64,000 nt of DNA from Comamonadaceae bacterium (GTDB lineage: Bacteria > Pseudomonadota > Gammaproteobacteria > Burkholderiales > Burkholderiaceae_C), in the NCBI GenBank assembly GCA_947478725.1, contig CANJWZ010000009.1, forward strand, positions 1 through 64,000. The letters are read 5' to 3'. Each line of letters begins with the position of its first letter. Position 1 is the first letter of the stretch. Under the pieces are notes generated by a model. That model did not search any database and had not been told where the DNA came from. It worked only from the letters and a program-made list of their open reading frames with translations. This document shows, in pieces, positions 1 through 64,000 of the stretch. Both the position numbers and the translations under genes were made by a program.

Positions 1-378
1 AGGCGGGCAAACGCACGCCAGCGGCCTGCAAAGGCAGTAAACCGGGGGCAATATGCCCACAAAATCGGTAAAAACGCACCTCAGGTTTCATCGAATGAAT
101 TCTTGACGTTCAACTCACGCTACGGCGGGGGTTGTGCAGACCTTCCTTAAAACAGTTTTGCCTTTTCCGGTGGGGCTGGTGGTGGTGTGCGGACTTTTTT
201 GGGTGCGCAGGCCTTGGACTGGGCCATTGCAACGCTGCTGGCCTTGGGTGCGCGTGTTGGCAAAGGCGCAGGGTAGCGTCCAGCGCATCGCCATTGACTC
301 TGGCCAGTTCACTATCAGTCTTTGATGGATAGAACGCGATGAATGAGCTTTGTCAACATGACCCGCTATCATCAGTGC
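1..378. other. No recognisable gene; upstream region of the SIS-domain gene
   Basis: I recognise no gene here. On the minus strand an ATG at 89-91 opens a 30-codon frame that runs off the window edge; it has no ribosome binding site and matches no family I know. Short plus-strand frames around 132-332 look non-coding. In E. coli the neighbour upstream of diaA is yraN, but no YraN-like sequence is visible in any frame. The promoter of the following gene presumably lies in the last 150 bases, though I cannot point to convincing -35/-10 boxes. Confidence 0.4.
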
Positions 379-978
379 ATGCTTGAACAAAGAATTGAAC
401 AGCACTTTATTGACAGCGCTGACTTGAAATACCAGTCGGCGCAAGTGTTGTCCAAACCCATCGCCGCAGCCGTTCAGGCCATTTTGGCCAGTGTGACCAG
501 CGGCGGCAAAGTCCTGGCTTGTGGCAATGGCGGTTCTGCCGCAGATGCACAGCACTTCGCAGCCGAGTTTGTAGGGCGTTATGAGCGCGAGCGGCCCGAG
601 CTGGCTGCCATGGCGCTGACGACTGACAGCTCCATCCTCACCGCCATTGCAAACGACTACGACTTCAACGTCATTTTCTCCAAACAGGTGCGTGCCTTTG
701 GCGGCGCTGGGGACGTGTTGCTGGCGCTCAGCACCAGCGGCAACTCTGGCAATGTGCTGGCCGCGATTGAAGCGGCGCATGAGCGCGACATGACCGTGGT
801 GGCCCTGACCGGCCGAAGCGGCGGAAAAATTACCCACGCCCTGCGTGAAACCGATGTTCATATCTGTGTGCCGCATGAACGTACTGCGCGCATTCAGGAG
901 GTTCATCTTCTTGTGCTGCACTGCATTTGTGACGGTGTGGATGCCCAGTTACTAGGCGATCAGGAGTCTTCCTTATGA
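379..978 (+). CDS. gmhA: SIS-domain phosphosugar isomerase family protein (GmhA/DiaA type)
   Basis: The 199-residue protein is a single SIS domain. Visible features are the glycine-rich phosphosugar loop (CGNGGSAADAQHFAAEF, about residues 51-67), the STSGNSGN loop and the C-terminal ARIQEVH helix. The family includes GmhA, which makes D-glycero-D-manno-heptose 7-phosphate for LPS core, and DiaA, which binds DnaA at replication initiation. The acidic residue after QHFAA and the histidine in IQEVH, which are catalytic in GmhA, are both present, so isomerase activity is possible. Synteny with the next gene (diaA-dolP order) favours a DiaA orthologue. The start at 379 gives the usual MLEQRI N-terminus; an in-frame ATG at 343 is possible. 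It overlaps the next gene by ATGA. Confidence 0.9.
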   Translation: MLEQRIEQHFIDSADLKYQSAQVLSKPIAAAVQAILASVTSGGKVLACGNGGSAADAQHFAAEFVGRYERERPELAAMALTTDSSILTAIANDYDFNVIFSKQVRAFGGAGDVLLALSTSGNSGNVLAAIEAAHERDMTVVALTGRSGGKITHALRETDVHICVPHERTARIQEVHLLVLHCICDGVDAQLLGDQESSL

Positions 979-1637
979 GACGTGTTTTATTCAACCCACT
1001 GGTTTTGTCTTTTTGCGCGGCAGCTTTGCTGCTGACTTCTCTGACCGCCTGCGTGCCGCTGCTCATTGGCGGCGCAGCGGCAGGCGGCACACTGATGGCA
1101 ACAGACCGCCGCACGACGGGTGCGCAGCTTGAAGACGAAGGCATTGAACTGCGTGGCGCCAGCCGTATCCGCAGCAATCTGGGAGAACGCGGCCACGTCA
1201 ACCTGACCAGTTACAACCGCCAGGTCTTGCTAACGGGCGAGGTGCCCACAGCGCAGGACAAACAGTTGCTCGATCAGATCGTTTCACGTGTCGAAAACGT
1301 CACCTCAGTGGTCAATGAAGTGGTGGTCGCAGCTAATTCAAGCCTGACCCAGCGCTCATCAGACCTACTGATCAGCAGCCGCGTGAAAGCACGACTGATT
1401 GACGCGCCAGATCTGTTTTCAAACGCGTTCAAGGTGGTGACAGAGCGCGGCACCACTTACCTGATGGGCCGCGTGACGCAGCGCGAAGCAGACCGCGCGA
1501 CCAATCTGGTTCGCTCGACTTCAGGCGTTCAAAAAGTGATCCGGATTTTTGACATCATCAGCGAAGATGAACTGGCGCGCATGCTGCCCACGCCAGCCAA
1601 GCGGCAACCTGCCGGCGCGACGCCAGCGGCCAAGTGA
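975..1637 (+). CDS. BON-domain outer-membrane lipoprotein, DolP/YraP-like
   Basis: The 220-residue protein starts with a lipoprotein signal peptide whose lipobox LTAC places the acylated cysteine at residue 26. Two BON domains follow (roughly residues 60-125 and 135-200), with the typical VLLTGEV and TYLMGRV strands, and then an Ala/Pro-rich tail. E. coli DolP is an outer-membrane lipoprotein that binds anionic phospholipid and maintains envelope integrity. The start codon overlaps the upstream stop (ATGA), so the pair is probably translationally coupled. This gene order, SIS protein then BON lipoprotein, is the diaA-dolP order of gammaproteobacteria. Confidence 0.88.
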   Translation: MRRVLFNPLVLSFCAAALLLTSLTACVPLLIGGAAAGGTLMATDRRTTGAQLEDEGIELRGASRIRSNLGERGHVNLTSYNRQVLLTGEVPTAQDKQLLDQIVSRVENVTSVVNEVVVAANSSLTQRSSDLLISSRVKARLIDAPDLFSNAFKVVTERGTTYLMGRVTQREADRATNLVRSTSGVQKVIRIFDIISEDELARMLPTPAKRQPAGATPAAK

Positions 1638-1668
1638 TCCATTTTTCAGCAGGCAGCCCTGACAAAAA

Positions 1669-1721
1669 TGAGCCTCCCCCCCTGGGGCAATGCGAGGCGC
1701 GGCGTGAGAGCGTGCGGGCGT
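1669..1721. repeat. Possible degenerate copy of the GC-palindrome element
   Basis: The gap between the BON lipoprotein and the convergent dehydrogenase gene holds a C-run/G-run hairpin (CCCCCCTGGGG) followed by a GC-rich tail ending AGCGTGCGGGC. This resembles the 49-bp element found at 14781 and 37104, whose tail is AGCGTGGGGGC. Similarity is by eye and weak. It could also simply work as a hairpin between convergent transcripts. Confidence 0.3.
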
Positions 1722-1722
1722 A

Positions 1723-2628
1723 CTATTTCAGGCGTTTGATCAGGCTGGACGTGTCCCAACGCTGGCCGCCCAGGGCTTGTACGTCCGCATAAAACTGGTC
1801 AACCAGTGCCGTCACCGGCAGACGAGCACCATTGCGCTTGGCTTCGTCCAGCACCAGGCCCAGGTCTTTGCGCATCCAGTCCACCGCAAAACCAAAATCA
1901 AATTTGTCGGCCACCATGGTCTTGCCGCGGTTGTCGAGTTGCCAGCTTTGCGCTGCGCCCTTGCCAATGACGTCGAGCACCTGGTTCACGTCCAGCCCAG
2001 CCTTTTGACCAAAAGCCACGGCCTCACTCAAACCCTGCACCAGTCCGGCAATACAGATCTGGTTGACCATTTTGGTGAGCTGGCCCGCGCCGCTTGCACC
2101 CATCAGGGTAAAGGCTTTTGAAAACGCCATGCCGACCGGTTTAACGGCGTCAAATGCGGCGCTATCACCACCACACATCACCGTCAGCGCACCATTTTGT
2201 GCACCTGCCTGGCCGCCAGAAACGGGGGCGTCCACAAAGTGAAGGCCCAGGCTTTTAGCAGCAGCATAAAGTTCGCGGGCGACATCAGCAGACGCTGTGG
2301 TGTGGTCGACAAAAATAGCGCCTGGCTTCATGCCTGCCAGCGCGCCGTCGGCACCCAGCACCACACTGCGCAAGTCGGCATCGTTGCCAACGCAGCAGAA
2401 CACCATGTCAGCATCCTCGGCGGCGGCTTTAGGCGTCAGGCCGTGCGTGCTGCCCGCAAACTCGGCACAGAACGAAGCAGATTTGGCTGCTGTGCGGTTG
2501 TAAACGCCAACCTGGTGGCCGGCAGTTGCCAGATGGCCAGCCATGGGGTAGCCCATCACGCCCAAGCCTAAAAAAGCGACTTTTTGCGGGCTTGTGGATT
2601 CATAGGTTCTGGCATGGATAGATGACAT
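1723..2628 (-). CDS. NAD(P)-dependent beta-hydroxyacid dehydrogenase (GarR/GlxR/MmsB family)
   Basis: The 301-residue protein has an N-terminal Rossmann fold with the FLGLGVMGYPMAGHL dinucleotide-binding motif, the substrate-binding segment DAPVSGGQAGA, and the family's catalytic lysine in GQLTKMVNQI. This family reduces tartronate semialdehyde to glycerate or oxidises 3-hydroxyisobutyrate. The sequence alone does not fix the substrate. ATG 2628 is chosen because it begins just before the Rossmann strand; upstream residues to 2676 look non-coding. It lies 56 bases downstream of pilU on the same strand, but the function is unrelated. Confidence 0.85.
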   Translation of the reverse strand: MSSIHARTYESTSPQKVAFLGLGVMGYPMAGHLATAGHQVGVYNRTAAKSASFCAEFAGSTHGLTPKAAAEDADMVFCCVGNDADLRSVVLGADGALAGMKPGAIFVDHTTASADVARELYAAAKSLGLHFVDAPVSGGQAGAQNGALTVMCGGDSAAFDAVKPVGMAFSKAFTLMGASGAGQLTKMVNQICIAGLVQGLSEAVAFGQKAGLDVNQVLDVIGKGAAQSWQLDNRGKTMVADKFDFGFAVDWMRKDLGLVLDEAKRNGARLPVTALVDQFYADVQALGGQRWDTSSLIKRLK

Positions 2629-2684
2629 GTGGAGCTTTCGTGGATGGAGGGTTACAAGCCGGGCTGAAGCGGCCAAAGATCGGG

Positions 2685-3821
2685 TTAAACAACCGCAAAG
2701 TTTTCGGTGCCTGCCGCCAGGTCAATCGACTTGGCACGCTTCGAACTGAGCTTGATCTGTAGCCGTAAGTCGTTCACTGAATCGGCATTGCGCAGGGCAT
2801 CTTCATAAGTGATGACGTTGTTTTCGAAGGCGTCAAACAGGGCTTGGTCAAACGTCTGCATACCCAGATTACGACTTTTCTTCATGATCTCCTTGATTTC
2901 GGAGACATCGCCCTTGAAGATCAGGTCAGAGATCAGGGGGGTGTTCAGCATCACCTCGACCACGGCTGCACGCCCCTTGCCGTCTTGCTTGGGAATCAAA
3001 CGCTGTGAGATCATACCCTTGAGGTTCAAAGACAGGTCCATCAGCAACTGTGCCCGGCGTTCTTCCGGGAAAAAATTGATGATGCGGTCGAGCGCCTGAT
3101 TGGCACTGTTGGCGTGCAGGGTACACATGCACAGGTGTCCGGTTTCTGCAAAGGCAATCGCGTGTTCCATCGTTTCACGATCACGCACCTCACCCATCAG
3201 GATCACATCCGGCGCCTGACGCAAGGTATTTTTAAGTGCCGCCTCCCAGCTGTCGGTGTCCAGGCCCACTTCGCGCTGGGTGATGACACAGTTTTTATGG
3301 GGATGGACAAATTCAATCGGGTCTTCAATCGTGATGATGTGGCCAAACGACTGCTCGTTGCGCCAGTCAATCATGGCGGCCAGCGTGGTAGTTTTGCCCG
3401 AGCCTGTCGCGCCGACCAAAATCGTCAGGCCGCGTTTGGCCATCGCGACCTCCTTGAGCACCTGGGGCATGCCCAGACCATCGATCGTTGGCAGCACAGC
3501 CGGGATCACCCGAATCACCATGCCTACCTTGCCTTGCTGGATAAAGGCGTTAACGCGAAATCGCCCCAGGCTCGGCGGGCTGATGGCGAAGTTGCATTCT
3601 TTGGTGCGCTCAAATTCTGCCGCCTGCTTGTCATTCATGATGGCGCGTGCCAGAGCTATCGTATGCCCCGCATTCAAGGGCTGAGGCGACACCTTGGTCA
3701 CCTTGCCATCCACCTTGATGGCCGGCGGGAAGTCACCCGTGATGAACAAGTCACTGCCATTGCGGCTGACCATCAGTTTGAGTAAATCGTTGATAAATTT
3801 ACTGGCTTGGTCGCGTTCCAT
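2685..3821 (-). CDS. pilU: Type IV pilus twitching motility ATPase PilU
   Basis: This 378-residue protein is a secretion ATPase of the GspE/PilT superfamily. It has a PAS-like N-terminal domain (residues 1-100), Walker A GATGSGKTT (about 137-145), an Asp box around IEDPIEFVH, Walker B in VILMGEVRD, and the His box in CTLHANSA. PilU is the accessory retraction motor that works with PilT in the inner membrane at the pilus base. It differs from the upstream paralogue by its longer C-terminal tail, which is typical of PilU. The 20-base gap to pilT implies a pilTU operon. Confidence 0.95.
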   Translation of the reverse strand: MERDQASKFINDLLKLMVSRNGSDLFITGDFPPAIKVDGKVTKVSPQPLNAGHTIALARAIMNDKQAAEFERTKECNFAISPPSLGRFRVNAFIQQGKVGMVIRVIPAVLPTIDGLGMPQVLKEVAMAKRGLTILVGATGSGKTTTLAAMIDWRNEQSFGHIITIEDPIEFVHPHKNCVITQREVGLDTDSWEAALKNTLRQAPDVILMGEVRDRETMEHAIAFAETGHLCMCTLHANSANQALDRIINFFPEERRAQLLMDLSLNLKGMISQRLIPKQDGKGRAAVVEVMLNTPLISDLIFKGDVSEIKEIMKKSRNLGMQTFDQALFDAFENNVITYEDALRNADSVNDLRLQIKLSSKRAKSIDLAAGTENFAVV

Positions 3822-3841
3822 AGGCGACTCCTTTCAAAAAT

Positions 3842-4885
3842 CTAGCCTGGGAAGTTCTCGGGACTTTTGGCTTTGCCACGCGCCTCGCCAACAGAAATAA
3901 TGTCTCGCTTGACCAGGTCCGTCAGGTCTTGATCCAGCGTTTGCATACCCACGCTATTGCCGGTTTGAATGGAGGAGTACATCTGCGCGACCTTGCCTTC
4001 GCGAATCAGGTTGCGAATCGCGCTGGTGCCCAGCATGATTTCGTGCGCCGCCACGCGGCCCTGACCATCTTTGGTTTTGCACAGGGTTTGCGAGATCACC
4101 GCTTGCAGCGATTCAGACAGCATTGAGCGGATCATTTCCTTTTCTTCTCCCGGAAACACGTCAATGATTCGGTCAATGGTTTTAGCTGCACTGGACGTAT
4201 GTAGCGTGCCGAAGACAAGGTGGCCGGTTTCTGCTGCCGACATGGCCAGTCGAATGGTTTCCAGGTCGCGCATCTCACCGACCAGAATCGCGTCCGGGTC
4301 TTCGCGCAGGGCCGACCTCAGTGCGGCGCTAAAGCTCAGGGTGTGCGGGCCGACTTCGCGCTGGTTGATCAAGCATTTTTTGGACTCGTGCACAAACTCG
4401 ACCGGGTCTTCAACGGTCAGGATGTGGCCATACTTGTTTTCATTCAGGTAATTGACCATGGCAGCCAGCGTGGTGGACTTGCCCGAGCCGGTCGGGCCAG
4501 TGACCAAAACCAAACCGCGCGGCTTCATGGCCAGGTCACCAAAAATCTTGGGGGTGTTGAGCTGCTCAAGTGACAAAATTTTAGAAGGAATCGTCCGAAA
4601 CACGGCGCCTGCACCGCGGTTTTGGTTAAAGGCATTGACGCGAAAGCGTGACAGGCCGTCAAGCTCAAACGAAAAGTCGATTTCTAAAAACTCTTCATAG
4701 TTCTTGCGCTGGGTGTCGTTCATGATGTCGTAGACCATGGCGTGCACCTGCTTGTGGGCAAGCGGTTCGACGTTGATGCGCCGCACATCACCATGCACGC
4801 GGATCATGGGCGGCAAGCCTGCGGACAGGTGCAAGTCGGATGCCTTGTTCTTGACGCTGAAGGCCAGCAGTTGGGTAATGTCCAT
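3842..4885 (-). CDS. pilT: Type IV pilus retraction ATPase PilT
   Basis: The 347-residue hexameric ATPase powers pilus depolymerisation, driving twitching motility and natural DNA uptake. Visible features are Walker A GPTGSGKST at residues 130-138, the Asp box VEDPVEFVH, Walker B ILVGEMRD, the His box GTLHTSSA, and a C-terminal region matching the PilT AIRNLIREGK helix. The length matches the family. ATG 4885 gives the standard MDITQLL N-terminus; 11 further upstream codons are in frame but atypical. It is divergent from yggS with a 52-base gap, the common pilT-yggS arrangement. The pilin gene itself is about 55 kb away in this window. Confidence 0.96.
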   Translation of the reverse strand: MDITQLLAFSVKNKASDLHLSAGLPPMIRVHGDVRRINVEPLAHKQVHAMVYDIMNDTQRKNYEEFLEIDFSFELDGLSRFRVNAFNQNRGAGAVFRTIPSKILSLEQLNTPKIFGDLAMKPRGLVLVTGPTGSGKSTTLAAMVNYLNENKYGHILTVEDPVEFVHESKKCLINQREVGPHTLSFSAALRSALREDPDAILVGEMRDLETIRLAMSAAETGHLVFGTLHTSSAAKTIDRIIDVFPGEEKEMIRSMLSESLQAVISQTLCKTKDGQGRVAAHEIMLGTSAIRNLIREGKVAQMYSSIQTGNSVGMQTLDQDLTDLVKRDIISVGEARGKAKSPENFPG

Positions 4886-4937
4886 CCCGGAAGTCCTTAA
4901 AACAATGCCGACGCACAAAGCGGTTTACAGTTGGATT

Positions 4938-5630
4938 ATGACCATGATCGCCAGCCGCCTGAGCACCGTAAGAGACCGACTATCTGCTGCCTGCAAGGCC
5001 GCAGGCCGTGACCCGGCATCGGTACGTTTGCTGGCTGTCTCAAAAACTTTTGGAGACGACGCAGTCGCGCAAGCCATCGCAGCCGGGCAATTGGCTTTTG
5101 GTGAAAACTACATCGCCGAAGGTGTCGAAAAGATCATCGCCTTGCGCCAGTACCCGCTTCTTGAATGGCACTGTATTGGCCCGGTGCAAAGTAACAAGAC
5201 ACGCCTGGTGGCGGAGCATTTTGACTGGGTGCAGTCGGTCGACCGACTGAAGATCGCGCAGCGCCTGAGTGAGCAGCGCCCGCCGCATTTGCCGCCGCTA
5301 CAACTGTGTCTGCAAGTCAATGTAGATGGTGGGGCCAACAAGTCGGGCGTCACACCAGACGAGTTGATGGCGCTGATACAAGAAGTCATCAAGCTGCCGC
5401 GCCTGCGCCTGCGCGGCCTGATGACCATCCCTGAACCGGCGATTGATTTTGCAACAGCATGCGCGGTGCATTCAGAGGCCAGAGCCCTGTTTGACAAGGT
5501 CAACCGTGCCGGCTTGTTGACGGAACCAATGGACACGTTGTCAATGGGCATGACGGCTGACCTGGAGGCCGCCATCGCCTCAGGCAGCAGCATGGTCAGG
5601 GTGGGTACGGCTATTTTTGGTGGGCGCTGA
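4938..5630 (+). CDS. yggS: PLP homeostasis protein YggS/PROSC (YBL036C-type)
   Basis: The 230-residue protein is a single-domain, alanine-racemase-like TIM barrel that binds pyridoxal 5'-phosphate without known enzymatic activity and buffers cellular PLP. The PLP lysine lies in LLAVSKTF (about residue 35). GENYIAEG, WHCIGPVQSNK, GLMTIP and the closing SMGMTADLEAAI...RVGTAIFG segments are all conserved family blocks. The start at 4938 is chosen because the upstream in-frame extension reads through the pilT promoter and start region. Family knowledge places it beside pilT in many proteobacteria. Confidence 0.93.
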   Translation: MTMIASRLSTVRDRLSAACKAAGRDPASVRLLAVSKTFGDDAVAQAIAAGQLAFGENYIAEGVEKIIALRQYPLLEWHCIGPVQSNKTRLVAEHFDWVQSVDRLKIAQRLSEQRPPHLPPLQLCLQVNVDGGANKSGVTPDELMALIQEVIKLPRLRLRGLMTIPEPAIDFATACAVHSEARALFDKVNRAGLLTEPMDTLSMGMTADLEAAIASGSSMVRVGTAIFGGR

Positions 5631-5715
5631 TATCGGCCATCAAGGAACGGATTTTCAGCCTCGGCCGATGATGGTCAGGTAGGTATCGAGTGAGCCTTCG
5701 TGGCATTCGCTAGCA

Positions 5716-5742
5716 ATCCCAGCCATCCCAGCCATCCCAGCA
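5716..5742. repeat. Three tandem copies of a 9-bp unit
   Basis: The unit ATCCCAGCC occurs three times head to tail; the last copy ends in A. It lies in the 230-base gap between yggS and the cobalamin adenosyltransferase gene. No function is evident. It could be a slippage-prone microsatellite. Confidence 0.8.
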
Positions 5743-5834
5743 CTAGTCCGTTCACCACTTTTTTTAGCGGTTCATTTTGTGTCTTTTCAACGCAAAGGTG
5801 TGAATGCTTTCAAACCAAACCATCAGAGCGTTTT

Positions 5835-5855
5835 TTGCTATTGATTAAATAGCAA
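5835..5855. repeat. AT-rich perfect hairpin
   Basis: Arms TTGCTATT and AATAGCAA (8 bp, perfect) flank a 5-base loop, just 5 bases past the 3' end of the minus-strand adenosyltransferase gene. The T-run is on the plus strand before the hairpin, so it is not a standard intrinsic terminator in either direction. Similar AT-rich TAGC-containing hairpins sit in the gaps near 30732 and 39401. Confidence 0.6.
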
Positions 5856-5860
5856 TGAGC

Positions 5861-6430
5861 CTAGTCTGAATTTGTCTCGCGCTGCATCCGTTCGCTCTTC
5901 CAGTACACGTCATCGCCACCATTCATCCGGTTCAGAACACGCGACAGCACAAACAGCAAATCACTCAAGCGGTTCAGGTACTGGCGTGGTGCATCCTTCA
6001 GCGCCTCCGTCGAACCGAGCGCGACCACGGCTCGCTCAGCCCGGCGGGCCACCGTGCGGCAGACATGGGCCAGGCAAGCGGCTCTTGAACCCGCAGGCAA
6101 GATGAACTCAGCCAGCCGCGGCAAGGCAGCGTTGTATTGCTCAAGTGCCGCATCGAGTTGCGCAACGGCTTCAGGTTTGAGTAGTTCATAACCCGGAATA
6201 CTCAACTCCCCTCCGAGATTAAACAGCTGGTGTTGCACCTCCACCAATAGGTTGCGAACGTCGCCAGGCATGTCCTCGCACAGCAATACGCCGATGTTGG
6301 AGTTGAGCTCGTCGACATCACCCATGGCGTGCACGCGCAGGCTGTCCTTGCTGACGCGGGTGTTGTCTCCCAGTCCGGTGGTGCCGTTGTCACCGGTGCG
6401 GGTAGCAATTTGTGTAAGTCGGTTGGCCAT
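5861..6430 (-). CDS. Cob(I)alamin adenosyltransferase, PduO/MMAB type
   Basis: The 189-residue protein transfers the adenosyl group of ATP to cob(I)alamin to give adenosylcobalamin. The PduO-type ATP-binding signature TRTGDNGTTGLGD is at residues 9-21, and the GDVDELNS block is the next conserved segment. The C-terminal helix YLNRLSDLLFVLSRVLN followed by the WKSERMQRE tail is also characteristic. ATG 6430 gives the family's short N-terminus; 15 upstream in-frame residues are not conserved. No other cobalamin gene and no cobalamin riboswitch is seen nearby, so it probably serves salvage or a B12-dependent mutase elsewhere. Confidence 0.93.
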   Translation of the reverse strand: MANRLTQIATRTGDNGTTGLGDNTRVSKDSLRVHAMGDVDELNSNIGVLLCEDMPGDVRNLLVEVQHQLFNLGGELSIPGYELLKPEAVAQLDAALEQYNAALPRLAEFILPAGSRAACLAHVCRTVARRAERAVVALGSTEALKDAPRQYLNRLSDLLFVLSRVLNRMNGGDDVYWKSERMQRETNSD

Positions 6431-6638
6431 AATGCCTTTGGGTTGGCTGAAATAAACAAGGGGCCGAAGCCCCAACTGATAGGCAGGACTTTATCAGACC
6501 GTTTTGAGGTTGACAGGTCGTATCCATGACCGCTTTTGCGCCGCTTGTGAATCGTTCCATAATGTTGGCTGGACGGTTTTGGCTCTGACAAACCGCCTCG
6601 AAAACATGCGTCTTTTGAATGCTATTTCTGGAGCCCCC

Positions 6639-8060
6639 ATGAACGCACCCTTACCTGTCCACCTGCTGCCCGAAATCGCCCAGCGCGAAACGCCTGCCGC
6701 TTTCATTGATGCGTTGAGGGTACGCTTTGCAGATCGCTGCTCGACCGCCATGGTGGTGCGTGAGCAGCATGGTCGGGACGAGTCATCGTTTGCAGCGCCG
6801 CCGCCATCAGCGGTGGTGTTTGCTGAAAGCACGTCGGATGTGTCGGATGCCGTCAGACTGGCCGGTCAATTCAATGTCCCCGTGATTCCGTTTGGTGTCG
6901 GCACCTCGCTGGAAGGCCATTTGCTGGCCGTGCAGGGCGGCATCAGCATTGACATGAGCCGCATGAACAAGGTGCTGCACATCAACGCCGAAGATTTGAC
7001 CGTAACGGTGCAACCCGGCGTGACCCGAAAGCAACTCAATGAAGAAGTCAAAAGCACCGGGCTTTTCTTTCCCATTGACCCAGGCGCAGACGCAACGCTG
7101 GGCGGCATGAGTGCCACGCGCGCCAGCGGGACGAATGCGGTGCGCTACGGCACCATGCGTGAAAACGTCTTGGCGCTTGAAGTGGTGACAGCCAGCGGCG
7201 ACGTGATCCGGACGGGTACGCGGGCCAAAAAATCTTCCGCAGGCTATGACCTGACGCGCTTGATGGTCGGCAGTGAAGGCACGCTGGGCGTGATCACTGA
7301 AGTGACCGTCAAGTTGTACCCGTTGCCCGAAGCGATCAGCGCTGCGGTGTGCTCCTTCCCGAGCATCGAGGCAGCGGTGCGCACCACGATTGAAGTGATT
7401 CAAATGGGCATTCCGATTGCCCGGGTAGAACTGATTGACCACAACACGGTGCGCATGGTCAACAAGCATTCAAAACTTGAGCTGCGTGAAGAGCCGATGC
7501 TGCTGATGGAGTTTCATGGTTCACCGGCTAGCGTCAAAGAACAGGCCGAGCTGGTGCAAGAGCTGAGCCAGGGCCATGGCGGCGGTTCTTTTGAATGGGC
7601 CAGCACGCCTGAAGAACGCACACGGCTGTGGACAGCGCGGCACAACGCTTACTTTGCCGCCATCCAGTCGCGGCCCGGTTGCCGCGCGATTTCAACCGAC
7701 ACCTGCGTGCCGATTTCACGCTTGGCCGACTGCCTGCTGGACTCGATCGCCGAGGTGGATGCGACCGACATTCCGTACTTCCTGGTCGGCCATGTGGGGG
7801 ACGGCAACTTTCACTTTGGCTACCTGATTGACCCGAACATTCCTGAGGAGCGCCGCATTGCTGAAGAGCTGAACCACAAGCTGGTGAGCCGGGCTTTGGC
7901 CCTTGAAGGCACCTGCACCGGCGAACACGGTGTCGGCCTGCACAAGATGGATTTCCTGATCACCGAGGCAGGCGATGGGGCTGTCAACATGATGCGCACC
8001 ATCAAGCGGGCGCTGGACCCGCAAAACATCATGAATCCCGGGAAAATATTTGCGCTATAA
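6639..8060 (+). CDS. FAD-linked oxidase, D-lactate dehydrogenase (cytochrome)/glycolate oxidase GlcD type
   Basis: The 473-residue flavoprotein has an FAD-binding PCMH domain (about residues 50-230) with the PFGVGTSLEGH and SEGTLGVITEV motifs. A FAD-oxidase C-terminal domain follows with the GHVGDGNFH metal/substrate motif and the closing GTCTGEHGVGLHK block. Such enzymes oxidise D-lactate, glycolate or D-2-hydroxy acids and pass electrons to the respiratory chain. GGAG at 6630-6633 is well spaced for ATG 6639; the in-frame starts at 6504 and 6606 lack such a site. It stands alone between oppositely oriented genes. The precise 2-hydroxyacid is not determined by sequence. Confidence 0.88.
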   Translation: MNAPLPVHLLPEIAQRETPAAFIDALRVRFADRCSTAMVVREQHGRDESSFAAPPPSAVVFAESTSDVSDAVRLAGQFNVPVIPFGVGTSLEGHLLAVQGGISIDMSRMNKVLHINAEDLTVTVQPGVTRKQLNEEVKSTGLFFPIDPGADATLGGMSATRASGTNAVRYGTMRENVLALEVVTASGDVIRTGTRAKKSSAGYDLTRLMVGSEGTLGVITEVTVKLYPLPEAISAAVCSFPSIEAAVRTTIEVIQMGIPIARVELIDHNTVRMVNKHSKLELREEPMLLMEFHGSPASVKEQAELVQELSQGHGGGSFEWASTPEERTRLWTARHNAYFAAIQSRPGCRAISTDTCVPISRLADCLLDSIAEVDATDIPYFLVGHVGDGNFHFGYLIDPNIPEERRIAEELNHKLVSRALALEGTCTGEHGVGLHKMDFLITEAGDGAVNMMRTIKRALDPQNIMNPGKIFAL

Positions 8061-8202
8061 ATACGGGAGCGCCACGGCCAAGCTTCTCTGGGGCTACAGG
8101 CCTATTCGCAACCTAAAATGGCCTAAATACCTTCACGGATACTTAAAATCGGGCATCCAGCAAGGGCGTCAGGACGCGCACAAACAGGTGCGTAGGCTCG
8201 CA

Positions 8203-9678
8203 CTAACCGGGTACGCGCGCCATCACATGCGCGACCGCCGCCGTGAGCTTTTTGGCATACGGCACATGCAAAAACTCATTGGGCCCGTGGGCATTGCTTT
8301 TGGGGCCCAGCACGCCGCAAACCATCATCTGCGCTTTCGGGAAGCCTTTGCTCAGCATGTTCATCAGCGGAATGGTGCCGCCTTGACCGATGGTGCCGCA
8401 AGGCGCGCCAAAGAAGTTTTGTGAGGCATCGTTCAGCGCATTGTCAAACCAGTCCACCGTGCTGGGCGCGTTCCAGCCGGTCGCGCCACCGCCACCTTCA
8501 AAGGTGACTTTGGCGTTGTAGGGTGCGTTGTCTTCCAGCAGTTTTTTGAGTTCCTGAACCGCTTGCGACGCATCGACCAGTGGCGGAAAGCGCAGCGACA
8601 ACTTGAAGGCGGTGTAGGGCCGCAGCACGTTGCCCGCGTCCTTCAGGGCCGGAAAGCCTTCCGCGCCGGTGACGCTGAGCGTGGGCCGCCAGGTGCGGTT
8701 GAGCAGCGCTTCGAGCGGGTCGGTCGTCATCGGCAGTGTGAAGGCGCTTGAGCCTTCACAGTCGTAATGCGCCCACGGAAAGCGCTTGTACAGCTCGTCG
8801 CCCAGCGTGGCTGCCGTGGCTTTGGCCTGGGCCAGGCGATCAGCGGGAATGGCGCAGTGAAAGCTTTGCGGCAACAGGCGGCCGGTGGCGCTGTCTTCCA
8901 GCCTGTCCAGCACGTGGCGCATGATGCGAAAGCTCGACGGCACCACGCCACTGGCGTCGCCTGAATGCACGCCTTCGTCCAGCACCTCGACCTTCAGCAC
9001 ACCGCCGCCCATACCGCGCAGGCTGGTGGTCAGCCACAGCTGGTCATAGTTGCCCGCGCCAGAATCCAGGCACACCACCAAGGCCACATCGCCCAGGCGT
9101 TTGCGCAGCGCGTCAACATACGGCAGCAAATCGTAAGAGCCGCTTTCCTCGCAGGTTTCAATCAGTCCCACGATGCGCGGGTGCGGCACGTTTTGCGCCT
9201 TCAGGGCTTGCACCGCCGCTATGCTGGCGTACACGGCATAGCCGTCGTCTGCACCGCCGCGTCCGTAGAGCTTGCCGCCTTGATACTTGGGTGTCCAGGG
9301 CCCGAGGTCGCTGCGCCAGCCGGTAAATTCGGGTTGCTTGTCGAGGTGGCCGTACATCAAGACGGTTTGGCTTGAGTCAGCACGTGTGGCGGGGATTTCA
9401 AAAAACAACACCGGCGTTCGGCCCTCCAGCCGAACAACCTCAAGCGTGAGGCCCTCAACCTTTTGCGCTTCAACCCAGGCAGCGGCGTTGCGCATCACCG
9501 TGTCGATATAACCGTGCGCCTTCCAGTCGGCGTCAAAGCCGGGTGATTTGGCAGGGATGGCGATGTAATCGCTGATCTGCTGGACGATGTCGCTGTCCCA
9601 CTGGGCGCTGACCTGGCTCAAGGCCTGAGCGGCATTCAAAATGTCAGCGGGGATTTCTTTGTGTAGGGGTGCGTTCAT
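8203..9678 (-). CDS. M20 family metallopeptidase (dipeptidase/carboxypeptidase)
   Basis: The 491-residue enzyme has the di-zinc ligand pattern of M20 peptidases: MYGHLDKQP (His and Asp), GRGGADDGY (bridging Asp), ETCEESGS (Glu pair), and a C-terminal HGPNEFLH histidine. The inserted middle domain would form the dimerisation lid. The length is that of the larger CNDP-like dipeptidase/carboxypeptidase subgroup, likely cytosolic, with no signal peptide. A good AGGAG precedes ATG 9678. The start overlaps the stop of psd (ATGA), so it is the last gene of the minus-strand run. The substrate is unknown. Confidence 0.88.
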   Translation of the reverse strand: MNAPLHKEIPADILNAAQALSQVSAQWDSDIVQQISDYIAIPAKSPGFDADWKAHGYIDTVMRNAAAWVEAQKVEGLTLEVVRLEGRTPVLFFEIPATRADSSQTVLMYGHLDKQPEFTGWRSDLGPWTPKYQGGKLYGRGGADDGYAVYASIAAVQALKAQNVPHPRIVGLIETCEESGSYDLLPYVDALRKRLGDVALVVCLDSGAGNYDQLWLTTSLRGMGGGVLKVEVLDEGVHSGDASGVVPSSFRIMRHVLDRLEDSATGRLLPQSFHCAIPADRLAQAKATAATLGDELYKRFPWAHYDCEGSSAFTLPMTTDPLEALLNRTWRPTLSVTGAEGFPALKDAGNVLRPYTAFKLSLRFPPLVDASQAVQELKKLLEDNAPYNAKVTFEGGGGATGWNAPSTVDWFDNALNDASQNFFGAPCGTIGQGGTIPLMNMLSKGFPKAQMMVCGVLGPKSNAHGPNEFLHVPYAKKLTAAVAHVMARVPG

Positions 9679-10538
9679 GTCGGCTCCTGAATAGCTTGGT
9701 ACTGTGCCATCGCCTCGCCCAAACGAATGGCACGGGTTGGCTCCCATACCGGATTGAAGGCCAGTGATGTCTGGGGAAACAACATCACGACAGTTGAGCC
9801 TAACAAAAATCGGCCCATCTCGTCACCCTGCTTTAATTCAACCTGCTGGTCAGCATAGTTCCAGGTTTTGACGTCCGGCAAGCGCGGCGGGTTGACCACG
9901 CCATGCCACACGGTGGCCATGCTGCCAACAATGGTGGCGCCAACCAGCACCAACACAAACGGGCCGCGATCAGATTCAAACACGCACACGACCCGCTCAT
10001 TGCGCGCAAACAGGCCTGGCACACCACGCGCTGTGGTCGGGTTGACAGAAAACAAATCACCCGGCACGTAGATCATTTGCAGCAGACGTCCATCACACGG
10101 CATGTGGATGCGGTGATAGTCCCTGGGGCTCAGGTACAGCGTGGCAAAGCTGCCATCCCTGAACTGTTCTGCCAGTGCTGCGTCGCCGCCGACCAGTGCG
10201 GTGGTGGAATAGCGATGCCCTTTGGCCTGAAAAATCTGGTCACCCGAGATCGGGCCAAACTGGCTGACGGCGCCATCAACCGGGCAAATCAGATCAGCAG
10301 TGGCCAGTGGCCGTGCATCGGGCTTGAGGGCCCGGGTGAAAAAATCATTGAAGCTGGCGTAGCTGGCGATGTCGCTGTTGAGCGCCTCGTCCATGTTGAC
10401 CTGGTACTTGGCGACAAACCAGCGGATGGTTTCAAGCGTGACCCAGCCGCGCTCGCCTCTGGCAACCCAGCCGGAAAATGCATTGATCGCGTGGTTGGGG
10501 GTCAGGTATTGGGGGAGTACAGCTAGGCGAGGGTACAT
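9675..10538 (-). CDS. psd: Phosphatidylserine decarboxylase proenzyme
   Basis: The 287-residue pyruvoyl enzyme converts phosphatidylserine to phosphatidylethanolamine at the inner membrane. The self-cleavage site LGST is visible at residues 246-249 (Gly247/Ser248), so the proenzyme would give a beta chain of about 247 residues and a short alpha chain with an N-terminal pyruvoyl group. The catalytic blocks CPVDGAVSQFG and SPRDYHRIHMP match PSD type I. It sits 4 bases downstream of the SulP gene and overlaps the M20 peptidase gene by 4 bases, implying co-transcription. Confidence 0.95.
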   Translation of the reverse strand: MYPRLAVLPQYLTPNHAINAFSGWVARGERGWVTLETIRWFVAKYQVNMDEALNSDIASYASFNDFFTRALKPDARPLATADLICPVDGAVSQFGPISGDQIFQAKGHRYSTTALVGGDAALAEQFRDGSFATLYLSPRDYHRIHMPCDGRLLQMIYVPGDLFSVNPTTARGVPGLFARNERVVCVFESDRGPFVLVLVGATIVGSMATVWHGVVNPPRLPDVKTWNYADQQVELKQGDEMGRFLLGSTVVMLFPQTSLAFNPVWEPTRAIRLGEAMAQYQAIQEPT

Positions 10539-10542
10539 CGGC

Positions 10543-12321
10543 TCATTTTATGGGGTCGCCGGGCATGGGGACGGTTTTACATTCCCAAAAAACACGCGCC
10601 GTGCAGGTGCTGCAAATCTGCGGGTCCAGCTTGGGGAAGATAGTGGCAATCGCTACCCGCTTGTCGGGGAACTGATGCTCTGGCCCGAGCAAACGCGTAA
10701 AACCTGTGGTTTGCCACATGGCAATGACTTCTGGACGCGGCCTGTGAAAGTACAAATCGCCGCCCATGGCCCGGCGGGCGTTCAGTTCTTGCTCCCAAAG
10801 CTCGGCCCCCGCCAAATCGATGAAGTTCATGCTCTTGCCCATCACCAGCAAGTGTTTTTGCGAATGAGCCTCATGGCGCAAGGCATGCAGCTTGTCTGCC
10901 ACGTGCTGAGTGGCGCCAAAATAAACCTCGCCTTCCATTCTCAACAACTTGAGCTGCGGGCATTCAGGCAGGGCAGATGCGTTGTTGTCCAGAACCACGA
11001 ACTTGCGATTCAGGTCTGGTGCGTCAAAGCCCATGCTGCGCATCGCAGGCTTGGAGGTACGGTACAAAAATGTCATCAGCGACAACAACGTGCCCAGCAA
11101 AATAGCCATCTCCAGGCGGATCGTCAGGGTGGCCATCAACGTGGCCAGCGCGACGGCAAACTCGGTCCGACTCAGGCGAGCAAGTTCGCGCCAGCGCGGC
11201 GCATCAAACAAAAACACCGACACCAACAGCAGCAAGCCCGCCAGCGCCGCCATCGGGATTTTGGCCAGCAGCATGCTGCTGATGGCGACCAGTGCCAAGA
11301 CCAGCACCGCAGAGAACACCGCTGCCAGCGGCGTGCGCGCACCCGCTTGCAGGTTGGGCATGGAGCGGTTCATCGAGCCGCACGACACATAACAAGAGAA
11401 AAAACCGCCCACGATATTTGACAGCCCTTGCCCGCGAAATTCGCGGTTGGGATCAATCCGCTGCCCCGATTTGGCCGCCACAGCCTTGGCGATCGAGATG
11501 GCTTGGCCCAGCGCCACAATCGTCAGTGCAAAGGCCAAGCCCAGCAGTTCCGACACAGAAGTCCAGCTTATTTGCGGCAACACAAACTGCGGCCAGGGTG
11601 TGGCGATTTGGCCAATCGTTCGAACGGTCATGCCGGTGCCCGTTGCCAACGCTGTTGCCGCCGCCAAACCGATCAACATAAAAGGCCAAGCTGGCTGAAA
11701 ATAACGCACGCCCAGCGCCACCAGCACAGTCGCAGCGCCTACCACCAGTGCCGCTTTATCCATGTGGGCCAGCTGAGTGGCAACATGCATCAGCACACTG
11801 GAGGCACCGCGCTCTTTGGCAGGCAACAAGCCCAAGAAATCAGGCAGTGCATAAATAGCGATCAGAACTGCCGCGCCGGAGGTAAATCCAAAAAGTGCGG
11901 CTGGCGAAATAAAGTTGGCCAGGCTGCCCAGACGCAGCGCACCAATCAGAAATTGCATCACGCCCACCATCAGCGTCACAGCCAGTGCCAGCTGAATATA
12001 AGCCGGGCTAAAGGCCAGGGCCAGCGGGGACAGCATGGCAAACAAGGCCAACGAATTGGCGTTGGTGGGCCCCGACATCACATGCCAGCTGGAGCCAAAC
12101 AGCGCTGCAATGATGCAAGGAATCACCGCGGTGTACAAACCGTACTGCGGCGGCAAACCGGCCAGCGTCGCAAACGCAATGCCTTGGGGCAACACCAGCA
12201 CAGCACCCAGCAAGCCAGCCAGGGCATCGGCGCGCAGGGTGGTCGGCGTGACGCTTTGCGTCCAGTCACCAAAAAGGCGCTGCCAGACAGACCTGTTGTG
12301 TGTGATGGATGCGCTCTGCAT
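10543..12321 (-). CDS. SulP family anion (sulfate) permease with STAS domain
   Basis: The 592-residue inner-membrane protein has an N-terminal SulP transporter core (about residues 25-420, many hydrophobic segments) containing the family stretch LPQGIAFATLAGLPPQYGLY and the GPTNANSLALFAM segment. A cytosolic STAS domain follows (about 440-560). The last 25 residues carry an unusual cysteine cluster, CSTCTARVFWEC, that is not part of the standard STAS fold. Likely substrates are sulfate or another anion or dicarboxylate. It lies directly downstream of the chromate transporter gene and upstream of psd. Proximity to metX/metW would fit sulfur supply, but that is inference. Confidence 0.88.
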   Translation of the reverse strand: MQSASITHNRSVWQRLFGDWTQSVTPTTLRADALAGLLGAVLVLPQGIAFATLAGLPPQYGLYTAVIPCIIAALFGSSWHVMSGPTNANSLALFAMLSPLALAFSPAYIQLALAVTLMVGVMQFLIGALRLGSLANFISPAALFGFTSGAAVLIAIYALPDFLGLLPAKERGASSVLMHVATQLAHMDKAALVVGAATVLVALGVRYFQPAWPFMLIGLAAATALATGTGMTVRTIGQIATPWPQFVLPQISWTSVSELLGLAFALTIVALGQAISIAKAVAAKSGQRIDPNREFRGQGLSNIVGGFFSCYVSCGSMNRSMPNLQAGARTPLAAVFSAVLVLALVAISSMLLAKIPMAALAGLLLLVSVFLFDAPRWRELARLSRTEFAVALATLMATLTIRLEMAILLGTLLSLMTFLYRTSKPAMRSMGFDAPDLNRKFVVLDNNASALPECPQLKLLRMEGEVYFGATQHVADKLHALRHEAHSQKHLLVMGKSMNFIDLAGAELWEQELNARRAMGGDLYFHRPRPEVIAMWQTTGFTRLLGPEHQFPDKRVAIATIFPKLDPQICSTCTARVFWECKTVPMPGDPIK

Positions 12322-12352
12322 AAGACGAGCTTAACGCGCCTGAAGGATCAAT

Positions 12353-13726
12353 TTAGACCATCCCCGCCATGCGAAGCGCCAGCCCTACACCAGCCGACAC
12401 AGCAATCACCCGGATCACGCCCCACTTCAAGCGCCACAAGGCCAGCGCAGCGCATAGCGCGATCGCCAGCGCCACCCCGTCAAGCGGCCCGTTGGAGCCA
12501 CTGGGATAGGCCACGGCAGCCAAAAAAAACAAGGCCAGATTGGCGATCACACCCACCACGGCTGCCGTGACGGCGGCCAGCGGCGCTGTCAGTTTGAGGT
12601 TGCCACGGGTCGACTCAACGTAGGGCCCGCCCGCCAGAATAAAAATAAACGATGGCAAAAACGTGAACCAGGTCGCCACGCAAGCGGCCAGCGCAGCGCC
12701 CACAAACGGCATGCCCGGGCCAAGCACCTCTTTGCCCCAGCCGGCTACAAAACCCACAAACGCCACAATGATGATGAGCGGGCCGGGCGTGGTTTCACCC
12801 AGCGCCAGGCCGTCCATCATTTGCGCCGTGGTCAGCCACTGGTAATGCTCCACCGCCGCCTGGTTAACGTAGGGCAGCACGGCGTACGCACCGCCAAAAG
12901 TCAGCAACGCCGCCTTGGTAAAAAACCAGCCGATCTGCGTCAATGTGCCTTGCCAGCCATGGTTTAAAAACAGCAATGCCATGGGCAGCAGCCACAGCGC
13001 GGCACCGGCCAGCAGCACCAGTGCCAGCCGTGACGGCCTGAACATCGCATGCGGTGGCGTTGGCGTGTCGTCATCCACCAGTGCCGCCTGATGCGCGCCC
13101 TGACCCTTGGCGGCATGACCACTGGCTTTGCCCAAGGCGCCGGGCGCCAGCCGCGACACCACCACACCGATCAACATCGCGGTCAGCACCACCAGCGGGA
13201 AAGGCAGCTTGAACCACCAGATGCCGACAAAACTCATCGCTGCCAGCGCCCACGGAACCGGCGACAACCTCGGATGACCCAAGGACTTGCTCGCAATTCG
13301 GTGCAGGGCATGGAGCACAATCGCCGCCACCGCAGGCTTGATGCCGTAAAAAATACCCGCAACGATGGGCTGCTGCCCAAAGGCCATGTAGACCCAGCTC
13401 AGCACGATCAGCAGCAGCAGCGACGGCAGCACGAACAGCACGCCCGCCACCACGCCGCCCCAGGTGCGGTGCATCAGCCAGCCGAGGTAGGTGGCCAGTT
13501 GCTGCGCCTCAGGGCCAGGCAGCACCATGCAAAAGTTCAGCGCGTGCAAAAACCGTTTTTCAGATATCCAGCGGCGCTTTTCCACCAGCTCGCGGTGCAT
13601 GATGGCAATTTGCCCGGCGGGGCCGCCAAAGCTGATGAAGCCCAGTTGGAGCCAAAAGCGCAGCGCGGCCATGAAAGTCACGGTAGGGGGCTCTGGCACT
13701 TTTGTGAAACCCATGGTGACCCACAT
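12353..13726 (-). CDS. chrA: Chromate efflux transporter ChrA (two-domain CHR)
   Basis: The 457-residue membrane protein consists of two homologous CHR halves. The first carries FGGPAGQIAIMH (about residue 33) and the second FGGAYAVLPYV and GLALGETTPGPL (about 270-310). They are joined by a hydrophilic linker near residues 210-230. Long-chain CHR proteins export chromate in exchange for protons. Chromate enters cells through sulfate transporters, so location next to a SulP permease is notable. It begins 3 bases after metW and precedes the SulP gene by 31 bases; no ChrB regulator is adjacent. Confidence 0.9.
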   Translation of the reverse strand: MWVTMGFTKVPEPPTVTFMAALRFWLQLGFISFGGPAGQIAIMHRELVEKRRWISEKRFLHALNFCMVLPGPEAQQLATYLGWLMHRTWGGVVAGVLFVLPSLLLLIVLSWVYMAFGQQPIVAGIFYGIKPAVAAIVLHALHRIASKSLGHPRLSPVPWALAAMSFVGIWWFKLPFPLVVLTAMLIGVVVSRLAPGALGKASGHAAKGQGAHQAALVDDDTPTPPHAMFRPSRLALVLLAGAALWLLPMALLFLNHGWQGTLTQIGWFFTKAALLTFGGAYAVLPYVNQAAVEHYQWLTTAQMMDGLALGETTPGPLIIIVAFVGFVAGWGKEVLGPGMPFVGAALAACVATWFTFLPSFIFILAGGPYVESTRGNLKLTAPLAAVTAAVVGVIANLALFFLAAVAYPSGSNGPLDGVALAIALCAALALWRLKWGVIRVIAVSAGVGLALRMAGMV

Positions 13727-13729
13727 CTC

Positions 13730-14320
13730 TTACTGGCGCTGAAACTTGAACACCGCCCGGCCGGCCAGCGCATTCGGCCAAAAACGAACCTCTTGGCCGT
13801 CTTGCAGGCCAAACTGGTCAATGATGTCAAGCTGGTTTTTGATGGCCAGCGCCTTAAAGTCCTGCAGTGTGCCGACCCGAATGTTGGGGGTGTCGTACCA
13901 CTGGTAAGGCAGCACTTTGGTCACCGGCATCCGGCCGCGCAGCACAGCCAGGCGGTTGGGCCAATGGCCGAAGTTCGGAAACACGACGATGCCGATTCGC
14001 CCGACGCGGGCGGTCTCGCGCAGCATGACTTCAGCATTTCTCAGGTGCTGTAGCGTGTCGATTTGCAGCACCACATCAAACGAGGCGTCGCCAAATACAG
14101 CCAGACCTTCGTCCAGGTTGAGCTGAATCACATTCACGCCGCGCGCCACGCAAGCCTGCACATTGGCGTCGTTGATTTCAACGCCGTAGCCCGAGCAGCC
14201 GCGTTCCTTCATCAAGTAGGCCAGCAACTCGCCGGTACCGCAGCCCAGGTCCAGCACGCGCGAGCCCTGCGGCACGAGGCGGGCGATCGACAGCAGGTCT
14301 TGTGTAGGTTCAGCTGTCAT
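13730..14320 (-). CDS. metW: Methionine biosynthesis protein MetW
   Basis: The 196-residue protein has a class I SAM-methyltransferase-like fold with the [15 protein letters not shown] motif near residue 20 and the MetW-specific [10 protein letters not shown] block. MetW is required with MetX for full homoserine O-acyltransferase activity in many proteobacteria that lack MetA. The start overlaps the metX stop by 4 bases (14317-14320), a coupling typical of metXW. It may have no methyltransferase activity of its own. Confidence 0.95.
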
Positions 14321-15546
14321 AAGGTCACTCTGCTCTTAAAATAAGAGCGCACAACACCCAAATAACGGGCATCTTCAAGCAAAAAGGCATCGTGCCCGTG
14401 GGGTGCATCGATCTCGGCGTAGCTCACGTCGATCTGGTTGTCCAGCAGCGCCTTGACGATTTCGCGGCTTCGGGCAGGGGCAAAGCGCCAGTCGGTGGTG
14501 AAGCTGACCAGCAAAAATTGGGCTGTGGCGTGTTTCAAAGCGGCGCTTAAATCGCCGCCAAACGCAGCAGCAGGGTCAAAGTAATCGAGCGCACGAGTGA
14601 TCAGTAAATACGTGTTCGCATCAAAGTATTCGCTGAACTTGTCGCCCTGGTAACGCAAATAGCTTTCGATTTGAAACTCAATCTCTTGAGTCGAGTATTT
14701 GAATGGCGTGGCTTCAATCGCATTGGCATTTCCTCGTCCAGCCGGGGCCGCAGAACCGGCTTTGCCGGGCTGCAGGCGCAGCGCCCCCTCGGGGGGCAGC
14801 GTCGTACGCGAAGCGACAAGCGTGGGGGCTTGTTTCCGGCCGAATTTCTCATTCATCACGTCATCACTTAAATAAGTGATATGACCAATCATTCGAGCAA
14901 TGCGCAGGCCGCGTTTGGGCAACACACCTTGCTCAGCATAGTGGCCTTCGCAAAAGTCGGGGTCGGTCACGATGGCGCGGCGGGCGACTTCGTTAAAGGC
15001 AATGTTCTCAGCGGTGAGATTAGGCGCGCTGGCCACCACCACCGCGTGGCGCACGCGGTCGGGGTATTGCAGCGTCCAGCTCAGGGCCTGCATGCCGCCC
15101 AGGCTGCCGCCCATCACAGCGGCCAGGGTTTGAATGCCCAGCGCATCCATCAGGCGAGCCTGTGCATCTACCCAGTCTTGCACGGTGACCACTGGAAAGT
15201 CGGCACCGTAAATTTTGCCGGTGTCAGGGTTGGTCTGCATCGGCCCGGTCGAGCCGAAGCAAGAGCCGAGATTGTTCACCCCGATGACAAAAAAATGGTC
15301 GGTATCGACCGGCTTGCCGGGGCCAATCATGGTGTCCCACCAACCTTCGGATTTTGGCTGGCCCTCATACACGCCGGCCACATGATGCGATGCATTCAGG
15401 GCGTGGCAAATCAGCACCGCGTTGGACCGGTCCGCATTCAAGCTGCCATAAGTCTCGTAGCTCAGGTCGTAGGCGCGAAGCGTTGCGCCGCTTTGCAGCG
15501 GCAAGGCTTCTTCAAAATGCATGGACTGCGGTGTGGCGATCAACAT
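14317..15546 (-). CDS. metX: Homoserine O-acyltransferase MetX with internal repeat-derived insertion
   Basis: This 409-residue alpha/beta-hydrolase acylates homoserine, the first committed step of methionine synthesis. Visible features are the [11 protein letters not shown] oxyanion block, the nucleophile elbow [10 protein letters not shown] (Ser) and the C-terminal Asp/His elements ([20 protein letters not shown]). Family members are usually about 370-380 residues. The excess comes from an insertion between NEKFGRK and the YSTQEIEF...YLRYQGDKF block. About 16 codons of it are a GC-palindrome repeat (14781-14829), and the flanking GC-rich sequence extends it to 35-40 residues. The insertion lies before the lid-side helices, not in the catalytic triad, so activity may survive. 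ATG 15546 gives the standard N-terminus. Confidence 0.93.
14781..14829. repeat. GC-palindrome dispersed element, copy A (inside metX)
   Basis: A 49-bp unit begins with a C-run/G-run hairpin (GCGCCCCCTCGGGGGGC) and ends AAGCGTGGGGGC. It matches the copy at 37104-37152 at 46 of 49 positions by hand alignment. In metX it is translated on the minus strand as [17 protein letters not shown] further small palindrome (CCGGCTTTGCCGG) sits next to it, within 14753-14770. Confidence 0.9.
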
Positions 15547-15564
15547 GGCGTGTGCATTGAAAAT

Positions 15565-15615
15565 AAAAAAACCCAGCGTCGCTAAAGGCGAGGCCGGGCG
15601 GGCTGGCGTCTTTAG
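15565..15615 (-). promoter_or_regulatory. Possible attenuator leader of metX
   Basis: Read on the minus strand, a GC-rich hairpin (CCAGC...GCTGG, with inner TCGC/GCGA) is followed by seven U residues and then metX 19 bases later. An alternative pairing between CTAAAGACG (15615-15607) and CGCCTTTAG (15590-15582), 8 of 9 complementary, would break the terminator stem. Mutually exclusive hairpins in front of a methionine gene suggest transcription attenuation or a riboswitch. I could not match it to a known SAM or SAH riboswitch. Confidence 0.4.
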
Positions 15616-15714
15616 CTGTACTTGTAAAGCGCCCGCAAGCTGTGGCAAATCGGCGCTGAATCAGTATATCAACTCTGGCGAGCGGGTGAAACTGCCGCGG
15701 GCGGCCGTTTTCGC

Positions 15715-16329
15715 TTATTTCGGGGCAGTTTCAATAAAACTGGGCCGTTGCGCCAGCTTGTCCTGCAGTTTGACCAGATTGGGGTAGGTGTCACGCCAAG
15801 CAATCTGTGGAAAGCGGTAGTCAAGATAACCCAGGGCGCAACCGACGGCCACGTCTGACAGGCTCAAGTGCACACCACTGCAAAACGGCTTGTCGGCCAG
15901 GCCGGTGCTCATGGCTTTGAGCACCGCGTTGATTTTGCTGATCTGGCGGTCTATCCAGGCCTGGCTGCGCTGCGCCTCGGTGCGGCCCTTGAAGATGACT
16001 TCCATCCGCGCCAGCAAAGCGGCGTCCATCAGGCCATCGGCCAGCGCTTCCCAGGTTTTGACTTCAGCGCGTTCGCGGCCCTGCGCCGGAATCAGCTTGC
16101 CGACGGGCGACAGCGTGTCCAGGTATTCGACAATCACGCGCGAGTCAAACACCGCCTCGCCGCCCTCCATGATCAGGCAAGGAACCTTGCCCAGCGGGTT
16201 CGACTCAGTGATGGCGGAATCTGGCGCCCACGCGTCCTCAATCACATACTGGTAGTCGAGCTTTTTTTCAGCCATCACCACGCGAACCTTGCGGGCGTAG
16301 GGACTGGCAGGAGAACCGATAAGCTTCAT
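15715..16329 (-). CDS. Glutathione S-transferase family protein
   Basis: The 204-residue cytosolic protein has an N-terminal thioredoxin-fold domain (GSPASPYARKVRVVMAEK, residues 5-22, with the SPYARK active-site-like loop and the GKVPCLI cis-proline motif). An alpha-helical GST C-terminal domain follows, containing the LSLSDVAVGCALGYL N-capping motif. The family conjugates glutathione or acts as a peroxidase or isomerase; the substrate is unknown. ATG 16329 is chosen as the canonical MKLIGSPASP start. The gene is 168 bases upstream of metX on the same strand, and divergent from purB. Confidence 0.9.
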   Translation of the reverse strand: MKLIGSPASPYARKVRVVMAEKKLDYQYVIEDAWAPDSAITESNPLGKVPCLIMEGGEAVFDSRVIVEYLDTLSPVGKLIPAQGRERAEVKTWEALADGLMDAALLARMEVIFKGRTEAQRSQAWIDRQISKINAVLKAMSTGLADKPFCSGVHLSLSDVAVGCALGYLDYRFPQIAWRDTYPNLVKLQDKLAQRPSFIETAPK

Positions 16330-16402
16330 AAATGTTTCTGGATGTCTTGATAGTTGAATTAGCAATTCTATCGATTTACCAGAACGGGCCCTTGGGGCCT
16401 GA

Positions 16403-17839
<1,437 letters not shown>

Positions 17840-17895
17840 GGCGTCCCTGAGCGGCGCTCGCCGTCCCGGTGCACCCAAGTGCAGAGCGGTGTGTT

Positions 17896-18774
17896 CTACA
17901 GCTCTATTTCAGCGGCCAAGGGCGCATGGTCCGACAGGTGCGACCAGGGCTTGTGCGGCAGCACCACGGGCTTGTGGCCCATCGCGTTGCGCACATAAAT
18001 TCGGTCCAGACGTAGCAAGGGCTTGCGTGCCGGAAAGGTCCGGGCGGGCTGGCCATGGGCTTGCACAAACACCTCACGCAAACCTGCGCCGACAGCCAGT
18101 TGTGTTTTGGCGCGGTGTCGCCAGTCATTGAAGTCGCCCGCCACCACCAGTGGCGCCTGGGTTGGCACCTTCGCCGCAATCAATTGGCAAAGCATGTCCA
18201 TTTGCTGGGTGCGGTGGGTTTCAGTCAGGCTCAGGTGCACGCAGATGGCGTGCAGGTTGACGCTGCGGCCCGGAAGCGCCAGCTCGCAGTGCAGCAGGCC
18301 GCGCCGCTCGGGACCGCTGATCGACACGTCGTGGTTTTCAAAATGCACGATGGGAAATTTTGACATCACCGCATTGCCGTGGTCGCCCTTGTCGTAGACA
18401 GCGTTGCGGCCATAGGCAAACTCGGGCCAGATGCTGTCGGCCAAAAACTCGTAATGCGGCGTGTCGGGGTAGTTGTCAAATTTGTCGCCATGCTGCGTGT
18501 GGCTGCCGGTGACTTCCTGCAAGAACACGACATCTGCACCGATTTTGCGCACCGCCTCACGCAGCTCGGGCAAGATGAACTTGCGGTTAAAAAACGTAAA
18601 ACCCTTGTGAATATTGACCGTCAGCACCTTGATGAAAAACGTCTTGGCGGCGGCAAGCGCTCGCTGTGCTTCGGCGCGCACGTCGGCGTCGACCGCAGGC
18701 GGCACAGGTTCCTGCGGCGCTGTGTGAGATTTTTTGACTTCCGTACCGACATCTAGCGATTCGGGTAGGTTCAT
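17896..18774 (-). CDS. Endonuclease/exonuclease/phosphatase family protein
   Basis: The roughly 292-residue protein has the EEP (DNase I-like) fold. Metal and catalytic motifs are in order: LTVNIHKG (Asn), VFLQEVTGS (Glu), HAICVHLSL (His), VVAGDFNDWRH (Asp/Asn) and HLSDHAPLAAEI (Asp-His). No signal peptide is seen; an N-terminal 45-residue charged region precedes the domain. Members cleave nucleic acids or phospholipid/inositol phosphates, and the substrate is not evident. A GTG start at 18819 would add 15 residues; I favour ATG 18774, but neither has a strong ribosome binding site. It follows otnI on the same strand by 84 bases. Confidence 0.82.
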   Translation of the reverse strand: MNLPESLDVGTEVKKSHTAPQEPVPPAVDADVRAEAQRALAAAKTFFIKVLTVNIHKGFTFFNRKFILPELREAVRKIGADVVFLQEVTGSHTQHGDKFDNYPDTPHYEFLADSIWPEFAYGRNAVYDKGDHGNAVMSKFPIVHFENHDVSISGPERRGLLHCELALPGRSVNLHAICVHLSLTETHRTQQMDMLCQLIAAKVPTQAPLVVAGDFNDWRHRAKTQLAVGAGLREVFVQAHGQPARTFPARKPLLRLDRIYVRNAMGHKPVVLPHKPWSHLSDHAPLAAEIEL

Positions 18775-18858
18775 GGATGAGCGATCACTTGGCGTCAATT
18801 GTTGCCTTGAAGCCGTCACCGTGCTTGTAAGACGGGCGGCTGATCTTTACCCGCAACC

Positions 18859-19707
18859 CTATGCACCTTGGCTCAAAGACCGTAACCAGCCCAAGCCGGC
18901 TGATGTGCCGCCAGGCTGACCGCCTTTTTTCGGCCGGTATTCGCAGCCCACCCAGCCGTCCCAGTTCACTTGCGCGCTCACCTCGTCAATCACATTGAAA
19001 AGGTAGGGGTGATGCAGTTCGCCCAGGTCGGGTTCGTGCCGCTCGGGCACGCCAGCGATCTGAAAGTGGCCGACATTGCCTGTGGGCAAGTACTTGCGGA
19101 TTTTCATGGCCACGTCACCTTCAACAATCTGGCAGTGGTACAAGTCCATTTGCACCTTGAGGTTGGCCGCACCAACCAAGCCAATGATGTCGTGTGCGTG
19201 GTCTTGCCGGTTCAGGAAAAAGCGCGGAATATCTCGCGTGTTGATGGGCTCCATCAGCACGTCAAGGCCCGCCTTGGCTGCTTGGTCAGCGGCCCAGCGC
19301 AGGTTGTTGATGTACGTACCTTGCAGGTCTTCACGCGTGGCACCAACAGGCACCAGCCCCGCCATCAGGTGAATGCGAGGGCAATTCAATTGCTTGGCAT
19401 AGGTCAATGCGAGCGCAACGCCCGCTTTGAATTCAGCTTCACGGCCGGGCAGGCAGGCTGTGCCCTTGAGCCCATCTGCGTCCCACGCTTTGGCAATGCT
19501 GGCTGCATCGGTGCCGCCAGGAGGCGCATTGAACAGCACTTGCTGCAAGCCGTTGGCTGTCAGGCGTGCAGCCAGTTCTGTTGCCGGGTAAGCGTAAGGA
19601 AACAGATATTCCACCGCTTTAAAACCGTCTTGGGCTGCGGCCTCAAAGCGATCAAGAAAAGGCAGCTCCGTGTACATCATGGACAAGTTGGCAGCGAATT
19701 TAGGCAT
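18859..19707 (-). CDS. otnI: 2-oxo-tetronate isomerase, hydroxypyruvate isomerase family
   Basis: This 282-residue TIM-barrel protein belongs to the xylose-isomerase-like Hyi/OtnI family. Visible family blocks are [12 protein letters not shown] at the N-terminus, the Glu-containing [12 protein letters not shown], the metal-site QMDLYHCQI and the late GCEYRP. In threonate/erythronate pathways OtnI converts 2-oxo-tetronate to 3-oxo-tetronate, the substrate of OtnK. Its position as last gene of the otn cluster, 15 bases after otnC, supports this over a stand-alone hydroxypyruvate isomerase. Confidence 0.88.
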
Positions 19708-19722
19708 GGTTTTATCGGGCGG

Positions 19723-20391
19723 TTACCAGACCGCAGCAAAGGTTTGCCGCAGTTCTTCAATTTGTGAATCTGTCAAAGGCACGGTGCCGGGCTGCAGACA
19801 CGCCAGCTTGGCGGTTTCTTCGAGTTCATCGAGCACCGCCATCGCTTCAAAGGGCGTACTTGCCCACACATTGGGCCCGAGGCGCGGCAGCATGACTGCC
19901 CGAACCGGCGTGCCGCGCGCACCGTAGTCGGTGATGGTGTTGGCCACTTCCACCGCGAGGGCTGGGCTGCCGGGGCGGTGGTATTGCATGACCGGCACGC
20001 GGCCGACTTTCATGACGAAGTAGGGGGTCAGCGCGCCCAGCAATTCAGCGCCGGGCGACTGCAAAGTCAAAGCCACACAATGCGTGCTGTGGGTATGAAT
20101 AATACAGCCCGCCTGAGGATCAAACGGCGCTGTAGCCGAATAAATTCGTGCATGTAGCGCTATGGTTTTGCTAGCTTTTTCACCGCTGGTTTGCTGTGCG
20201 TTGTGGTCCAGTTTGGCCAGCTTGGCGGGGTCTAAAAACCCCATGCAGGCATCGGTTGGTGTGATGAGAAAACCATCATCGAGACGAACACTGATGTTGC
20301 CCGCCGTCGCATGCACATAGCCCCGGTCAAACAGGCTTTTGCCGACGCGGCAGATGTCTTCACGGGCCCGGGATTCTTTTGAAAGCGTCAT
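19723..20391 (-). CDS. otnC: 3-oxo-tetronate 4-phosphate decarboxylase, class II aldolase/adducin family
   Basis: The 222-residue protein has the class II aldolase fold. The substrate loop is HATAGNISVR, the Zn ligands are in IIHTHSTHCV (HxH), and a third His-type region lies near residue 150. OtnC decarboxylates 3-oxo-tetronate 4-phosphate to dihydroxyacetone phosphate and CO2. It overlaps otnK by 4 bases (ATGA at 20388-20391), so the two are coupled. Without the neighbours it could be mistaken for an L-fuculose-phosphate or ribulose-phosphate aldolase; the cluster makes OtnC the better call. Confidence 0.9.
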   Translation of the reverse strand: MTLSKESRAREDICRVGKSLFDRGYVHATAGNISVRLDDGFLITPTDACMGFLDPAKLAKLDHNAQQTSGEKASKTIALHARIYSATAPFDPQAGCIIHTHSTHCVALTLQSPGAELLGALTPYFVMKVGRVPVMQYHRPGSPALAVEVANTITDYGARGTPVRAVMLPRLGPNVWASTPFEAMAVLDELEETAKLACLQPGTVPLTDSQIEELRQTFAAVW

Positions 20392-21722
20392 GCCAGCATC
20401 TTAAAAGCATCGGTGAAGAAGTCATTGCCGCCGAAGTTGCCGGATTTAAGCGTGATGTGCATACCTGATGCGGCCAGGCGCCGGGCCGCCCCAAGGCTGG
20501 CACGGCCCCCTTGGGGGGCAGGAAGGACACGCAGTGCCGACCGTGGGGGCACACAGTAACACCACGGTACGCCGGGGGCAATCTGTGGGCCAATTTGCAT
20601 CTGGGCGATGCCCAGCGCCTGCACACAGGCACCCGATGTCTCACCGCCCGCCACGATCAACTGGCGCACGCCCAGCGCCACCAAGCCGGTGGCGATAGCC
20701 GCCAGCGTGCGTTCTACCAAGTCACCCGCTTCTTGAACACCCAATTGTTCTTGCACGGCTTTGATGGCGGCGCTTGCTGCCGTGGAGTACACCAACACCG
20801 GCCCACTTTGCAGCAGCGGCGCGGCCCACGCCAGTGCTTCTGCCGCCACGTCAATGCCACTGGCCATGCGCAGCGGGTCAACCGCCAGGGCAGGCCGGCC
20901 GGCAGTGATGAACGCTTGCACTTGTGCGTTGGTGGCCAGCGAGCAACTGCCCGACACCACGGCTTGCCAGCCATCGGCTTCGGGCAGGGCACTGGCTTGC
21001 GCTGACGGCGCGATGCCAAAGTTTTGCGGCAAGCCAATCGCCACGCCAGAACCAGCTGTGACCAGCGGCATGCCTTTGAGGGCGGGCCCCAGGCGCATCA
21101 AGTCTTCATTGCTGATCGCATCCACAATGGCCACCCCGACACCAGCGGCTTTGAGCTCCTGGATACGCTCTGCAATGGCCGCTGTACTGCGCCCCACCGC
21201 GGTGTAGTCCACCAGGCCGACCGCGCGCCGGGTTTGCGCTTGCAGCACGCGCACCAGGTTGGCGTCCAGCATGGGCGTGAGCGGGTGGTTTTGCATGCCG
21301 CTTTCATTGAGCAGCATGTCACCAGCAAACAAATAGCCTTTAAAAACCGTTCGGTTGTTGTCAGGAAAAGCGGGCGTGGCAATGGTGAAGTCGGTGCCGA
21401 GTGCATCCATCAAGGCCTCTGTGACCGGGCCAATATTGCCTTGGGCGGTGCTGTCAAAGGTGGAGCAGTATTTGAAGTAAATCTGCTGGGCGCCCTGCGC
21501 CTCTAGCCAGCTGAGCGCGGCCAGTGATTGTGCAATCGCGTCTTGCGGGGCAATGGTGCGGGACTTCAGCGCCACCACCACCGCATCCACGTCTGCACTT
21601 AATGGCGACGTCGGCACGCCAATGGTTTGCACCACACGCATGCCTGCACGCACCAGGTTGTTGGCCAGGTCGCTGGCACCTGTGAAGTCATCGGCAATAC
21701 AACCCAGAAAAATTTTATGCAT
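20388..21722 (-). CDS. otnK: 3-oxo-tetronate kinase (DUF1537 family) with repeat-derived C-terminal insertion
   Basis: The 444-residue ATP-dependent kinase has the DUF1537 N-terminal substrate domain (GCIADDFTGASDLANNLV at the start, FKYCSTFDSTAQGNIGP about residue 83). Its C-terminal nucleotide domain carries LIVAGGETSGA and the terminal LKSGNFGGNDFF block. OtnK phosphorylates 3-oxo-tetronate at O4. Between GVPWCY and MHITLKSGNFGG lies an atypical stretch of about 32 residues encoded by a GC-palindrome repeat (20501-20551 and flank) read in frame. It sits next to the ATP-site glycine block, so it might affect activity. The gene overlaps ltnD by 8 bases and otnC by 4. Confidence 0.9.
   Translation of the reverse strand: MHKIFLGCIADDFTGASDLANNLVRAGMRVVQTIGVPTSPLSADVDAVVVALKSRTIAPQDAIAQSLAALSWLEAQGAQQIYFKYCSTFDSTAQGNIGPVTEALMDALGTDFTIATPAFPDNNRTVFKGYLFAGDMLLNESGMQNHPLTPMLDANLVRVLQAQTRRAVGLVDYTAVGRSTAAIAERIQELKAAGVGVAIVDAISNEDLMRLGPALKGMPLVTAGSGVAIGLPQNFGIAPSAQASALPEADGWQAVVSGSCSLATNAQVQAFITAGRPALAVDPLRMASGIDVAAEALAWAAPLLQSGPVLVYSTAASAAIKAVQEQLGVQEAGDLVERTLAAIATGLVALGVRQLIVAGGETSGACVQALGIAQMQIGPQIAPGVPWCYCVPPRSALRVLPAPQGGRASLGAARRLAASGMHITLKSGNFGGNDFFTDAFKMLA
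20501..20551. repeat. GC-palindrome dispersed element, diverged copy C (inside otnK)
   Basis: The unit has the same layout as copies A and B: a CCCCCTTGGGGGGCAG hairpin, a GC-rich middle and the GACCGTGGGGGC end. By eye it is more diverged in the middle. It is translated on the minus strand as part of LPAPQGGRASLGAARRLA. Confidence 0.6.
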
Positions 21723-22608
21723 GCTTTTTCGGCAATTCGATACCTGGGAAAATCTTGATCACCGCGCTGTCGTCTTCTTTGGCAAAGCCTGCGGTCGATG
21801 CTTGCATGAACATCTGGTGGGCCGTCGATGACAGCGGCAGCGGAAACTTGCTGGCGCGCGCCATGTCGAGCACCAGACCCAGGTCTTTGACAAAAATATC
21901 CACCGCTGACAGCGCTGTGTAATCGGCCGCCAGCACATGGGCCATGCGGTTTTCAAACATCCAGCTGTTGCCTGCGCTGTGGGTAATGACTTCATACAAG
22001 GCAGCGGGGTCAACCCCTTCGCGCAAGCCCAGTGCCATCGCCTCGGCCGCCGCTGCAATGTGAACGCCGGCCAGCAACTGGTTGATGACTTTGACTTTGC
22101 TGCCCGCGCCAGCCTTGTCGCCCAGCTTGTAGAGCGTGCCGGCCATGGCCCGCAAAAAGGGCTCTGCCATCTCGTAGGCCTCTGGTTTGCCCGCGCTCAT
22201 CATGGTCATCTCGCCGCTGGCTGCGCGCGCTGCACCACCGGAAATGGGCGCATCAATGTACAAAATGCCGATGTCGGCCAGGCGCGCCTCCAGCGCAATC
22301 GACCAGTTGGGGTCTACGGTGGAGCACATCACAAACACGCTGCCCGGTGCCATCGCGCTGGCGCAGCCTTGCTCGCCAAACAGCACGCTTTCAGTTTGCG
22401 CGGCGTTGACGACCACAGACACCACCACGGCGCATTGGCGGGCCAAGTCGGCGGGTGATGTGCAAGCGCTGCCGCCGTTGACGGCGAAGGCGGCAGCGAC
22501 GTCGCTGCGCACATCAAAAACAAAGGGCGCGTGCCCAGCCCGGCGCAGCGACTGCGCCATGCCGCTGCCCATGGCGCCCAGACCGATCAGGCCGACGGTT
22601 CGGGGCAC
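21715..22608 (-). CDS. ltnD: L-threonate dehydrogenase (NAD+), beta-hydroxyacid dehydrogenase family
   Basis: The 297-residue protein has an N-terminal Rossmann motif GLIGLGAMGSGMAQSL, the substrate segment IDAPISGGAARA and the catalytic lysine in KVKVINQLLAGVH. It is a paralogue of the GarR-type enzyme at 1723. In the otn cluster the matching step is oxidation of L-threonate (or D-erythronate) to 2-oxo-tetronate. The start codon is GTG at 22608, directly abutting the TAA of a 38-codon upstream ORF, so initiation may depend on translational coupling. It overlaps otnK by 8 bases. Confidence 0.88.
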   Translation of the reverse strand: MPRTVGLIGLGAMGSGMAQSLRRAGHAPFVFDVRSDVAAAFAVNGGSACTSPADLARQCAVVVSVVVNAAQTESVLFGEQGCASAMAPGSVFVMCSTVDPNWSIALEARLADIGILYIDAPISGGAARAASGEMTMMSAGKPEAYEMAEPFLRAMAGTLYKLGDKAGAGSKVKVINQLLAGVHIAAAAEAMALGLREGVDPAALYEVITHSAGNSWMFENRMAHVLAADYTALSAVDIFVKDLGLVLDMARASKFPLPLSSTAHQMFMQASTAGFAKEDDSAVIKIFPGIELPKKHA

Positions 22609-22725
22609 TTAAAAAAGCCTCCAGGACATCGGCGTGTCAGCGTATGACTTGCCCTCTTTGCGCAACGTGCCCAAGCCAGCTGCGGCGCTGACGGCGTTGA
22701 CGATGCGTCGTCGTTGAATGGGCAT
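22609..22725 (-). pseudogene. 38-codon remnant ORF with signal-peptide-like N-terminus
   Basis: ATG 22725 opens a 38-residue frame beginning MPIQRRRIVNAVSAAAGLG, which looks like the twin-arginine or Sec leader of a solute-binding protein. It is cut off after about 21 residues and continues as a short hydrophilic tail to TAA 22609. No mature domain is present. I infer an internal deletion of a binding-protein gene, or a leader ORF. Its stop touches the GTG of ltnD, so it may still matter as a translational coupler. Confidence 0.5.
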
Positions 22726-22800
22726 GCAAACTCCATAGGTCAATCAATAGATGTGTCGTGATCGGTTGGGGATGTGTTGGCTTGGTTGGATATGCTGACA

Positions 22801-23778
22801 CTAACCGAGCGTGATTTTTGCGAATGACGCCACGCGCTTCCACTTGGCCGCATCGGTGGTCATGAATGCGCCCATTTGCTGGGCGTTGAGAAAGCCCACA
22901 TCAGCGCCGCGAGACTCCATGGCTCGCATGATGTCAGCATCACGGGTGACTTTTTCAAGCGCTTGCTCCAGCCGCGCAAGCACCGCAGCGGGCACGCCCG
23001 CTGGCACGGCCAGGCCGTACCAGGCGCTGACGTCAAAGTCTGGCACGCCAGATTCGATCAAGGTAGGAACGTTGGCAATTGCTTTGCTGCGCTGGCGGGT
23101 GGTCACAGCCAGCGCCTTGACGCTGCCTGCTTGAATCTGTCCAATCACTGACGGCAGGTTTTCAAACATCATGTCCACCTCGCCCGCTATCAAGCCGGTG
23201 ACGGCTTGTGCTGCGCCACGGTAGGGAATGTGCGTGATAAAAGTGCCGGTGCTGCTTTTCAGCAGCTCAGCGCTCAAATGCAAGGAAGTGCCGTTGCCGT
23301 TGGACGCATAGTTGAGTTGGCCAGGCCTGCTTTTGGCTTTGGCCAGCAGTTCGGCCAAATTGTTGATGCCGCTTTTGGGGTTGACGATCAGCACGTTCGG
23401 CACACGACCCATCAGCCCGACAGGCGCGATCTGCTCGGGCTTGTAGGGCATGCTTGTGTACAGGGCCGGGCTGATGGTCAGTGGCGGCGAGGCCATCAGG
23501 AGCGCGTAGCCGTCAGGCGTGCTGCGGGCAATCTCTGCCGCGCCCAGATTACCACCGGCACCGGGCTTGTTGTCGATGACGACTGGCTGGCCCAGCTCTT
23601 GCGCCAAACGCGCGCTCATCAAGCGCGCCATGGTGTCTATCAAGCCGCCCGGCGGGAACGGCACCAGCAACCTGATCGGCTTGACAGGCCAGCTTTGTGC
23701 GCTTGCAAAACCCGGCACAGCCAGCAATGCTGCCCCAGTGGCTTTGAGGAGTTGACGGCGTTGAATATTTTTGGGCAT
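22801..23778 (-). CDS. Bug (TctC) family tripartite tricarboxylate transporter substrate-binding protein
   Basis: The 325-residue periplasmic binding protein has a leader with a twin-arginine-like QRRQLLK and cleavage expected after FASAQ. The mature part starts with WPVKPIRLLVPFPPGG and contains the Bug blocks VIDNKPGAGG and HIPYRGAAQAVTGL. Bug proteins bind carboxylates and feed TctAB-type carriers, but no TctA/TctB genes are in the window. Its place between the FadR-type regulator and ltnD suggests capture of threonate or a related C4 sugar acid. It is probably the first gene of the catabolic operon. Confidence 0.9.
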   Translation of the reverse strand: MPKNIQRRQLLKATGAALLAVPGFASAQSWPVKPIRLLVPFPPGGLIDTMARLMSARLAQELGQPVVIDNKPGAGGNLGAAEIARSTPDGYALLMASPPLTISPALYTSMPYKPEQIAPVGLMGRVPNVLIVNPKSGINNLAELLAKAKSRPGQLNYASNGNGTSLHLSAELLKSSTGTFITHIPYRGAAQAVTGLIAGEVDMMFENLPSVIGQIQAGSVKALAVTTRQRSKAIANVPTLIESGVPDFDVSAWYGLAVPAGVPAAVLARLEQALEKVTRDADIMRAMESRGADVGFLNAQQMGAFMTTDAAKWKRVASFAKITLG

Positions 23779-23830
23779 GGCTTAGGCTCGGGTTTTAATT
23801 TGTCCGGTCATCATACAAATTTAGGCATCC

Positions 23831-23852
23831 AAAAAAGTGCGGGTTTTCCCGC
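23831..23852 (-). terminator. Intrinsic terminator after the GntR/FadR regulator gene
   Basis: On the minus strand a perfect GCGGG-AAAA-CCCGC hairpin is followed by a T-tract (complement of 23831-23836). It lies 17 bases past the regulator stop and before the Bug gene, so the regulator and the catabolic genes are probably separate transcription units. Confidence 0.7.
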
Positions 23853-23868
23853 AAGTCAGTTGTCGGTT

Positions 23869-24642
23869 TCAACCCGGGTTTGTTTTAGACACCAGCGGGC
23901 TGGCCAGCTTGACGCCTTCTTGCTGCCAGAAGGCGGGGTCGGCCTGCTCGATACGTTTGATGGCGTTGTCCATGTGACGCGCTGCCGCCTTGCGTGCCTT
24001 GGCGGCATCACCCAGGGCAATGGCCTCAATGATGGCCTGGTGCTCCCGTTGCACTTGATCGGCAAAGTCCGCGCGGCGCGCCTCGTTGGCGCGGGTAACG
24101 CGCGTGGCACCGTGCAGGAACTGCCGCAGATAGTCGAGGGTGCTGATTAAAAACTGGTTTTGCGCTGCATCGGCGATGGCCCGGTGCAAGGCCACGTCTT
24201 CGTCAACCCCATCACCGCCCGCCTTGACGGCCTGCGTCAGTGACTCAACGGCGCGTTTGATGCGTTTGACATCAGCGTCCATGCGGCGCGCGGCGGCCAG
24301 GGCCGCAACCTCCGCCTCAAGCGCGCGGCGCACCTCCACCATTTGAATCACCGCTTGCTTGGACACCGCCAAGCGCGCATCAAAGTGAAGCGGCGAAAAC
24401 CCGGCCGGCTTGACAAAAACGCCGCTGCCCTGGCGCGACTCGACCAAGCCAAGGGATTTCAGACGCGACACGGCTTCCCGTATCACGGTTCGGCTGACAC
24501 CAAATTGCGTGGCCAGTGCGGCTTCTGTCGGCAACTTGTCGCCTGGCGTCAGTCGTGCGGTCTTGATTTCACGGCTGATCGCTTGCGCGACCTGGTCTGA
24601 CAAAGGCGCGCTGGGACTGATGGATTTGAATCGGGTGACCAT
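23869..24642 (-). CDS. FadR-subfamily GntR transcriptional regulator
   Basis: The 257-residue protein has an N-terminal winged helix (residues 15-75) with PGDKLPTEAALATQFGVSRT and REAVSRLKSLGLVESRQGSGVFV. An all-helical FCD effector domain follows, containing the metal/ligand His positions typical of FadR-type regulators (LHRAIADAAQN, EHQAIIEAI, ARKAAARHMDNAI). It probably represses the adjacent threonate-type operon, with a C4 sugar acid or intermediate as inducer. ATG 24642 starts just before the domain; longer upstream frames run through the operator region. Two FadR-type operators lie just upstream, suggesting autoregulation. Confidence 0.9.
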   Translation of the reverse strand: MVTRFKSISPSAPLSDQVAQAISREIKTARLTPGDKLPTEAALATQFGVSRTVIREAVSRLKSLGLVESRQGSGVFVKPAGFSPLHFDARLAVSKQAVIQMVEVRRALEAEVAALAAARRMDADVKRIKRAVESLTQAVKAGGDGVDEDVALHRAIADAAQNQFLISTLDYLRQFLHGATRVTRANEARRADFADQVQREHQAIIEAIALGDAAKARKAAARHMDNAIKRIEQADPAFWQQEGVKLASPLVSKTNPG

Positions 24643-24657
24643 GGCAGGGGCAGTTTG

Positions 24658-24668
24658 TTGTCCTACAA
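24658..24668. promoter_or_regulatory. FadR-type operator, site 1
   Basis: TTGTCCTACAA matches the FadR-subfamily consensus T-N-GT-NNN-AC-N-A exactly and extends to a 13-bp inverted repeat GTTGT-CCT-ACAAC. It is 16 bases upstream of the regulator start codon, placed for autorepression. Confidence 0.65.
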
Positions 24669-24699
24669 CTTTACAACAGCGAGGACAACGCTGGCGCGA

Positions 24700-24710
24700 A
24701 TGTCCTACAT
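24700..24710. promoter_or_regulatory. FadR-type operator, site 2
   Basis: ATGTCCTACAT is a second perfect inverted repeat with the same GTCCTAC core as site 1. The centres are 42 bp apart, four turns of DNA, so two dimers could bind the same face. Confidence 0.6.
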
Positions 24711-24793
24711 GGATAGCGCATCTGAGCTGATGACAAAAGACAAGGGCGCGAGTTAACTTAGATGGGCAGGGTCTTCGATGAGCCTCCCGGCCA

Positions 24794-24821
24794 AACAGCA
24801 AGCACATCGCTTGCTGTTTTT
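24794..24821 (+). terminator. Plus-strand intrinsic terminator with no gene upstream
   Basis: Perfect 10-bp arms AACAGCAAGC / GCTTGCTGTT around ACATC are followed by a T-run on the plus strand. The only upstream gene is on the minus strand, so the terminator either ends a short non-coding transcript from about 24720-24790 or attenuates the small ORF at 24855. Confidence 0.65.
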
Positions 24822-24854
24822 GACATCACCCTACTAACTTTTAAGGTAACTGAA

Positions 24855-25049
24855 ATGAACAAGTCAACCCTCTCCATTCTCTTGGCTGCCCTGATGGCGG
24901 CTTCAGGCTTTGCGGTCGCGCAAACTGCGCCTGCCATGCCTGGCCTTTGGGACGGTGGAGATTTTTATCATCTGGCAAGTCCAGGCAGACTGGCAGGCAT
25001 CACCAGGGCTTGTGGCTGCTGTCCTACGCAGCCTGTCAGCGTGCCCTGA
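24855..25049 (+). pseudogene. Short exported ORF, probably truncated
   Basis: The 64-residue frame begins with a clear Sec signal peptide (MNKSTLSILLAALMAASG..., cleavage expected after AVAQ near residue 23) behind an AAGG ribosome binding site. The remaining 41 residues have no family resemblance and end in a Cys/Pro-rich tail. In related bacteria I recall such leaders on Ala/Pro/Lys-rich small periplasmic proteins, so this looks like a deletion remnant. It may still be expressed. It converges on the Spy-like gene with a 14-base gap. Confidence 0.4.
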
Positions 25050-25063
25050 ATCACCGTGTGTTG

Positions 25064-25630
25064 TCAGCTTTTCTTTTGTTCGGGGCCGCCATGGCCGCGA
25101 TGCTCACCCAGTGCGCCGCGCTTTTGATGCGCAGCGTCAAAAACCTTTTGCTGTTCAGGCGTCAGGGCAGCGTAAAACGTTTTGGTCGCATTTGCGCGTT
25201 TGTCCATCTCGGTGGTCATGTGCGCCATGCGCTCGGTGCGCACAGCGCGCATTTTGTCGATGCGCTCTGGCGTGCTGAGCTGGCTCATCTCGGCGCGCTG
25301 CGCGTCTGATGGGTGCATGCCCATGCCGGCGGGGTGCTGCATGGCGGCGGTGTAGGCTGTCCACGCGCCTTCTTGCGCCGGCGTGATCTGGAGCTTGGCT
25401 TTCAGGTCAGCTTGGTGTTTGGCCATCATGGCCTGCATTTTTGCCGGGTCATGATGACCCATGTGCTGGCCCATGTGATGACCCCTGTGCTCGCTACTTG
25501 GGCTGGAAGCTGCGGCACCTGTCGCAGCAGGCGCGGCGCTCTGAGCCATCACGCTGGCGCCGAAGGTGGTCAACAAGCCGGCAAGAACCAGCCCCTTCAG
25601 ACGCGAAGACGGTTTGAGATTGAATGTCAT
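25064..25630 (-). CDS. Spy/CpxP-like periplasmic chaperone (LTxxQ motif)
   Basis: The 188-residue protein has a signal peptide with cleavage after ASVMAQ, an Ala/Ser/Pro linker, a histidine-rich patch (HRGHHMGQHMGHH, possible metal binding), and a helical domain with LQITPAQEGAWTAY and LTPEQQKVFD, the two LTxxQ-type motifs of the Spy/CpxP family. Spy is an ATP-independent periplasmic chaperone, while CpxP and CnrX-like relatives sense stress or metals. ATG 25630 is preceded by AAGGAAG; 18 residues upstream in frame are unlikely. The His cluster would fit metal or envelope stress. Confidence 0.82.
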   Translation of the reverse strand: MTFNLKPSSRLKGLVLAGLLTTFGASVMAQSAAPAATGAAASSPSSEHRGHHMGQHMGHHDPAKMQAMMAKHQADLKAKLQITPAQEGAWTAYTAAMQHPAGMGMHPSDAQRAEMSQLSTPERIDKMRAVRTERMAHMTTEMDKRANATKTFYAALTPEQQKVFDAAHQKRGALGEHRGHGGPEQKKS

Positions 25631-25754
25631 AAAAAACTTCCTTTCAATAAGATAGAAACGAGTGTGAAGGCCGCTTGTGAACACACGGTTGTTTTGCGGT
25701 GATGGTTTGTAAAGTTTGCTGTCGTTTGCTGTGTGCTTACAATGGTTTCAGCTT

Positions 25755-25862
25755 GTCGGGGTGCCCATGAATACTTGGGCTGAGATCGCTTTGTAGAAAG
25801 CGAGACCCGCTGAACCTGATCGGGCCCACATCTTGTTGGCAACCTGCGTAGGGAACAACGCT
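25755..25862 (+). promoter_or_regulatory. TPP riboswitch (thi box) of the thiamine operon
   Basis: The conserved thi-box elements occur in order: GGGGTGCCC, CTGAGATCG, GAGACCCGCTGAACCTGAT, then CTGCGTAGGGAA. They form the pyrimidine- and pyrophosphate-sensing helices of the thiamine pyrophosphate aptamer. The element ends about 90 bases before the thiC start. TPP binding is expected to switch off thiC expression. Such leaders in proteobacteria mostly act on translation initiation or premature termination; I did not resolve the expression platform. Confidence 0.95.
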
Positions 25863-25923
25863 TTTTGGCTCCCGGATTCCCTTTCTACAAGGAGTTGGGC
25901 TCTCCAGGCAGGCACCCACCTGA

Positions 25924-27870
<1,947 letters not shown>

Positions 27871-27871
27871 T

Positions 27872-28918
27872 ATGAAGCAACTCCACATCGGTATTGCAGG
27901 GGCGGGCTTGGCCGGTCGCTTGTTGGCCTGGCGGCTGGCTTTGGCGGGCTGTCGGGTGAGCTTGTTCGACGCCAAGCGCCGTGATGCGCTGGACACCGCG
28001 TCGCAAACCGCCGCCGCCATGCTGTCGCCGCTGGCCGAGCTGGCGGTGTCTGACGATGCGGTGTTTGAGCTGGGTCAGCGCTCTTTGGCTTTGTGGCCAC
28101 AGTATTTGGCGCAGCTGGCCAGCCCGGTGTATTTCAGGCAAGACGGCACCATCGTGGTGGCGCATGCGCAAGACGGCGCGTCGCTGGAACACTTCAGCCG
28201 CCTGCTGCACCACAAGCTGCCTGAAAGCTCTAAGGCTCAAGTGCAACAGCTAGATGCCGCAGCACTGGCGCAAGTCGAACCTACTTTGGCCGGGCGTTTT
28301 CATGGCGGCCTGTACCTGGCAGGCGAAGGCCAGTTGGCCAATGACCAGTTGATGGACGCGCTGGCGTTGGAACTGGACCGCTTGGGCGTGGCCTGGCACG
28401 AGGGGCAAATGGTGACGCATATTGAAGCGCAGGCCATCGTTTGCGCCGATCAGGCACATGCCGCAGACCTGACGGTAGATGCACGCGGCACCGGCAGCAA
28501 GACGGCTTTGCCGCATTTGCGGGGGGTGCGCGGTGAGGTGTTGCGCGTCGAATGCAAAAGCGTGACCCTGAAGCGCCCGGTGCGCCTGATGCACCCGCGC
28601 TACCAGTTGTATGTGGCGCCGCGCCCAAATGGTGAATTTGTGGTCGGCGCGACCGAGCTCGAATCTGAAGACACCGGCCCCGTGACCGTGCGCTCGGTAC
28701 TAGAGCTGGCCAGTGCGCTGCACAGTTTGCATCCGGCCTTTGGCGAGGCGCGTATTTTGCGCCTGTCGGCAGCGCTGCGCCCTGCGCTGGATGACCATCG
28801 CCCCAGCATCGAACGGCGTGATGGTGTCTGGCATATCAACGGTCTGTACCGGCACGGCTATTTGTGCGCGCCTGCGCTGGTCGATGATTTGGTAGGAAAA
28901 TTGCGCCATGATGATTGA
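27872..28918 (+). CDS. thiO: FAD-dependent glycine oxidase ThiO-like
   Basis: The 348-residue DAO-family flavoprotein begins with the dinucleotide motif IGIAGAGLAGRLLAWRL. It has the DAO-like SQTAAAMLSPLAEL segment, and a C-terminal NGLYRHGYLCAPAL FAD-contact block. ThiO oxidises glycine to iminoglycine for thiazole formation, replacing ThiH in aerobes. The position between thiC and thiS supports this over other amino-acid oxidases. ATG 27872 follows the thiC stop by one base; its end overlaps thiS by 11 bases. Confidence 0.9.
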   Translation: MKQLHIGIAGAGLAGRLLAWRLALAGCRVSLFDAKRRDALDTASQTAAAMLSPLAELAVSDDAVFELGQRSLALWPQYLAQLASPVYFRQDGTIVVAHAQDGASLEHFSRLLHHKLPESSKAQVQQLDAAALAQVEPTLAGRFHGGLYLAGEGQLANDQLMDALALELDRLGVAWHEGQMVTHIEAQAIVCADQAHAADLTVDARGTGSKTALPHLRGVRGEVLRVECKSVTLKRPVRLMHPRYQLYVAPRPNGEFVVGATELESEDTGPVTVRSVLELASALHSLHPAFGEARILRLSAALRPALDDHRPSIERRDGVWHINGLYRHGYLCAPALVDDLVGKLRHDD

Positions 28919-29114
28919 ACTTTCACTGAACGGCGAGCGCGCAGCGGTAGAGGCAACAACGCTGCAAGCCCTGCTGCTGGCGCGCGGCTACACGCTTGAA
29001 TCAGCCTTTGCCTGCGCCATCAACAACTGCTTTGTGCCGCGCCCGCAATGGCCTAGCCGCATGCTGGTCAACGGCGATCGTATCGACATCGTCACCCCCA
29101 TCACAGGCGGTTAA
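28908..29114 (+). CDS. thiS: Sulfur carrier protein ThiS
   Basis: The 68-residue ubiquitin-fold protein ends in the required Gly-Gly (TPITGG). Adenylation and thiocarboxylation of that terminus deliver sulfur to ThiG for thiazole synthesis. LNGERAAVEATTLQALL and MLVNGDRIDIVTPITGG are typical. It overlaps the end of thiO. No ThiF adenylyltransferase is in the window, so a MoeB/ThiF homologue elsewhere is expected. Confidence 0.95.
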   Translation: MMIELSLNGERAAVEATTLQALLLARGYTLESAFACAINNCFVPRPQWPSRMLVNGDRIDIVTPITGG

Positions 29115-29120
29115 AAATAT

Positions 29121-29216
29121 GAAACACCCCCTCCGGGTGCTCACTGCGTGGAGCACCAACCCCCCTTGCGGGGGGCGACGCATTCGGCATGGCAAAGCCA
29201 GTGCCATGGCGTCTGC
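29121..29216. repeat. GC-rich palindromic repeat between thiS and thiG
   Basis: The 131-base gap in an otherwise tightly packed operon contains CACCCCCTCCGGGTG, then CCCCCCTTGCGGGGGG followed by GACGCATTCGGCATGGC. It is related in style to the elements at 14781 and 37104, but belongs to a different subtype. As transcribed it would form strong hairpins inside the thi mRNA and could affect thiG expression or mRNA stability. Confidence 0.6.
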
Positions 29217-29245
29217 CTGGATGACCATGCTTTGTAGGGACTGAT

Positions 29246-30037
29246 ATGACTATTTCGCCGTTTTCGATTGCGGACACAACGCTTTCAAGCCGCCTTTTCC
29301 TTGGCACATCCCACTATCCGTCGCCGCAAGTCTTGAGCGATGCCGTCAGCGCCAGCGGCACGCAGGTGCTGACGGTGGGCCTGCGACGCTTGCAACCTGA
29401 AAGCGGCGGCGGCAACAGCTTTTGGCAACGGGTGCAGGCGATGAAGACGCACATCTTGCCCAACACCGCAGGCTGCCACACCGCTGAGGAGGCCATCACG
29501 CTGGCGCAGATGGCGCGCGAGATTTTCGGCACCACCTGGATCAAGCTTGAAGTCATTGGTGACGACTACACCCTGCAACCCGACACGCATGCCACGCTTG
29601 AGGCCGCCACCGCCTTGACGAAAGAAGGCTTTGCCGTGTTTGCCTACACCACCGACGATTTGGTGATTGCGCAAAAGCTGCGTGACGCAGGCTGCGCGGC
29701 CATCATGCCGTGGGCCGCGCCGATTGGCACCGGCCGCGGGCCACTGAACCCCTATGCACTGGAGACCATGCGCCGCCGCCTGCCTGATGCGGTGCTGGTG
29801 GTCGATGCTGGCTTGGGTAGGCCGTCGCATGCCGCTGCCGTGATGGAGCTGGGCTTTGACGCGGTACTGCTGAACACAGCCGTCGCGCAGGCAGGCGACC
29901 CGGTACGCATGGCCAAAGCCTTTGCCGACGGCGTGGCAGCAGGCCGCGCGGCGTATGAATCAACCCCCATGCCAGAGCGTGCGGCGGCCCAAGCGTCTAC
30001 ACCCACGGTAGGCGTTCCTTTCTGGCACGCACCATGA
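29246..30037 (+). CDS. thiG: Thiazole synthase ThiG
   Basis: The 263-residue TIM-barrel enzyme condenses deoxyxylulose 5-phosphate, iminoglycine and ThiS thiocarboxylate into thiazole phosphate. The Schiff-base lysine lies in WIKLEVIGD (about residue 99), and the phosphate-binding segments are [15 protein letters not shown] and [13 protein letters not shown]. The early [12 protein letters not shown] and QVLTVGLRR blocks fit the family. It overlaps thiE by 4 bases. Confidence 0.96.
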
Positions 30038-30678
30038 GGACACCTTTCACGCCTTTCACCCCCCTGGCCCACCCGATCGGCTTTTACCCGGTGGTGCCTA
30101 CCGCCGCATGGGTCGAACGCCTGCTGGGCTGGGGCGTGCGCACCATTCAGCTGCGCATCAAGGCGGCAGACCACACGCCTGCCAACATCGCTGTTGAAGT
30201 CAAAGCGGCTGTTGACGCAGGCAAAGCCGTACCCGGTGCACAAGTCTTCATCAACGACCATTGGCAACTGGCCATGTCTGCTGGCGCTTACGGCGTGCAC
30301 TTGGGCCAGGAAGACCTGGACAGCGCCGACATTGAAGCGCTGCGCCGTGCCGGCATTCGGCTGGGGCTGTCCACCCACACGCCAGAGGAGCTGGCGCGCG
30401 CCAAAGCCGTGCAGCCCAGCTACCTGGCCATCGGCCCGATTTACCCGACCACCCTGAAAGTCATGCCCTACGAGCCTGTGGGCCTGGCGCGCCTGGCGCT
30501 GTGGGCAAAGCAAGCGGCACCCTACCCCGTGGTCGCCATCGGCGGCATTTCTCTTGAGCGCATGCCGGGCGTACTGGCTTGCGGGGTAGACGGTGTGGCG
30601 GTGGTCAGCGCCGTGACCTTGGCGGCTGACCCGCAACAGGCGGCGCTGGACGGTCTGGCATTGACCCGAAAAAGCTAA
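30034..30678 (+). CDS. thiE: Thiamine phosphate synthase ThiE
   Basis: The 214-residue TIM barrel couples hydroxymethylpyrimidine diphosphate with thiazole phosphate. Visible blocks are [42 protein letters not shown] and [14 protein letters not shown], all typical of ThiE. It overlaps thiG by ATGA and is the last gene of the cluster. ThiD, which makes the pyrophosphate substrate, is not in the window. Confidence 0.95.
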
Positions 30679-30713
30679 AGGCAGCTGTTTCAGGAGCGTA
30701 TCAGGCCTACAGA

Positions 30714-30756
30714 CCCATAAAGATATGGGCTAGCAGCTACGTTTTATGTAGCTGCT
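30714..30756. repeat. Two adjacent perfect hairpins in the convergent thiE-czcA gap
   Basis: CCCATA/TATGGG (30714-30729, loop AAGA) is followed by AGCAGCTAC/GTAGCTGCT (30732-30756, 7-base loop). The second one contains the last codons and stop of the efflux pump gene. There is no T-run, so they are not classical terminators, but they may block read-through between the convergent transcripts. Confidence 0.6.
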
Positions 30757-33700
30757 GCTGTTTCTTCTTCGGGCTCAACCTTCTTGTCTTTACCAAACCA
30801 CGACACATACAGCGCCGGCAGCACCACCAGCGTCAGCAGCGTGGCGGTGATCAGCCCGCCGATGATGACGATCGCCAGGGGGCGTTGGGTTTCAGAGCCG
30901 ATGTCGCGTGACAAGGCCATTGGCAACAGGCCCAGCGCTGCCAGCATGGCCGTCATCAACACGGTGCGCAGGCGCTGCATGGAGCCTTGCTTGACCGCCT
31001 CAAACACGCCGTGTCCCTCTGACTGAAGTTGCTGAAAGCCCGACAGCATCACCACCCCATTGAGCACGGCCTGGCCTGACAGCGCAATAAAGCCAATCGC
31101 CGCAGACACCGACAGCGGGATGGTGAAAATCCACAGCGCGACAAAGCCGCCTATCAAAGCCAGCGGGACATTGAGCAAAATCAGCGCCGCCATTTTGAAG
31201 GACTTGAAAGCGTCAAACAGCAGTACAAAAATAAGCAGCAGTGACAGCGGCACAACCACCGTCAGGCGCTGCATGGCGCGCTCCTGGTTTTCAAACTCGC
31301 CTGACCAGCCGATGGTGTAGCCTGGTGGCAGTTTGACGGTTTTCTCGACCCTGGCCTGCATGTCTTTGACGACCGAGCCCATGTCGCGGTCTTTGATGAA
31401 AATGCCAATCGCTGTAGCACGCCGGCCAGCCTCCCTGGCAATATTCATCGCGCCGCCCGTTTCACGAATGTCGGCCACGCTGCTCAGTTGCGCATAGCCG
31501 CCATCGGGTGTCGGGATCAATGTTTGGCCCAGGCTTGCCATGGTGCGTTTGGCTTCCGGCAGGCGCACCGCCACGGCAAATTTTCGTTCGCCTTCCCACA
31601 ACTGGGTGGCAGCCTTGCCTGCCAATGCTGCTTCAATCACGTCCTGAATGTCCTGCACGTTCAGGCCCAATCGCGCGGCGCGGTCGCGGTCAATGTCAAT
31701 CACCAGTTGCGGCAAGTCGCCTGCGCGATTGATCTCGGCCCGGTACACGCCACGCACTTGTTTGATTTCCCGCTCAATCTCTTCGGTGATGCGCTTGAGC
31801 TCGACCAAATCGTCGCCCGATACCTTGATGACGATCTGCCCGTCGATCTGCGAAATGGATTCAAGCACGTTGTCACGAATCGGTTGCGAGAAGGTCGGCT
31901 CCATGCCCGGCAGGGCAGAGACCACCTTGTCCATCTCGTCAATCAGTTGCGCTTTGGTCAAGCCCTTGCGCCAATCTTCTTCAGGTTTGATGTCTACAAA
32001 CACCTCGGCCATGCTGATGGTTTTAGGGTCCGTGCCGTCCTCGGGCTGGCCTGCCTTGGACACAGCTGTTCGCACCTCCGGTATTTTCAAAAGCGCCAAG
32101 CGCACGTTGCGCAAAATGCGCGCTGCCTCGTCGTTTGACACGCTTGATGGCAGGCGCACATTGACCCAGATCGTGCCCTCGTTCAGCTCCGGTAAAAACT
32201 CGGACCCCAAGCGGCTGGCCACCACCATGCTGAGGGCAAAAATACCCAGCGCAATGGCCACCACCATGCGGCGCTTGGTCAAGGCCCAGTTCAAGATCGG
32301 CGCATACACCCGCTTGCTGGCGGCCACCACCCGGTTGTCGCCGTGCGGCAGTTTTTTGCGCAGTATCCAGTAAGCCAGCAGCGGCACCAGCGTGAGCGAA
32401 AAAATCAGTGCGCCAATCAGCGCAGCCGTCACGCTCAGGGCCATCGGCTGAAAAATACGGCCCTCATGGCGCTGCAAGGCAAAAATCGGGATGTGCGCGG
32501 CAATGATGATGAGCATCGAGAACAGCGTTGGCCGGCCCACTTCGTTGGTCGCGTTGATGATGACGTGCTTGCGCTCGTCGTCGGTCATGGTCTCCTTGCG
32601 CTCTGCCAGGCGATGCAAAATGTTTTCAATCACGATCACTGCGCCGTCGACGATGATGCCAAAGTCCATCGCCCCCAGGCTGAGCAAGTTGGCTGGCACG
32701 CCCATGATTTTCAAACCCAAAAAGGTGGACAACAGCGCCAGCGGAATGATCACCACCACCGCCATGCTGGCCCGCACATTCGATAAAAACAGATACAAAA
32801 CCAGCGCCACGAGCAGCGCGCCTTCAAGCAGGTTTTTAAACACCGTGGTCAAGGTTTTACCCATCAGCCAGGTGCGGTCGTAGTAGGGCACGATTTGCAC
32901 GCCCTTGGGTAGAACACGATCATTGAGCTCAGCGATTTTTTCTTTCACGCCTTTGAGCACGACGCTTGGGTTTTCGCCTTTGCGCATGATGACGATACCG
33001 GTCACCACATCATCGTCCAGGTCTTGGCCCACCGTGCCCAGCCGGGCCAGCGCGCCAATGCTGACAGTGGCGATGTCGCGGATCAAAATGGGCGTGCCAT
33101 TTTTGCTGGCCACCACGATGCGTCCAATGTCGTCTGGCGAGCGAAGCAGACCAATGCCGCGAATCGCATACTGCTGCGCGCCCTGCGCCACGTAACTTCC
33201 GCCTGCGTTCGAATTGCCACGCCCCAGCGCGTCCAGCAAATTTTGAAAGGTCAGTTTGTAAGCGCGTAGTTTGTCCAGGTCTGGCTGCACCTCGTACTGT
33301 TTGATAAAGCCGCCCATCGCCACCACGTCAGCCACGCCAGGGACCTGGCGCAGCGCGCGCTCGACCACCCAGTCTTCCAGGGTGCGCAGCTCGGTGGTGG
33401 TTTTACCGTCGCCCTTGACGCGGTAGCGCATCACTTCGCCGACTGGCGTGGCGTTGGGGGCAATATTGGCCTCGACGCCCGTTGGCAAATCCACGCCGCG
33501 CAGCCGCTCACTGACCTGGGCGCGCGCTTGCAGAACGTCGGCTTTGTCGTCATAGGTGACAACGGTAAATGACAGACCAAATTGGGTGTGTGAAAAAACA
33601 CGAATCGAATTGGGCAGGCCCGACAAAGCAACTTCGATCGGCAGCGTGACCTGCTTTTCAACTTCTTCGGCCGCGCGGCCCGGGTACAGCGCAATCACGG

Positions 33701-33839
33701 TGACCTGCGTGTCTGTGACGTCGGGGAAAGCTTCTACCGACAGGTTTTTAAACGCAAAAACGCCCGCCATGACAAAGATCAGCGTGCCAAGGATGATGAA
33801 CACCGGCTGGTTCAGCGCGTAGGCAATCAGTTTTTTCAT
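30744..33839 (-). CDS. czcA: Heavy-metal efflux RND transporter, CzcA family
   Basis: The 1031-residue inner-membrane proton antiporter of the HME-RND family has 12 expected membrane segments and two large periplasmic loops. The TM4 motif DFGIIVDGAVIVIEN is the HME1-type signature (Co/Zn/Cd/Ni), unlike the HME4 copper/silver pumps. The N-terminus MKKLIAYALNQP and the periplasmic VEKQVTLPIEVALSGLP block are typical. It forms a tripartite pump with the adaptor and TolC-like protein encoded just upstream, overlapping the adaptor gene by 4 bases. The exact metal is not determined. Confidence 0.93.
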   Translation of the reverse strand: MKKLIAYALNQPVFIILGTLIFVMAGVFAFKNLSVEAFPDVTDTQVTVIALYPGRAAEEVEKQVTLPIEVALSGLPNSIRVFSHTQFGLSFTVVTYDDKADVLQARAQVSERLRGVDLPTGVEANIAPNATPVGEVMRYRVKGDGKTTTELRTLEDWVVERALRQVPGVADVVAMGGFIKQYEVQPDLDKLRAYKLTFQNLLDALGRGNSNAGGSYVAQGAQQYAIRGIGLLRSPDDIGRIVVASKNGTPILIRDIATVSIGALARLGTVGQDLDDDVVTGIVIMRKGENPSVVLKGVKEKIAELNDRVLPKGVQIVPYYDRTWLMGKTLTTVFKNLLEGALLVALVLYLFLSNVRASMAVVVIIPLALLSTFLGLKIMGVPANLLSLGAMDFGIIVDGAVIVIENILHRLAERKETMTDDERKHVIINATNEVGRPTLFSMLIIIAAHIPIFALQRHEGRIFQPMALSVTAALIGALIFSLTLVPLLAYWILRKKLPHGDNRVVAASKRVYAPILNWALTKRRMVVAIALGIFALSMVVASRLGSEFLPELNEGTIWVNVRLPSSVSNDEAARILRNVRLALLKIPEVRTAVSKAGQPEDGTDPKTISMAEVFVDIKPEEDWRKGLTKAQLIDEMDKVVSALPGMEPTFSQPIRDNVLESISQIDGQIVIKVSGDDLVELKRITEEIEREIKQVRGVYRAEINRAGDLPQLVIDIDRDRAARLGLNVQDIQDVIEAALAGKAATQLWEGERKFAVAVRLPEAKRTMASLGQTLIPTPDGGYAQLSSVADIRETGGAMNIAREAGRRATAIGIFIKDRDMGSVVKDMQARVEKTVKLPPGYTIGWSGEFENQERAMQRLTVVVPLSLLLIFVLLFDAFKSFKMAALILLNVPLALIGGFVALWIFTIPLSVSAAIGFIALSGQAVLNGVVMLSGFQQLQSEGHGVFEAVKQGSMQRLRTVLMTAMLAALGLLPMALSRDIGSETQRPLAIVIIGGLITATLLTLVVLPALYVSWFGKDKKVEPEEETAAAT

Positions 33840-35005
33840 GGCTTGGCCTGGGCTGGTCGGGCGTCACTTTGTGCAATGCGGAACTCGCGCACCAGCAGCA
33901 GCATGTTTTCACTCACCACCTGATCGCCAGCGCTAAGCCCTTGAGACACCACAGTCTCTTTCGGGCCCTGGTAGCTGATGGTGATGTCGCGTGACTCAAA
34001 AACCCCTGCTGAGGTTTGCACCATCACCGTGTGTTTGGTGCCCAGCAGTGACACCGCCTGCGACGGAATCACCACGCCATTGCCCAGCTGCCGTTCAATC
34101 CGCGCCGTGGCCAGCATCTCGGCTTTCAGCAAACGGTTCGGGTTGGCCACCACGCCGCGCACCTTGATGGTGCGGGTTGCCGGGTCAATAAAGTCTGCTA
34201 CGGCCGTGACCTTGCCATCAAACTTTTGCCCGCCCAGGCTGGGGATCACCAGCTCAAAGGCTGAGCCTATTTTGAGCGTGCCGATCTCGCTCTCACGCGC
34301 ATCAATTTGCACCCACAGCGAGGTCGGGTCGGTCACCACAAACAGCGCTGGAACACCAGGGCCGGACTGGTCGGGCCGCACCTCCTGGCCCGGGTTCAAG
34401 TTGCGCTCCACCACGGTGCCGTGGATGCTGGCGATCAAGGCCAACTGCTGATTCACGTTGCCAGACCCGCCACCATACAAATTGGTGCGGGCTTGCGAGC
34501 GCTGAGTTTCGGCTTGGGTACGGGCCGCGTCAAACTCGGCTTGGTCCAAATCCTTGCGCGCAATGATGCCGGCCTCAAACAGTTCACGCTGGCGTTGCAA
34601 GGACTTTTGGCTCAATTGCGCTTCGGCTTTTGCCTTGGCGGTGTCGGCCTGCGCCATGCCAAAGTCTGGCGAGGCGAGTTGTGCAAGAAGTGCGCCGCTT
34701 TTGACGGGTTGGCCCACGTCGGCCTTGATGGCCATCACGCGGCCAGCAAAGGCAGGGTAAATGCGCTGGGTGCGCTCTTCGTTCCAGACCAGCCTGGCGG
34801 GCAGCTCAACCGTGATCGCTTTGCCCGGTGCTGCTGTAGCCATGCCCAGCAGCGCCAGCTGCGGGTGGCCGGGCGCAAAGCGCAGTTGGCCGCCCTGCAA
34901 GATGGGGGTCGGCGCTCCGGGCGCAGGTGCAGGGGCTTCAGTGCAGGCGCTGAGGGTGGCGAGCAGTAAAAGGCTGGCTGCAGAAAGAAAGGTGGAGTGG
35001 TTCAC
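33836..35005 (-). CDS. czcB: RND efflux periplasmic adaptor (CzcB-type membrane fusion lipoprotein)
   Basis: The 389-residue lipoprotein (lipobox LSAC, Cys about residue 21) has a lipoyl/barrel-sandwich domain (AFAGRVMAIKADVGQPVKSG), an alpha-hairpin rich in Ala/Gln/Lys (about residues 115-165), and beta-barrel and membrane-proximal domains. It joins the pump to the outer-membrane channel. Unlike some CzcB proteins I see no His-rich metal-binding N-terminus. It lies 31 bases downstream of the TolC-like gene and overlaps czcA. Confidence 0.9.
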   Translation of the reverse strand: MNHSTFLSAASLLLLATLSACTEAPAPAPGAPTPILQGGQLRFAPGHPQLALLGMATAAPGKAITVELPARLVWNEERTQRIYPAFAGRVMAIKADVGQPVKSGALLAQLASPDFGMAQADTAKAKAEAQLSQKSLQRQRELFEAGIIARKDLDQAEFDAARTQAETQRSQARTNLYGGGSGNVNQQLALIASIHGTVVERNLNPGQEVRPDQSGPGVPALFVVTDPTSLWVQIDARESEIGTLKIGSAFELVIPSLGGQKFDGKVTAVADFIDPATRTIKVRGVVANPNRLLKAEMLATARIERQLGNGVVIPSQAVSLLGTKHTVMVQTSAGVFESRDITISYQGPKETVVSQGLSAGDQVVSENMLLLVREFRIAQSDARPAQAKP

Positions 35006-35036
35006 GGTGTTTTATTCAAAAGGATGGTGTCGAGTC

Positions 35037-36308
35037 TCAAGGCTGGCGAAGCTGCCAGGCCAATGCCGCCTTGGCGTGGTCAGTGCGCGCGCTCAAAGCT
35101 TCAATCAAGATGCTGCGCAGCGTGCGGCGTGCGTCAATCAGTTCAGTCAATGACATCGCGCCTTTGCTGTAGGCCAGCTCTGCCATCTCGGCGACCTTGC
35201 GGGCGCGCGGCAAGATGGTGAGCTCGTAGCTCAGCGCTCTGGCGGCAGCGCCCTGGCGATCTTGCTGCAAGCGTTGAAAGTCGGCAGTGGCCGTGCGGCG
35301 GGTTTTTTCTAGCGCGTCTTCGGCCTGATTCACTTGCGCCTGGGCACGCGCTATTTCGCCCTGATAGTTGTAGCTGCCCAAAAAGCCATTGAGCGGTACT
35401 TGCGCCCGAAACTCCAGCTGCCGCGTCGATGTGCCGGGGAAATGGTCAAAGGAAGTACCGACCGTGATGTCGCGTGTTTTTTGGGCTGATGCAACATCGA
35501 GCACGGCCCGCGCAGCTTCAACCCGCTGCACCGCAGCACGCACATCGGCACGTGACTCGACCGAGGGGTAAAACGTTTCTTGCGGCACCGATTCCAGAGC
35601 CTGGCGGGTGGGCCAGTCGGCCTGCGCCTGCAACTGGCCTATGCCGGTATAGCCGGTCAGTTGGGCCAGCAGCAGCGCGGCGCGCTGGCGGTCAAACTGG
35701 GCGGTCGCCAGGTCTGTGCTGGCGCGCTGGGCTTCAATTTCAGTGCGCGCGGCGTCCTGCGCGGCCAGGTCGCCGGCCTGCACGCGGCGGGCAGCGGTGG
35801 CGGCCAGTTGCGCAGCGCTGCGAGCAATCTGGCCGACCTGCTCAATGCGCTCCTGCGCTGCCAACAGGTCAAAGTAAGCCGATGCGGTGGTGATTTGCTG
35901 CTGCACCTTGATGTCTTCGATGTCTTCTTGTGCGGCGCTGGCCAGGCGCTGGGCGGCCTGGGTGCGCAGCTCGCGCTTGTTGCCACGCTCATAGGTCCAG
36001 TCCAGACCGATGGCTTTGTCGATGCGCTTGTCACGAATCAAATTGCCGCCGCCAATGCCGTTTTGCAAATCGATGGACGCCGTTTTGGCCGACAGCACGG
36101 GCGTGGGCGCACGGTCAGCCGCGGTGATGTCGCCCTGAGCGCCCGCCAGCGCACGGCGGGCCAGTGACACGTCCAGATTGTTTTGCGCCGCCTGCAAGGC
36201 TTGGGACAGCGAGATGTTGCTGGTCACCGGCGGCACGCTTTGCGCGGCGGCCGGCAGCCAGCAGCTGACGGCCAAGCCGGTTGCCAAAAATAATTGTCGT
36301 ATGCTCAT
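35037..36308 (-). CDS. czcC: TolC-family outer-membrane efflux channel (CzcC-type)
   Basis: The 423-residue protein has a signal peptide (cleavage after PAAAQS, about residue 24) and two OEP repeats with long coiled-coil helices rich in Ala/Gln/Arg. The terminal TELIDARRTLRSILIEAL block is characteristic. It forms the trimeric outer-membrane exit duct of the pump. It is the first gene of czcCBA and diverges from the response-regulator gene with a 66-base shared upstream region, where the regulator probably binds. Confidence 0.9.
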   Translation of the reverse strand: MSIRQLFLATGLAVSCWLPAAAQSVPPVTSNISLSQALQAAQNNLDVSLARRALAGAQGDITAADRAPTPVLSAKTASIDLQNGIGGGNLIRDKRIDKAIGLDWTYERGNKRELRTQAAQRLASAAQEDIEDIKVQQQITTASAYFDLLAAQERIEQVGQIARSAAQLAATAARRVQAGDLAAQDAARTEIEAQRASTDLATAQFDRQRAALLLAQLTGYTGIGQLQAQADWPTRQALESVPQETFYPSVESRADVRAAVQRVEAARAVLDVASAQKTRDITVGTSFDHFPGTSTRQLEFRAQVPLNGFLGSYNYQGEIARAQAQVNQAEDALEKTRRTATADFQRLQQDRQGAAARALSYELTILPRARKVAEMAELAYSKGAMSLTELIDARRTLRSILIEALSARTDHAKAALAWQLRQP

Positions 36309-36374
36309 ACGGCGGTTGTAACTCGCGGTGACTGACCCGCACCTGACTTAGCGCTTGTCCGTAGATCCACTCCC

Positions 36375-37064
36375 ATGAAAATCCTGCTGGTTGAAGACGA
36401 TGCCGTTTTGCGTGAGGTGATGCTGCGCAGCCTGAGCGATGCGGGGCACCGCGTCGACATTGCCGCCAGCATCGACGACGCCCGCCACTGGTGGCGCGTG
36501 CAGACCTACGACTCGGTACTGCTGGACCTGAATTTGCCTGTGACCACTGCTGCGCCAAAACAGGGCAGCGGCCTGAGCCTGCTGCGCGAGGCCAGAAGCA
36601 GAGGTGACCGCACCCCCGTGCTGGTGCTCACGGCACGCGGCCGACTTGAGGAACGCATTGCCGGGCTGGATGCGGGTGCCGACGACTACATGGGCAAGCC
36701 GTTTGACCTGGCCGAGGTCGAGGCGCGTTTGCGCGCACTGGTGCGCCGCGCCCAGGGCACCGACGACCAAGTGACGCTGGGGCTGCTGCTACTGGACAGA
36801 AAAGCCCGGCGCTTTTACCTGGACAAGCAGCCTTGGGATTTGCCCGCGCGTGAATTTGAAGTGCTCTGGGAGCTGATGACACCCCCTGGCCGGGTCGTCA
36901 GCAAACGCGTTTTGTCTGACAAGCTCAGCGAAACCGACGAGGCGCTGGGCGACAACGCGCTGGAGGCTTTTATCTCCAGGCTGCGCAAAAAACTGCTGGG
37001 CAGTGGTGCAAGCATTCGCACCCTGCGCGGCATTGGTTATGTGCTGGAGGAAAGCGCCGCATGA
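36375..37064 (+). CDS. OmpR/PhoB-family response regulator
   Basis: The 229-residue protein has a receiver domain (residues 1-120) with acidic pocket VEDD, the phosphoacceptor Asp in SVLLDLNLP, LTARG and the Lys in MGKPF. A winged-helix DNA-binding domain follows (residues about 135-225, LPAREFEVLWELMTPPGRVVSK; IRTLRGIGYVLE). After the phosphorylation site there is an unusual short insertion (VTTAAPKQGSG) relative to typical members. It is divergent from czcCBA and overlaps the kinase gene by ATGA, so it likely controls the efflux operon (CzcR-like). Confidence 0.93.
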   Translation: MKILLVEDDAVLREVMLRSLSDAGHRVDIAASIDDARHWWRVQTYDSVLLDLNLPVTTAAPKQGSGLSLLREARSRGDRTPVLVLTARGRLEERIAGLDAGADDYMGKPFDLAEVEARLRALVRRAQGTDDQVTLGLLLLDRKARRFYLDKQPWDLPAREFEVLWELMTPPGRVVSKRVLSDKLSETDEALGDNALEAFISRLRKKLLGSGASIRTLRGIGYVLEESAA

Positions 37065-38524
37065 CCAAGCGACATTTTTCTGACGGGCCGCCCCTAGGAA
37101 AAAGCGCCCCCTCGGGGGGCAGCTTGCTACGCGAAGCGACAAGCGTGGGGGCAACAAAACCCTCCCTTCGCAGCCGCGTCATCAGGCACGTCGTCCTGCC
37201 GCTCGTTGTGCTCTGGGCGCTGGGCACGGCGGTGGCATTGGGCGTGGCCAACTACTTTGCAGGCCAGGCTTTTGACAGATCGCTACTCGACGATGCCTAT
37301 GCAGTAGCGGCTAATGTCCGAATGCACAGCACGGGCCCGGTGCTCAATTTGTCACCGTCAGAGATGAGCGCTCTGCTGTTTGACCAAAGTGAGTCGATGT
37401 ACTTTGCCGTTCTGCTGCCCAATGGCGCACTGTTGGCAGGCCACGCCGGGCTGAAGCCGCCGCCGCTGCCCAAAGAAACGGCTTTTGGCTTTGCCGACAT
37501 CACCTTTCAAAACCGGGCGCTGCGCAGCGTCAGCTTGCACCGCTATGAGCCGACCGAGTTCACCATGGTCGTGGCGCAAACCACGACCGCCAGAAACGGC
37601 TTGTTGCAACGCATGCTGACCTATGCGGTCGTACCGCAGGTGCTGCTGCTGCTGTTTTTGGTGTGGTGGCTGCGCAGGGTGATTCAGCGTGACCTGCTGC
37701 CGCTGGCAGAGCTGCAACAGGCGGTTGACCAGCGCGGTGTGCGCGACCTGAGCCCCATGCCGCTGAGCGTGACCACGAACGCCAACAACCGCGATGTGCA
37801 GCGTCTGGGGACATCCGTCGATGCGCTGATGACGCGGCTGGAAGACAGCATCACGGCCCAGCGGGAGTTTGCCGGCAATGTGGCGCACGAGCTGCGCACA
37901 CCGCTGGCGGGCATACGCGCGCAAGCCGACTACGCCCTGGCGAACGCTGATCCTGCGGTGTGGCGCGAGCAACTGCAAGGCATCGCACGCGGCCAGGAAA
38001 GGGCCAGTCACCTGGTCGAACAGCTTTTAGGCCTGGCCCTGGCCGATGAGGCACGCGCCAGCTTGCAGCTCATCCCTATTGCTATCAATGAAGTAGCGCG
38101 TGACGTTTTGCTGCGCTACCTGCCCAAGGCTGATGCAGCTGGCGTGGACTTGGGCGGCGACGGGCTGGACGAGCGTGTGATGGTTGAGGCTGATGCGGCC
38201 TTGCTCGAAGGCATTTTGGGCAACCTGCTGGACAACGCGCTGCGTTATGGTGTGGCTGCGCAACCCCAAGTCACGGTTGCCGTGGTGGCGGGAGATGGTG
38301 TCGTGACGTTGTCAGTCACAGACAACGGCCCCGGCTTGACCTCCCAAGAGGCCGAACAGCTGCGCCAGCGCTGGTCATTGGGCCCGGCAGGCCAGCAGTT
38401 GGGGGAGGGCGCAGGGCTGGGGCTGGCGATCGTCAGCCGCTATGCGGACCTGATGAGCGCGCGGTTCAGACTACAGGCTGTGCCAGGCGAATCCGGTTTG
38501 CGCGCCAGTGTGACATTCGGATGA
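37061..38524 (+). CDS. Sensor histidine kinase with repeat-encoded N-terminal tail
   Basis: The 487-residue inner-membrane kinase has TM1 at about residues 45-65, a periplasmic sensor of about 110 residues, TM2 near 190-210, a HAMP-like linker, the H-box FAGNVAHELRTPLAGIR, N-box NLLDNALRYG, G1 DNGPGLT and G2 GAGLGLAI. The architecture fits QseC/TctE-type kinases with a 2CSK_N sensor region. Residues 15-32 of the cytosolic tail are encoded by the 49-bp GC-palindrome repeat, lengthening the N-terminus before TM1. The ATGA overlap with the response regulator makes the upstream start likely. Confidence 0.92.
   Translation: MTKRHFSDGPPLGKSAPSGGSLLREATSVGATKPSLRSRVIRHVVLPLVVLWALGTAVALGVANYFAGQAFDRSLLDDAYAVAANVRMHSTGPVLNLSPSEMSALLFDQSESMYFAVLLPNGALLAGHAGLKPPPLPKETAFGFADITFQNRALRSVSLHRYEPTEFTMVVAQTTTARNGLLQRMLTYAVVPQVLLLLFLVWWLRRVIQRDLLPLAELQQAVDQRGVRDLSPMPLSVTTNANNRDVQRLGTSVDALMTRLEDSITAQREFAGNVAHELRTPLAGIRAQADYALANADPAVWREQLQGIARGQERASHLVEQLLGLALADEARASLQLIPIAINEVARDVLLRYLPKADAAGVDLGGDGLDERVMVEADAALLEGILGNLLDNALRYGVAAQPQVTVAVVAGDGVVTLSVTDNGPGLTSQEAEQLRQRWSLGPAGQQLGEGAGLGLAIVSRYADLMSARFRLQAVPGESGLRASVTFG
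37104..37152. repeat. GC-palindrome dispersed element, copy B (inside kinase gene)
   Basis: This copy is 46/49 identical to copy A at 14781-14829, with both ends identical; the three differences are at unit positions 21, 23 and 24. Here it is on the coding strand and is translated as [17 protein letters not shown], so relative to gene direction it is inverted compared with metX. Confidence 0.92.
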
Positions 38525-38618
38525 GCTTTGCTTCGAGCTTTGGCCTGAGCGACAGGGGATCGCCATCAATCTGACATAAAACTCAGCCAAGCTCAGGAAC
38601 TTTTTTTATTTTTAAGCG

Positions 38619-39344
38619 ATGAGACTCGTTTTGAATCCTCTTTTTTATGCCCGTTTTTCATGGCCTGCGTTGCTGGCGCTTGCCTTAGGCTGCGCCACGC
38701 AGGCCCAGGCTGCCCGGCCCCTGAACACCGACGATGCGCGCATCGTCGATCCCAAGTCCTGCCAGGTCGAAAGCTGGGTGCGCAGAAATCAGGGCAGCAC
38801 AGAGTACTGGGCCTTGCCAGGTTGTAACTTCAGCGGCAACCTGGAGGTGACAGCAGGGGGCGCACGCACCAACGACGCCGCTGACAGCCCGCTGAGCCGG
38901 ACCGTGCTACAGGGCAAAACCATTTTCAAGCCACTGGAGAAAAACGGCTGGGGCATGGGTTTGGCCGCAGGTACCGTGCGTCGCGTGCAGGGCAGCGCCA
39001 GCGACCGCGACCTGTACGCCTACTTGCCGACCAGCTTTTCATTTGCCGATGACCGCTGGGTGGTGCACACCAACCTTGGCTGGCTGCGCGAGCAGCCCAC
39101 CCGGCGTGACCTGGCAACCTGGGGCGTAGGTCTGGAGCGCGAATTGGCCCCCGCCACCTGGCTGATCGCCGAAACCTTTGGCCAAAGCCATGACAAACCC
39201 CAGTTTCAGATCGGTTTGCGCCAATGGATCGTGCCCGGTCATGTCCAGCTGGATGCGACCTACGGCAACCGCGCTGGCGGGGGCGCCAGCGAGCGCTGGT
39301 TCTCGATTGGCGTGCGTTTGCTGAGCCCGCCCTTCCTGCCGTAG
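38619..39344 (+). CDS. Exported beta-rich protein, probable outer-membrane protein of unknown function
   Basis: I do not recognise the family. The 241-residue protein has a signal peptide (cleavage after ATQAQA, about residue 31), then RPLNTDDARIVDPKSCQVESWV and alternating strands rich in Trp/Tyr/Gly ending in VRLLSPPFLP. This pattern suggests a small beta barrel or a transporter-like outer-membrane protein. Two cysteines (in SCQVES and PGCNFSG) could form a disulfide. It follows the two-component system by 94 bases on the same strand, so it may belong to the same metal-response regulon. Confidence 0.7.
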   Translation: MRLVLNPLFYARFSWPALLALALGCATQAQAARPLNTDDARIVDPKSCQVESWVRRNQGSTEYWALPGCNFSGNLEVTAGGARTNDAADSPLSRTVLQGKTIFKPLEKNGWGMGLAAGTVRRVQGSASDRDLYAYLPTSFSFADDRWVVHTNLGWLREQPTRRDLATWGVGLERELAPATWLIAETFGQSHDKPQFQIGLRQWIVPGHVQLDATYGNRAGGGASERWFSIGVRLLSPPFLP

Positions 39345-39400
39345 CGTTCAGGCTGCGCTGGCGCTGTTTTTGCGCTCGTTTTAGGTGGTTTTAGGCCTGT

Positions 39401-39429
39401 GAGCCTATTACTTATTGCATAAGTAGCTC
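39401..39429. repeat. AT-rich hairpin upstream of tkt
   Basis: ACTTAT-TGC-ATAAGT inner arms are flanked by GAGC...GCTC, with an AGGCCT preceding. The hairpin lies in the 179-base gap before transketolase and is similar in style to the hairpins at 5835 and 30732. Confidence 0.45.
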
Positions 39430-39523
39430 ATGAATCAATAGCACGTACTTAGCGATATTCGCGCTCGACTGCATCCCGTAAAATCGTGGGTTTTCCCTAA
39501 CACCCACTTTGGATAGCCCCCAC

Positions 39524-41596
39524 ATGACCGCACTGGCCGACAACACTTCTGCCCTCATGGCCAACGCCATTCGCGCACTCGCCATGGATGCCGTTCAGGC
39601 CGCCAATTCCGGCCACCCCGGCGCGCCCATGGGCATGGCTGACATGGCGGTGGCGCTGTGGGGCCAACACCTCAAGCACAGCCCGCACAACCCGCACTGG
39701 TTTGACCGCGACCGTTTTGTGCTGTCCAACGGCCACGGCTCGATGCTGATTTACGCGCTGCTGCACCTGACGGGCTATGCGCTGCCGATGAAGGAATTGA
39801 AAAACTTTCGCCAGTTGCACAGCAAAACCCCCGGTCACCCTGAAGTGGACGTGACGCCAGGCGTTGAAACCACCACCGGCCCGCTTGGTCAGGGTCTGAC
39901 CAATGCGGCCGGCATGGCGCTGGCTGAAAAGCTACTGGCGCAGGAGTTCAACCGCCCCGGCCACGCCGTCGTCAACCACCACACCTATGTTTTCATGGGT
40001 GACGGCTGCCTGATGGAAGGCATCAGCCACGAAGCCGCCGCGCTGGCCGGTGCCTGGCGCCTGGGCAAGCTGGTGGCCCTGTATGACGACAACGGCATTT
40101 CGATTGACGGTCAGGTCGCCCCTTGGTTTATCGACAACACAGCGCTGCGCTTTGCCGCTTACGGCTGGCATGTGATCGGCCCGATTGACGGGCACGACGC
40201 CGCTGCGGTGTCTGCCGCCATTGCCGCCGCCAAAAGCAGCACCGACAACAAGCCCACGCTGATCATTTGCAAAACCCACATCGGCAAAGGCAGCCCGAAC
40301 CGCGCCAACACCGCCAAGGCGCACGGCGAGCCGCTGGGCGCGGAAGAGATCAAACTGACCCGCGAAGCCCTCAACTGGCCACATGCACCGTTTGAGATGC
40401 CTGACGAAGCACGCCACGCCTGGGACGCCAAGGCCAAGGGCCTGGTTGCCGAGGCCGCTTGGGACGCGAAGTTTGCTGCTTACAAAACGGCTTACCCAGA
40501 ACTTGCGCAGGAGCTGACCCGCCGCATGAAGGGCGACTTGCCCAAGCACTTTGACCAGTTGGCAGTTGACACCATTTTGGCCGCGCACACCAAGGCTGAA
40601 ACCGTCGCCTCGCGCAAGGCATCCCAGCTTGCACTCGAGGCCTTCACCGCTGGCCTGCCAGACATGCTGGGCGGCTCGGCTGATTTGACCGGCTCTAACC
40701 TGACCAACACCAAGTCAACCCCGAATTTGCGCTTTGACATCAACGGCGAGGTCGTGTTGACAGCGAAGCCTGAAGGCGACGCTGGGGCGCTTGGGGCCGG
40801 TGGCCGCCACATCAACTACGGCGTACGCGAATTCGGCATGGCCGCCATCATGAACGGCGTGGCGCTGCATGGCGGCTACATCCCCTACGGCGGTACGTTT
40901 TTGACGTTCAGCGACTACAGCCGCAACGCCATCCGCATGGCGGCACTGATGAAGCTGCGCGTGATTCATGTGTTTACCCACGACAGCATCGGCCTGGGCG
41001 AAGACGGCCCGACCCACCAGTCGATTGAACACGCCGCCAGCCTGCGTTTGATTCCGAACCTGGACGTCTGGCGGCCGGCCGACACGGCTGAAACCGCTGT
41101 GGCCTGGGCTGTCGCGCTGCAAAACAAGTCAAAGCCAACCGCCTTGCTGCTCAGCCGCCAAAACCTGCCTTACGCGCCCAAAGACGACTTGGGCCAGATC
41201 AGCAAGGGCGCGTATGTGTTGTCTGAACCCAGCGAAGTGGGCCTGAACAAAAAAGCCCAGGCCGTCATCATCGCCACCGGCTCTGAAGTGCAACTGGCAT
41301 TGAAAGCACAAGAGCTGCTGGCGACGTTCAAAATCGCCGTGCGCGTGGTGTCCATGCCCAGCAACACCACCTTTGACAAGCAAAAGACCGCTTACAAAAC
41401 CGACGTGCTGCCAGCAGGCATTCCGCGCATTGCAGTTGAAATGGGCGTGACCGACGGCTGGTGGAAATACGGCTGCGCCGCGGTGGTCGGCATCGACACC
41501 TACGGCGAGTCAGCGCCTGCACCGGTGCTGTTCAAGCATTTTGGGTTTACACCTGAGAACGTGGCAGACACGGTGCGCAAAGTTTTGAAGAAGTAA
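39524..41596 (+). CDS. tkt: Transketolase
   Basis: The 690-residue thiamine-diphosphate enzyme of the pentose phosphate or Calvin cycle transfers two-carbon ketol units. Visible features are [30 protein letters not shown], the ThDP motif [14 protein letters not shown]...DDNGISIDG, the transketolase motif 2 block around [17 protein letters not shown], and [14 protein letters not shown]. The length is typical. ATG 39524 gives the family N-terminus; an in-frame start at 39509 adds 5 residues. gap follows 52 bases later. Confidence 0.97.
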
Positions 41597-41615
41597 GCAA
41601 AAAACAAACGGATAG

Positions 41616-42647
<1,032 letters not shown>

Positions 42648-42671
42648 TTTGCACGGCTGCGATGTGACGCC

Positions 42672-42902
42672 GTGACCCACCCCCTTCGGCTTCAGCCCGT
42701 CAACCCCGGCGTCTGCCAAGTTCATACCAGCGCCGGTCTGCACGTTGGCAACCTCAAGCTGTTTGGCAGCGTGTGGAAGTTCAAGGCGATTGGGTTTGAC
42801 GCATCAGGCCAGGTCATCCCGGGCGGAGGGCCTTTGACGGACCGGCACAACACGACCTTCACCGGGCTGGATGAAGCGGACATCAACCGCGTTTTGGCTT
42901 GA
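42672..42902 (+). CDS. Small protein of unknown function downstream of gap
   Basis: A 76-residue frame starts at GTG 42672, 24 bases after gap. The sequence is rich in Gly/Phe/Lys with the central block GNLKLFGSVWKFKAIGFD and the end FTGLDEADINRVLA. It looks like a folded, soluble protein with natural codon use, and I believe close homologues exist beside gap in related Burkholderiales. No function or motif is recognised. The two preceding short sequences show no terminator, so it may be co-transcribed with gap. Confidence 0.65.
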   Translation: MTHPLRLQPVNPGVCQVHTSAGLHVGNLKLFGSVWKFKAIGFDASGQVIPGGGPLTDRHNTTFTGLDEADINRVLA

Positions 42903-43027
42903 AAACCCTTTTTTAAGTTTTTTCAGGTATCAAAACCTGCTTTAGTTCTTGTTAATCCTAGGTTAGCAGCTAATAAAATAATAGCATCTGAGTCTATTTT
43001 CGAGCATCATCCCTTGCCGCAGCAACG

Positions 43028-43849
43028 CTATGTTCCTGACGGCATAGCCGGCCATTGACCGCCATAGCCGAGAATTCTGGAAATATCCTCGGCAGCATCG
43101 CGTACCGCCGTTGTCACCGCTGGCAGACGATCCGCCACACGGCTTGTTGGTCCGCCGGTGCTGATGGCCGCTGCAACCTGGCCGTCCACACCAAAGATGG
43201 GCGCGGCAACGGCCAACACTCCGGCGACTGTGCCGCTGTCGATGCAGCTCACGCCGTGGGTTCTGACCTCTTTCAGACTCGCCAGCAAGCTGCGCCGCGA
43301 CGACACGGTTTTGGGTGTCAGCCGCTCAAACGGAAAACTTTCCAGCAGCTGCAACACCTCGTTCTCAGGCATAAAGGCCAACATGGCCCGGCCACTGCCC
43401 GTGGCATACGCAGGCTTTTGCGAACCCACCTTGACGCTAAAACGAAGCCAGTTGTCGGTCTCAGCCACCGCAACATATTTGCAAAACTGGCGATCCGGCG
43501 TGAGCACTGCCAGAAAGCCTGTCTCTCCAGTGCGCTGGCACAGGCTTTGAAGAACACCATCGGCGCAATTGGGAAAGTTGCGCGCCGGGCTTTCTGCCAT
43601 GCTTGCGCCCAGCGCCACTGCCTGTGGGCCGAGCCGATAAGCGCCGCCTTCCTGACTCAGGTAGTGGGCGCTCTCAAGCACCTTGAGCATGGTGAACAGC
43701 GTGGTTTTGGGGAGTTGCAGGTTGTGGCAAAGCTGCGCCAGCGTTAGCCCTTCAGGATGCGCCGCCAGTTTTGCAAAGACCTGGACCACGCGCAGGATGG
43801 AGCGCGGGCCTGTCAAGGGCGTTTTGGTCAGCAGCGAGACATCAAGCAT
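43028..43849 (-). CDS. IclR-family transcriptional regulator
   Basis: The 273-residue protein has an N-terminal winged helix-turn-helix (LTLAQLCHNLQLPKTTLFTMLKVLESAHYL, about residues 35-64). The IclR effector domain follows with the GAF-like core (YATGSGRAMLAFMPENE, GVSCIDSGTVAGVLAVAAPIFG and VAAAISTGG). IclR regulators often control catabolic operons. It is on the same strand, 18 bases downstream of the thiolase-like gene, so it is the last gene of the CoA-pathway operon or its closely linked regulator. ATG 43849 is preferred over TTG 43858. Confidence 0.9.
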   Translation of the reverse strand: MLDVSLLTKTPLTGPRSILRVVQVFAKLAAHPEGLTLAQLCHNLQLPKTTLFTMLKVLESAHYLSQEGGAYRLGPQAVALGASMAESPARNFPNCADGVLQSLCQRTGETGFLAVLTPDRQFCKYVAVAETDNWLRFSVKVGSQKPAYATGSGRAMLAFMPENEVLQLLESFPFERLTPKTVSSRRSLLASLKEVRTHGVSCIDSGTVAGVLAVAAPIFGVDGQVAAAISTGGPTSRVADRLPAVTTAVRDAAEDISRILGYGGQWPAMPSGT

Positions 43850-43867
43850 GGCCGGCAAATTTCCAAT

Positions 43868-45361
43868 TCAAGCCAAAGTGAAAAGGGAGTCGTGTATGGA
43901 GATGCTGGTGCCGCAAAACTCACTGCCCTCCATTCGACTGAGCAGCGCCGGGTCTGCACTCCAGGCCAGCGCGCGGCAGCCCGTGTCAGTGTCTGCAAGC
44001 ACCAGCGCGCGGGGTGCTTGAGCTTTGTCGTACAGCACGGTGTAACCGGCAATCGCTGCCCGACCCTGAAAAGACAAGCTGACGTCTTTGGTTTGCTGCT
44101 GATGCGCGGTGTCTGCCGAGACATCATCAAACGCAAACCCCGAATCGCCTTGCTGACTGGCCCAGACACCGAAGCCTTGCTTGGTCATTATTCCTGACAC
44201 CGAAGAGACCAGCCCCACCCGTCTGCTGGACCCGCGCTCTTGGCGAAGCAGTTCGGCCATACGGCAGGTCGCCTGAAGGACGTAATTATTGAACGGCCCC
44301 CCTGCAAAGGGCATGCCGCCGGTCACGGTCAAGTCCCGTGTCAATGAGATACCCAGCTCCTGCGCGTAGGCTTCCACGGCAATCGGAAAGCAGCTGTAAA
44401 GCTCGACCAGATCAAGCTGTGATGCGGTGATGCCTGCGGCGGCCAGCGCTGCATGACCTGCCAGCCGGGCACCGACGCAAGCGGCCAGGTCTGCGCGTGC
44501 TGAGACTGGCACCATGTGGTTGGACTCACTGCTCGCTGCGGCGTAAACCCACTTCGCCGGTGCCATGCCCAGCGCCTGCGCATGGCCTGCAGAACAAATC
44601 AGCAAAGCCGCAGCCTGGTCTACATTCCAGGTCGCGCAATGGAGCCGGGTGTACGGGAAAGCCTGCATGGGGTTGCGCTCCGAGGCCTGAATGATCTCTT
44701 GGGCGCTGAGCGATGTTTTGCGCCAGGCCGCAGGGTTATGGGCCGCCACCTCAGAAAAGCGCTGATACAGCGTGCCCAATTGCGCGCGATGCGCGTCGAC
44801 TGACAAGCCATTTTTTGCACGCCAGGCCGATTCAACCAGAGCGTACAACGCCACCGGCATGCGCAGGCCTGCGTGTAATTCAGCCGGATGAAGGAGTTCT
44901 TCTTCGGGTTCGAGAGACACATCGGGCACGTCGTCCTGCTGGCGCTCCCCCGCCCTTTCACCGTTCTTTTTGGCGCAAAGAATACGGTGGCCCGCATCTG
45001 CTCCGACAATGAGCGCCGAGTCAATGTCACCCTTTGCGATGCGATCACAGGCATCGCCAATCAGGGATTGCTGCAGCACACCGACGCTGGCCAGTACGGT
45101 GGTGGCGGCCTTAGCGCCAATCTGGCGAGCGATTTCCCCGGCCGGATTGCGGTAGCGCCAGCGGCCTTTGGGCACAGCAATGTGTTGAACGCTGCTCAAG
45201 GCACGCATGTCACCCCCGTTGGCGCCAGCCGCGTCCATGCCCGCGCGCCGAACGGCTTGCAGCATCAGGTCCATTGGCTCTTTGCTGCGCGCCAGCACAT
45301 CCTCCCGCTGCATGCAGGTGCCGATCCCTACCAAGACGGGCTGGCGCGGATCAAGGCTCAT
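43868..45361 (-). CDS. Thiolase-like acetyl-CoA acetyltransferase family protein, catalytic Cys not evident
   Basis: The 497-residue protein has a thiolase fold: N-terminal PVLVGIGTCMQRED, the WRYRNPAGEIARQIGA block, a GAHxxCxxxxGHxG-like region and a C-terminal OB-like extension (about 400-497). Where thiolases carry the nucleophilic Cys, this one reads VLASVGVLQQSLIGDA with none. This resembles the divergent thiolase-like subgroup (often annotated acetyl-CoA acetyltransferase) whose chemistry is uncertain. It overlaps the Bug gene by ATGA. It may perform thiolysis by another arrangement, or act as an acyl-CoA-binding partner. Confidence 0.8.
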   Translation of the reverse strand: MSLDPRQPVLVGIGTCMQREDVLARSKEPMDLMLQAVRRAGMDAAGANGGDMRALSSVQHIAVPKGRWRYRNPAGEIARQIGAKAATTVLASVGVLQQSLIGDACDRIAKGDIDSALIVGADAGHRILCAKKNGERAGERQQDDVPDVSLEPEEELLHPAELHAGLRMPVALYALVESAWRAKNGLSVDAHRAQLGTLYQRFSEVAAHNPAAWRKTSLSAQEIIQASERNPMQAFPYTRLHCATWNVDQAAALLICSAGHAQALGMAPAKWVYAAASSESNHMVPVSARADLAACVGARLAGHAALAAAGITASQLDLVELYSCFPIAVEAYAQELGISLTRDLTVTGGMPFAGGPFNNYVLQATCRMAELLRQERGSSRRVGLVSSVSGIMTKQGFGVWASQQGDSGFAFDDVSADTAHQQQTKDVSLSFQGRAAIAGYTVLYDKAQAPRALVLADTDTGCRALAWSADPALLSRMEGSEFCGTSISIHDSLFTLA

Positions 45362-46341
45362 TCTGCTTGAATGCCGGCGTCTTTGACCTTGCGGCCCCAA
45401 ATCTCCAGTTGGCGTGTGACCAAGGCGGTGAAGGTGGCCACGTCTGAAGGCGTGGGTTCCGCACCCGAGGTCAGGATGCGCTCACGCACTTCTGGTTTGC
45501 TAAGGATTTGCAGCAGCGCTGAAGACAGTTTGTCCACCACTTCTTTGGGCAGCGCAGCCGGGCCAAACAGGCCGGTCCAGGCCGCCAGGTCGAAGTCGCG
45601 CAGGCCCAATGACTCCTCGATGGTCGGCAGGTCAGGTGCGAGGGCTGATCTTTTGGAGGTGGTCATGGCCAACGCACGCAGGCGGCCTGACTGCAGATGG
45701 GGCCGAGCAGACGCCAGGTCAACCACCAAAAACTGTGCCTGTCCGCCAATCACATCGGTCATGGCGGCGGGGCTGCTTTTGTAGGGAACGCCAGTGGCTT
45801 CCAGCTTTTCAAGCCGGTTCAGCGCCTCTGCTGGAATCTGCACCGTGGGCGTGCCATAGGCATAGTTGAGCTTGCCCTTGTTGGCCTGCGCATAAGCCAC
45901 AAACTCCTTGGGCGTCTTGACCGGCAGGCTGGCGTTGACGGCCAGGATGAAGGGAAAGTAAGCAATGCCGCCTATCGGTGTGAAGTCTGCAATCGGGTCA
46001 TAGGGCAGCTTTTTGAACATGTGCGGGTTCACCGAATGCGACGAGTTCGAGGTCAGGAACAGGGTGTAGCCATCCGCAGGCGACTTGGCCACCGCAGAGG
46101 CAGCAATCTGCGCCGAAGCACCCGGGCGGTTATCGACGATGAAAGGCTGACCCAGCGCAACGCGCAGTTCTTCTGCCATCATGCGCGCCAAAATGTCGGT
46201 GCCGCTGCCGGGGCCAAAGCCAATGATGACCTTGACCGGCTTGTTCGGGTAGGCGCCCTGAGCGTGCACAGGCTGCAAGGCGCTGGTCAAGGCGGCGACA
46301 GATGCCAGAAAAACAAAGGTTTGTACGAGTCTGCGTTTCAT
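45358..46341 (-). CDS. Bug (TctC) family substrate-binding protein
   Basis: The 327-residue periplasmic protein has a signal peptide (cleavage after PVHAQ), followed by YPNKPVKVIIGFGPGSG and the Bug blocks IVDNRPGASAQIAASAVAK and GVPYKSSPAAMTDVIGG. It binds a carboxylate, presumably the operon's substrate, although no TctAB membrane components are encoded nearby. It lies between the thiolase-like gene (4-base overlap) and a CaiB gene (44-base gap). The orphan Bug arrangement is common in Comamonadaceae. Confidence 0.9.
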   Translation of the reverse strand: MKRRLVQTFVFLASVAALTSALQPVHAQGAYPNKPVKVIIGFGPGSGTDILARMMAEELRVALGQPFIVDNRPGASAQIAASAVAKSPADGYTLFLTSNSSHSVNPHMFKKLPYDPIADFTPIGGIAYFPFILAVNASLPVKTPKEFVAYAQANKGKLNYAYGTPTVQIPAEALNRLEKLEATGVPYKSSPAAMTDVIGGQAQFLVVDLASARPHLQSGRLRALAMTTSKRSALAPDLPTIEESLGLRDFDLAAWTGLFGPAALPKEVVDKLSSALLQILSKPEVRERILTSGAEPTPSDVATFTALVTRQLEIWGRKVKDAGIQAE

Positions 46342-46385
46342 GATGTCTCCTGATAGGGTTTCGAAATCTCAGTTGGGAAAATATC

Positions 46386-47630
46386 TCAGGGCACGCTTGA
46401 GTCCAACACCGCTGGATCAGCGCTTTGCGCTGCGACAACCGCACCACAGCCTAGCAGCGCGGCAGCTTGCGCATCGTCATAACCAAGTTCAGCCAGTATT
46501 TCCAGGCTGTGCTCGCCCAGTTTCGGGGCTGGTCGCTGCCATTTGATGGGCTGGCCATCTGCCAGCCAGGGCAGCCGTACCAGCGGTACGCCGCCTGACG
46601 CGATAAACGTGCCGCGCTCTTGGGCAATGTCACTGATGACCGCTTCTTCAAGACCGCTGACCCGGGTGACGGGAACACCGGCTTTGGTAAGACGAGCGAT
46701 CCAGGTGTCCGCGTCGTGCTGACCAAGAATTTGGTTGAGCGCTTGTTCCAGCGCTTTCAGGTTCTGGCTGCGTGCGCTGACGCTCGCAAAGCGTTCGTCC
46801 TGCGCCAGACCTGGGGCCTGCAGCGCGCGAACCACGCCTTCCCACAGGCGCTGGCTGGGCGCTGCAATCAGCAGATCCGCATCGCGCGCGCGGTAGCACT
46901 GGTAGGGCGCTGCAATCGGGTTTCCAGAGCCAGCCTTGGGCGGCCTCTGACCCGACAGCTTGGCCGCTGCGGCCTGGTAAGGAATGACGCTGAAGGCGGT
47001 ATCCACCAGCGCGGTTTCAAGCGAGCCCACAGGCCGTCCCTGGTGCCGCGCCAGCACGGCGGCCAGCACGCCCATCGCAATCCACTGCCCGCTGCCCAGG
47101 TCGATCAGCGAGGGCGCGCAACGTGTGGGGGGCGAACCCTCATGCCCGGTCATCAGCATGATCCCGGTGAAGGCCTGCACCAGCGGGTCATAACCCGGCA
47201 TGACACGCCCCGTCTCCCCGCTACCAAAGGCGCTCACGTCATAGTAAAGAACATCCGGATTCACCGCGCGGGCTGCTGCCTGGCCCATGCCGAGACGGTC
47301 GGCCACGCCAGGGCGCATGCTTTGAATCACCACATCAGAACGCGCCATCAGCGCCGTGGCGACAGCAATGCCTTCGGGCTTTTTCAGATCGATCACCATG
47401 CCGCGTTTGCCCGCACCCATGTGGCGATGCGTCAGACTCATGGTGTCGACAAAAGGTGGCCAAGCGCGAGAATCGTCGCCCTGCGGCGGCTCCACCTTGA
47501 TCACATCAGCGCCCAGCTGCGCCAGAATCATGGCCCCATAAGGTCCGGCCATGTTGGACGAAAAATCGGCAATCCGCACGCCCGCAAGGGGCTGCAGTGC
47601 TGATTCGGGAGGCTTGGCGTTGTTGGACAT
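46386..47630 (-). CDS. CaiB/BaiF family CoA-transferase (paralogue 1)
   Basis: The 414-residue class III CoA-transferase starts GVRIADFSSNMAGPYGAMILAQLGADVIKVE, then GAGKRGMVIDLKKPEG and the conserved region with the catalytic Asp expected near VLYYDVSAFG. The family forms interlocked dimers that move CoA between acids without ATP. It is 6 bases downstream of the second CaiB gene. The pair could form a heteromer, as in BbsEF-like enzymes, but this is inference. Donor and acceptor acids are unknown. Confidence 0.9.
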   Translation of the reverse strand: MSNNAKPPESALQPLAGVRIADFSSNMAGPYGAMILAQLGADVIKVEPPQGDDSRAWPPFVDTMSLTHRHMGAGKRGMVIDLKKPEGIAVATALMARSDVVIQSMRPGVADRLGMGQAAARAVNPDVLYYDVSAFGSGETGRVMPGYDPLVQAFTGIMLMTGHEGSPPTRCAPSLIDLGSGQWIAMGVLAAVLARHQGRPVGSLETALVDTAFSVIPYQAAAAKLSGQRPPKAGSGNPIAAPYQCYRARDADLLIAAPSQRLWEGVVRALQAPGLAQDERFASVSARSQNLKALEQALNQILGQHDADTWIARLTKAGVPVTRVSGLEEAVISDIAQERGTFIASGGVPLVRLPWLADGQPIKWQRPAPKLGEHSLEILAELGYDDAQAAALLGCGAVVAAQSADPAVLDSSVP

Positions 47631-47636
47631 GCAGAT

Positions 47637-48872
47637 TTAACTTTCAGCCACTGATGCCTGCGCCAGCACACCTGCACTGCGAAGGCGCTTGAGTTCAAGG
47701 TCGTCGATGCCCAGCTCCCTGAGCAGAGCATCGGCATCGGCGCCTATGCCGGGCGGCGGGCCAGCCGGACCGGCCGGGGTGGCGCTGAAATCGACTGGCG
47801 TGGCGACACCGTTAAAACTCTCTGGCGCGGCCTGACCTGGTGCGACGGGTACCTTGACAAACGCGCCGCAGGCCAGCACCTGCGGGTCTGTCAGCAAATC
47901 GTCCACCGAGTTGATCGGTGCCCACCAGACATCATGCTGTTTGAAGATCAAGGCCCACTCTTGCCGTGTGTGCCGCGCCGTGAGCGCTTCGATGGCCAGC
48001 ACCAGCGCTTCAGAATGACGCCTGCGTTCGCGCGGTGTTCCAAAACGCGCGTCGTCCATCAGTGACATGTCGCCCAGTGCACGGGCGATACCCGGCCAGT
48101 GGCGTTCGGATTCAGCACCCACAATCCAGAACCATTTGCCGTCACTGGCGCAATAAGAATTCATCAAGGGGTTTTGCGGCTTGGTGCGCGATGGCGCTGC
48201 TGAAATCCGCCCTAGCCCGACGCGGGTGGCAACGTCCATGCCGATGCTGTAAATACCGGTGCGCAGCAGGGAGGTTGATACCAATTGCCCTTGCCCGGTG
48301 CGTTCGCGGTGAAACAGCGCGCCCATGATGCCCGACACCATGGTGATGGCCGTGACGTTGTCGCCCAGCCCGCCGGGCAGCACGGGTGGCGCAGCGCCAG
48401 GCGGTGTAGCACGTTCGGCCAAGCCACTGCGGCCCGAGAAAGCGGCCATGTCGTAGCCTGGCGCATCGCGGTCTGGCCCTTCCAGGCCATAGGCGGTCAG
48501 GCTGGCATACACCAGACGCGGGTGCTTTGCCAACAAGGCGGCGTGGTCCAGTCCGATACGTTCGAGAAACTGCGGACGCATATTGGTCACAAACACATCG
48601 GCGGTAGCGACCAGTTGCCGCACCAGCGCGGCACCATCGGCATGATTGACATCCACCGCCAAGCTTTTTTTACCCCGGTTGTACAGGTCAAAGGGCGGGC
48701 AACGGTCTTCCTTTGAGCCGGACAAGGCACCAAATAATTTGCGCATCGGGTCGCCCTTGGGCATCTCGATTTTGACGACCTCGGCGCCCCAGTCGGCCAA
48801 CATGCCGCTGGCTGCGGGACCGGCCACCCACAGCCCCATTTCCACCACGCGTATGCCTTGGAGCAAGGTCAT
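47637..48872 (-). CDS. CaiB/BaiF family CoA-transferase (paralogue 2)
   Basis: The 411-residue class III CoA-transferase begins GIRVVEMGLWVAGPAASGMLADWGAEVVKIEMP. It includes NRGKKSLAVDVN, VFVTNMRPQFLERIGLD and YDMAAFSGRSGLAE, where the family's Asp active site is expected. It differs clearly from its neighbour, so it is not a recent duplicate. The start at ATG 48872 overlaps the enoyl-CoA hydratase stop by 4 bases; the longer open frame to 49439 is only an overlap with the hydratase gene. Confidence 0.9.
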   Translation of the reverse strand: MTLLQGIRVVEMGLWVAGPAASGMLADWGAEVVKIEMPKGDPMRKLFGALSGSKEDRCPPFDLYNRGKKSLAVDVNHADGAALVRQLVATADVFVTNMRPQFLERIGLDHAALLAKHPRLVYASLTAYGLEGPDRDAPGYDMAAFSGRSGLAERATPPGAAPPVLPGGLGDNVTAITMVSGIMGALFHRERTGQGQLVSTSLLRTGIYSIGMDVATRVGLGRISAAPSRTKPQNPLMNSYCASDGKWFWIVGAESERHWPGIARALGDMSLMDDARFGTPRERRRHSEALVLAIEALTARHTRQEWALIFKQHDVWWAPINSVDDLLTDPQVLACGAFVKVPVAPGQAAPESFNGVATPVDFSATPAGPAGPPPGIGADADALLRELGIDDLELKRLRSAGVLAQASVAES

Positions 48873-49684
48873 TTTGCGGCCCTTCCGCGAAACACCGGCG
48901 GGCGCTTTTCCATGAAGGCACGGGAGCCCTCCTTGGCATCGTCCATGGCGGCGTTCTCTTTGGTGCACTGGGTTTCGATCGCAAAGGCTTCCTCCAGCGG
49001 TCGGCCGTTGGACCGCACCATCACCTCTTTGGTTTTTTCCAGCGCTACCGGCGCGCCCAAGCTGACGCGGCGTGCCAGATCCAGCGCTGTGGCCATCACC
49101 TGATCGGGCGGCACCACGCGGTTGACCAAGCCCATCGCCAGCGCCTGCTGCGCACTGACGGGCTCGCCTAACAACAGCAGCTCCATCGCATGCGCCCACG
49201 GCACCTGGCGCGCCATGCGCACCAGCGAGCCGCCGCTGGCGATCAGGCCGCGCCTGACTTCGGTGACGGCCATGGTGGCTTGGCTGGACATCACGCGCAG
49301 GTCGGTGCTCATCACAAACTCGGCACCACCGGCGTGGGCGTGGCCATTGATGGCGGCAATCACGGGCTTGAAAAATGTCGCATTGCGCAGCAGCGCTGCG
49401 CCCAGCTGCTTGCGGTCTGCGGCAAAGCGCTCTTCCCATTCGCCCACGGGCGCTCGGGTTCGCATCATCAGCGGAATCAGGCTGCCCATGTCGCCCCCTG
49501 ACGAGAACGCCTGGTCGCCCGCGCCTGTGACCACCACCACGCGCACAGAATGATCGTCGGCAATTTCTTTCCAGAACGCTGCGAGCCGGACCAGCATTTC
49601 TGGCGACAACGCATTGCGCTTTTCAGGACGGTTGAGCGTGACGATGGCAATGCCGTCCTTTTGCTCGATCAGAATTTGGGACAT
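48869..49684 (-). CDS. Enoyl-CoA hydratase/isomerase family protein
   Basis: The 271-residue crotonase-fold protein has IVTLNRPEKRNALS, the oxyanion-hole block FSSGGDMGSL, the second oxyanion segment INGHAHAGGAEFVMSTDLRV and the LGLVNRVVPPDQV region. The usual catalytic Glu positions around AMAVTEVRRGL are partly retained. It could hydrate an enoyl-CoA or perform a related crotonase reaction. It is 5 bases downstream of the acyl-CoA synthetase gene and overlaps CaiB paralogue 2. Confidence 0.9.
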   Translation of the reverse strand: MSQILIEQKDGIAIVTLNRPEKRNALSPEMLVRLAAFWKEIADDHSVRVVVVTGAGDQAFSSGGDMGSLIPLMMRTRAPVGEWEERFAADRKQLGAALLRNATFFKPVIAAINGHAHAGGAEFVMSTDLRVMSSQATMAVTEVRRGLIASGGSLVRMARQVPWAHAMELLLLGEPVSAQQALAMGLVNRVVPPDQVMATALDLARRVSLGAPVALEKTKEVMVRSNGRPLEEAFAIETQCTKENAAMDDAKEGSRAFMEKRPPVFRGRAAK

Positions 49685-49689
49685 TGAAA

Positions 49690-51348
49690 CTAGGCTCCTT
49701 GTTGGGTTAAAAGCCAATCAGCCACCCGCTTGCGCAGCGCCATGTAATCGGCCTTGCCGTTCGGGCCACGGCCCATCGAAGGCACCAGCATCACGCAGCG
49801 CGGTGCCTTGTGGCGGGCCAAGTGGGTGCGTACGTGGCTTGTGATGAGGGCTGTCACCGCTTCGGCATCAGCGTGCTGACCATCGGCCAGCTCGACCACT
49901 GCCGCCACGGTTTCGCCAAAGCGCTCGTCTGGCACGCCCACCACCACAGCATCACGGACTTCAGGCAGTTGCTTGATACATTCCTCGACTTCTTCAGGAA
50001 AAACCTTTTCACCACCCGTGTTGATGCTGACCGAGCCCCGCCCCAGCAGCGTGATGCTGCCGTCGAGCTCAACCATCGCAAAATCGCCCGGTACGGCGCA
50101 GCGTATGCCGTCAATCACCAGAAAAGTGGCGGCGCTTTTTTCGGGGTCGCCGTAGTAGCCCAACGGCACGTTGCCGCCTACGGCAATTCGCCCGACAACA
50201 CCGCTGCCCGGCTCGACGGGCCGGTTGTCAGCATCAATCACAAACGCGTTCTTGCCGAGCTTGAAGCGCGCGGACGGGTTGGCGCGGCCTTTGGACGAAA
50301 TGGCCCGGCCCATGCCGCTGGCCTCGCTGCTGTTTAAAAAATCAATCAGCACCGCATGGGGCGCATGTTCCAGCAGCCGCGCCTTGTTGGCGTTGCCCCA
50401 CATCATTCCCGACGACGACACCGCTTTCAGGCCGGTGATGTTCCAGCGGCTAGGTGCTGCGTCCAGCGCGTCAACCATGGGCCTGCAAAAGGCGTCGCCA
50501 ACGATGCACAGGTCTGTGACCGGCCCAGCCTGTATCGCGCCCAGCAGCTCGGCCACGTCAAACTGCGTATCGGTGAGCGTGAGCACGCTGCCTGCGCGGT
50601 TCAGGATGGCGCTGGCAAAGACATAAGCCGTGCCGTGCATCAGCGGCGCGGCTGGCAGGCCCACGGGCGGCGCGGTTTTCTCACTCTGAAGGCGGGCCAC
50701 GCGCGCGCGAACAAATGCCAGGTCGGCTTGTGGCGGGTCACCGGTGGTATTGGACGACACGTAAAGGTCATGCTGTCGCCACATCACGCCGCGCGGACGC
50801 CCGGTCGTGCCGCCGGTGTAAATCAAAATTTGGTCATCGCCGCAGCGTCCCCAGGACGCCTCAACCCGCGCCGGATGGGCCTGCGCCGATGCTTCATAGG
50901 GCACAGCCCATGCCGGGCATGGCGCCCTGTTGTCGTTTGCATGCGTATCGGCCACCCACAGCCAGAGCCGCACCTTGGTGCAGCGCGCGCGCACCGCGTT
51001 CACGGTGTCGGTAAAAGCGGCATGAAAGACAACCGCCGCCGCATCGGCGTTGTCCCAGAGGTAGTGCAACTCGTCCTGCTGGTAGCGGTAGTTGGTGTTG
51101 ACCGGGACGAGTGCCGCCTTCAGGCAGGCAAAGGCAGTCTGAAGGTATTCAGGGCCGTTGTGCAGATAGAGCGCCACCTTGTCCTGGCGCGTGCAACCGG
51201 CTTGCAGCAAGGTCCAGGCGATACCGTTGGCGCGCGCGTCAAAGGTGCGCCAGGTGATGCGCTGCGCGCCATGCACCTGGGCGATGTTTTCGGGCACCGT
51301 CTGCGCCACCGTTTCCCAAACGTCAGCAAAATTCCAGTCTCCGGCCAT
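49690..51348 (-). CDS. AMP-dependent acyl-CoA synthetase/ligase
   Basis: The 552-residue ANL enzyme has the P-loop ILIYTGGTTGRPRGVMW (about residue 175), a YYGDPEKSAATF-like hinge region, the GRGSVSINTGGEKVFPEEVE hinge/A8 motif and the C-terminal GRGPNGKADY Lys motif. It activates a carboxylic acid to its CoA thioester with ATP. It is the first gene of the minus-strand CoA operon. ATG 51348 has AAAGGA properly spaced; ATG 51357 has none. The substrate is unknown; PhaI/FadD-like acids or aromatic acids are possible. Confidence 0.88.
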   Translation of the reverse strand: MAGDWNFADVWETVAQTVPENIAQVHGAQRITWRTFDARANGIAWTLLQAGCTRQDKVALYLHNGPEYLQTAFACLKAALVPVNTNYRYQQDELHYLWDNADAAAVVFHAAFTDTVNAVRARCTKVRLWLWVADTHANDNRAPCPAWAVPYEASAQAHPARVEASWGRCGDDQILIYTGGTTGRPRGVMWRQHDLYVSSNTTGDPPQADLAFVRARVARLQSEKTAPPVGLPAAPLMHGTAYVFASAILNRAGSVLTLTDTQFDVAELLGAIQAGPVTDLCIVGDAFCRPMVDALDAAPSRWNITGLKAVSSSGMMWGNANKARLLEHAPHAVLIDFLNSSEASGMGRAISSKGRANPSARFKLGKNAFVIDADNRPVEPGSGVVGRIAVGGNVPLGYYGDPEKSAATFLVIDGIRCAVPGDFAMVELDGSITLLGRGSVSINTGGEKVFPEEVEECIKQLPEVRDAVVVGVPDERFGETVAAVVELADGQHADAEAVTALITSHVRTHLARHKAPRCVMLVPSMGRGPNGKADYMALRKRVADWLLTQQGA

Positions 51349-51511
51349 TGGATCCATCCTTTGCCGAATTATTCTTCATTTGGAAATTGTTCTGAATACA
51401 GAATTTAAACAGGCCAGCATTGGCGCTGCCCAAATGCCGAAATCGGTCATGCAGCCTCTTGTTTTGGCCGTGACGGTGCCCGTCAGGCCGCTAGACGTGC
51501 GTCGGTCCGCC

Positions 51512-52240
51512 TCAGCGCTTTCTGAAAATCACCACATGCTGCCAAGGCAGCGTGCTGGCGGTGCGCTCCCACACCAGAGCGTGGGCGGCGGCTTCCTTGC
51601 GCACCTGGGCTTCGCTCATTTTGTGCAAGGCCTTGATCGGCACACGGTTGTCTTCAGCCCGATATTCCACATAGGCGATGCGGCCGCCGGGCTTTAAGGC
51701 GCGTACCAGGCTGTCGATGACTTCAAACGGAAATTCCAGCTCGTGGTAGACGTCCACCATGATGGCCAAGTCGAGGCTCGCGTCCGGCAAATTCACACTC
51801 TGCAAGCCGCCCAGCACGGGTTTGATGTTGGTCAGGCCTGCTTTTTTGGCACCGCCAGCCAGCATCTGCATCATCTCGGGCTGCACGTCTGTGGCATACA
51901 CCACACCACTGGAGGTGACCAGCGGGGCCATGCGGCGGGCATAGTAGCCGGTGCCTGCGCCGATGTCGGCCACCGCCATACCAGGTTTGAGGCCCAGCTC
52001 ACGCAGCAGCAAGTCGCCGCGCTCTTCCTGCTGGCGCTCCTCGCGCTCCAGCCAACTGGCGCCTTGCCAGCCCATCACGGCGGCAATCTCGCGGCCCATG
52101 TAAACCTTGCCAATGCCGTCTCGTGAGGCGGGAATCGACTGATAACGCGGCGCTTCTTTTTGGGCACTGTTTTGGGCGCTAACCAGGCCGGTGACGGCAA
52201 CGGTCAGCAGTGCCAGCACGGTGCGTTTTGTCAAGCGCAT
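51512..52240 (-). CDS. Exported class I SAM-dependent methyltransferase-like protein
   Basis: The 242-residue protein starts with a signal peptide (MRLTKRTVLALLTVAVTG..., cleavage after VSAQ near residue 23). The mature part has VADIGAGTGYYARRMAP (SAM motif I), YATDVQPEMM (motif II) and a MVDVYHELEFP segment. The sequence indicates export, while SAM is cytosolic, so the in vivo reaction is puzzling. AAGGAAA precedes ATG 52240. An upstream ATG at 52267 would hide the leader. I judge it a real but functionally unclear gene. Confidence 0.85.
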   Translation of the reverse strand: MRLTKRTVLALLTVAVTGLVSAQNSAQKEAPRYQSIPASRDGIGKVYMGREIAAVMGWQGASWLEREERQQEERGDLLLRELGLKPGMAVADIGAGTGYYARRMAPLVTSSGVVYATDVQPEMMQMLAGGAKKAGLTNIKPVLGGLQSVNLPDASLDLAIMVDVYHELEFPFEVIDSLVRALKPGGRIAYVEYRAEDNRVPIKALHKMSEAQVRKEAAAHALVWERTASTLPWQHVVIFRKR

Positions 52241-52274
52241 GGCGTTTCCTTCGTGGGCAGCTTCCATGCCATTT

Positions 52275-52685
52275 TCAGCGCTTTTCAACCGCCCTGTCGG
52301 CATAACGGCCAAAGCGCCAGGACGCGCCTTCCAGCGTGATGCGCCGCCAAGTGCTGCGCTTGTCGGCAGCACCCATGGCGGGCCAGTTTTGCACTTCTTC
52401 AAAGGTACGGCCACAACCCTTGCACAGCTCGTCGCCCTGGCTGGTGGAGCAAATGGCGATGCAGGGCGTGTCGGGTGTGGTGTCGTACCAGGTTTGCCAG
52501 GCCGCCATGGCCTTGGATGGAAAGCCTTCTACCGCCACTTGTTCTTCCCGGTAAAACACCATCAGCGCATACACCTCGGCCAGCGCCCGCAACTCGGGGG
52601 GCAACGTGATGCCGTCAAGCGAGGGCGATTTTTCACGCCAGTAGTTGATGGCCGCTTCAATGTCGGTGATGTGGATGGCAGGCAT
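52275..52685 (-). CDS. DUF3717-DUF1289 two-domain protein
   Basis: The 136-residue protein carries an N-terminal DUF3717-like helical region (HITDIEAAINYWREKSPS, LRALAEVYALMVFYR) and a C-terminal DUF1289 region with three cysteines in CIAICSTSQGDELCKGCGR plus the conserved WPAM segment. The Cys pattern suggests a zinc or Fe-S site, and DUF1289 proteins are widespread but uncharacterised. It is 34 bases upstream of the methyltransferase gene on the same strand. ATG 52685 is chosen; a longer frame to 52775 is unsupported. Confidence 0.82.
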   Translation of the reverse strand: MPAIHITDIEAAINYWREKSPSLDGITLPPELRALAEVYALMVFYREEQVAVEGFPSKAMAAWQTWYDTTPDTPCIAICSTSQGDELCKGCGRTFEEVQNWPAMGAADKRSTWRRITLEGASWRFGRYADRAVEKR

Positions 52686-52804
52686 GAAACGGAGTACGAC
52701 CAAGGCTAAGGGCTGCGGCGTCAAGCCGCCGATGGGATGATTATCGACCACCCCCGCATTAACCCTGATTTGCAAAAACCCCGTTCTTAGCTTCTAATAC
52801 GCCC

Positions 52805-52998
52805 AAGAAGGGGAGTAACTCCCTCGTTTTGCCGGATTACTTCTACAACAGACCCGCCGGCAAGCACGCTACAGCAAGTCGTCATTACGAAGCCGCCTAA
52901 CAACGTTTGGTCTCAGCTTCCGGCTTGCTGGACATGCAGCGACACTGCATGTCGAGCCAGACCTTCGATGAAAAGCCTGAACAGGCATTTGTCGAAGC
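52805..52998 (+). promoter_or_regulatory. Probable yybP-ykoY (Mn2+) riboswitch upstream of terC
   Basis: The 395-base gap contains the yybP-ykoY hallmarks: AAGGGGAGTA at 52808-52817, and the GCCAGACC loop (52956-52963) running into a strong hairpin CTTCGA...TCGAAG with inner GCCTGAACAGGC. These classes bind Mn2+ and often precede TerC/Alx or MntP genes. I assigned it by eye from consensus elements, without a covariance model. The remainder of the gap up to 53080 shows no gene. Confidence 0.6.
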
Positions 52999-53080
52999 GT
53001 TTGCATTCGCCGCACAGGCGCATGCCCGACTTTCAACAAATTCCTGTCCAGTTCATTTGACGTCTGAACGGAGTTTTGTC

Positions 53081-53800
53081 ATGGAATTGTTTTCTTCCCC
53101 CTGGTGGTCAGCGTTGCTGGCCATTGTGTTGATTGACTTGGTGTTGGCGGGCGACAACGCGATTGTGATTGCGCTGGCCGCACGCAATCTGCCGCCCCAT
53201 TTGCAGAAAAAAGCCATTGCCTGGGGCACGGTTGGCGCGATTGTTGTGCGCTCGGTCATGACCGTCGGCGTGGTCTGGCTGTTGAAAATACCCGGCCTGA
53301 TGCTGGTCGGTGGCCTGGGCCTGCTGTGGATCGCCTACAAGCTGCTGGCGGACCAAGGCAGCAAAGAGCACGACGGCCCGGTGGCCAGCACCTTCTGGGG
53401 CGCAATGAAGACCATTGTGGTGGCCGACGCACTGATGGGCATTGACAACGTGCTGGGTGTGGCCGGCGCAGCCCATGGCTCGTTTGACCTGGTGGTGATT
53501 GGCCTGTTGATCAGCGTGCCGATTGTGGTGTTTGGCAGCACCCTGGTGCTCAAGCTGGTGGAGCGCTTTCCAGTCATCATTCAAATCGGCTCGGCGGTGC
53601 TGGCCTTTACCGCCGCCAAGATGATCGTCAGCGAACAGCTGCTGGACCCAATTTTTGGCGGACCAGACAGCCAGTCGTCGCAAAAGACGCTGCAAACCCT
53701 TGCCGAATACGGCGTCTACGTGCTGGCCATCGCCGGGGTGTTGGGTGCCGGTCTGTGGGGGGCCAAGCGCGACAAGACAAACCAGTCTCTGGGTCAGTAA
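53081..53800 (+). CDS. TerC family membrane protein (Alx/YkoY type)
   Basis: The 239-residue inner-membrane protein has about seven hydrophobic segments. It has the two TerC signature repeats: LIDLVLAGDNAIVIALAARNLP and VVADALMGIDNVLGVAGAA. The acidic residues in the membrane (Asp, AGDNA and MGIDN) are those proposed for metal transport. Homologues export Mn2+ and load exoproteins with manganese. ACGGAG at 53068-53073 fits ATG 53081. The likely Mn2+ riboswitch directly upstream supports manganese export. Confidence 0.93.
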   Translation: MELFSSPWWSALLAIVLIDLVLAGDNAIVIALAARNLPPHLQKKAIAWGTVGAIVVRSVMTVGVVWLLKIPGLMLVGGLGLLWIAYKLLADQGSKEHDGPVASTFWGAMKTIVVADALMGIDNVLGVAGAAHGSFDLVVIGLLISVPIVVFGSTLVLKLVERFPVIIQIGSAVLAFTAAKMIVSEQLLDPIFGGPDSQSSQKTLQTLAEYGVYVLAIAGVLGAGLWGAKRDKTNQSLGQ

Positions 53801-53910
53801 CGCCCCCTGAGCCTCGCTCTTGGTCAGCCGCACCTTGATGTCGAGCGAGCCTTTATTTCAGTGTTTTTTATCAGTGTTTTTAATATCTAACTAGTAAACA
53901 GGAGAGCTTT

Positions 53911-54372
53911 ATGGAAACCATCATTGTTTTTATCGACGACGCAGACTACGCCGTGCAGATGCTGCAACCCATGTTGCCCGCCACAAACCACACCCCCACA
54001 CGCTGGGTGCTGGTGGGCTGCGCGCCGCGCATCACCCGCCGCATCAGCAAATGGGTGACGAAAGGCGCGCGGCAAAGCTGGCAATTGGCCTGGGCAGACA
54101 AGGTGTTTGCCCAAGTGTTGCCTTCGCTGCAGCAGCCCGGCAGAACAAGTGACGAGATCGTCACCCAGCTGGCACCTTCGCGGCAAAGCCTGTGCGATCT
54201 GACCCAGTCACTGACCCAGCAACACGGCAGCGGCCGCGTGCTGGACGCGCGCCGGCCCAAATTGGGCCATGAGTTGCAGCCGGTCACCCCAGGCCAGAAG
54301 CAAGAGCGCCAGCAGATGACCGGCTACGCCGCGGCGCTGGCAGGCGCTAGCGTGCTGGCTGGCTTTGACTGA
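53911..54372 (+). CDS. Conserved-looking hypothetical protein
   Basis: The 153-residue protein is of unknown function. It begins METIIVFIDDADYAVQMLQ, a strand-helix start resembling an alpha/beta (USP- or Rossmann-like) fold, and has a Trp- and Arg-rich centre (RRISKWVTKGARQSWQLAW). It ends in a hydrophobic C-terminus (GYAAALAGASVLAGF), possibly a membrane-contacting helix. CAGGAGAG is well placed before ATG 53911. It follows terC by 110 bases on the same strand, which may tie it to metal or envelope stress, but there is no direct evidence. Confidence 0.75.
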   Translation: METIIVFIDDADYAVQMLQPMLPATNHTPTRWVLVGCAPRITRRISKWVTKGARQSWQLAWADKVFAQVLPSLQQPGRTSDEIVTQLAPSRQSLCDLTQSLTQQHGSGRVLDARRPKLGHELQPVTPGQKQERQQMTGYAAALAGASVLAGFD

Positions 54373-54452
54373 CAGCTGAGGCGCGCTGGCAGTGGCTTAT
54401 CTTTATTCAGGTGTAGTGACCAGCTTTACCGGGGCGCTGCTCGGTGCTGCAA

Positions 54453-56030
54453 TTAGCGATCGAGTTTGTCCTGGAGCGCTTGTTCTTTAACCAGTGATTG
54501 CACCTGCCGGGTGCGGGTGTCGATGATCGAGCCTTCCATGAAGTCGCTACTTGCCGGGTTGCTGCGCATGATGTTTTGCGCGGCTTTTAAGCGGTCTAGT
54601 GCAGCCGGGTAGTCCAGCCTGGCCGTATGGCTTTCAGCATCGGCCCGAATGGCCCGCACCGTTTGACCCTGGTTGCCGTAAGCCACGGCCAGCAGCTGCC
54701 AGGCACCGCCGTCTTTGGGGTGGTCCGTCACCCAGGTCGACAGCCTTCCCGAAACATCTTGCGGCCTACCCGCCGCCAGCAAGGCCTTGGACTGCGTCAT
54801 CAGCTCGGCCCGAATCTTGGTTTTGCTGATGTCGATGGTTTTGAAGCTGGGCGGCACGCGGCCAGAGAGCAAGTCGACTTCTATTTGCAACAGCACAGCC
54901 TGCGACTGGGCCTGCGGGTCGCCTTGGGTGATTGCCATGACTTTTTCAGCCAGCTCCTGAGCTGCGGCAAAGTCGCGCAGTTTGGCAGCCGCCAAAGCAC
55001 CGGCATATAACGCGCCTGCGCTGTTGATACCTTGACCAGGGGTGATCTGGGCACTGGTGATCTGAGCTTGTACCAGCAAGGCGCGCAGAACATCCACGCC
55101 GGGGTCCGCCAGCACCTTGGCGCGTGCGGCCATCATGCCGTGCAGGACGCGTGCGTTGGCGGCTGCCAGCTGGGTGGCTGGGTTGGCAGGTGGCGTTTCT
55201 GTCGATGCCAGTTGCAGGCGCGACTGCACCTCGGCGATGCGCTGGGTCGTCAAGGGGTGTGAACGCAGGTACGGAAAAGCGCCGTTGTCGTTCAGGCGCG
55301 ATGCCTGCTGCAGCTTTTCAAACATGCCGGCGGCACCACGCGCTTCAAAACCCGCGTCCAGCATCACGTTAAAACCAATCCGGTCGGCCTCACGCTCCAT
55401 GTCGCGTGAAAAATTAAGCTGGCTTTGCGCAGCCACGGCTTGCCCACCCACCACGGCAGCGCTGGCCGCCTGCGGACTTTTGCTGGCCGCCAGCGCGCCC
55501 AGAATCATGGCGCCTATCATCCACGGCGTGGTGCGCGACTGCTGCGTGATGAGGCGCGAGATATGCCGCTGCGTCACGTGTGTCAGTTCATGGCCCAGTA
55601 CCGCGGCCAGCTCGTCCCGGCTGCTCACAGCGCTGATCAAACCCAGGTGCACGCCCAGGTAACCGCCGGGCAGGGCAAAAGCGTTGACGCTGCGGTCGCG
55701 AATCAAAAACAGCTCCCAGGCAAAGCGCTCGTCCAGCTCGACATTCAGGTCGCCACGCGCCCGCGCCGCCGACATCAGGGGTTGCCAAATGGTTTGCAGG
55801 TAATCGGTGAGGACGGCATCGTCGATGTAGTCAGGGTCGCGGTAAATGCTGGCAGCAATGCGGTCGCCAATCCGGCGCTCGGCAGCTGCAGCCAGTTCAG
55901 AGTTGTCACCCAGAAATGGCAGAGCGCCTGAGGAGCGGACAGGAGTTTGAGCGTGCACAGCGATGGGACTTGCTGTCACGGCCAAAGCGGCCAGCAGGGC
56001 CAGAACTTTAAAACGGGTCAAGTGGGACAA
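54453..56030 (-). CDS. bepA: Periplasmic M48 metalloprotease with TPR domain, BepA-like
   Basis: The 525-residue protein has a signal peptide (cleavage after AVHAQ, about residue 28), an M48 peptidase domain with the zinc site HELTHVTQRH (HExxH) around residue 147 and a downstream ERE metal ligand (MEREADRIGF). A C-terminal helical TPR-like half runs from about 300 to 525. BepA (YfgC) promotes LptD assembly and degrades misassembled beta-barrels. Length and layout fit BepA. It overlaps the small ORF at 56008 by 23 bases. Confidence 0.92.
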   Translation of the reverse strand: MSHLTRFKVLALLAALAVTASPIAVHAQTPVRSSGALPFLGDNSELAAAAERRIGDRIAASIYRDPDYIDDAVLTDYLQTIWQPLMSAARARGDLNVELDERFAWELFLIRDRSVNAFALPGGYLGVHLGLISAVSSRDELAAVLGHELTHVTQRHISRLITQQSRTTPWMIGAMILGALAASKSPQAASAAVVGGQAVAAQSQLNFSRDMEREADRIGFNVMLDAGFEARGAAGMFEKLQQASRLNDNGAFPYLRSHPLTTQRIAEVQSRLQLASTETPPANPATQLAAANARVLHGMMAARAKVLADPGVDVLRALLVQAQITSAQITPGQGINSAGALYAGALAAAKLRDFAAAQELAEKVMAITQGDPQAQSQAVLLQIEVDLLSGRVPPSFKTIDISKTKIRAELMTQSKALLAAGRPQDVSGRLSTWVTDHPKDGGAWQLLAVAYGNQGQTVRAIRADAESHTARLDYPAALDRLKAAQNIMRSNPASSDFMEGSIIDTRTRQVQSLVKEQALQDKLDR

Positions 56031-56169
56031 AGGCCAGTACCTCGGCGGTGTTGGTGTTCACGATCACTGTCCAGACCGTGTTGCGGCTGACCAGCGGCAG
56101 GTAGCCAGCTGACGTGTTTGCAGGTGCGGCCTTGAGGCGGCCATCCCAAAAAGTGGCATTGTTCAACAT
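56008..56169 (-). CDS. Small ORF (53 aa) overlapping the bepA start
   Basis: ATG 56169 opens a 53-residue frame with coherent codon use: MLNNATFWDGRLKAAPANTSAGY... and the ending LAFVPLDPF. It contains a regular pattern of strands and no signal peptide. Its stop lies 23 bases inside bepA, allowing translational coupling. I suspect a conserved small protein in this bacterial group but recognise no family. Alternatively it is spurious sequence in the bepA-moaC gap. Confidence 0.45.
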   Translation of the reverse strand: MLNNATFWDGRLKAAPANTSAGYLPLVSRNTVWTVIVNTNTAEVLAFVPLDPF

Positions 56170-56210
56170 ACTCTTATGATGACGGTTCAATCTAAAGGTT
56201 TCGCAACAGC

Positions 56211-56696
56211 ATGGCAGCAGATTCAGCACTCACCCACTTTGACGGCCACGGCCAGGCCCATATGGTGGACGTTTCGGCCAAGGCCGCCACCCACAGAATA
56301 GCCGTTGCCCAAGGCCGGATCGTGATGAACCCGGCCACGCTGGCCATCATTTTGGCAGGCAGCGCCAAAAAAGGCGATGTGCTGGGCATTGCGCGTGTTG
56401 CGGGCATCATGGCGGCCAAAAAAACCAGCGATTTGATTCCCTTGTGCCATCCATTGGCTTTGACGCGGGTGACGGTTGACTTTACTACCGACAGCGCCAG
56501 CCATAGCGTGATTTGCAACGCAAGGGTTGAAACTGTCGGGCCTACCGGTGTTGAGATGGAGGCCCTGACGGCAGCGCAAATCGCCTTGCTCACCATTTAC
56601 GACATGTGCAAAGCAGTCGACCGGGGCATGACCATCACCGACGTGCGGGTGCTTGAAAAGCATGGCGGTAAATCAGGCAGTTATGTGAATGCTTAA
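56211..56696 (+). CDS. moaC: Cyclic pyranopterin monophosphate synthase MoaC
   Basis: The 161-residue enzyme makes cyclic pyranopterin monophosphate, the first stable intermediate of molybdenum cofactor. Visible features are [18 protein letters not shown], the active-site [14 protein letters not shown] and [12 protein letters not shown], which contains the catalytic Asp/Lys positions. The length is standard. It is divergent from the bepA side and converges on the PglL-like gene with a 4-base overlap (56693-56696). No other moa gene is nearby. Confidence 0.96.
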
Positions 56697-58246
56697 TTGG
56701 GTTTTGCATTCGCCTTCACCCACTGGCCGTGCTCTATTGGAAATGCTGCACGGTATCTGGCGATGACTGTCAGGGCTTCATCATCGCGTCCGAGCATCAC
56801 CGCACTTTCGATCAGTTTTTCGACCACCCTGGGCTCTGGCGAATAGTGCATCAGCCTTGTTGCCGTACTGAATGTCCAGGCGGCAGTAGCCGCTGACAGG
56901 GGCGTCACCATCAATTCTGCAAATTGAACCTGGTCTGCAAACAACCACGAGCCGCGGATTTTGCTGAGCGTGTCGCTTTGGTACTGCGCATCACGCTGGT
57001 CTGGCTCCAAGTAAATTTGACTGATGCGGTGGTAGTCCCAGGCGGCGTAAGCGGTCAACACCAACAAAGCGCTCGCTACAATAACAGTAGCTACTCGCCA
57101 ATATAAAACATGGGCTACGGCCGTATTCGATGCATTTTTTGGGTTATTGTCAGCTAAAGTCGGTTTTGGGCTGAACATCAGCAACACCAGGCTGATGCCA
57201 AAAGCCATTTGAAACGGCCCGTACCACAGCGGGTATTCCAGCATGCTGTGCAGCAGGATCACCGCGATGACAGCCCAAGCCATTTGCCGAGTCGTATCCC
57301 TTTCAGACCACGGCTTTTGACGCAGCACCCACCAGGCGAAACCACCGCAAGCCAGCAGCGCCAACGGCACACCCAGCTCAACCGTCAAATGCAGCGGTAG
57401 GTTATGCGCGTTGTCCAAAATATCGCAAAAACGGGGCTCGTTGTACAAAGTTATAAAGTGGGCGTAGTCCAGCTCACCCCAGCCCCAGCCCAGCCAAGGT
57501 TTTTGCGCGATCAAATGCAGCACGTTGGACCACAGCAGCAGGCGGCTGCCGCAAGCCTCGTCTTGGCCCATACGCGCCAGGAGGCCGTTCTGGGACATGT
57601 CCAAGCCGGCCAGATAAGGCATGGCAAACACAGCCACCGTATACACACTTGCAGCCACCATCAGCAAGTGCCGCACGAAGCCTTCCCGCCACCGACCCCA
57701 CAGGATCAGCAAAGCGCACACCAGCAACAGCTCAAACAAGCCAGTTCTTGATAAAGAGATGGCATTGCCCACCGCCAGCACAGCAGCGGCCACCAGCAAC
57801 GGCCAGAGCCGACTTGCAGGTTTGTCATGCATCCGGCCAAACGGGCGGGGCTGCAGCGTGATCCAAACCAAAGCCGCCAGGGCGATGTTGGTCAGCGTCG
57901 CAAACTGGTTGCGCTGGCGCAAGTTGGCAAAGGCTTCTCCGTACCGGGTTTGGTTGATGATGCTGCTGAGCTCTGAGGCAAGGCCAAAATATTGGATCAA
58001 GCCTATGCCACTGCTGATAAGGCCTGCAGACAACCAGGCTAGGGCTATGACTGAATGCAAGCGATCGGCTGCAATCAGACCGGTACCTACAAGGCCAATA
58101 ACGAAAACCACACAGCACCATGAATATAACAAGGGCATGACTGTGGGCGAGGGGCCTGGTGCGATCGGATTAAGCCATGGAGACACACACGCAAATAATG
58201 CTAGTGCGAGGGGCAGAGTGACTAATCTGGGCGACGGTTGAACCAT
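56693..58246 (-). CDS. PglL/Wzy-type O-oligosaccharyltransferase (paralogue 2)
   Basis: The 517-residue inner-membrane protein has about 11 hydrophobic segments and a large periplasmic loop. It shows the O-antigen ligase/Wzy_C pattern [17 protein letters not shown] and the loop histidine in [19 protein letters not shown]. The [15 protein letters not shown] segment is typical of pilin- or general-type oligosaccharyltransferases. A hydrophilic C-terminal tail (about 400-517) resembles the Wzy_C_2 extension. It probably transfers a lipid-linked glycan to type IV pilin or exported proteins. GC content (about 63% in a 60-base sample) matches the chromosome. Confidence 0.87.
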
Positions 58247-58323
58247 AGAAACTGATGCGCCTATTTTTTGCTACCGTTGAACTGGCTTGTGGAGATCGTC
58301 TTCGCCAATCAAATATGATGTCT

Positions 58324-60009
58324 TCAAGGGGTGATGACTTGAGATAACTCAGGATGATTTGCTAGCTGTAGTTCTCGCAACACGCTAACGCCAGCTTGAT
58401 AGTAGTGGTGACCATACATTCCTCGAAGTATCGCAAATTGCACGGTCGCCTCATCTGGGCGACCGTTCAGGCCCAAAGCAATCGCGTAGCGAAGTCTTAA
58501 GCTGCCGTAGGCAAATCGACTTGACGCCTTGCGCAAATTTTCCAACTCATCTATTGTCATTGCGGGTAGCGCTTTTTGCCTGGCAGCATGAAGCATGGCG
58601 CTCATCTGTGTCAGGGCATAAATTTCTGGCGCTTTATATAAGGCAGGTGTTTGGCCCACATGCAAATTCTCAAACCGCACGACTCGAAAGTCCTCCTCCA
58701 CCAAAAGATATTCATAGACAAGATAGCCGCCAACCATAAACGGTATGGTTAATACGCAAACCATCAACATGCCGCTGGTTTTGACTTTGATTTCTTTTCT
58801 TGTTCGGTGCGATCCTTCCACAATGCCCACCATGAGCCCTGCAGTCAGCAGAAAGTACGAGTAGGCGAATGGAAACTCCACCAAACTGTGAGTCACGATT
58901 GGCAGAATGATCAGCAGTCCGTAAACAGCCGCCTGAGTCTTGGCTTGCTTCATTCGTGTGAGTAGCCAGTGCGCGCATAGTGCCACCAGCAGCAAGCCGA
59001 GTGGCACGCCGTTCCAAGCCAAGATATCAAGTACAACGTTATGGGCGTTGCTATAAGTTACTGAGCCGGGATAGTACAGGCTTCCCGCCGCATGAGCTGC
59101 GGGCATTTGATTCCAGCCATAGCCGAACCATGGTGCCTGCCCAATCCCACTGATAACCTGCTTCCAGATGAGGGCCCGTTCGCCGTCAACCGAAAGTGTT
59201 ATCTGGCGCGTCTCACCGAGGGAAAGCAGATCGCGCCCATAGGGTAGTGCTTGAAGGCAAAGCAGGTAGACCACTAACCATGCCCATACATAAACAAGCT
59301 TAATCCGCGAAGGGCGCTGCCAAGATTTCCAGGTGAAAAAAATGGCGCCCACAACAGAGCTGAGCATCCCTGCACGCGATTGGGTCAGGATTAAAGCGAG
59401 CGTCAAGAAGCCGATGCCAAGCACTGCACCGGATCTTCCTACACGACCATGTTCAAAAGTCCAAAGCAAAGCAGCGATGCCTATCAACATTAACGTGGCC
59501 AATTGATTCGGCTGCCCCAGATTCCCCCTGGCGCGGTCATTAAAGCCCGTTTGAACCACATACATGCCCAGCGGCTCCTGTAAGCCTAACGACTGGAGCA
59601 ATCCAATTGCAGCAGACACCAAAGCAACAAACCAGAGCAGATAAAAAATGACGCTCAAATCATGCGGTTTATTCACAGCGTGACGGACGTAGCCGTAACC
59701 AAGGCAAATAGCGCCAGCAAAACTCAACAGATAAAAAGACAGCACCAATGCATCGCCAACGAATAGATCGGCACTAAAGATAGTTTGAGCCCAGGGTATG
59801 AGAGCGACTGCACCCGCCCAAATCGCAACCACTGGGAGAACGTAAGCGTTACCAGCTGCGGTGATGTAACGGTGCACCAGCAACAAGCCGACTCCCAAAA
59901 TCGCCATTGCCTCGGCATGAAAATTGACCCATGGGCGGTAGTGATCAAACGAGAGCCATGCCATCGCAAAGAACAGCAGACCAAAAATATTAGTAACTGA
60001 TGAGAGCAT
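58324..60009 (-). CDS. PglL/Wzy-type O-oligosaccharyltransferase (paralogue 1)
   Basis: This 561-residue multi-pass membrane protein shows the same features: ARGNLGQPNQLATLM, LTQSRAG, the loop motif YSNAHNVVLDILAWNGVP, HSLVEFPFAYSYF and a C-terminal hydrophilic domain. It is more diverged and AT-richer than paralogue 2 (45% GC in two 60-base samples), hinting at separate acquisition. It sits directly after the pilin gene, the usual place of the pilin-specific ligase (TfpO/PglL). A terminator hairpin ends just before its ATG, and no ribosome binding site is visible; Met at 59964 is an alternative start. Confidence 0.85.
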   Translation of the reverse strand: MLSSVTNIFGLLFFAMAWLSFDHYRPWVNFHAEAMAILGVGLLLVHRYITAAGNAYVLPVVAIWAGAVALIPWAQTIFSADLFVGDALVLSFYLLSFAGAICLGYGYVRHAVNKPHDLSVIFYLLWFVALVSAAIGLLQSLGLQEPLGMYVVQTGFNDRARGNLGQPNQLATLMLIGIAALLWTFEHGRVGRSGAVLGIGFLTLALILTQSRAGMLSSVVGAIFFTWKSWQRPSRIKLVYVWAWLVVYLLCLQALPYGRDLLSLGETRQITLSVDGERALIWKQVISGIGQAPWFGYGWNQMPAAHAAGSLYYPGSVTYSNAHNVVLDILAWNGVPLGLLLVALCAHWLLTRMKQAKTQAAVYGLLIILPIVTHSLVEFPFAYSYFLLTAGLMVGIVEGSHRTRKEIKVKTSGMLMVCVLTIPFMVGGYLVYEYLLVEEDFRVVRFENLHVGQTPALYKAPEIYALTQMSAMLHAARQKALPAMTIDELENLRKASSRFAYGSLRLRYAIALGLNGRPDEATVQFAILRGMYGHHYYQAGVSVLRELQLANHPELSQVITP

Positions 60010-60035
60010 AAAAAAAAGCGGCTAGGCCGCTTTTT
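60010..60035 (-). terminator. Intrinsic terminator between pilA and the oligosaccharyltransferase gene
   Basis: On the minus strand, perfect arms AAAAAGCGGC / GCCGCTTTTT with a 3-base loop run into an eight-T tract that ends immediately before ATG 60009. It should stop most pilA transcripts, leaving low read-through into the ligase genes. Confidence 0.85.
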
Positions 60036-60053
60036 GTTTGTTTTGCACAATGC

Positions 60054-60548
60054 TTAGGTCGCTTTGCAAGAAGCGGGCAAATACTTCGCTGCAACGGTGC
60101 CGGGGCCACAAACCCAAGAAGTTGCAGCGGCGCCCAAGGCAGGCTGAAGGCAGGCCGCAAATGTTGTGACGTTAGATGCGCAAGGTGCGAGCAGGATCGT
60201 GCCGGTAGCACCCGTTATTGCCTGTGTGGTAATCGTCACGAGTGCGCCGCCAGCAACGCCTGGATTTGACGCAGCTGTAGCAACCGAAGCGACGTACTTT
60301 GTCGCTGCTGTACCAGAAACCTCACAGCCCCAGCCATTGGCAGCGATGGTGGTGCCAGAAGAAGCAACCTGGAGCATTTCAGTGATGTTTGTCCTGCAGG
60401 CAGAACCGGCCAAAATTGCCTCAGATATTTTCGCGCGTGCGGTGTAGTCCTGATAAGCAGGCAAAGCCACCGCAGCCAAAATACCAATGATCGCCACGAC
60501 GATCATCAGCTCGATCAGGGTAAAACCCTTTTGAATAGAACGCTTCAT
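60054..60548 (-). CDS. pilA: Type IV major pilin (PilA/PilE)
   Basis: The 164-residue prepilin has a short positively charged leader MKRSIQKG and the PilD cleavage site [23 protein letters not shown], with Glu at mature position 5. A globular domain carries four cysteines near the C-terminus (APCASN, AACLQ, WVCGPG, ASCKAT), which may form the D-region disulfides. It is rich in Ala/Thr/Gly, common for glycosylated pilins. AAGGAG fits ATG 60548. A sigma-54-type promoter lies upstream, and two oligosaccharyltransferase genes follow. Confidence 0.95.
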
Positions 60549-60589
60549 AAAAAACTCCTTGATTAAAAATAAACTGACATATTCGTACC

Positions 60590-60604
60590 GCAGTTTGCGT
60601 GCCA
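60590..60604 (-). promoter_or_regulatory. pilA: Sigma-54 (-24/-12) promoter of pilA
   Basis: On the minus strand TGGCACGCAAACTGC matches the RpoN consensus TGGCAC-N5-TTGC at all but one position, with the invariant GG and GC at the right spacing. The transcription start would fall near 60578, giving a 5' leader of about 30 bases to ATG 60548. Pilin genes in many proteobacteria use RpoN with the PilS-PilR system. Confidence 0.75.
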
Positions 60605-60626
60605 GATCAGTTATGAGGCAAATCAG

Positions 60627-60702
60627 TGACATATTCCACAAAAAGAGGGCTCGGCTTGACATTTTTTGTCGGGCCCTGGAAAGAATCTGACATTTTCGTC
60701 GC
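60627..60702 (-). promoter_or_regulatory. Three TGACAT repeats at 30-31 bp spacing upstream of pilA
   Basis: TGACAT occurs at 60627, 60657 and 60688 (plus-strand coordinates), each about three DNA turns apart, at roughly -50, -80 and -111 of the predicted pilA start. The last two extend to TGACATTTTTTGTCG and TGACATTTTCGTCG. A fourth TGACAT lies at 60575. This spacing suggests enhancer sites for a sigma-54 activator such as PilR, which is inference. The rest of the 291-base gap shows no gene. Confidence 0.5.
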
Positions 60703-60839
60703 TTGGTACAAGCTGATCGGACCCTCTTCAGGTCGGTCACACCCATCAGGCCTTGCCCCGAAAAAGCAGCGGCGTTACAACTTTGGCGTTAACGGCTGTC
60801 GCCCTGTTTAAAAAAACTATTTGCCGGTTGTCGCTTGTT

Positions 60840-61415
60840 TCAGCGTTGCACAAATTGCATTTGGGTGCCTGCCAGATCCAGTAGATCGCCATCCTTCAGG
60901 CCAACAGGCTCAGCGCCTACTGGTGTGCCATTCAATGACGGCGGCTTGGTACCTTCTACATGAGTGACCACAAAGCCAAGCGTCCTCTTGGTGATGGCGG
61001 CGACCGCCACCCCGGGCCTGCCAATCGTCGTCACGACCTTGACCAGCGGCACTTCACGACCTGCCGCAGCGCCAGACAGGAGCTTGATGACGGCATTGAG
61101 GTTTGTCGCCGGAGCACGAGCTTCCCCCGGTTCATCGGTGTACTTGATTTTGTATTTGCCAATGTCGATCGTGTCGTTGTTCAGCAGCAGCCGCTTTTTG
61201 ACCGCTTTGCCGTTCATGTAGGTTCCGTTGGTACTGTTCAGGTCTTCTAGATGCACTTCGTTGCCCGACAGTTGCAAAACGGCGTGTTCGCCGCTTACCG
61301 CCAGGTTATCCAAAACGATGTCGTTATAAGGACGGCGGCCCAAGGCTGTGCGGTCTTTGGTCAACTGAACTTCCTTGATCACGGCACCATCAAGGGAGAC
61401 GATTACTCTCGGCAT
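60840..61415 (-). CDS. FHA-domain protein
   Basis: The 191-residue protein has an N-terminal FHA domain (residues 1-90) with the phosphothreonine-recognition pattern LGRRPYNDIVLDNLAVSGEHAVL and LEDLNSTNGTYMNG. A second FHA-like half (about 110-191) keeps GRPGV and SLNGTPVG but lacks the full motif. FHA domains bind phosphothreonine peptides. The adjacent PP2C phosphatase suggests a Ser/Thr phosphorylation module; no kinase is in the window. The phosphatase gene is 38 bases upstream on the same strand. Confidence 0.9.
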   Translation of the reverse strand: MPRVIVSLDGAVIKEVQLTKDRTALGRRPYNDIVLDNLAVSGEHAVLQLSGNEVHLEDLNSTNGTYMNGKAVKKRLLLNNDTIDIGKYKIKYTDEPGEARAPATNLNAVIKLLSGAAAGREVPLVKVVTTIGRPGVAVAAITKRTLGFVVTHVEGTKPPSLNGTPVGAEPVGLKDGDLLDLAGTQMQFVQR

Positions 61416-61453
61416 GGCCGACTCCGGGGTGTTATGGATAGATCAACCATTTT

Positions 61454-62239
61454 TTACTTTCCCAATATTCTGGACAAAAGACTGCGCTTGGCTGTCGGCT
61501 CGACAGCGCGCACCAAAACCACAGAGATGTTATCGCGGCCTCCATTGGCGTTGGCCGTGCTGATGAGCTGCCTTGACTTCTGCTCGAGCGTAGCATGACC
61601 AAGCAGGATGTCTGCGATGACATGGTCGCGAACCATGTCAGACAGGCCGTCCGAGCACATCAGGTAAATATCGCCCGCCTTGACGCGATGTTCGGTGACG
61701 TCAAGAAGAACTTCAGATTGAACGCCCAACGCCCTGGTCACCAGGTTTTTGTTGGCTGCGGTCAGCGCCTGCTCGGGCGTGACGAGCCCCGCATCCATTT
61801 GCGCCTGAAGCAGGGAATGGTCTTTGGTGATTTGCACGAGCGCGTCGACTCTGAAGCGGTAGCAGCGGCTGTCCCCAATATGGCCGAGCACCACGCGCCC
61901 GGCCTGAAACACGCCCACCACCAGGGTGGTCCCCATGCCGCTGTACTCGGGGTTGGACCTGGCGGCGTTGAAGATCGAATGGTTCGCGTTTTGGACGCTG
62001 ATTTCCATCGCGCGCTTGAGTTCGATGGCATTGGCATTTTTGCCGGCCATCGACAGCCAGTGGCTCATTTCGGACTTGATGAATGCGGTTGCCATGCCGC
62101 TGGCAATTTCACCGGCCTCATAGCCACCCATACCGTCAGCAAGAATGCACAGCCCGGTCAACGAATCGAAAGCGACGGCATCCTCATTGTTGTCCCGCGC
62201 AAGACCTGTATCAGTAGCTGAGCAGATCTCGTAAATCAT
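61454..62239 (-). CDS. PP2C-family Ser/Thr protein phosphatase
   Basis: The 261-residue protein has the PPM metal-binding motifs: ARDNNEDAV (about residue 14), LADGMGGYEAGEIAS (Asp/Gly), GHIGDSRCYRF, LMCSDGLSDMV and GGRDNISVVLV. This resembles the bacterial Stp/PrpC type that reverses Ser/Thr phosphorylation in the cytosol. ATG 62239 gives the standard N-terminus; the open frame to 62479 is non-coding. It pairs with the FHA protein downstream. The 157-base gap to the next gene shows no motif. Confidence 0.92.
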   Translation of the reverse strand: MIYEICSATDTGLARDNNEDAVAFDSLTGLCILADGMGGYEAGEIASGMATAFIKSEMSHWLSMAGKNANAIELKRAMEISVQNANHSIFNAARSNPEYSGMGTTLVVGVFQAGRVVLGHIGDSRCYRFRVDALVQITKDHSLLQAQMDAGLVTPEQALTAANKNLVTRALGVQSEVLLDVTEHRVKAGDIYLMCSDGLSDMVRDHVIADILLGHATLEQKSRQLISTANANGGRDNISVVLVRAVEPTAKRSLLSRILGK

Positions 62240-62396
62240 GTGAAAGAACGGTTTGTTACGTTTGGTGCTTACCGCGCTATTCTGACCTAAAGTTTGACAT
62301 GTGACTACACAGCATTTGCAGCGGGTGTTGGTGTTGGCAGAGTCTTCATAGGCACTCTTGGCCCTGCCGAACCAACCAGTCGGCGGGCCAGGTCCG

Positions 62397-63095
62397 CTAT
62401 TGGGCGGCGTGCTTTTTCTGACGTTTCGTGAGGTAGGTGCCCAGTGCCACCACCAGCACCGCACCCATGGCACCGCCAAACGTCACGGTTTGCTCGCCGA
62501 TGGCGCCAAAGCGGGTCGTGACCGCCGGGTCGGTCAGCAGCATTTCACCGGCCAAGAAACCCAGCAAAGCGGCGCCGATGGTGATGATGATGGGAAACCG
62601 TTCCATGACTTTGGTCAGCAGCGTCGCACCAAACACAATCAAAGGGATGCTGATCAGCAGGCCGAGCACCAACAACGGCAAATTGCCTTTGGCAGCCGCA
62701 GCAACGGCCAGCACGTTGTCCAGACTCATCACCAGGTCGGCAATCAAAATCGTGCGGATGGCCGCTGCCATGCCATTGATTTCCTTGCCTTCGCCATCGT
62801 CCTCGTCTTCGCCCTTGAGCAAGTCGACGCCGATATACACCAGCAGCACCGCACCGATGATTTTGAGGTAGGGCAAGGTCAGCAGCTGAATGGCAACGAT
62901 GGTCAGCACAATCCGCATGATGATGGCCGCAGCGCTGCCCCAAAAAATGGCTTTGTTACGTTGCTCGGGCTTGAGCGTGCGTGCCGCCATGGCGATGACC
63001 ACGGCGTTGTCGCCAGACAGGACGATGTTTGCCAGCAGGATGGAGCCGAACGCGCTCCAAAACAGGGGCGAGGTTAAGTCAAGTCCAAAAATCAT
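62397..63095 (-). CDS. TerC family membrane protein (second paralogue)
   Basis: The 232-residue protein has two TerC repeats with FGSILLANIVLSGDNAVVIAM and LIADLVMSLDNVLAVAAAA and an acidic cytosolic loop (GEDEDDGEGKE). It is clearly a distinct paralogue of the protein at 53081, with conserved intramembrane Asp residues. AAAGGAA precedes ATG 63095. It lies downstream of sucD across a terminator, so it has its own promoter or uses read-through. No riboswitch is visible upstream, unlike the first paralogue. Confidence 0.92.
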   Translation of the reverse strand: MIFGLDLTSPLFWSAFGSILLANIVLSGDNAVVIAMAARTLKPEQRNKAIFWGSAAAIIMRIVLTIVAIQLLTLPYLKIIGAVLLVYIGVDLLKGEDEDDGEGKEINGMAAAIRTILIADLVMSLDNVLAVAAAAKGNLPLLVLGLLISIPLIVFGATLLTKVMERFPIIITIGAALLGFLAGEMLLTDPAVTTRFGAIGEQTVTFGGAMGAVLVVALGTYLTKRQKKHAAQ

Positions 63096-63116
63096 AGGTG
63101 TTCCTTTGTTATGAAT

Positions 63117-63141
63117 TAAAAAAGCGCTGGACGGCGCTTTT
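63117..63141 (-). terminator. Intrinsic terminator after sucD
   Basis: AAAAGCGC / GCGCTTTT arms with a 6-base loop are followed by a T-tract on the minus strand, 65 bases beyond the sucD stop. The plus strand also carries T-rich sequence, so it may act in both directions. Confidence 0.8.
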
Positions 63142-63205
63142 CTGTTTTTATGATTCTAGCGGGAGGCGGCTTTTGACAAGCCAGTCATTCAGCCTGTCAG
63201 ACTGG

Positions 63206-64000
63206 TCAGAGCAGCGCCTTGAGCAACTTGGCCATTTCTGACGGGTTGCGCGTCACGGTAAAGCCGCAGGCTTCCATGATCTCCAGCTTGGCATTGGCTG
63301 TGTCTGCGCCGCCAGAAATCAGTGCGCCTGCATGGCCCATGCGTTTGCCAGCCGGAGCTGTGACGCCAGCGATAAAGCCGACGATGGGCTTTTTCATGTG
63401 CAGTTTGCACCACTCAGCGGCTTCGGCTTCGTCCGGGCCACCGATTTCGCCAATCATGATGACCGCGTCGGTGTCTGGGTCGTCATTGAAGGCGCGCATC
63501 ACGTCGATGTGCTTCAGGCCATTGATCGGGTCGCCACCAATGCCCACAGCGCTGGACTGGCCCAGGCCGATTTCGGTCAGTTGCGCCACGGCTTCATAGG
63601 TCAGGGTGCCGGAGCGGCTGACCACGCCAATGCGGCCCTTGCGGTGAATGTGGCCGGGCATGATGCCGATTTTGATTTCGTCAGGGGTGATGAGGCCTGG
63701 GCAATTTGGCCCAAGCAGCAGCGTTTTTTTGCCGCCAGCGGCTTCTTTGGCCTTCATGCGGTTGCGCACCATCAGCATGTCGCGCACAGGAATGCCTTCG
63801 GTGATGCAGATCGCCAAATCCAGATCGGCCTCCACCGCCTCCCAAATCGCCGCCGCAGCGCCTGCCGGCGGCACGTAGATCACCGATACCGTGGCACCGG
63901 TGGCTTTTGCCGCATCGGTCACGTTGGCGTAAATCGGGATGCCTTCGAAGTCTTCGCCGGCCTTCTTGGGATTCACGCCGGCCACAAAGGCTGCTTTGCC
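63206..64000 (-). CDS. sucD: Succinyl-CoA synthetase alpha subunit SucD (5' end beyond window)
   Basis: The C-terminal 264 residues are present; the gene continues past base 64000 (the reading frame is open to the edge as GKAAFVAGVNPKKAG). Visible features are the CoA-binding domain end (VIYVPPAGAA), VVSRSGTLTYEAV, and the active-site GHAGAL with the phosphohistidine. SucD pairs with SucC, expected upstream outside the window, to make succinate and ATP from succinyl-CoA in the TCA cycle. Confidence 0.96.
   Translation of the reverse strand, partial: GKAAFVAGVNPKKAGEDFEGIPIYANVTDAAKATGATVSVIYVPPAGAAAAIWEAVEADLDLAICITEGIPVRDMLMVRNRMKAKEAAGGKKTLLLGPNCPGLITPDEIKIGIMPGHIHRKGRIGVVSRSGTLTYEAVAQLTEIGLGQSSAVGIGGDPINGLKHIDVMRAFNDDPDTDAVIMIGEIGGPDEAEAAEWCKLHMKKPIVGFIAGVTAPAGKRMGHAGALISGGADTANAKLEIMEACGFTVTRNPSEMAKLLKALL

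Follow-up and report, generated by a model that had tools for sequence, protein, structure and literature searches.

A repeat built of hairpins is dispersed through the genome of a Comamonadaceae bacterium, where its copies lie in frame inside conserved proteins and are present at some sites and absent from the same sites in relatives. The hairpins covary between copies, and at one loop of MetX the presence of inserts changes recurrently among relatives. The explanation that we consider likely is a dispersed Burkholderiales repeat that spreads by means of a mobiliser, with copies that are in frame in protein loops surviving and with the MetX loop a hot spot at which inserts have been repeatedly gained and lost. 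The route of spread would be transposition. The original prediction, that a REP-like sequence can enter coding regions and lengthen the encoded proteins, is supported in its interpretation and right in kind, although by eye no GTAG or CGTC tag is seen in the consensus and the repeat is for that reason not filed here as REP.

Anatomy of the Repeat Unit

The analysis started from the window, a stretch of 64,000 nucleotides. When up to two mismatches were allowed, the core GCCCCCTYGGGGGGCAG was matched in the window at 14783, 20505 and 37106, compared with 0.10 matches expected from shuffles. Copy A (14781-14829) and copy B (37104-37152) were recounted as identical at 46/49 bases, in agreement with the value first given, and the match at 20505 confirms the diverged copy C that had been placed in otnK. 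A search of the bacterium's own genome (G000) located the exact core at 48 places (backwards control, 0), and hence the repeat is found well beyond the window. Reading of all 48 copies with their flanks revealed that the 49-bp element first described is a real repeat but constitutes only the right half of a full unit of ∼80 or ∼95 bp.

Two classes of unit, with this right half in common, were distinguished in G000. Class 1 comprises 34 of the 48 copies by an assignment rule under which a few fit neither class well (e.g. L009, L026 on the minus strand, and one of the two in L035), and class 2 comprises 14. The 5′ hairpin of class 1 has a stem that differs from copy to copy (TTTTCC/GGAAAA, CCGCCG/CGGCGG and TCGA/TCGA are examples) around the fixed loop CGNCGGGCCGCCCCAAG; in class 2 its place is taken by a longer module, GGGGCCGCGGRACTGGCTTTGCCAG...GCGCAGCG. 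The core hairpin GCCCCCTYGGGGGGC is followed by AG, a second variable hairpin and the fixed end CGTGGGGGY. The unit therefore has three hairpins, of which the outer two vary between copies yet stay complementary; the invariance of the core is partly by choice, since the G000 copies were gathered by its exact sequence. Class 1 units are mostly 77-82 bp in length, with outliers of 61 and 98 bp, class 2 units are ∼89-98 bp, and tandem spacings between units are 81-94 bp.

The units and host genes of the window are listed in Table 1. A match to the covariance model suggests a fourth, degenerate copy between two genes. In 16 of the 48 G000 copies, a CAT triplet, in some cases that of a start codon, lies within 6 bases of the Y that closes the element, and a preference for insertion near CAT is possible.

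Table 1. Host genes and repeat units in the window
Feature	Position	Strand	Evidence and remarks
metX ORF (homoserine O-succinyl/acetyltransferase)	14317..15648	-	NCBIfam NF047916, 636.5 bits, two stretches; NF001209, residues 34-439
Copy A, class 2 element, ∼90 bp	14740..14829	+	Read in reverse inside metX; left end approximate
otnK ORF (3-oxo-tetronate kinase), copy C near C-terminus	20388..21722	-	NCBIfam NF043035, 597 bits, two stretches; Pfam NBD_C, residues 254-436
Copy C, class 1 element	20472..20550	+	Read in reverse inside otnK, peptide ...VPPRSALRVLPAPQGGRASLGAARR...; covariance model 59.8 bits; left end approximate
Possible degenerate fourth copy, class 2-like	29126..29175	-	Intergenic; CTGGCTTTGCCA ... 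GCCCCCCGCAAGGGGGG ... GTGCTCCACGCAGTGAGCAC; covariance model 15.6 bits, E 0.015
Sensor histidine kinase ORF with copy B	37061..38524	+	Pfam 2CSK_N (48-184), HisKA, HATPase_c
Copy B, class 1 element	37074..37152	+	Read forward at kinase N-terminus; covariance model 68.2 bits; left end approximate

As predicted, the three window copies lie in open frames in both orientations (minus for metX and otnK, plus for the sensor kinase). Their placement inside three genes holds for metX, where copy A sits between KFGR and YSTQEIEFQ, and for otnK; the copy in the kinase, for which the best family was QseC with a score below that family's cut-off, occupies residues ∼5-31 and so lies at the N-terminus rather than internally. 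At 15591-15666 (-), a match resembling the SAM_alpha riboswitch (RF00521) was observed, with 31.3 bits against a gathering score of 36. It lies upstream of the likely true metX start (Met at ORF residue 35, ∼15546), which suggests that the 443-residue frame starts too early.

Distribution among Genomes

The exact core was present in 34 of 36 other genomes of the same genus, at up to 116 copies, and in 0 of 24 genomes sampled elsewhere in the order. The two genomes of the genus with zero exact cores are G003 and G022. When a covariance model was applied under strict filtering, to 24 candidates from each genome, matches were obtained in 26 of 250 Burkholderiales genomes (own genome included) and 17 of 121 genera, several of them with tandem arrays. 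Twelve loci were fetched from these matches: in 10, the core and the end were accompanied by the class 1 loop or, as with AGCCGCCTC in three loci, by a close variant of it, and the stem was a different one in each; L251 yielded no unit by text pattern, and L247 is a class 2 copy of the own genome. An array of 84-bp units was seen in L249. With one class 1 query (L248), no match was found among 50,697 phage records, and 2 of 72,556 plasmid records matched, each over about half of the 101-bp query.

Judged from sequence, the own genome appears to belong to a Polaromonas-type member of the Comamonadaceae, the nearest named metX loci being those of Polaromonas, Rhodoferax or Comamonadaceae. The genome of a sister species (G015), ∼92-97% identical to G000 in most shared loci, has 37 cores. 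Thirty of them were fetched. When these were compared with the G000 element loci, 12 either lacked a partner or matched oddly, and 10 of the 12 were searched for in G000: two were clearly absent (L195 and L203), two were present with a mutated core (L194 and L208), one was unclear (L204) and five were left without a resolved state. At the two sites clearly confined to G015 the flank was replaced too, and neither a clean empty site nor a target duplication was seen. A difference of ∼100 bp between L038 and L211 was rejected as a candidate, the sequence concerned not being an element.

Empty Sites and Recurrent Change in the MetX Loop

In the orthologues compared, the insert is absent at all three window sites, contrary to what would be expected if distant taxa carried the same residues there. 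For metX, inserts were absent from 12 of 12 loci of other families (L067-L078), which have short loops, and the stretch that is 49 residues long in the MetX of the window is one of 7 residues in the solved structure 2pl5. About half of the named Comamonadaceae metX loci also have no insert. For otnK, the junction could be read in four distinct orthologues (L096, L137, L145 and L172), all of them lacking the insert, and the distance from VPWC(H/Y) to the conserved end is shorter in these by roughly 70-80 bases; in this count, L184 has the same sequence as L096 (100% over 4168 bases), L167 is the same place as L172, and L163 ends before the junction. For the kinase, one relative (G012) was aligned, in which the equivalent of window positions 37065-37156 is missing and ATGA is followed directly by the kinase body.

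Within the Comamonadaceae, reverse inserts in the MetX loop occur in loci titled Polaromonas, Acidovorax and Rhodoferax, and forward inserts in loci titled Rhodoferax, Pseudorhodoferax and Polaromonas. Tandem or double inserts are found in L088, L094, L102 and L106, and apparent remnants in L059, L097 and L100. Peptide motifs were used to label 79 of 80 named loci, and the labels of six rows were then corrected manually (L125 to none, L101 to R, and four from RF to R), giving 30 R, 10 F and 39 none; the share of 40/79 with inserts is biased upward because the loci were chosen by similarity to an insert-bearing query. The tree of metX was built without the loop by a quick method that leaves 31 of 76 inner branches open, and L092, which has no insert, was dropped from it because a single open frame of 300 residues was not found. 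On this tree the three states need 22 changes, gains and losses not being separable; starred branches alone force 7 (none), 6 (R) and 4 (F). The number of changes is 18 with seven doubtful or remnant rows left out, and 21 if L103 (a doubtful R) is scored as none.

In two sister pairs, L081/L124 (88.9% nucleotide identity across the aligned loci) and L098/L108 (91.2%), one member has the insert and the other lacks it. Copy number changes too: the metX of L102 contains two 81-bp units, compared with a single one in L116 and L119. L099 has four 84-bp units compared with one in L089 at the aligned place. The loop that surrounds the insert differs too between filled and empty alleles. An AlphaFold model of MetX was poor (mean pLDDT 57, pTM 0.65, 25 sequences); residues 246-314, which hold the insert, scored <50, as did other parts, and were modelled as coil after residue 269. 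The prediction is consistent with the insert forming a loop.

The recurrence in metX could also arise if inserts moved between species by homologous recombination of host genes, so that shared metX alleles, and not transposition, account for the pattern. The tree was derived from metX itself, and short exchanged segments would mimic gains and losses; the R and F labels moreover fall in clusters on it, with none of 500 shuffles giving so low a value, and few site differences between G000 and G015 were resolved. Against this, the MetX loop inserts differ in orientation, class, stem and copy number, which argues for several separate insertions, and some step of dispersal is needed to account for copies in 20 genes that are unrelated and belong to one genome. 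As a replacement for transposition, exchange of alleles is therefore unlikely; as a contribution to the metX pattern, it may add to what dispersal of the repeat has produced.

Covariation in the Hairpins

For the analysis of structure, 118 distinct units were gathered from all loci, orthologous copies of sister genomes included. The third hairpin was extracted from 92 of these, and its freely varying inner pair was A-T or G-C in 92/92, the two C-G pairs beside it being required by the search pattern. Its outer two pairs scored 1.90 of 2 with native arms versus 1.11 with swapped arms, and were mainly of five combinations. The class 1 loop was present in 58 of the 118 units, with 27 distinct first-hairpin arms; none of 2000 permutations paired as well, while a strict ungapped stem of at least 5 was formed by only 10 of the 27 (8% among swapped pairs).

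Alignment A4 (31 units) contained 23 doubly changed cells compared with 8.6 in shuffles (0 of 500), and 93.8% of its cells were paired versus 88.9% in shuffles; the number of pair types was not in excess (6 versus 7.1), and the outermost pair of the third hairpin was not formed in that register by 14 of the 31 rows. The core helix never varies in A4, partly because copies were found by the exact core. With RNAalifold, 1 of 13 pairs was doubly changed on A3, and 3 of 25 on A2; on A3 the program missed the variable left stem and placed an outer helix that showed almost no covariation and is not claimed. The RNA folding energies of the 49-bp pieces were no better than those of shuffles for copies A and B (z −0.9) and modest for copy C (z −2.4). 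The case for structure accordingly rests on covariation, not on energy. Rfam matches to SAM_alpha, mir-33 and Atu_C9 fell off the elements and below gathering scores, and were set aside.

Covarying hairpins, and a loop, core and end common to units from other genera of the order, are also what would be observed if the element were a functional structured site, a DNA-binding site or RNA element kept by selection, with coding copies retained for that function rather than tolerated. This reading is quite unlikely. Genomes of one genus hold anywhere from 0 to 116 exact cores and sites differ between sisters, a scan of 8 of the 47 loci holding a G000 copy placed no Rfam family on their elements, and covariation is also expected if a mobiliser needs the fold.

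Host Genes and Reading Frames

The longest open frame through each of the 48 copies was taken, so that openness is by choice, and 34 copies (33 frames) had at least 10 residues before and at least 3 after the insert. The three window genes were scanned as called ORFs, 27 frames were compared with NCBIfam and nine with Pfam (two new, five without and two with an NCBIfam match); L042 was left out of the family scans, and L002 and L007 were scanned against Pfam only. In total, 21 of the 48 copies lie inside parts of proteins for which NCBIfam or Pfam models match both before and after the insert. The 20 genes concerned are aceE, mpl, edd, gcvP, a ligase-associated exonuclease, metX, otnK, fmt, purL, a uvrA-type gene, a MadB-type ATPase, cysN, radA, recQ, icmF, an MdtB-type RND gene, amgK, an alpha/beta hydrolase, a DUF2126 protein and a glutathione transferase. 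In the last of these the insert falls between the two domains of the protein, and cysN (L035:3094-4539, +) carries two separate inserts, at residues 252-278 and 356-382. Four of the 20 host genes belong to DNA repair or recombination (uvrA-type, L028; radA, L037; recQ, L038; ligase-associated exonuclease, L013).

For six genes the missing side of the insert was scanned apart, and the profile positions before and after it were 95/97 (aceE), 238/238 (exonuclease), 99/99 (fmt), 141/150 (uvrA), 117/120 (radA) and 275/284 (RND_permease_1). The 0 to 9 profile positions that separate the two sides fit insertion rather than replacement. Other copies form N- or C-terminal extensions, in the kinase, ttcA, an indolepyruvate oxidoreductase subunit, cobC and an ABC ATPase; the remainder are intergenic, lie in frames without a family or are unclear.

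The internal copies are read in a restricted set of frames: F0 for 11, R0 for 8, F1 for 1 and R1 for 1, so that 19 of 21 use two frames (P = 5.9e-6, assuming that open frames are equally likely and copies independent). Over the 48 copies, the number of stop-free units was 45 for F0, 40 for F1, 21 for F2, 48 for R0, 20 for R1 and 46 for R2. As F1 and R2 are about as often free of stops as F0 and R0, stops alone cannot explain the choice of frame. Selection on the peptide would be the simplest cause; F1 reads as arginine-rich. Removal of the inserts from the finished protein, or their skipping by the ribosome, in the manner of inteins or translational-bypass hairpins, is very improbable despite their position in conserved enzymes and their capacity to form hairpins, since the 21 internal copies lie in open frames (by the way these were chosen) and skipping does not require a strong frame bias.

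Candidate Mobiliser

A Y1 transposase gene is present in 36 of 37 genomes of the genus, including G003 and G022, in which no exact core was found; G011 (79% complete) has 13 cores and no Y1 transposase match. In nine Y1 loci inspected, no full element lay within 3.5 kb, one of them having a lone GGCTTTGCC motif. A RAYT as linked mobiliser was rejected because the Y1 gene is nearly universal in the genus, is not beside elements and is present in zero-copy genomes. A Y1 transposase could act in trans.

Discussion

In the proposed mechanism, a putative mobiliser that probably recognises a folded single strand would carry units, either one at a time or in tandem arrays, to new sites; it is from dispersal together with covariation that we infer such non-autonomous spread with recognition of the fold. 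The unit is GC-rich and free of stops in several frames, and a copy that enters a surface loop in frame would be translated into ∼21-34 extra residues and survive, the insert being nearly neutral for the host protein, with other insertions presumably purged by selection. The outcome would be a set of core enzymes with element-coded loops and a MetX loop that has gained and lost inserts repeatedly.

A stronger version can be framed, in which the repeat is an active protein-building mobile system of free-living bacteria: the fold-recognising mobiliser would prefer certain coding contexts or phases, the MetX loop and the loops of ∼20 core enzymes per genome would be rebuilt repeatedly from element-coded peptides, and some of the peptides would now serve the host protein. 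On this view the 19/21 frame bias would stem from insertion itself as well as from selection. We regard this version as improbable, and the tolerated repeat as the better description.

In the accounts drawn on here, Rickettsia and Wolbachia are the best-known examples of bacteria whose proteins have been invaded in frame by palindromic repeats. These are reduced intracellular bacteria, in which weak selection readily explains such inserts. In the present case the bacteria are environmental and have genomes of ∼4 Mb; the inserts are numerous and lie in core enzymes, and close relatives carry either a filled or an empty allele at one loop. The repeat thus looks like a natural source of new protein segments. 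It may also explain Pro/Gly/Ala-rich insertions in Comamonadaceae proteins, which bear on annotation, gene trees and structure models.

Rickettsia palindromic elements (RPE) were reportedly the subject of a study by Ogata in 2000. Passages in PMC3767692, PMC10969869 and PMC3733652 describe them as palindromic repeats in frame in many unrelated proteins, solvent-exposed and with a conserved peptide. The present repeat is similarly in frame in unrelated proteins (20 genes by profiles) and absent from orthologues (three window genes aligned), and by analogy may work as RPE do, coding for protein in exposed regions. The comparison is by description, not by letters, and there are differences: the repeat belongs to Burkholderiales, its units are GC-rich with multiple hairpins, both orientations are used, and change has recurred at one loop. 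In the part of PMC3767692 that deals with this point, each rickettsial orthologue had the insert at the same locus, and insertion hotspots were left open.

REP/BIME sequences, in the relevant passages of PMC3733652, are short dispersed hairpins with subfamilies that have alternative complementary stem residues, dimers, clusters and intragenic copies, and REP-decorated genes are often repair genes. Short dispersed hairpins, alternative complementary stems, dimers, clusters, intragenic copies and repair genes among the hosts are seen here as well. Unlike REP/RAYT systems, the A1-A4 consensus contains no GTAG or CGTC tag (by eye), the units are of 80-95 bp with three hairpins, and no full element stood beside a Y1 gene in nine loci. 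Of the features of a MITE, a terminal inverted repeat was not apparent by eye, and no clean empty site with a target duplication was obtained.

Word searches of open-licence papers found none on in-frame insertions of the element in Comamonadaceae core proteins. As a repeat, the family has probably been described before. In 2011, PMC3110155 gave the name Betaproteobacterial repeat element (BRE) to an element that agrees with it in size, taxa and habits; the section on BRE describes a length of 75-91 bp, a tandem habit and some copies inside genes, and gives no hairpin anatomy, frames, host genes of coding copies or function. The present family is very probably BRE, as matched by size, taxa and habits as described, the letters of BRE not entering that comparison. 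The BRE unit is GC-rich and of ∼75-91 bp, which class 1 fits and class 2 (∼89-98 bp) slightly exceeds; BRE forms tandem arrays of variable copy number at one locus, as does the present repeat (L099 versus L089, and L249); and, like the units described here, BRE is chromosomal, found across Betaproteobacteria and in some cases intragenic.
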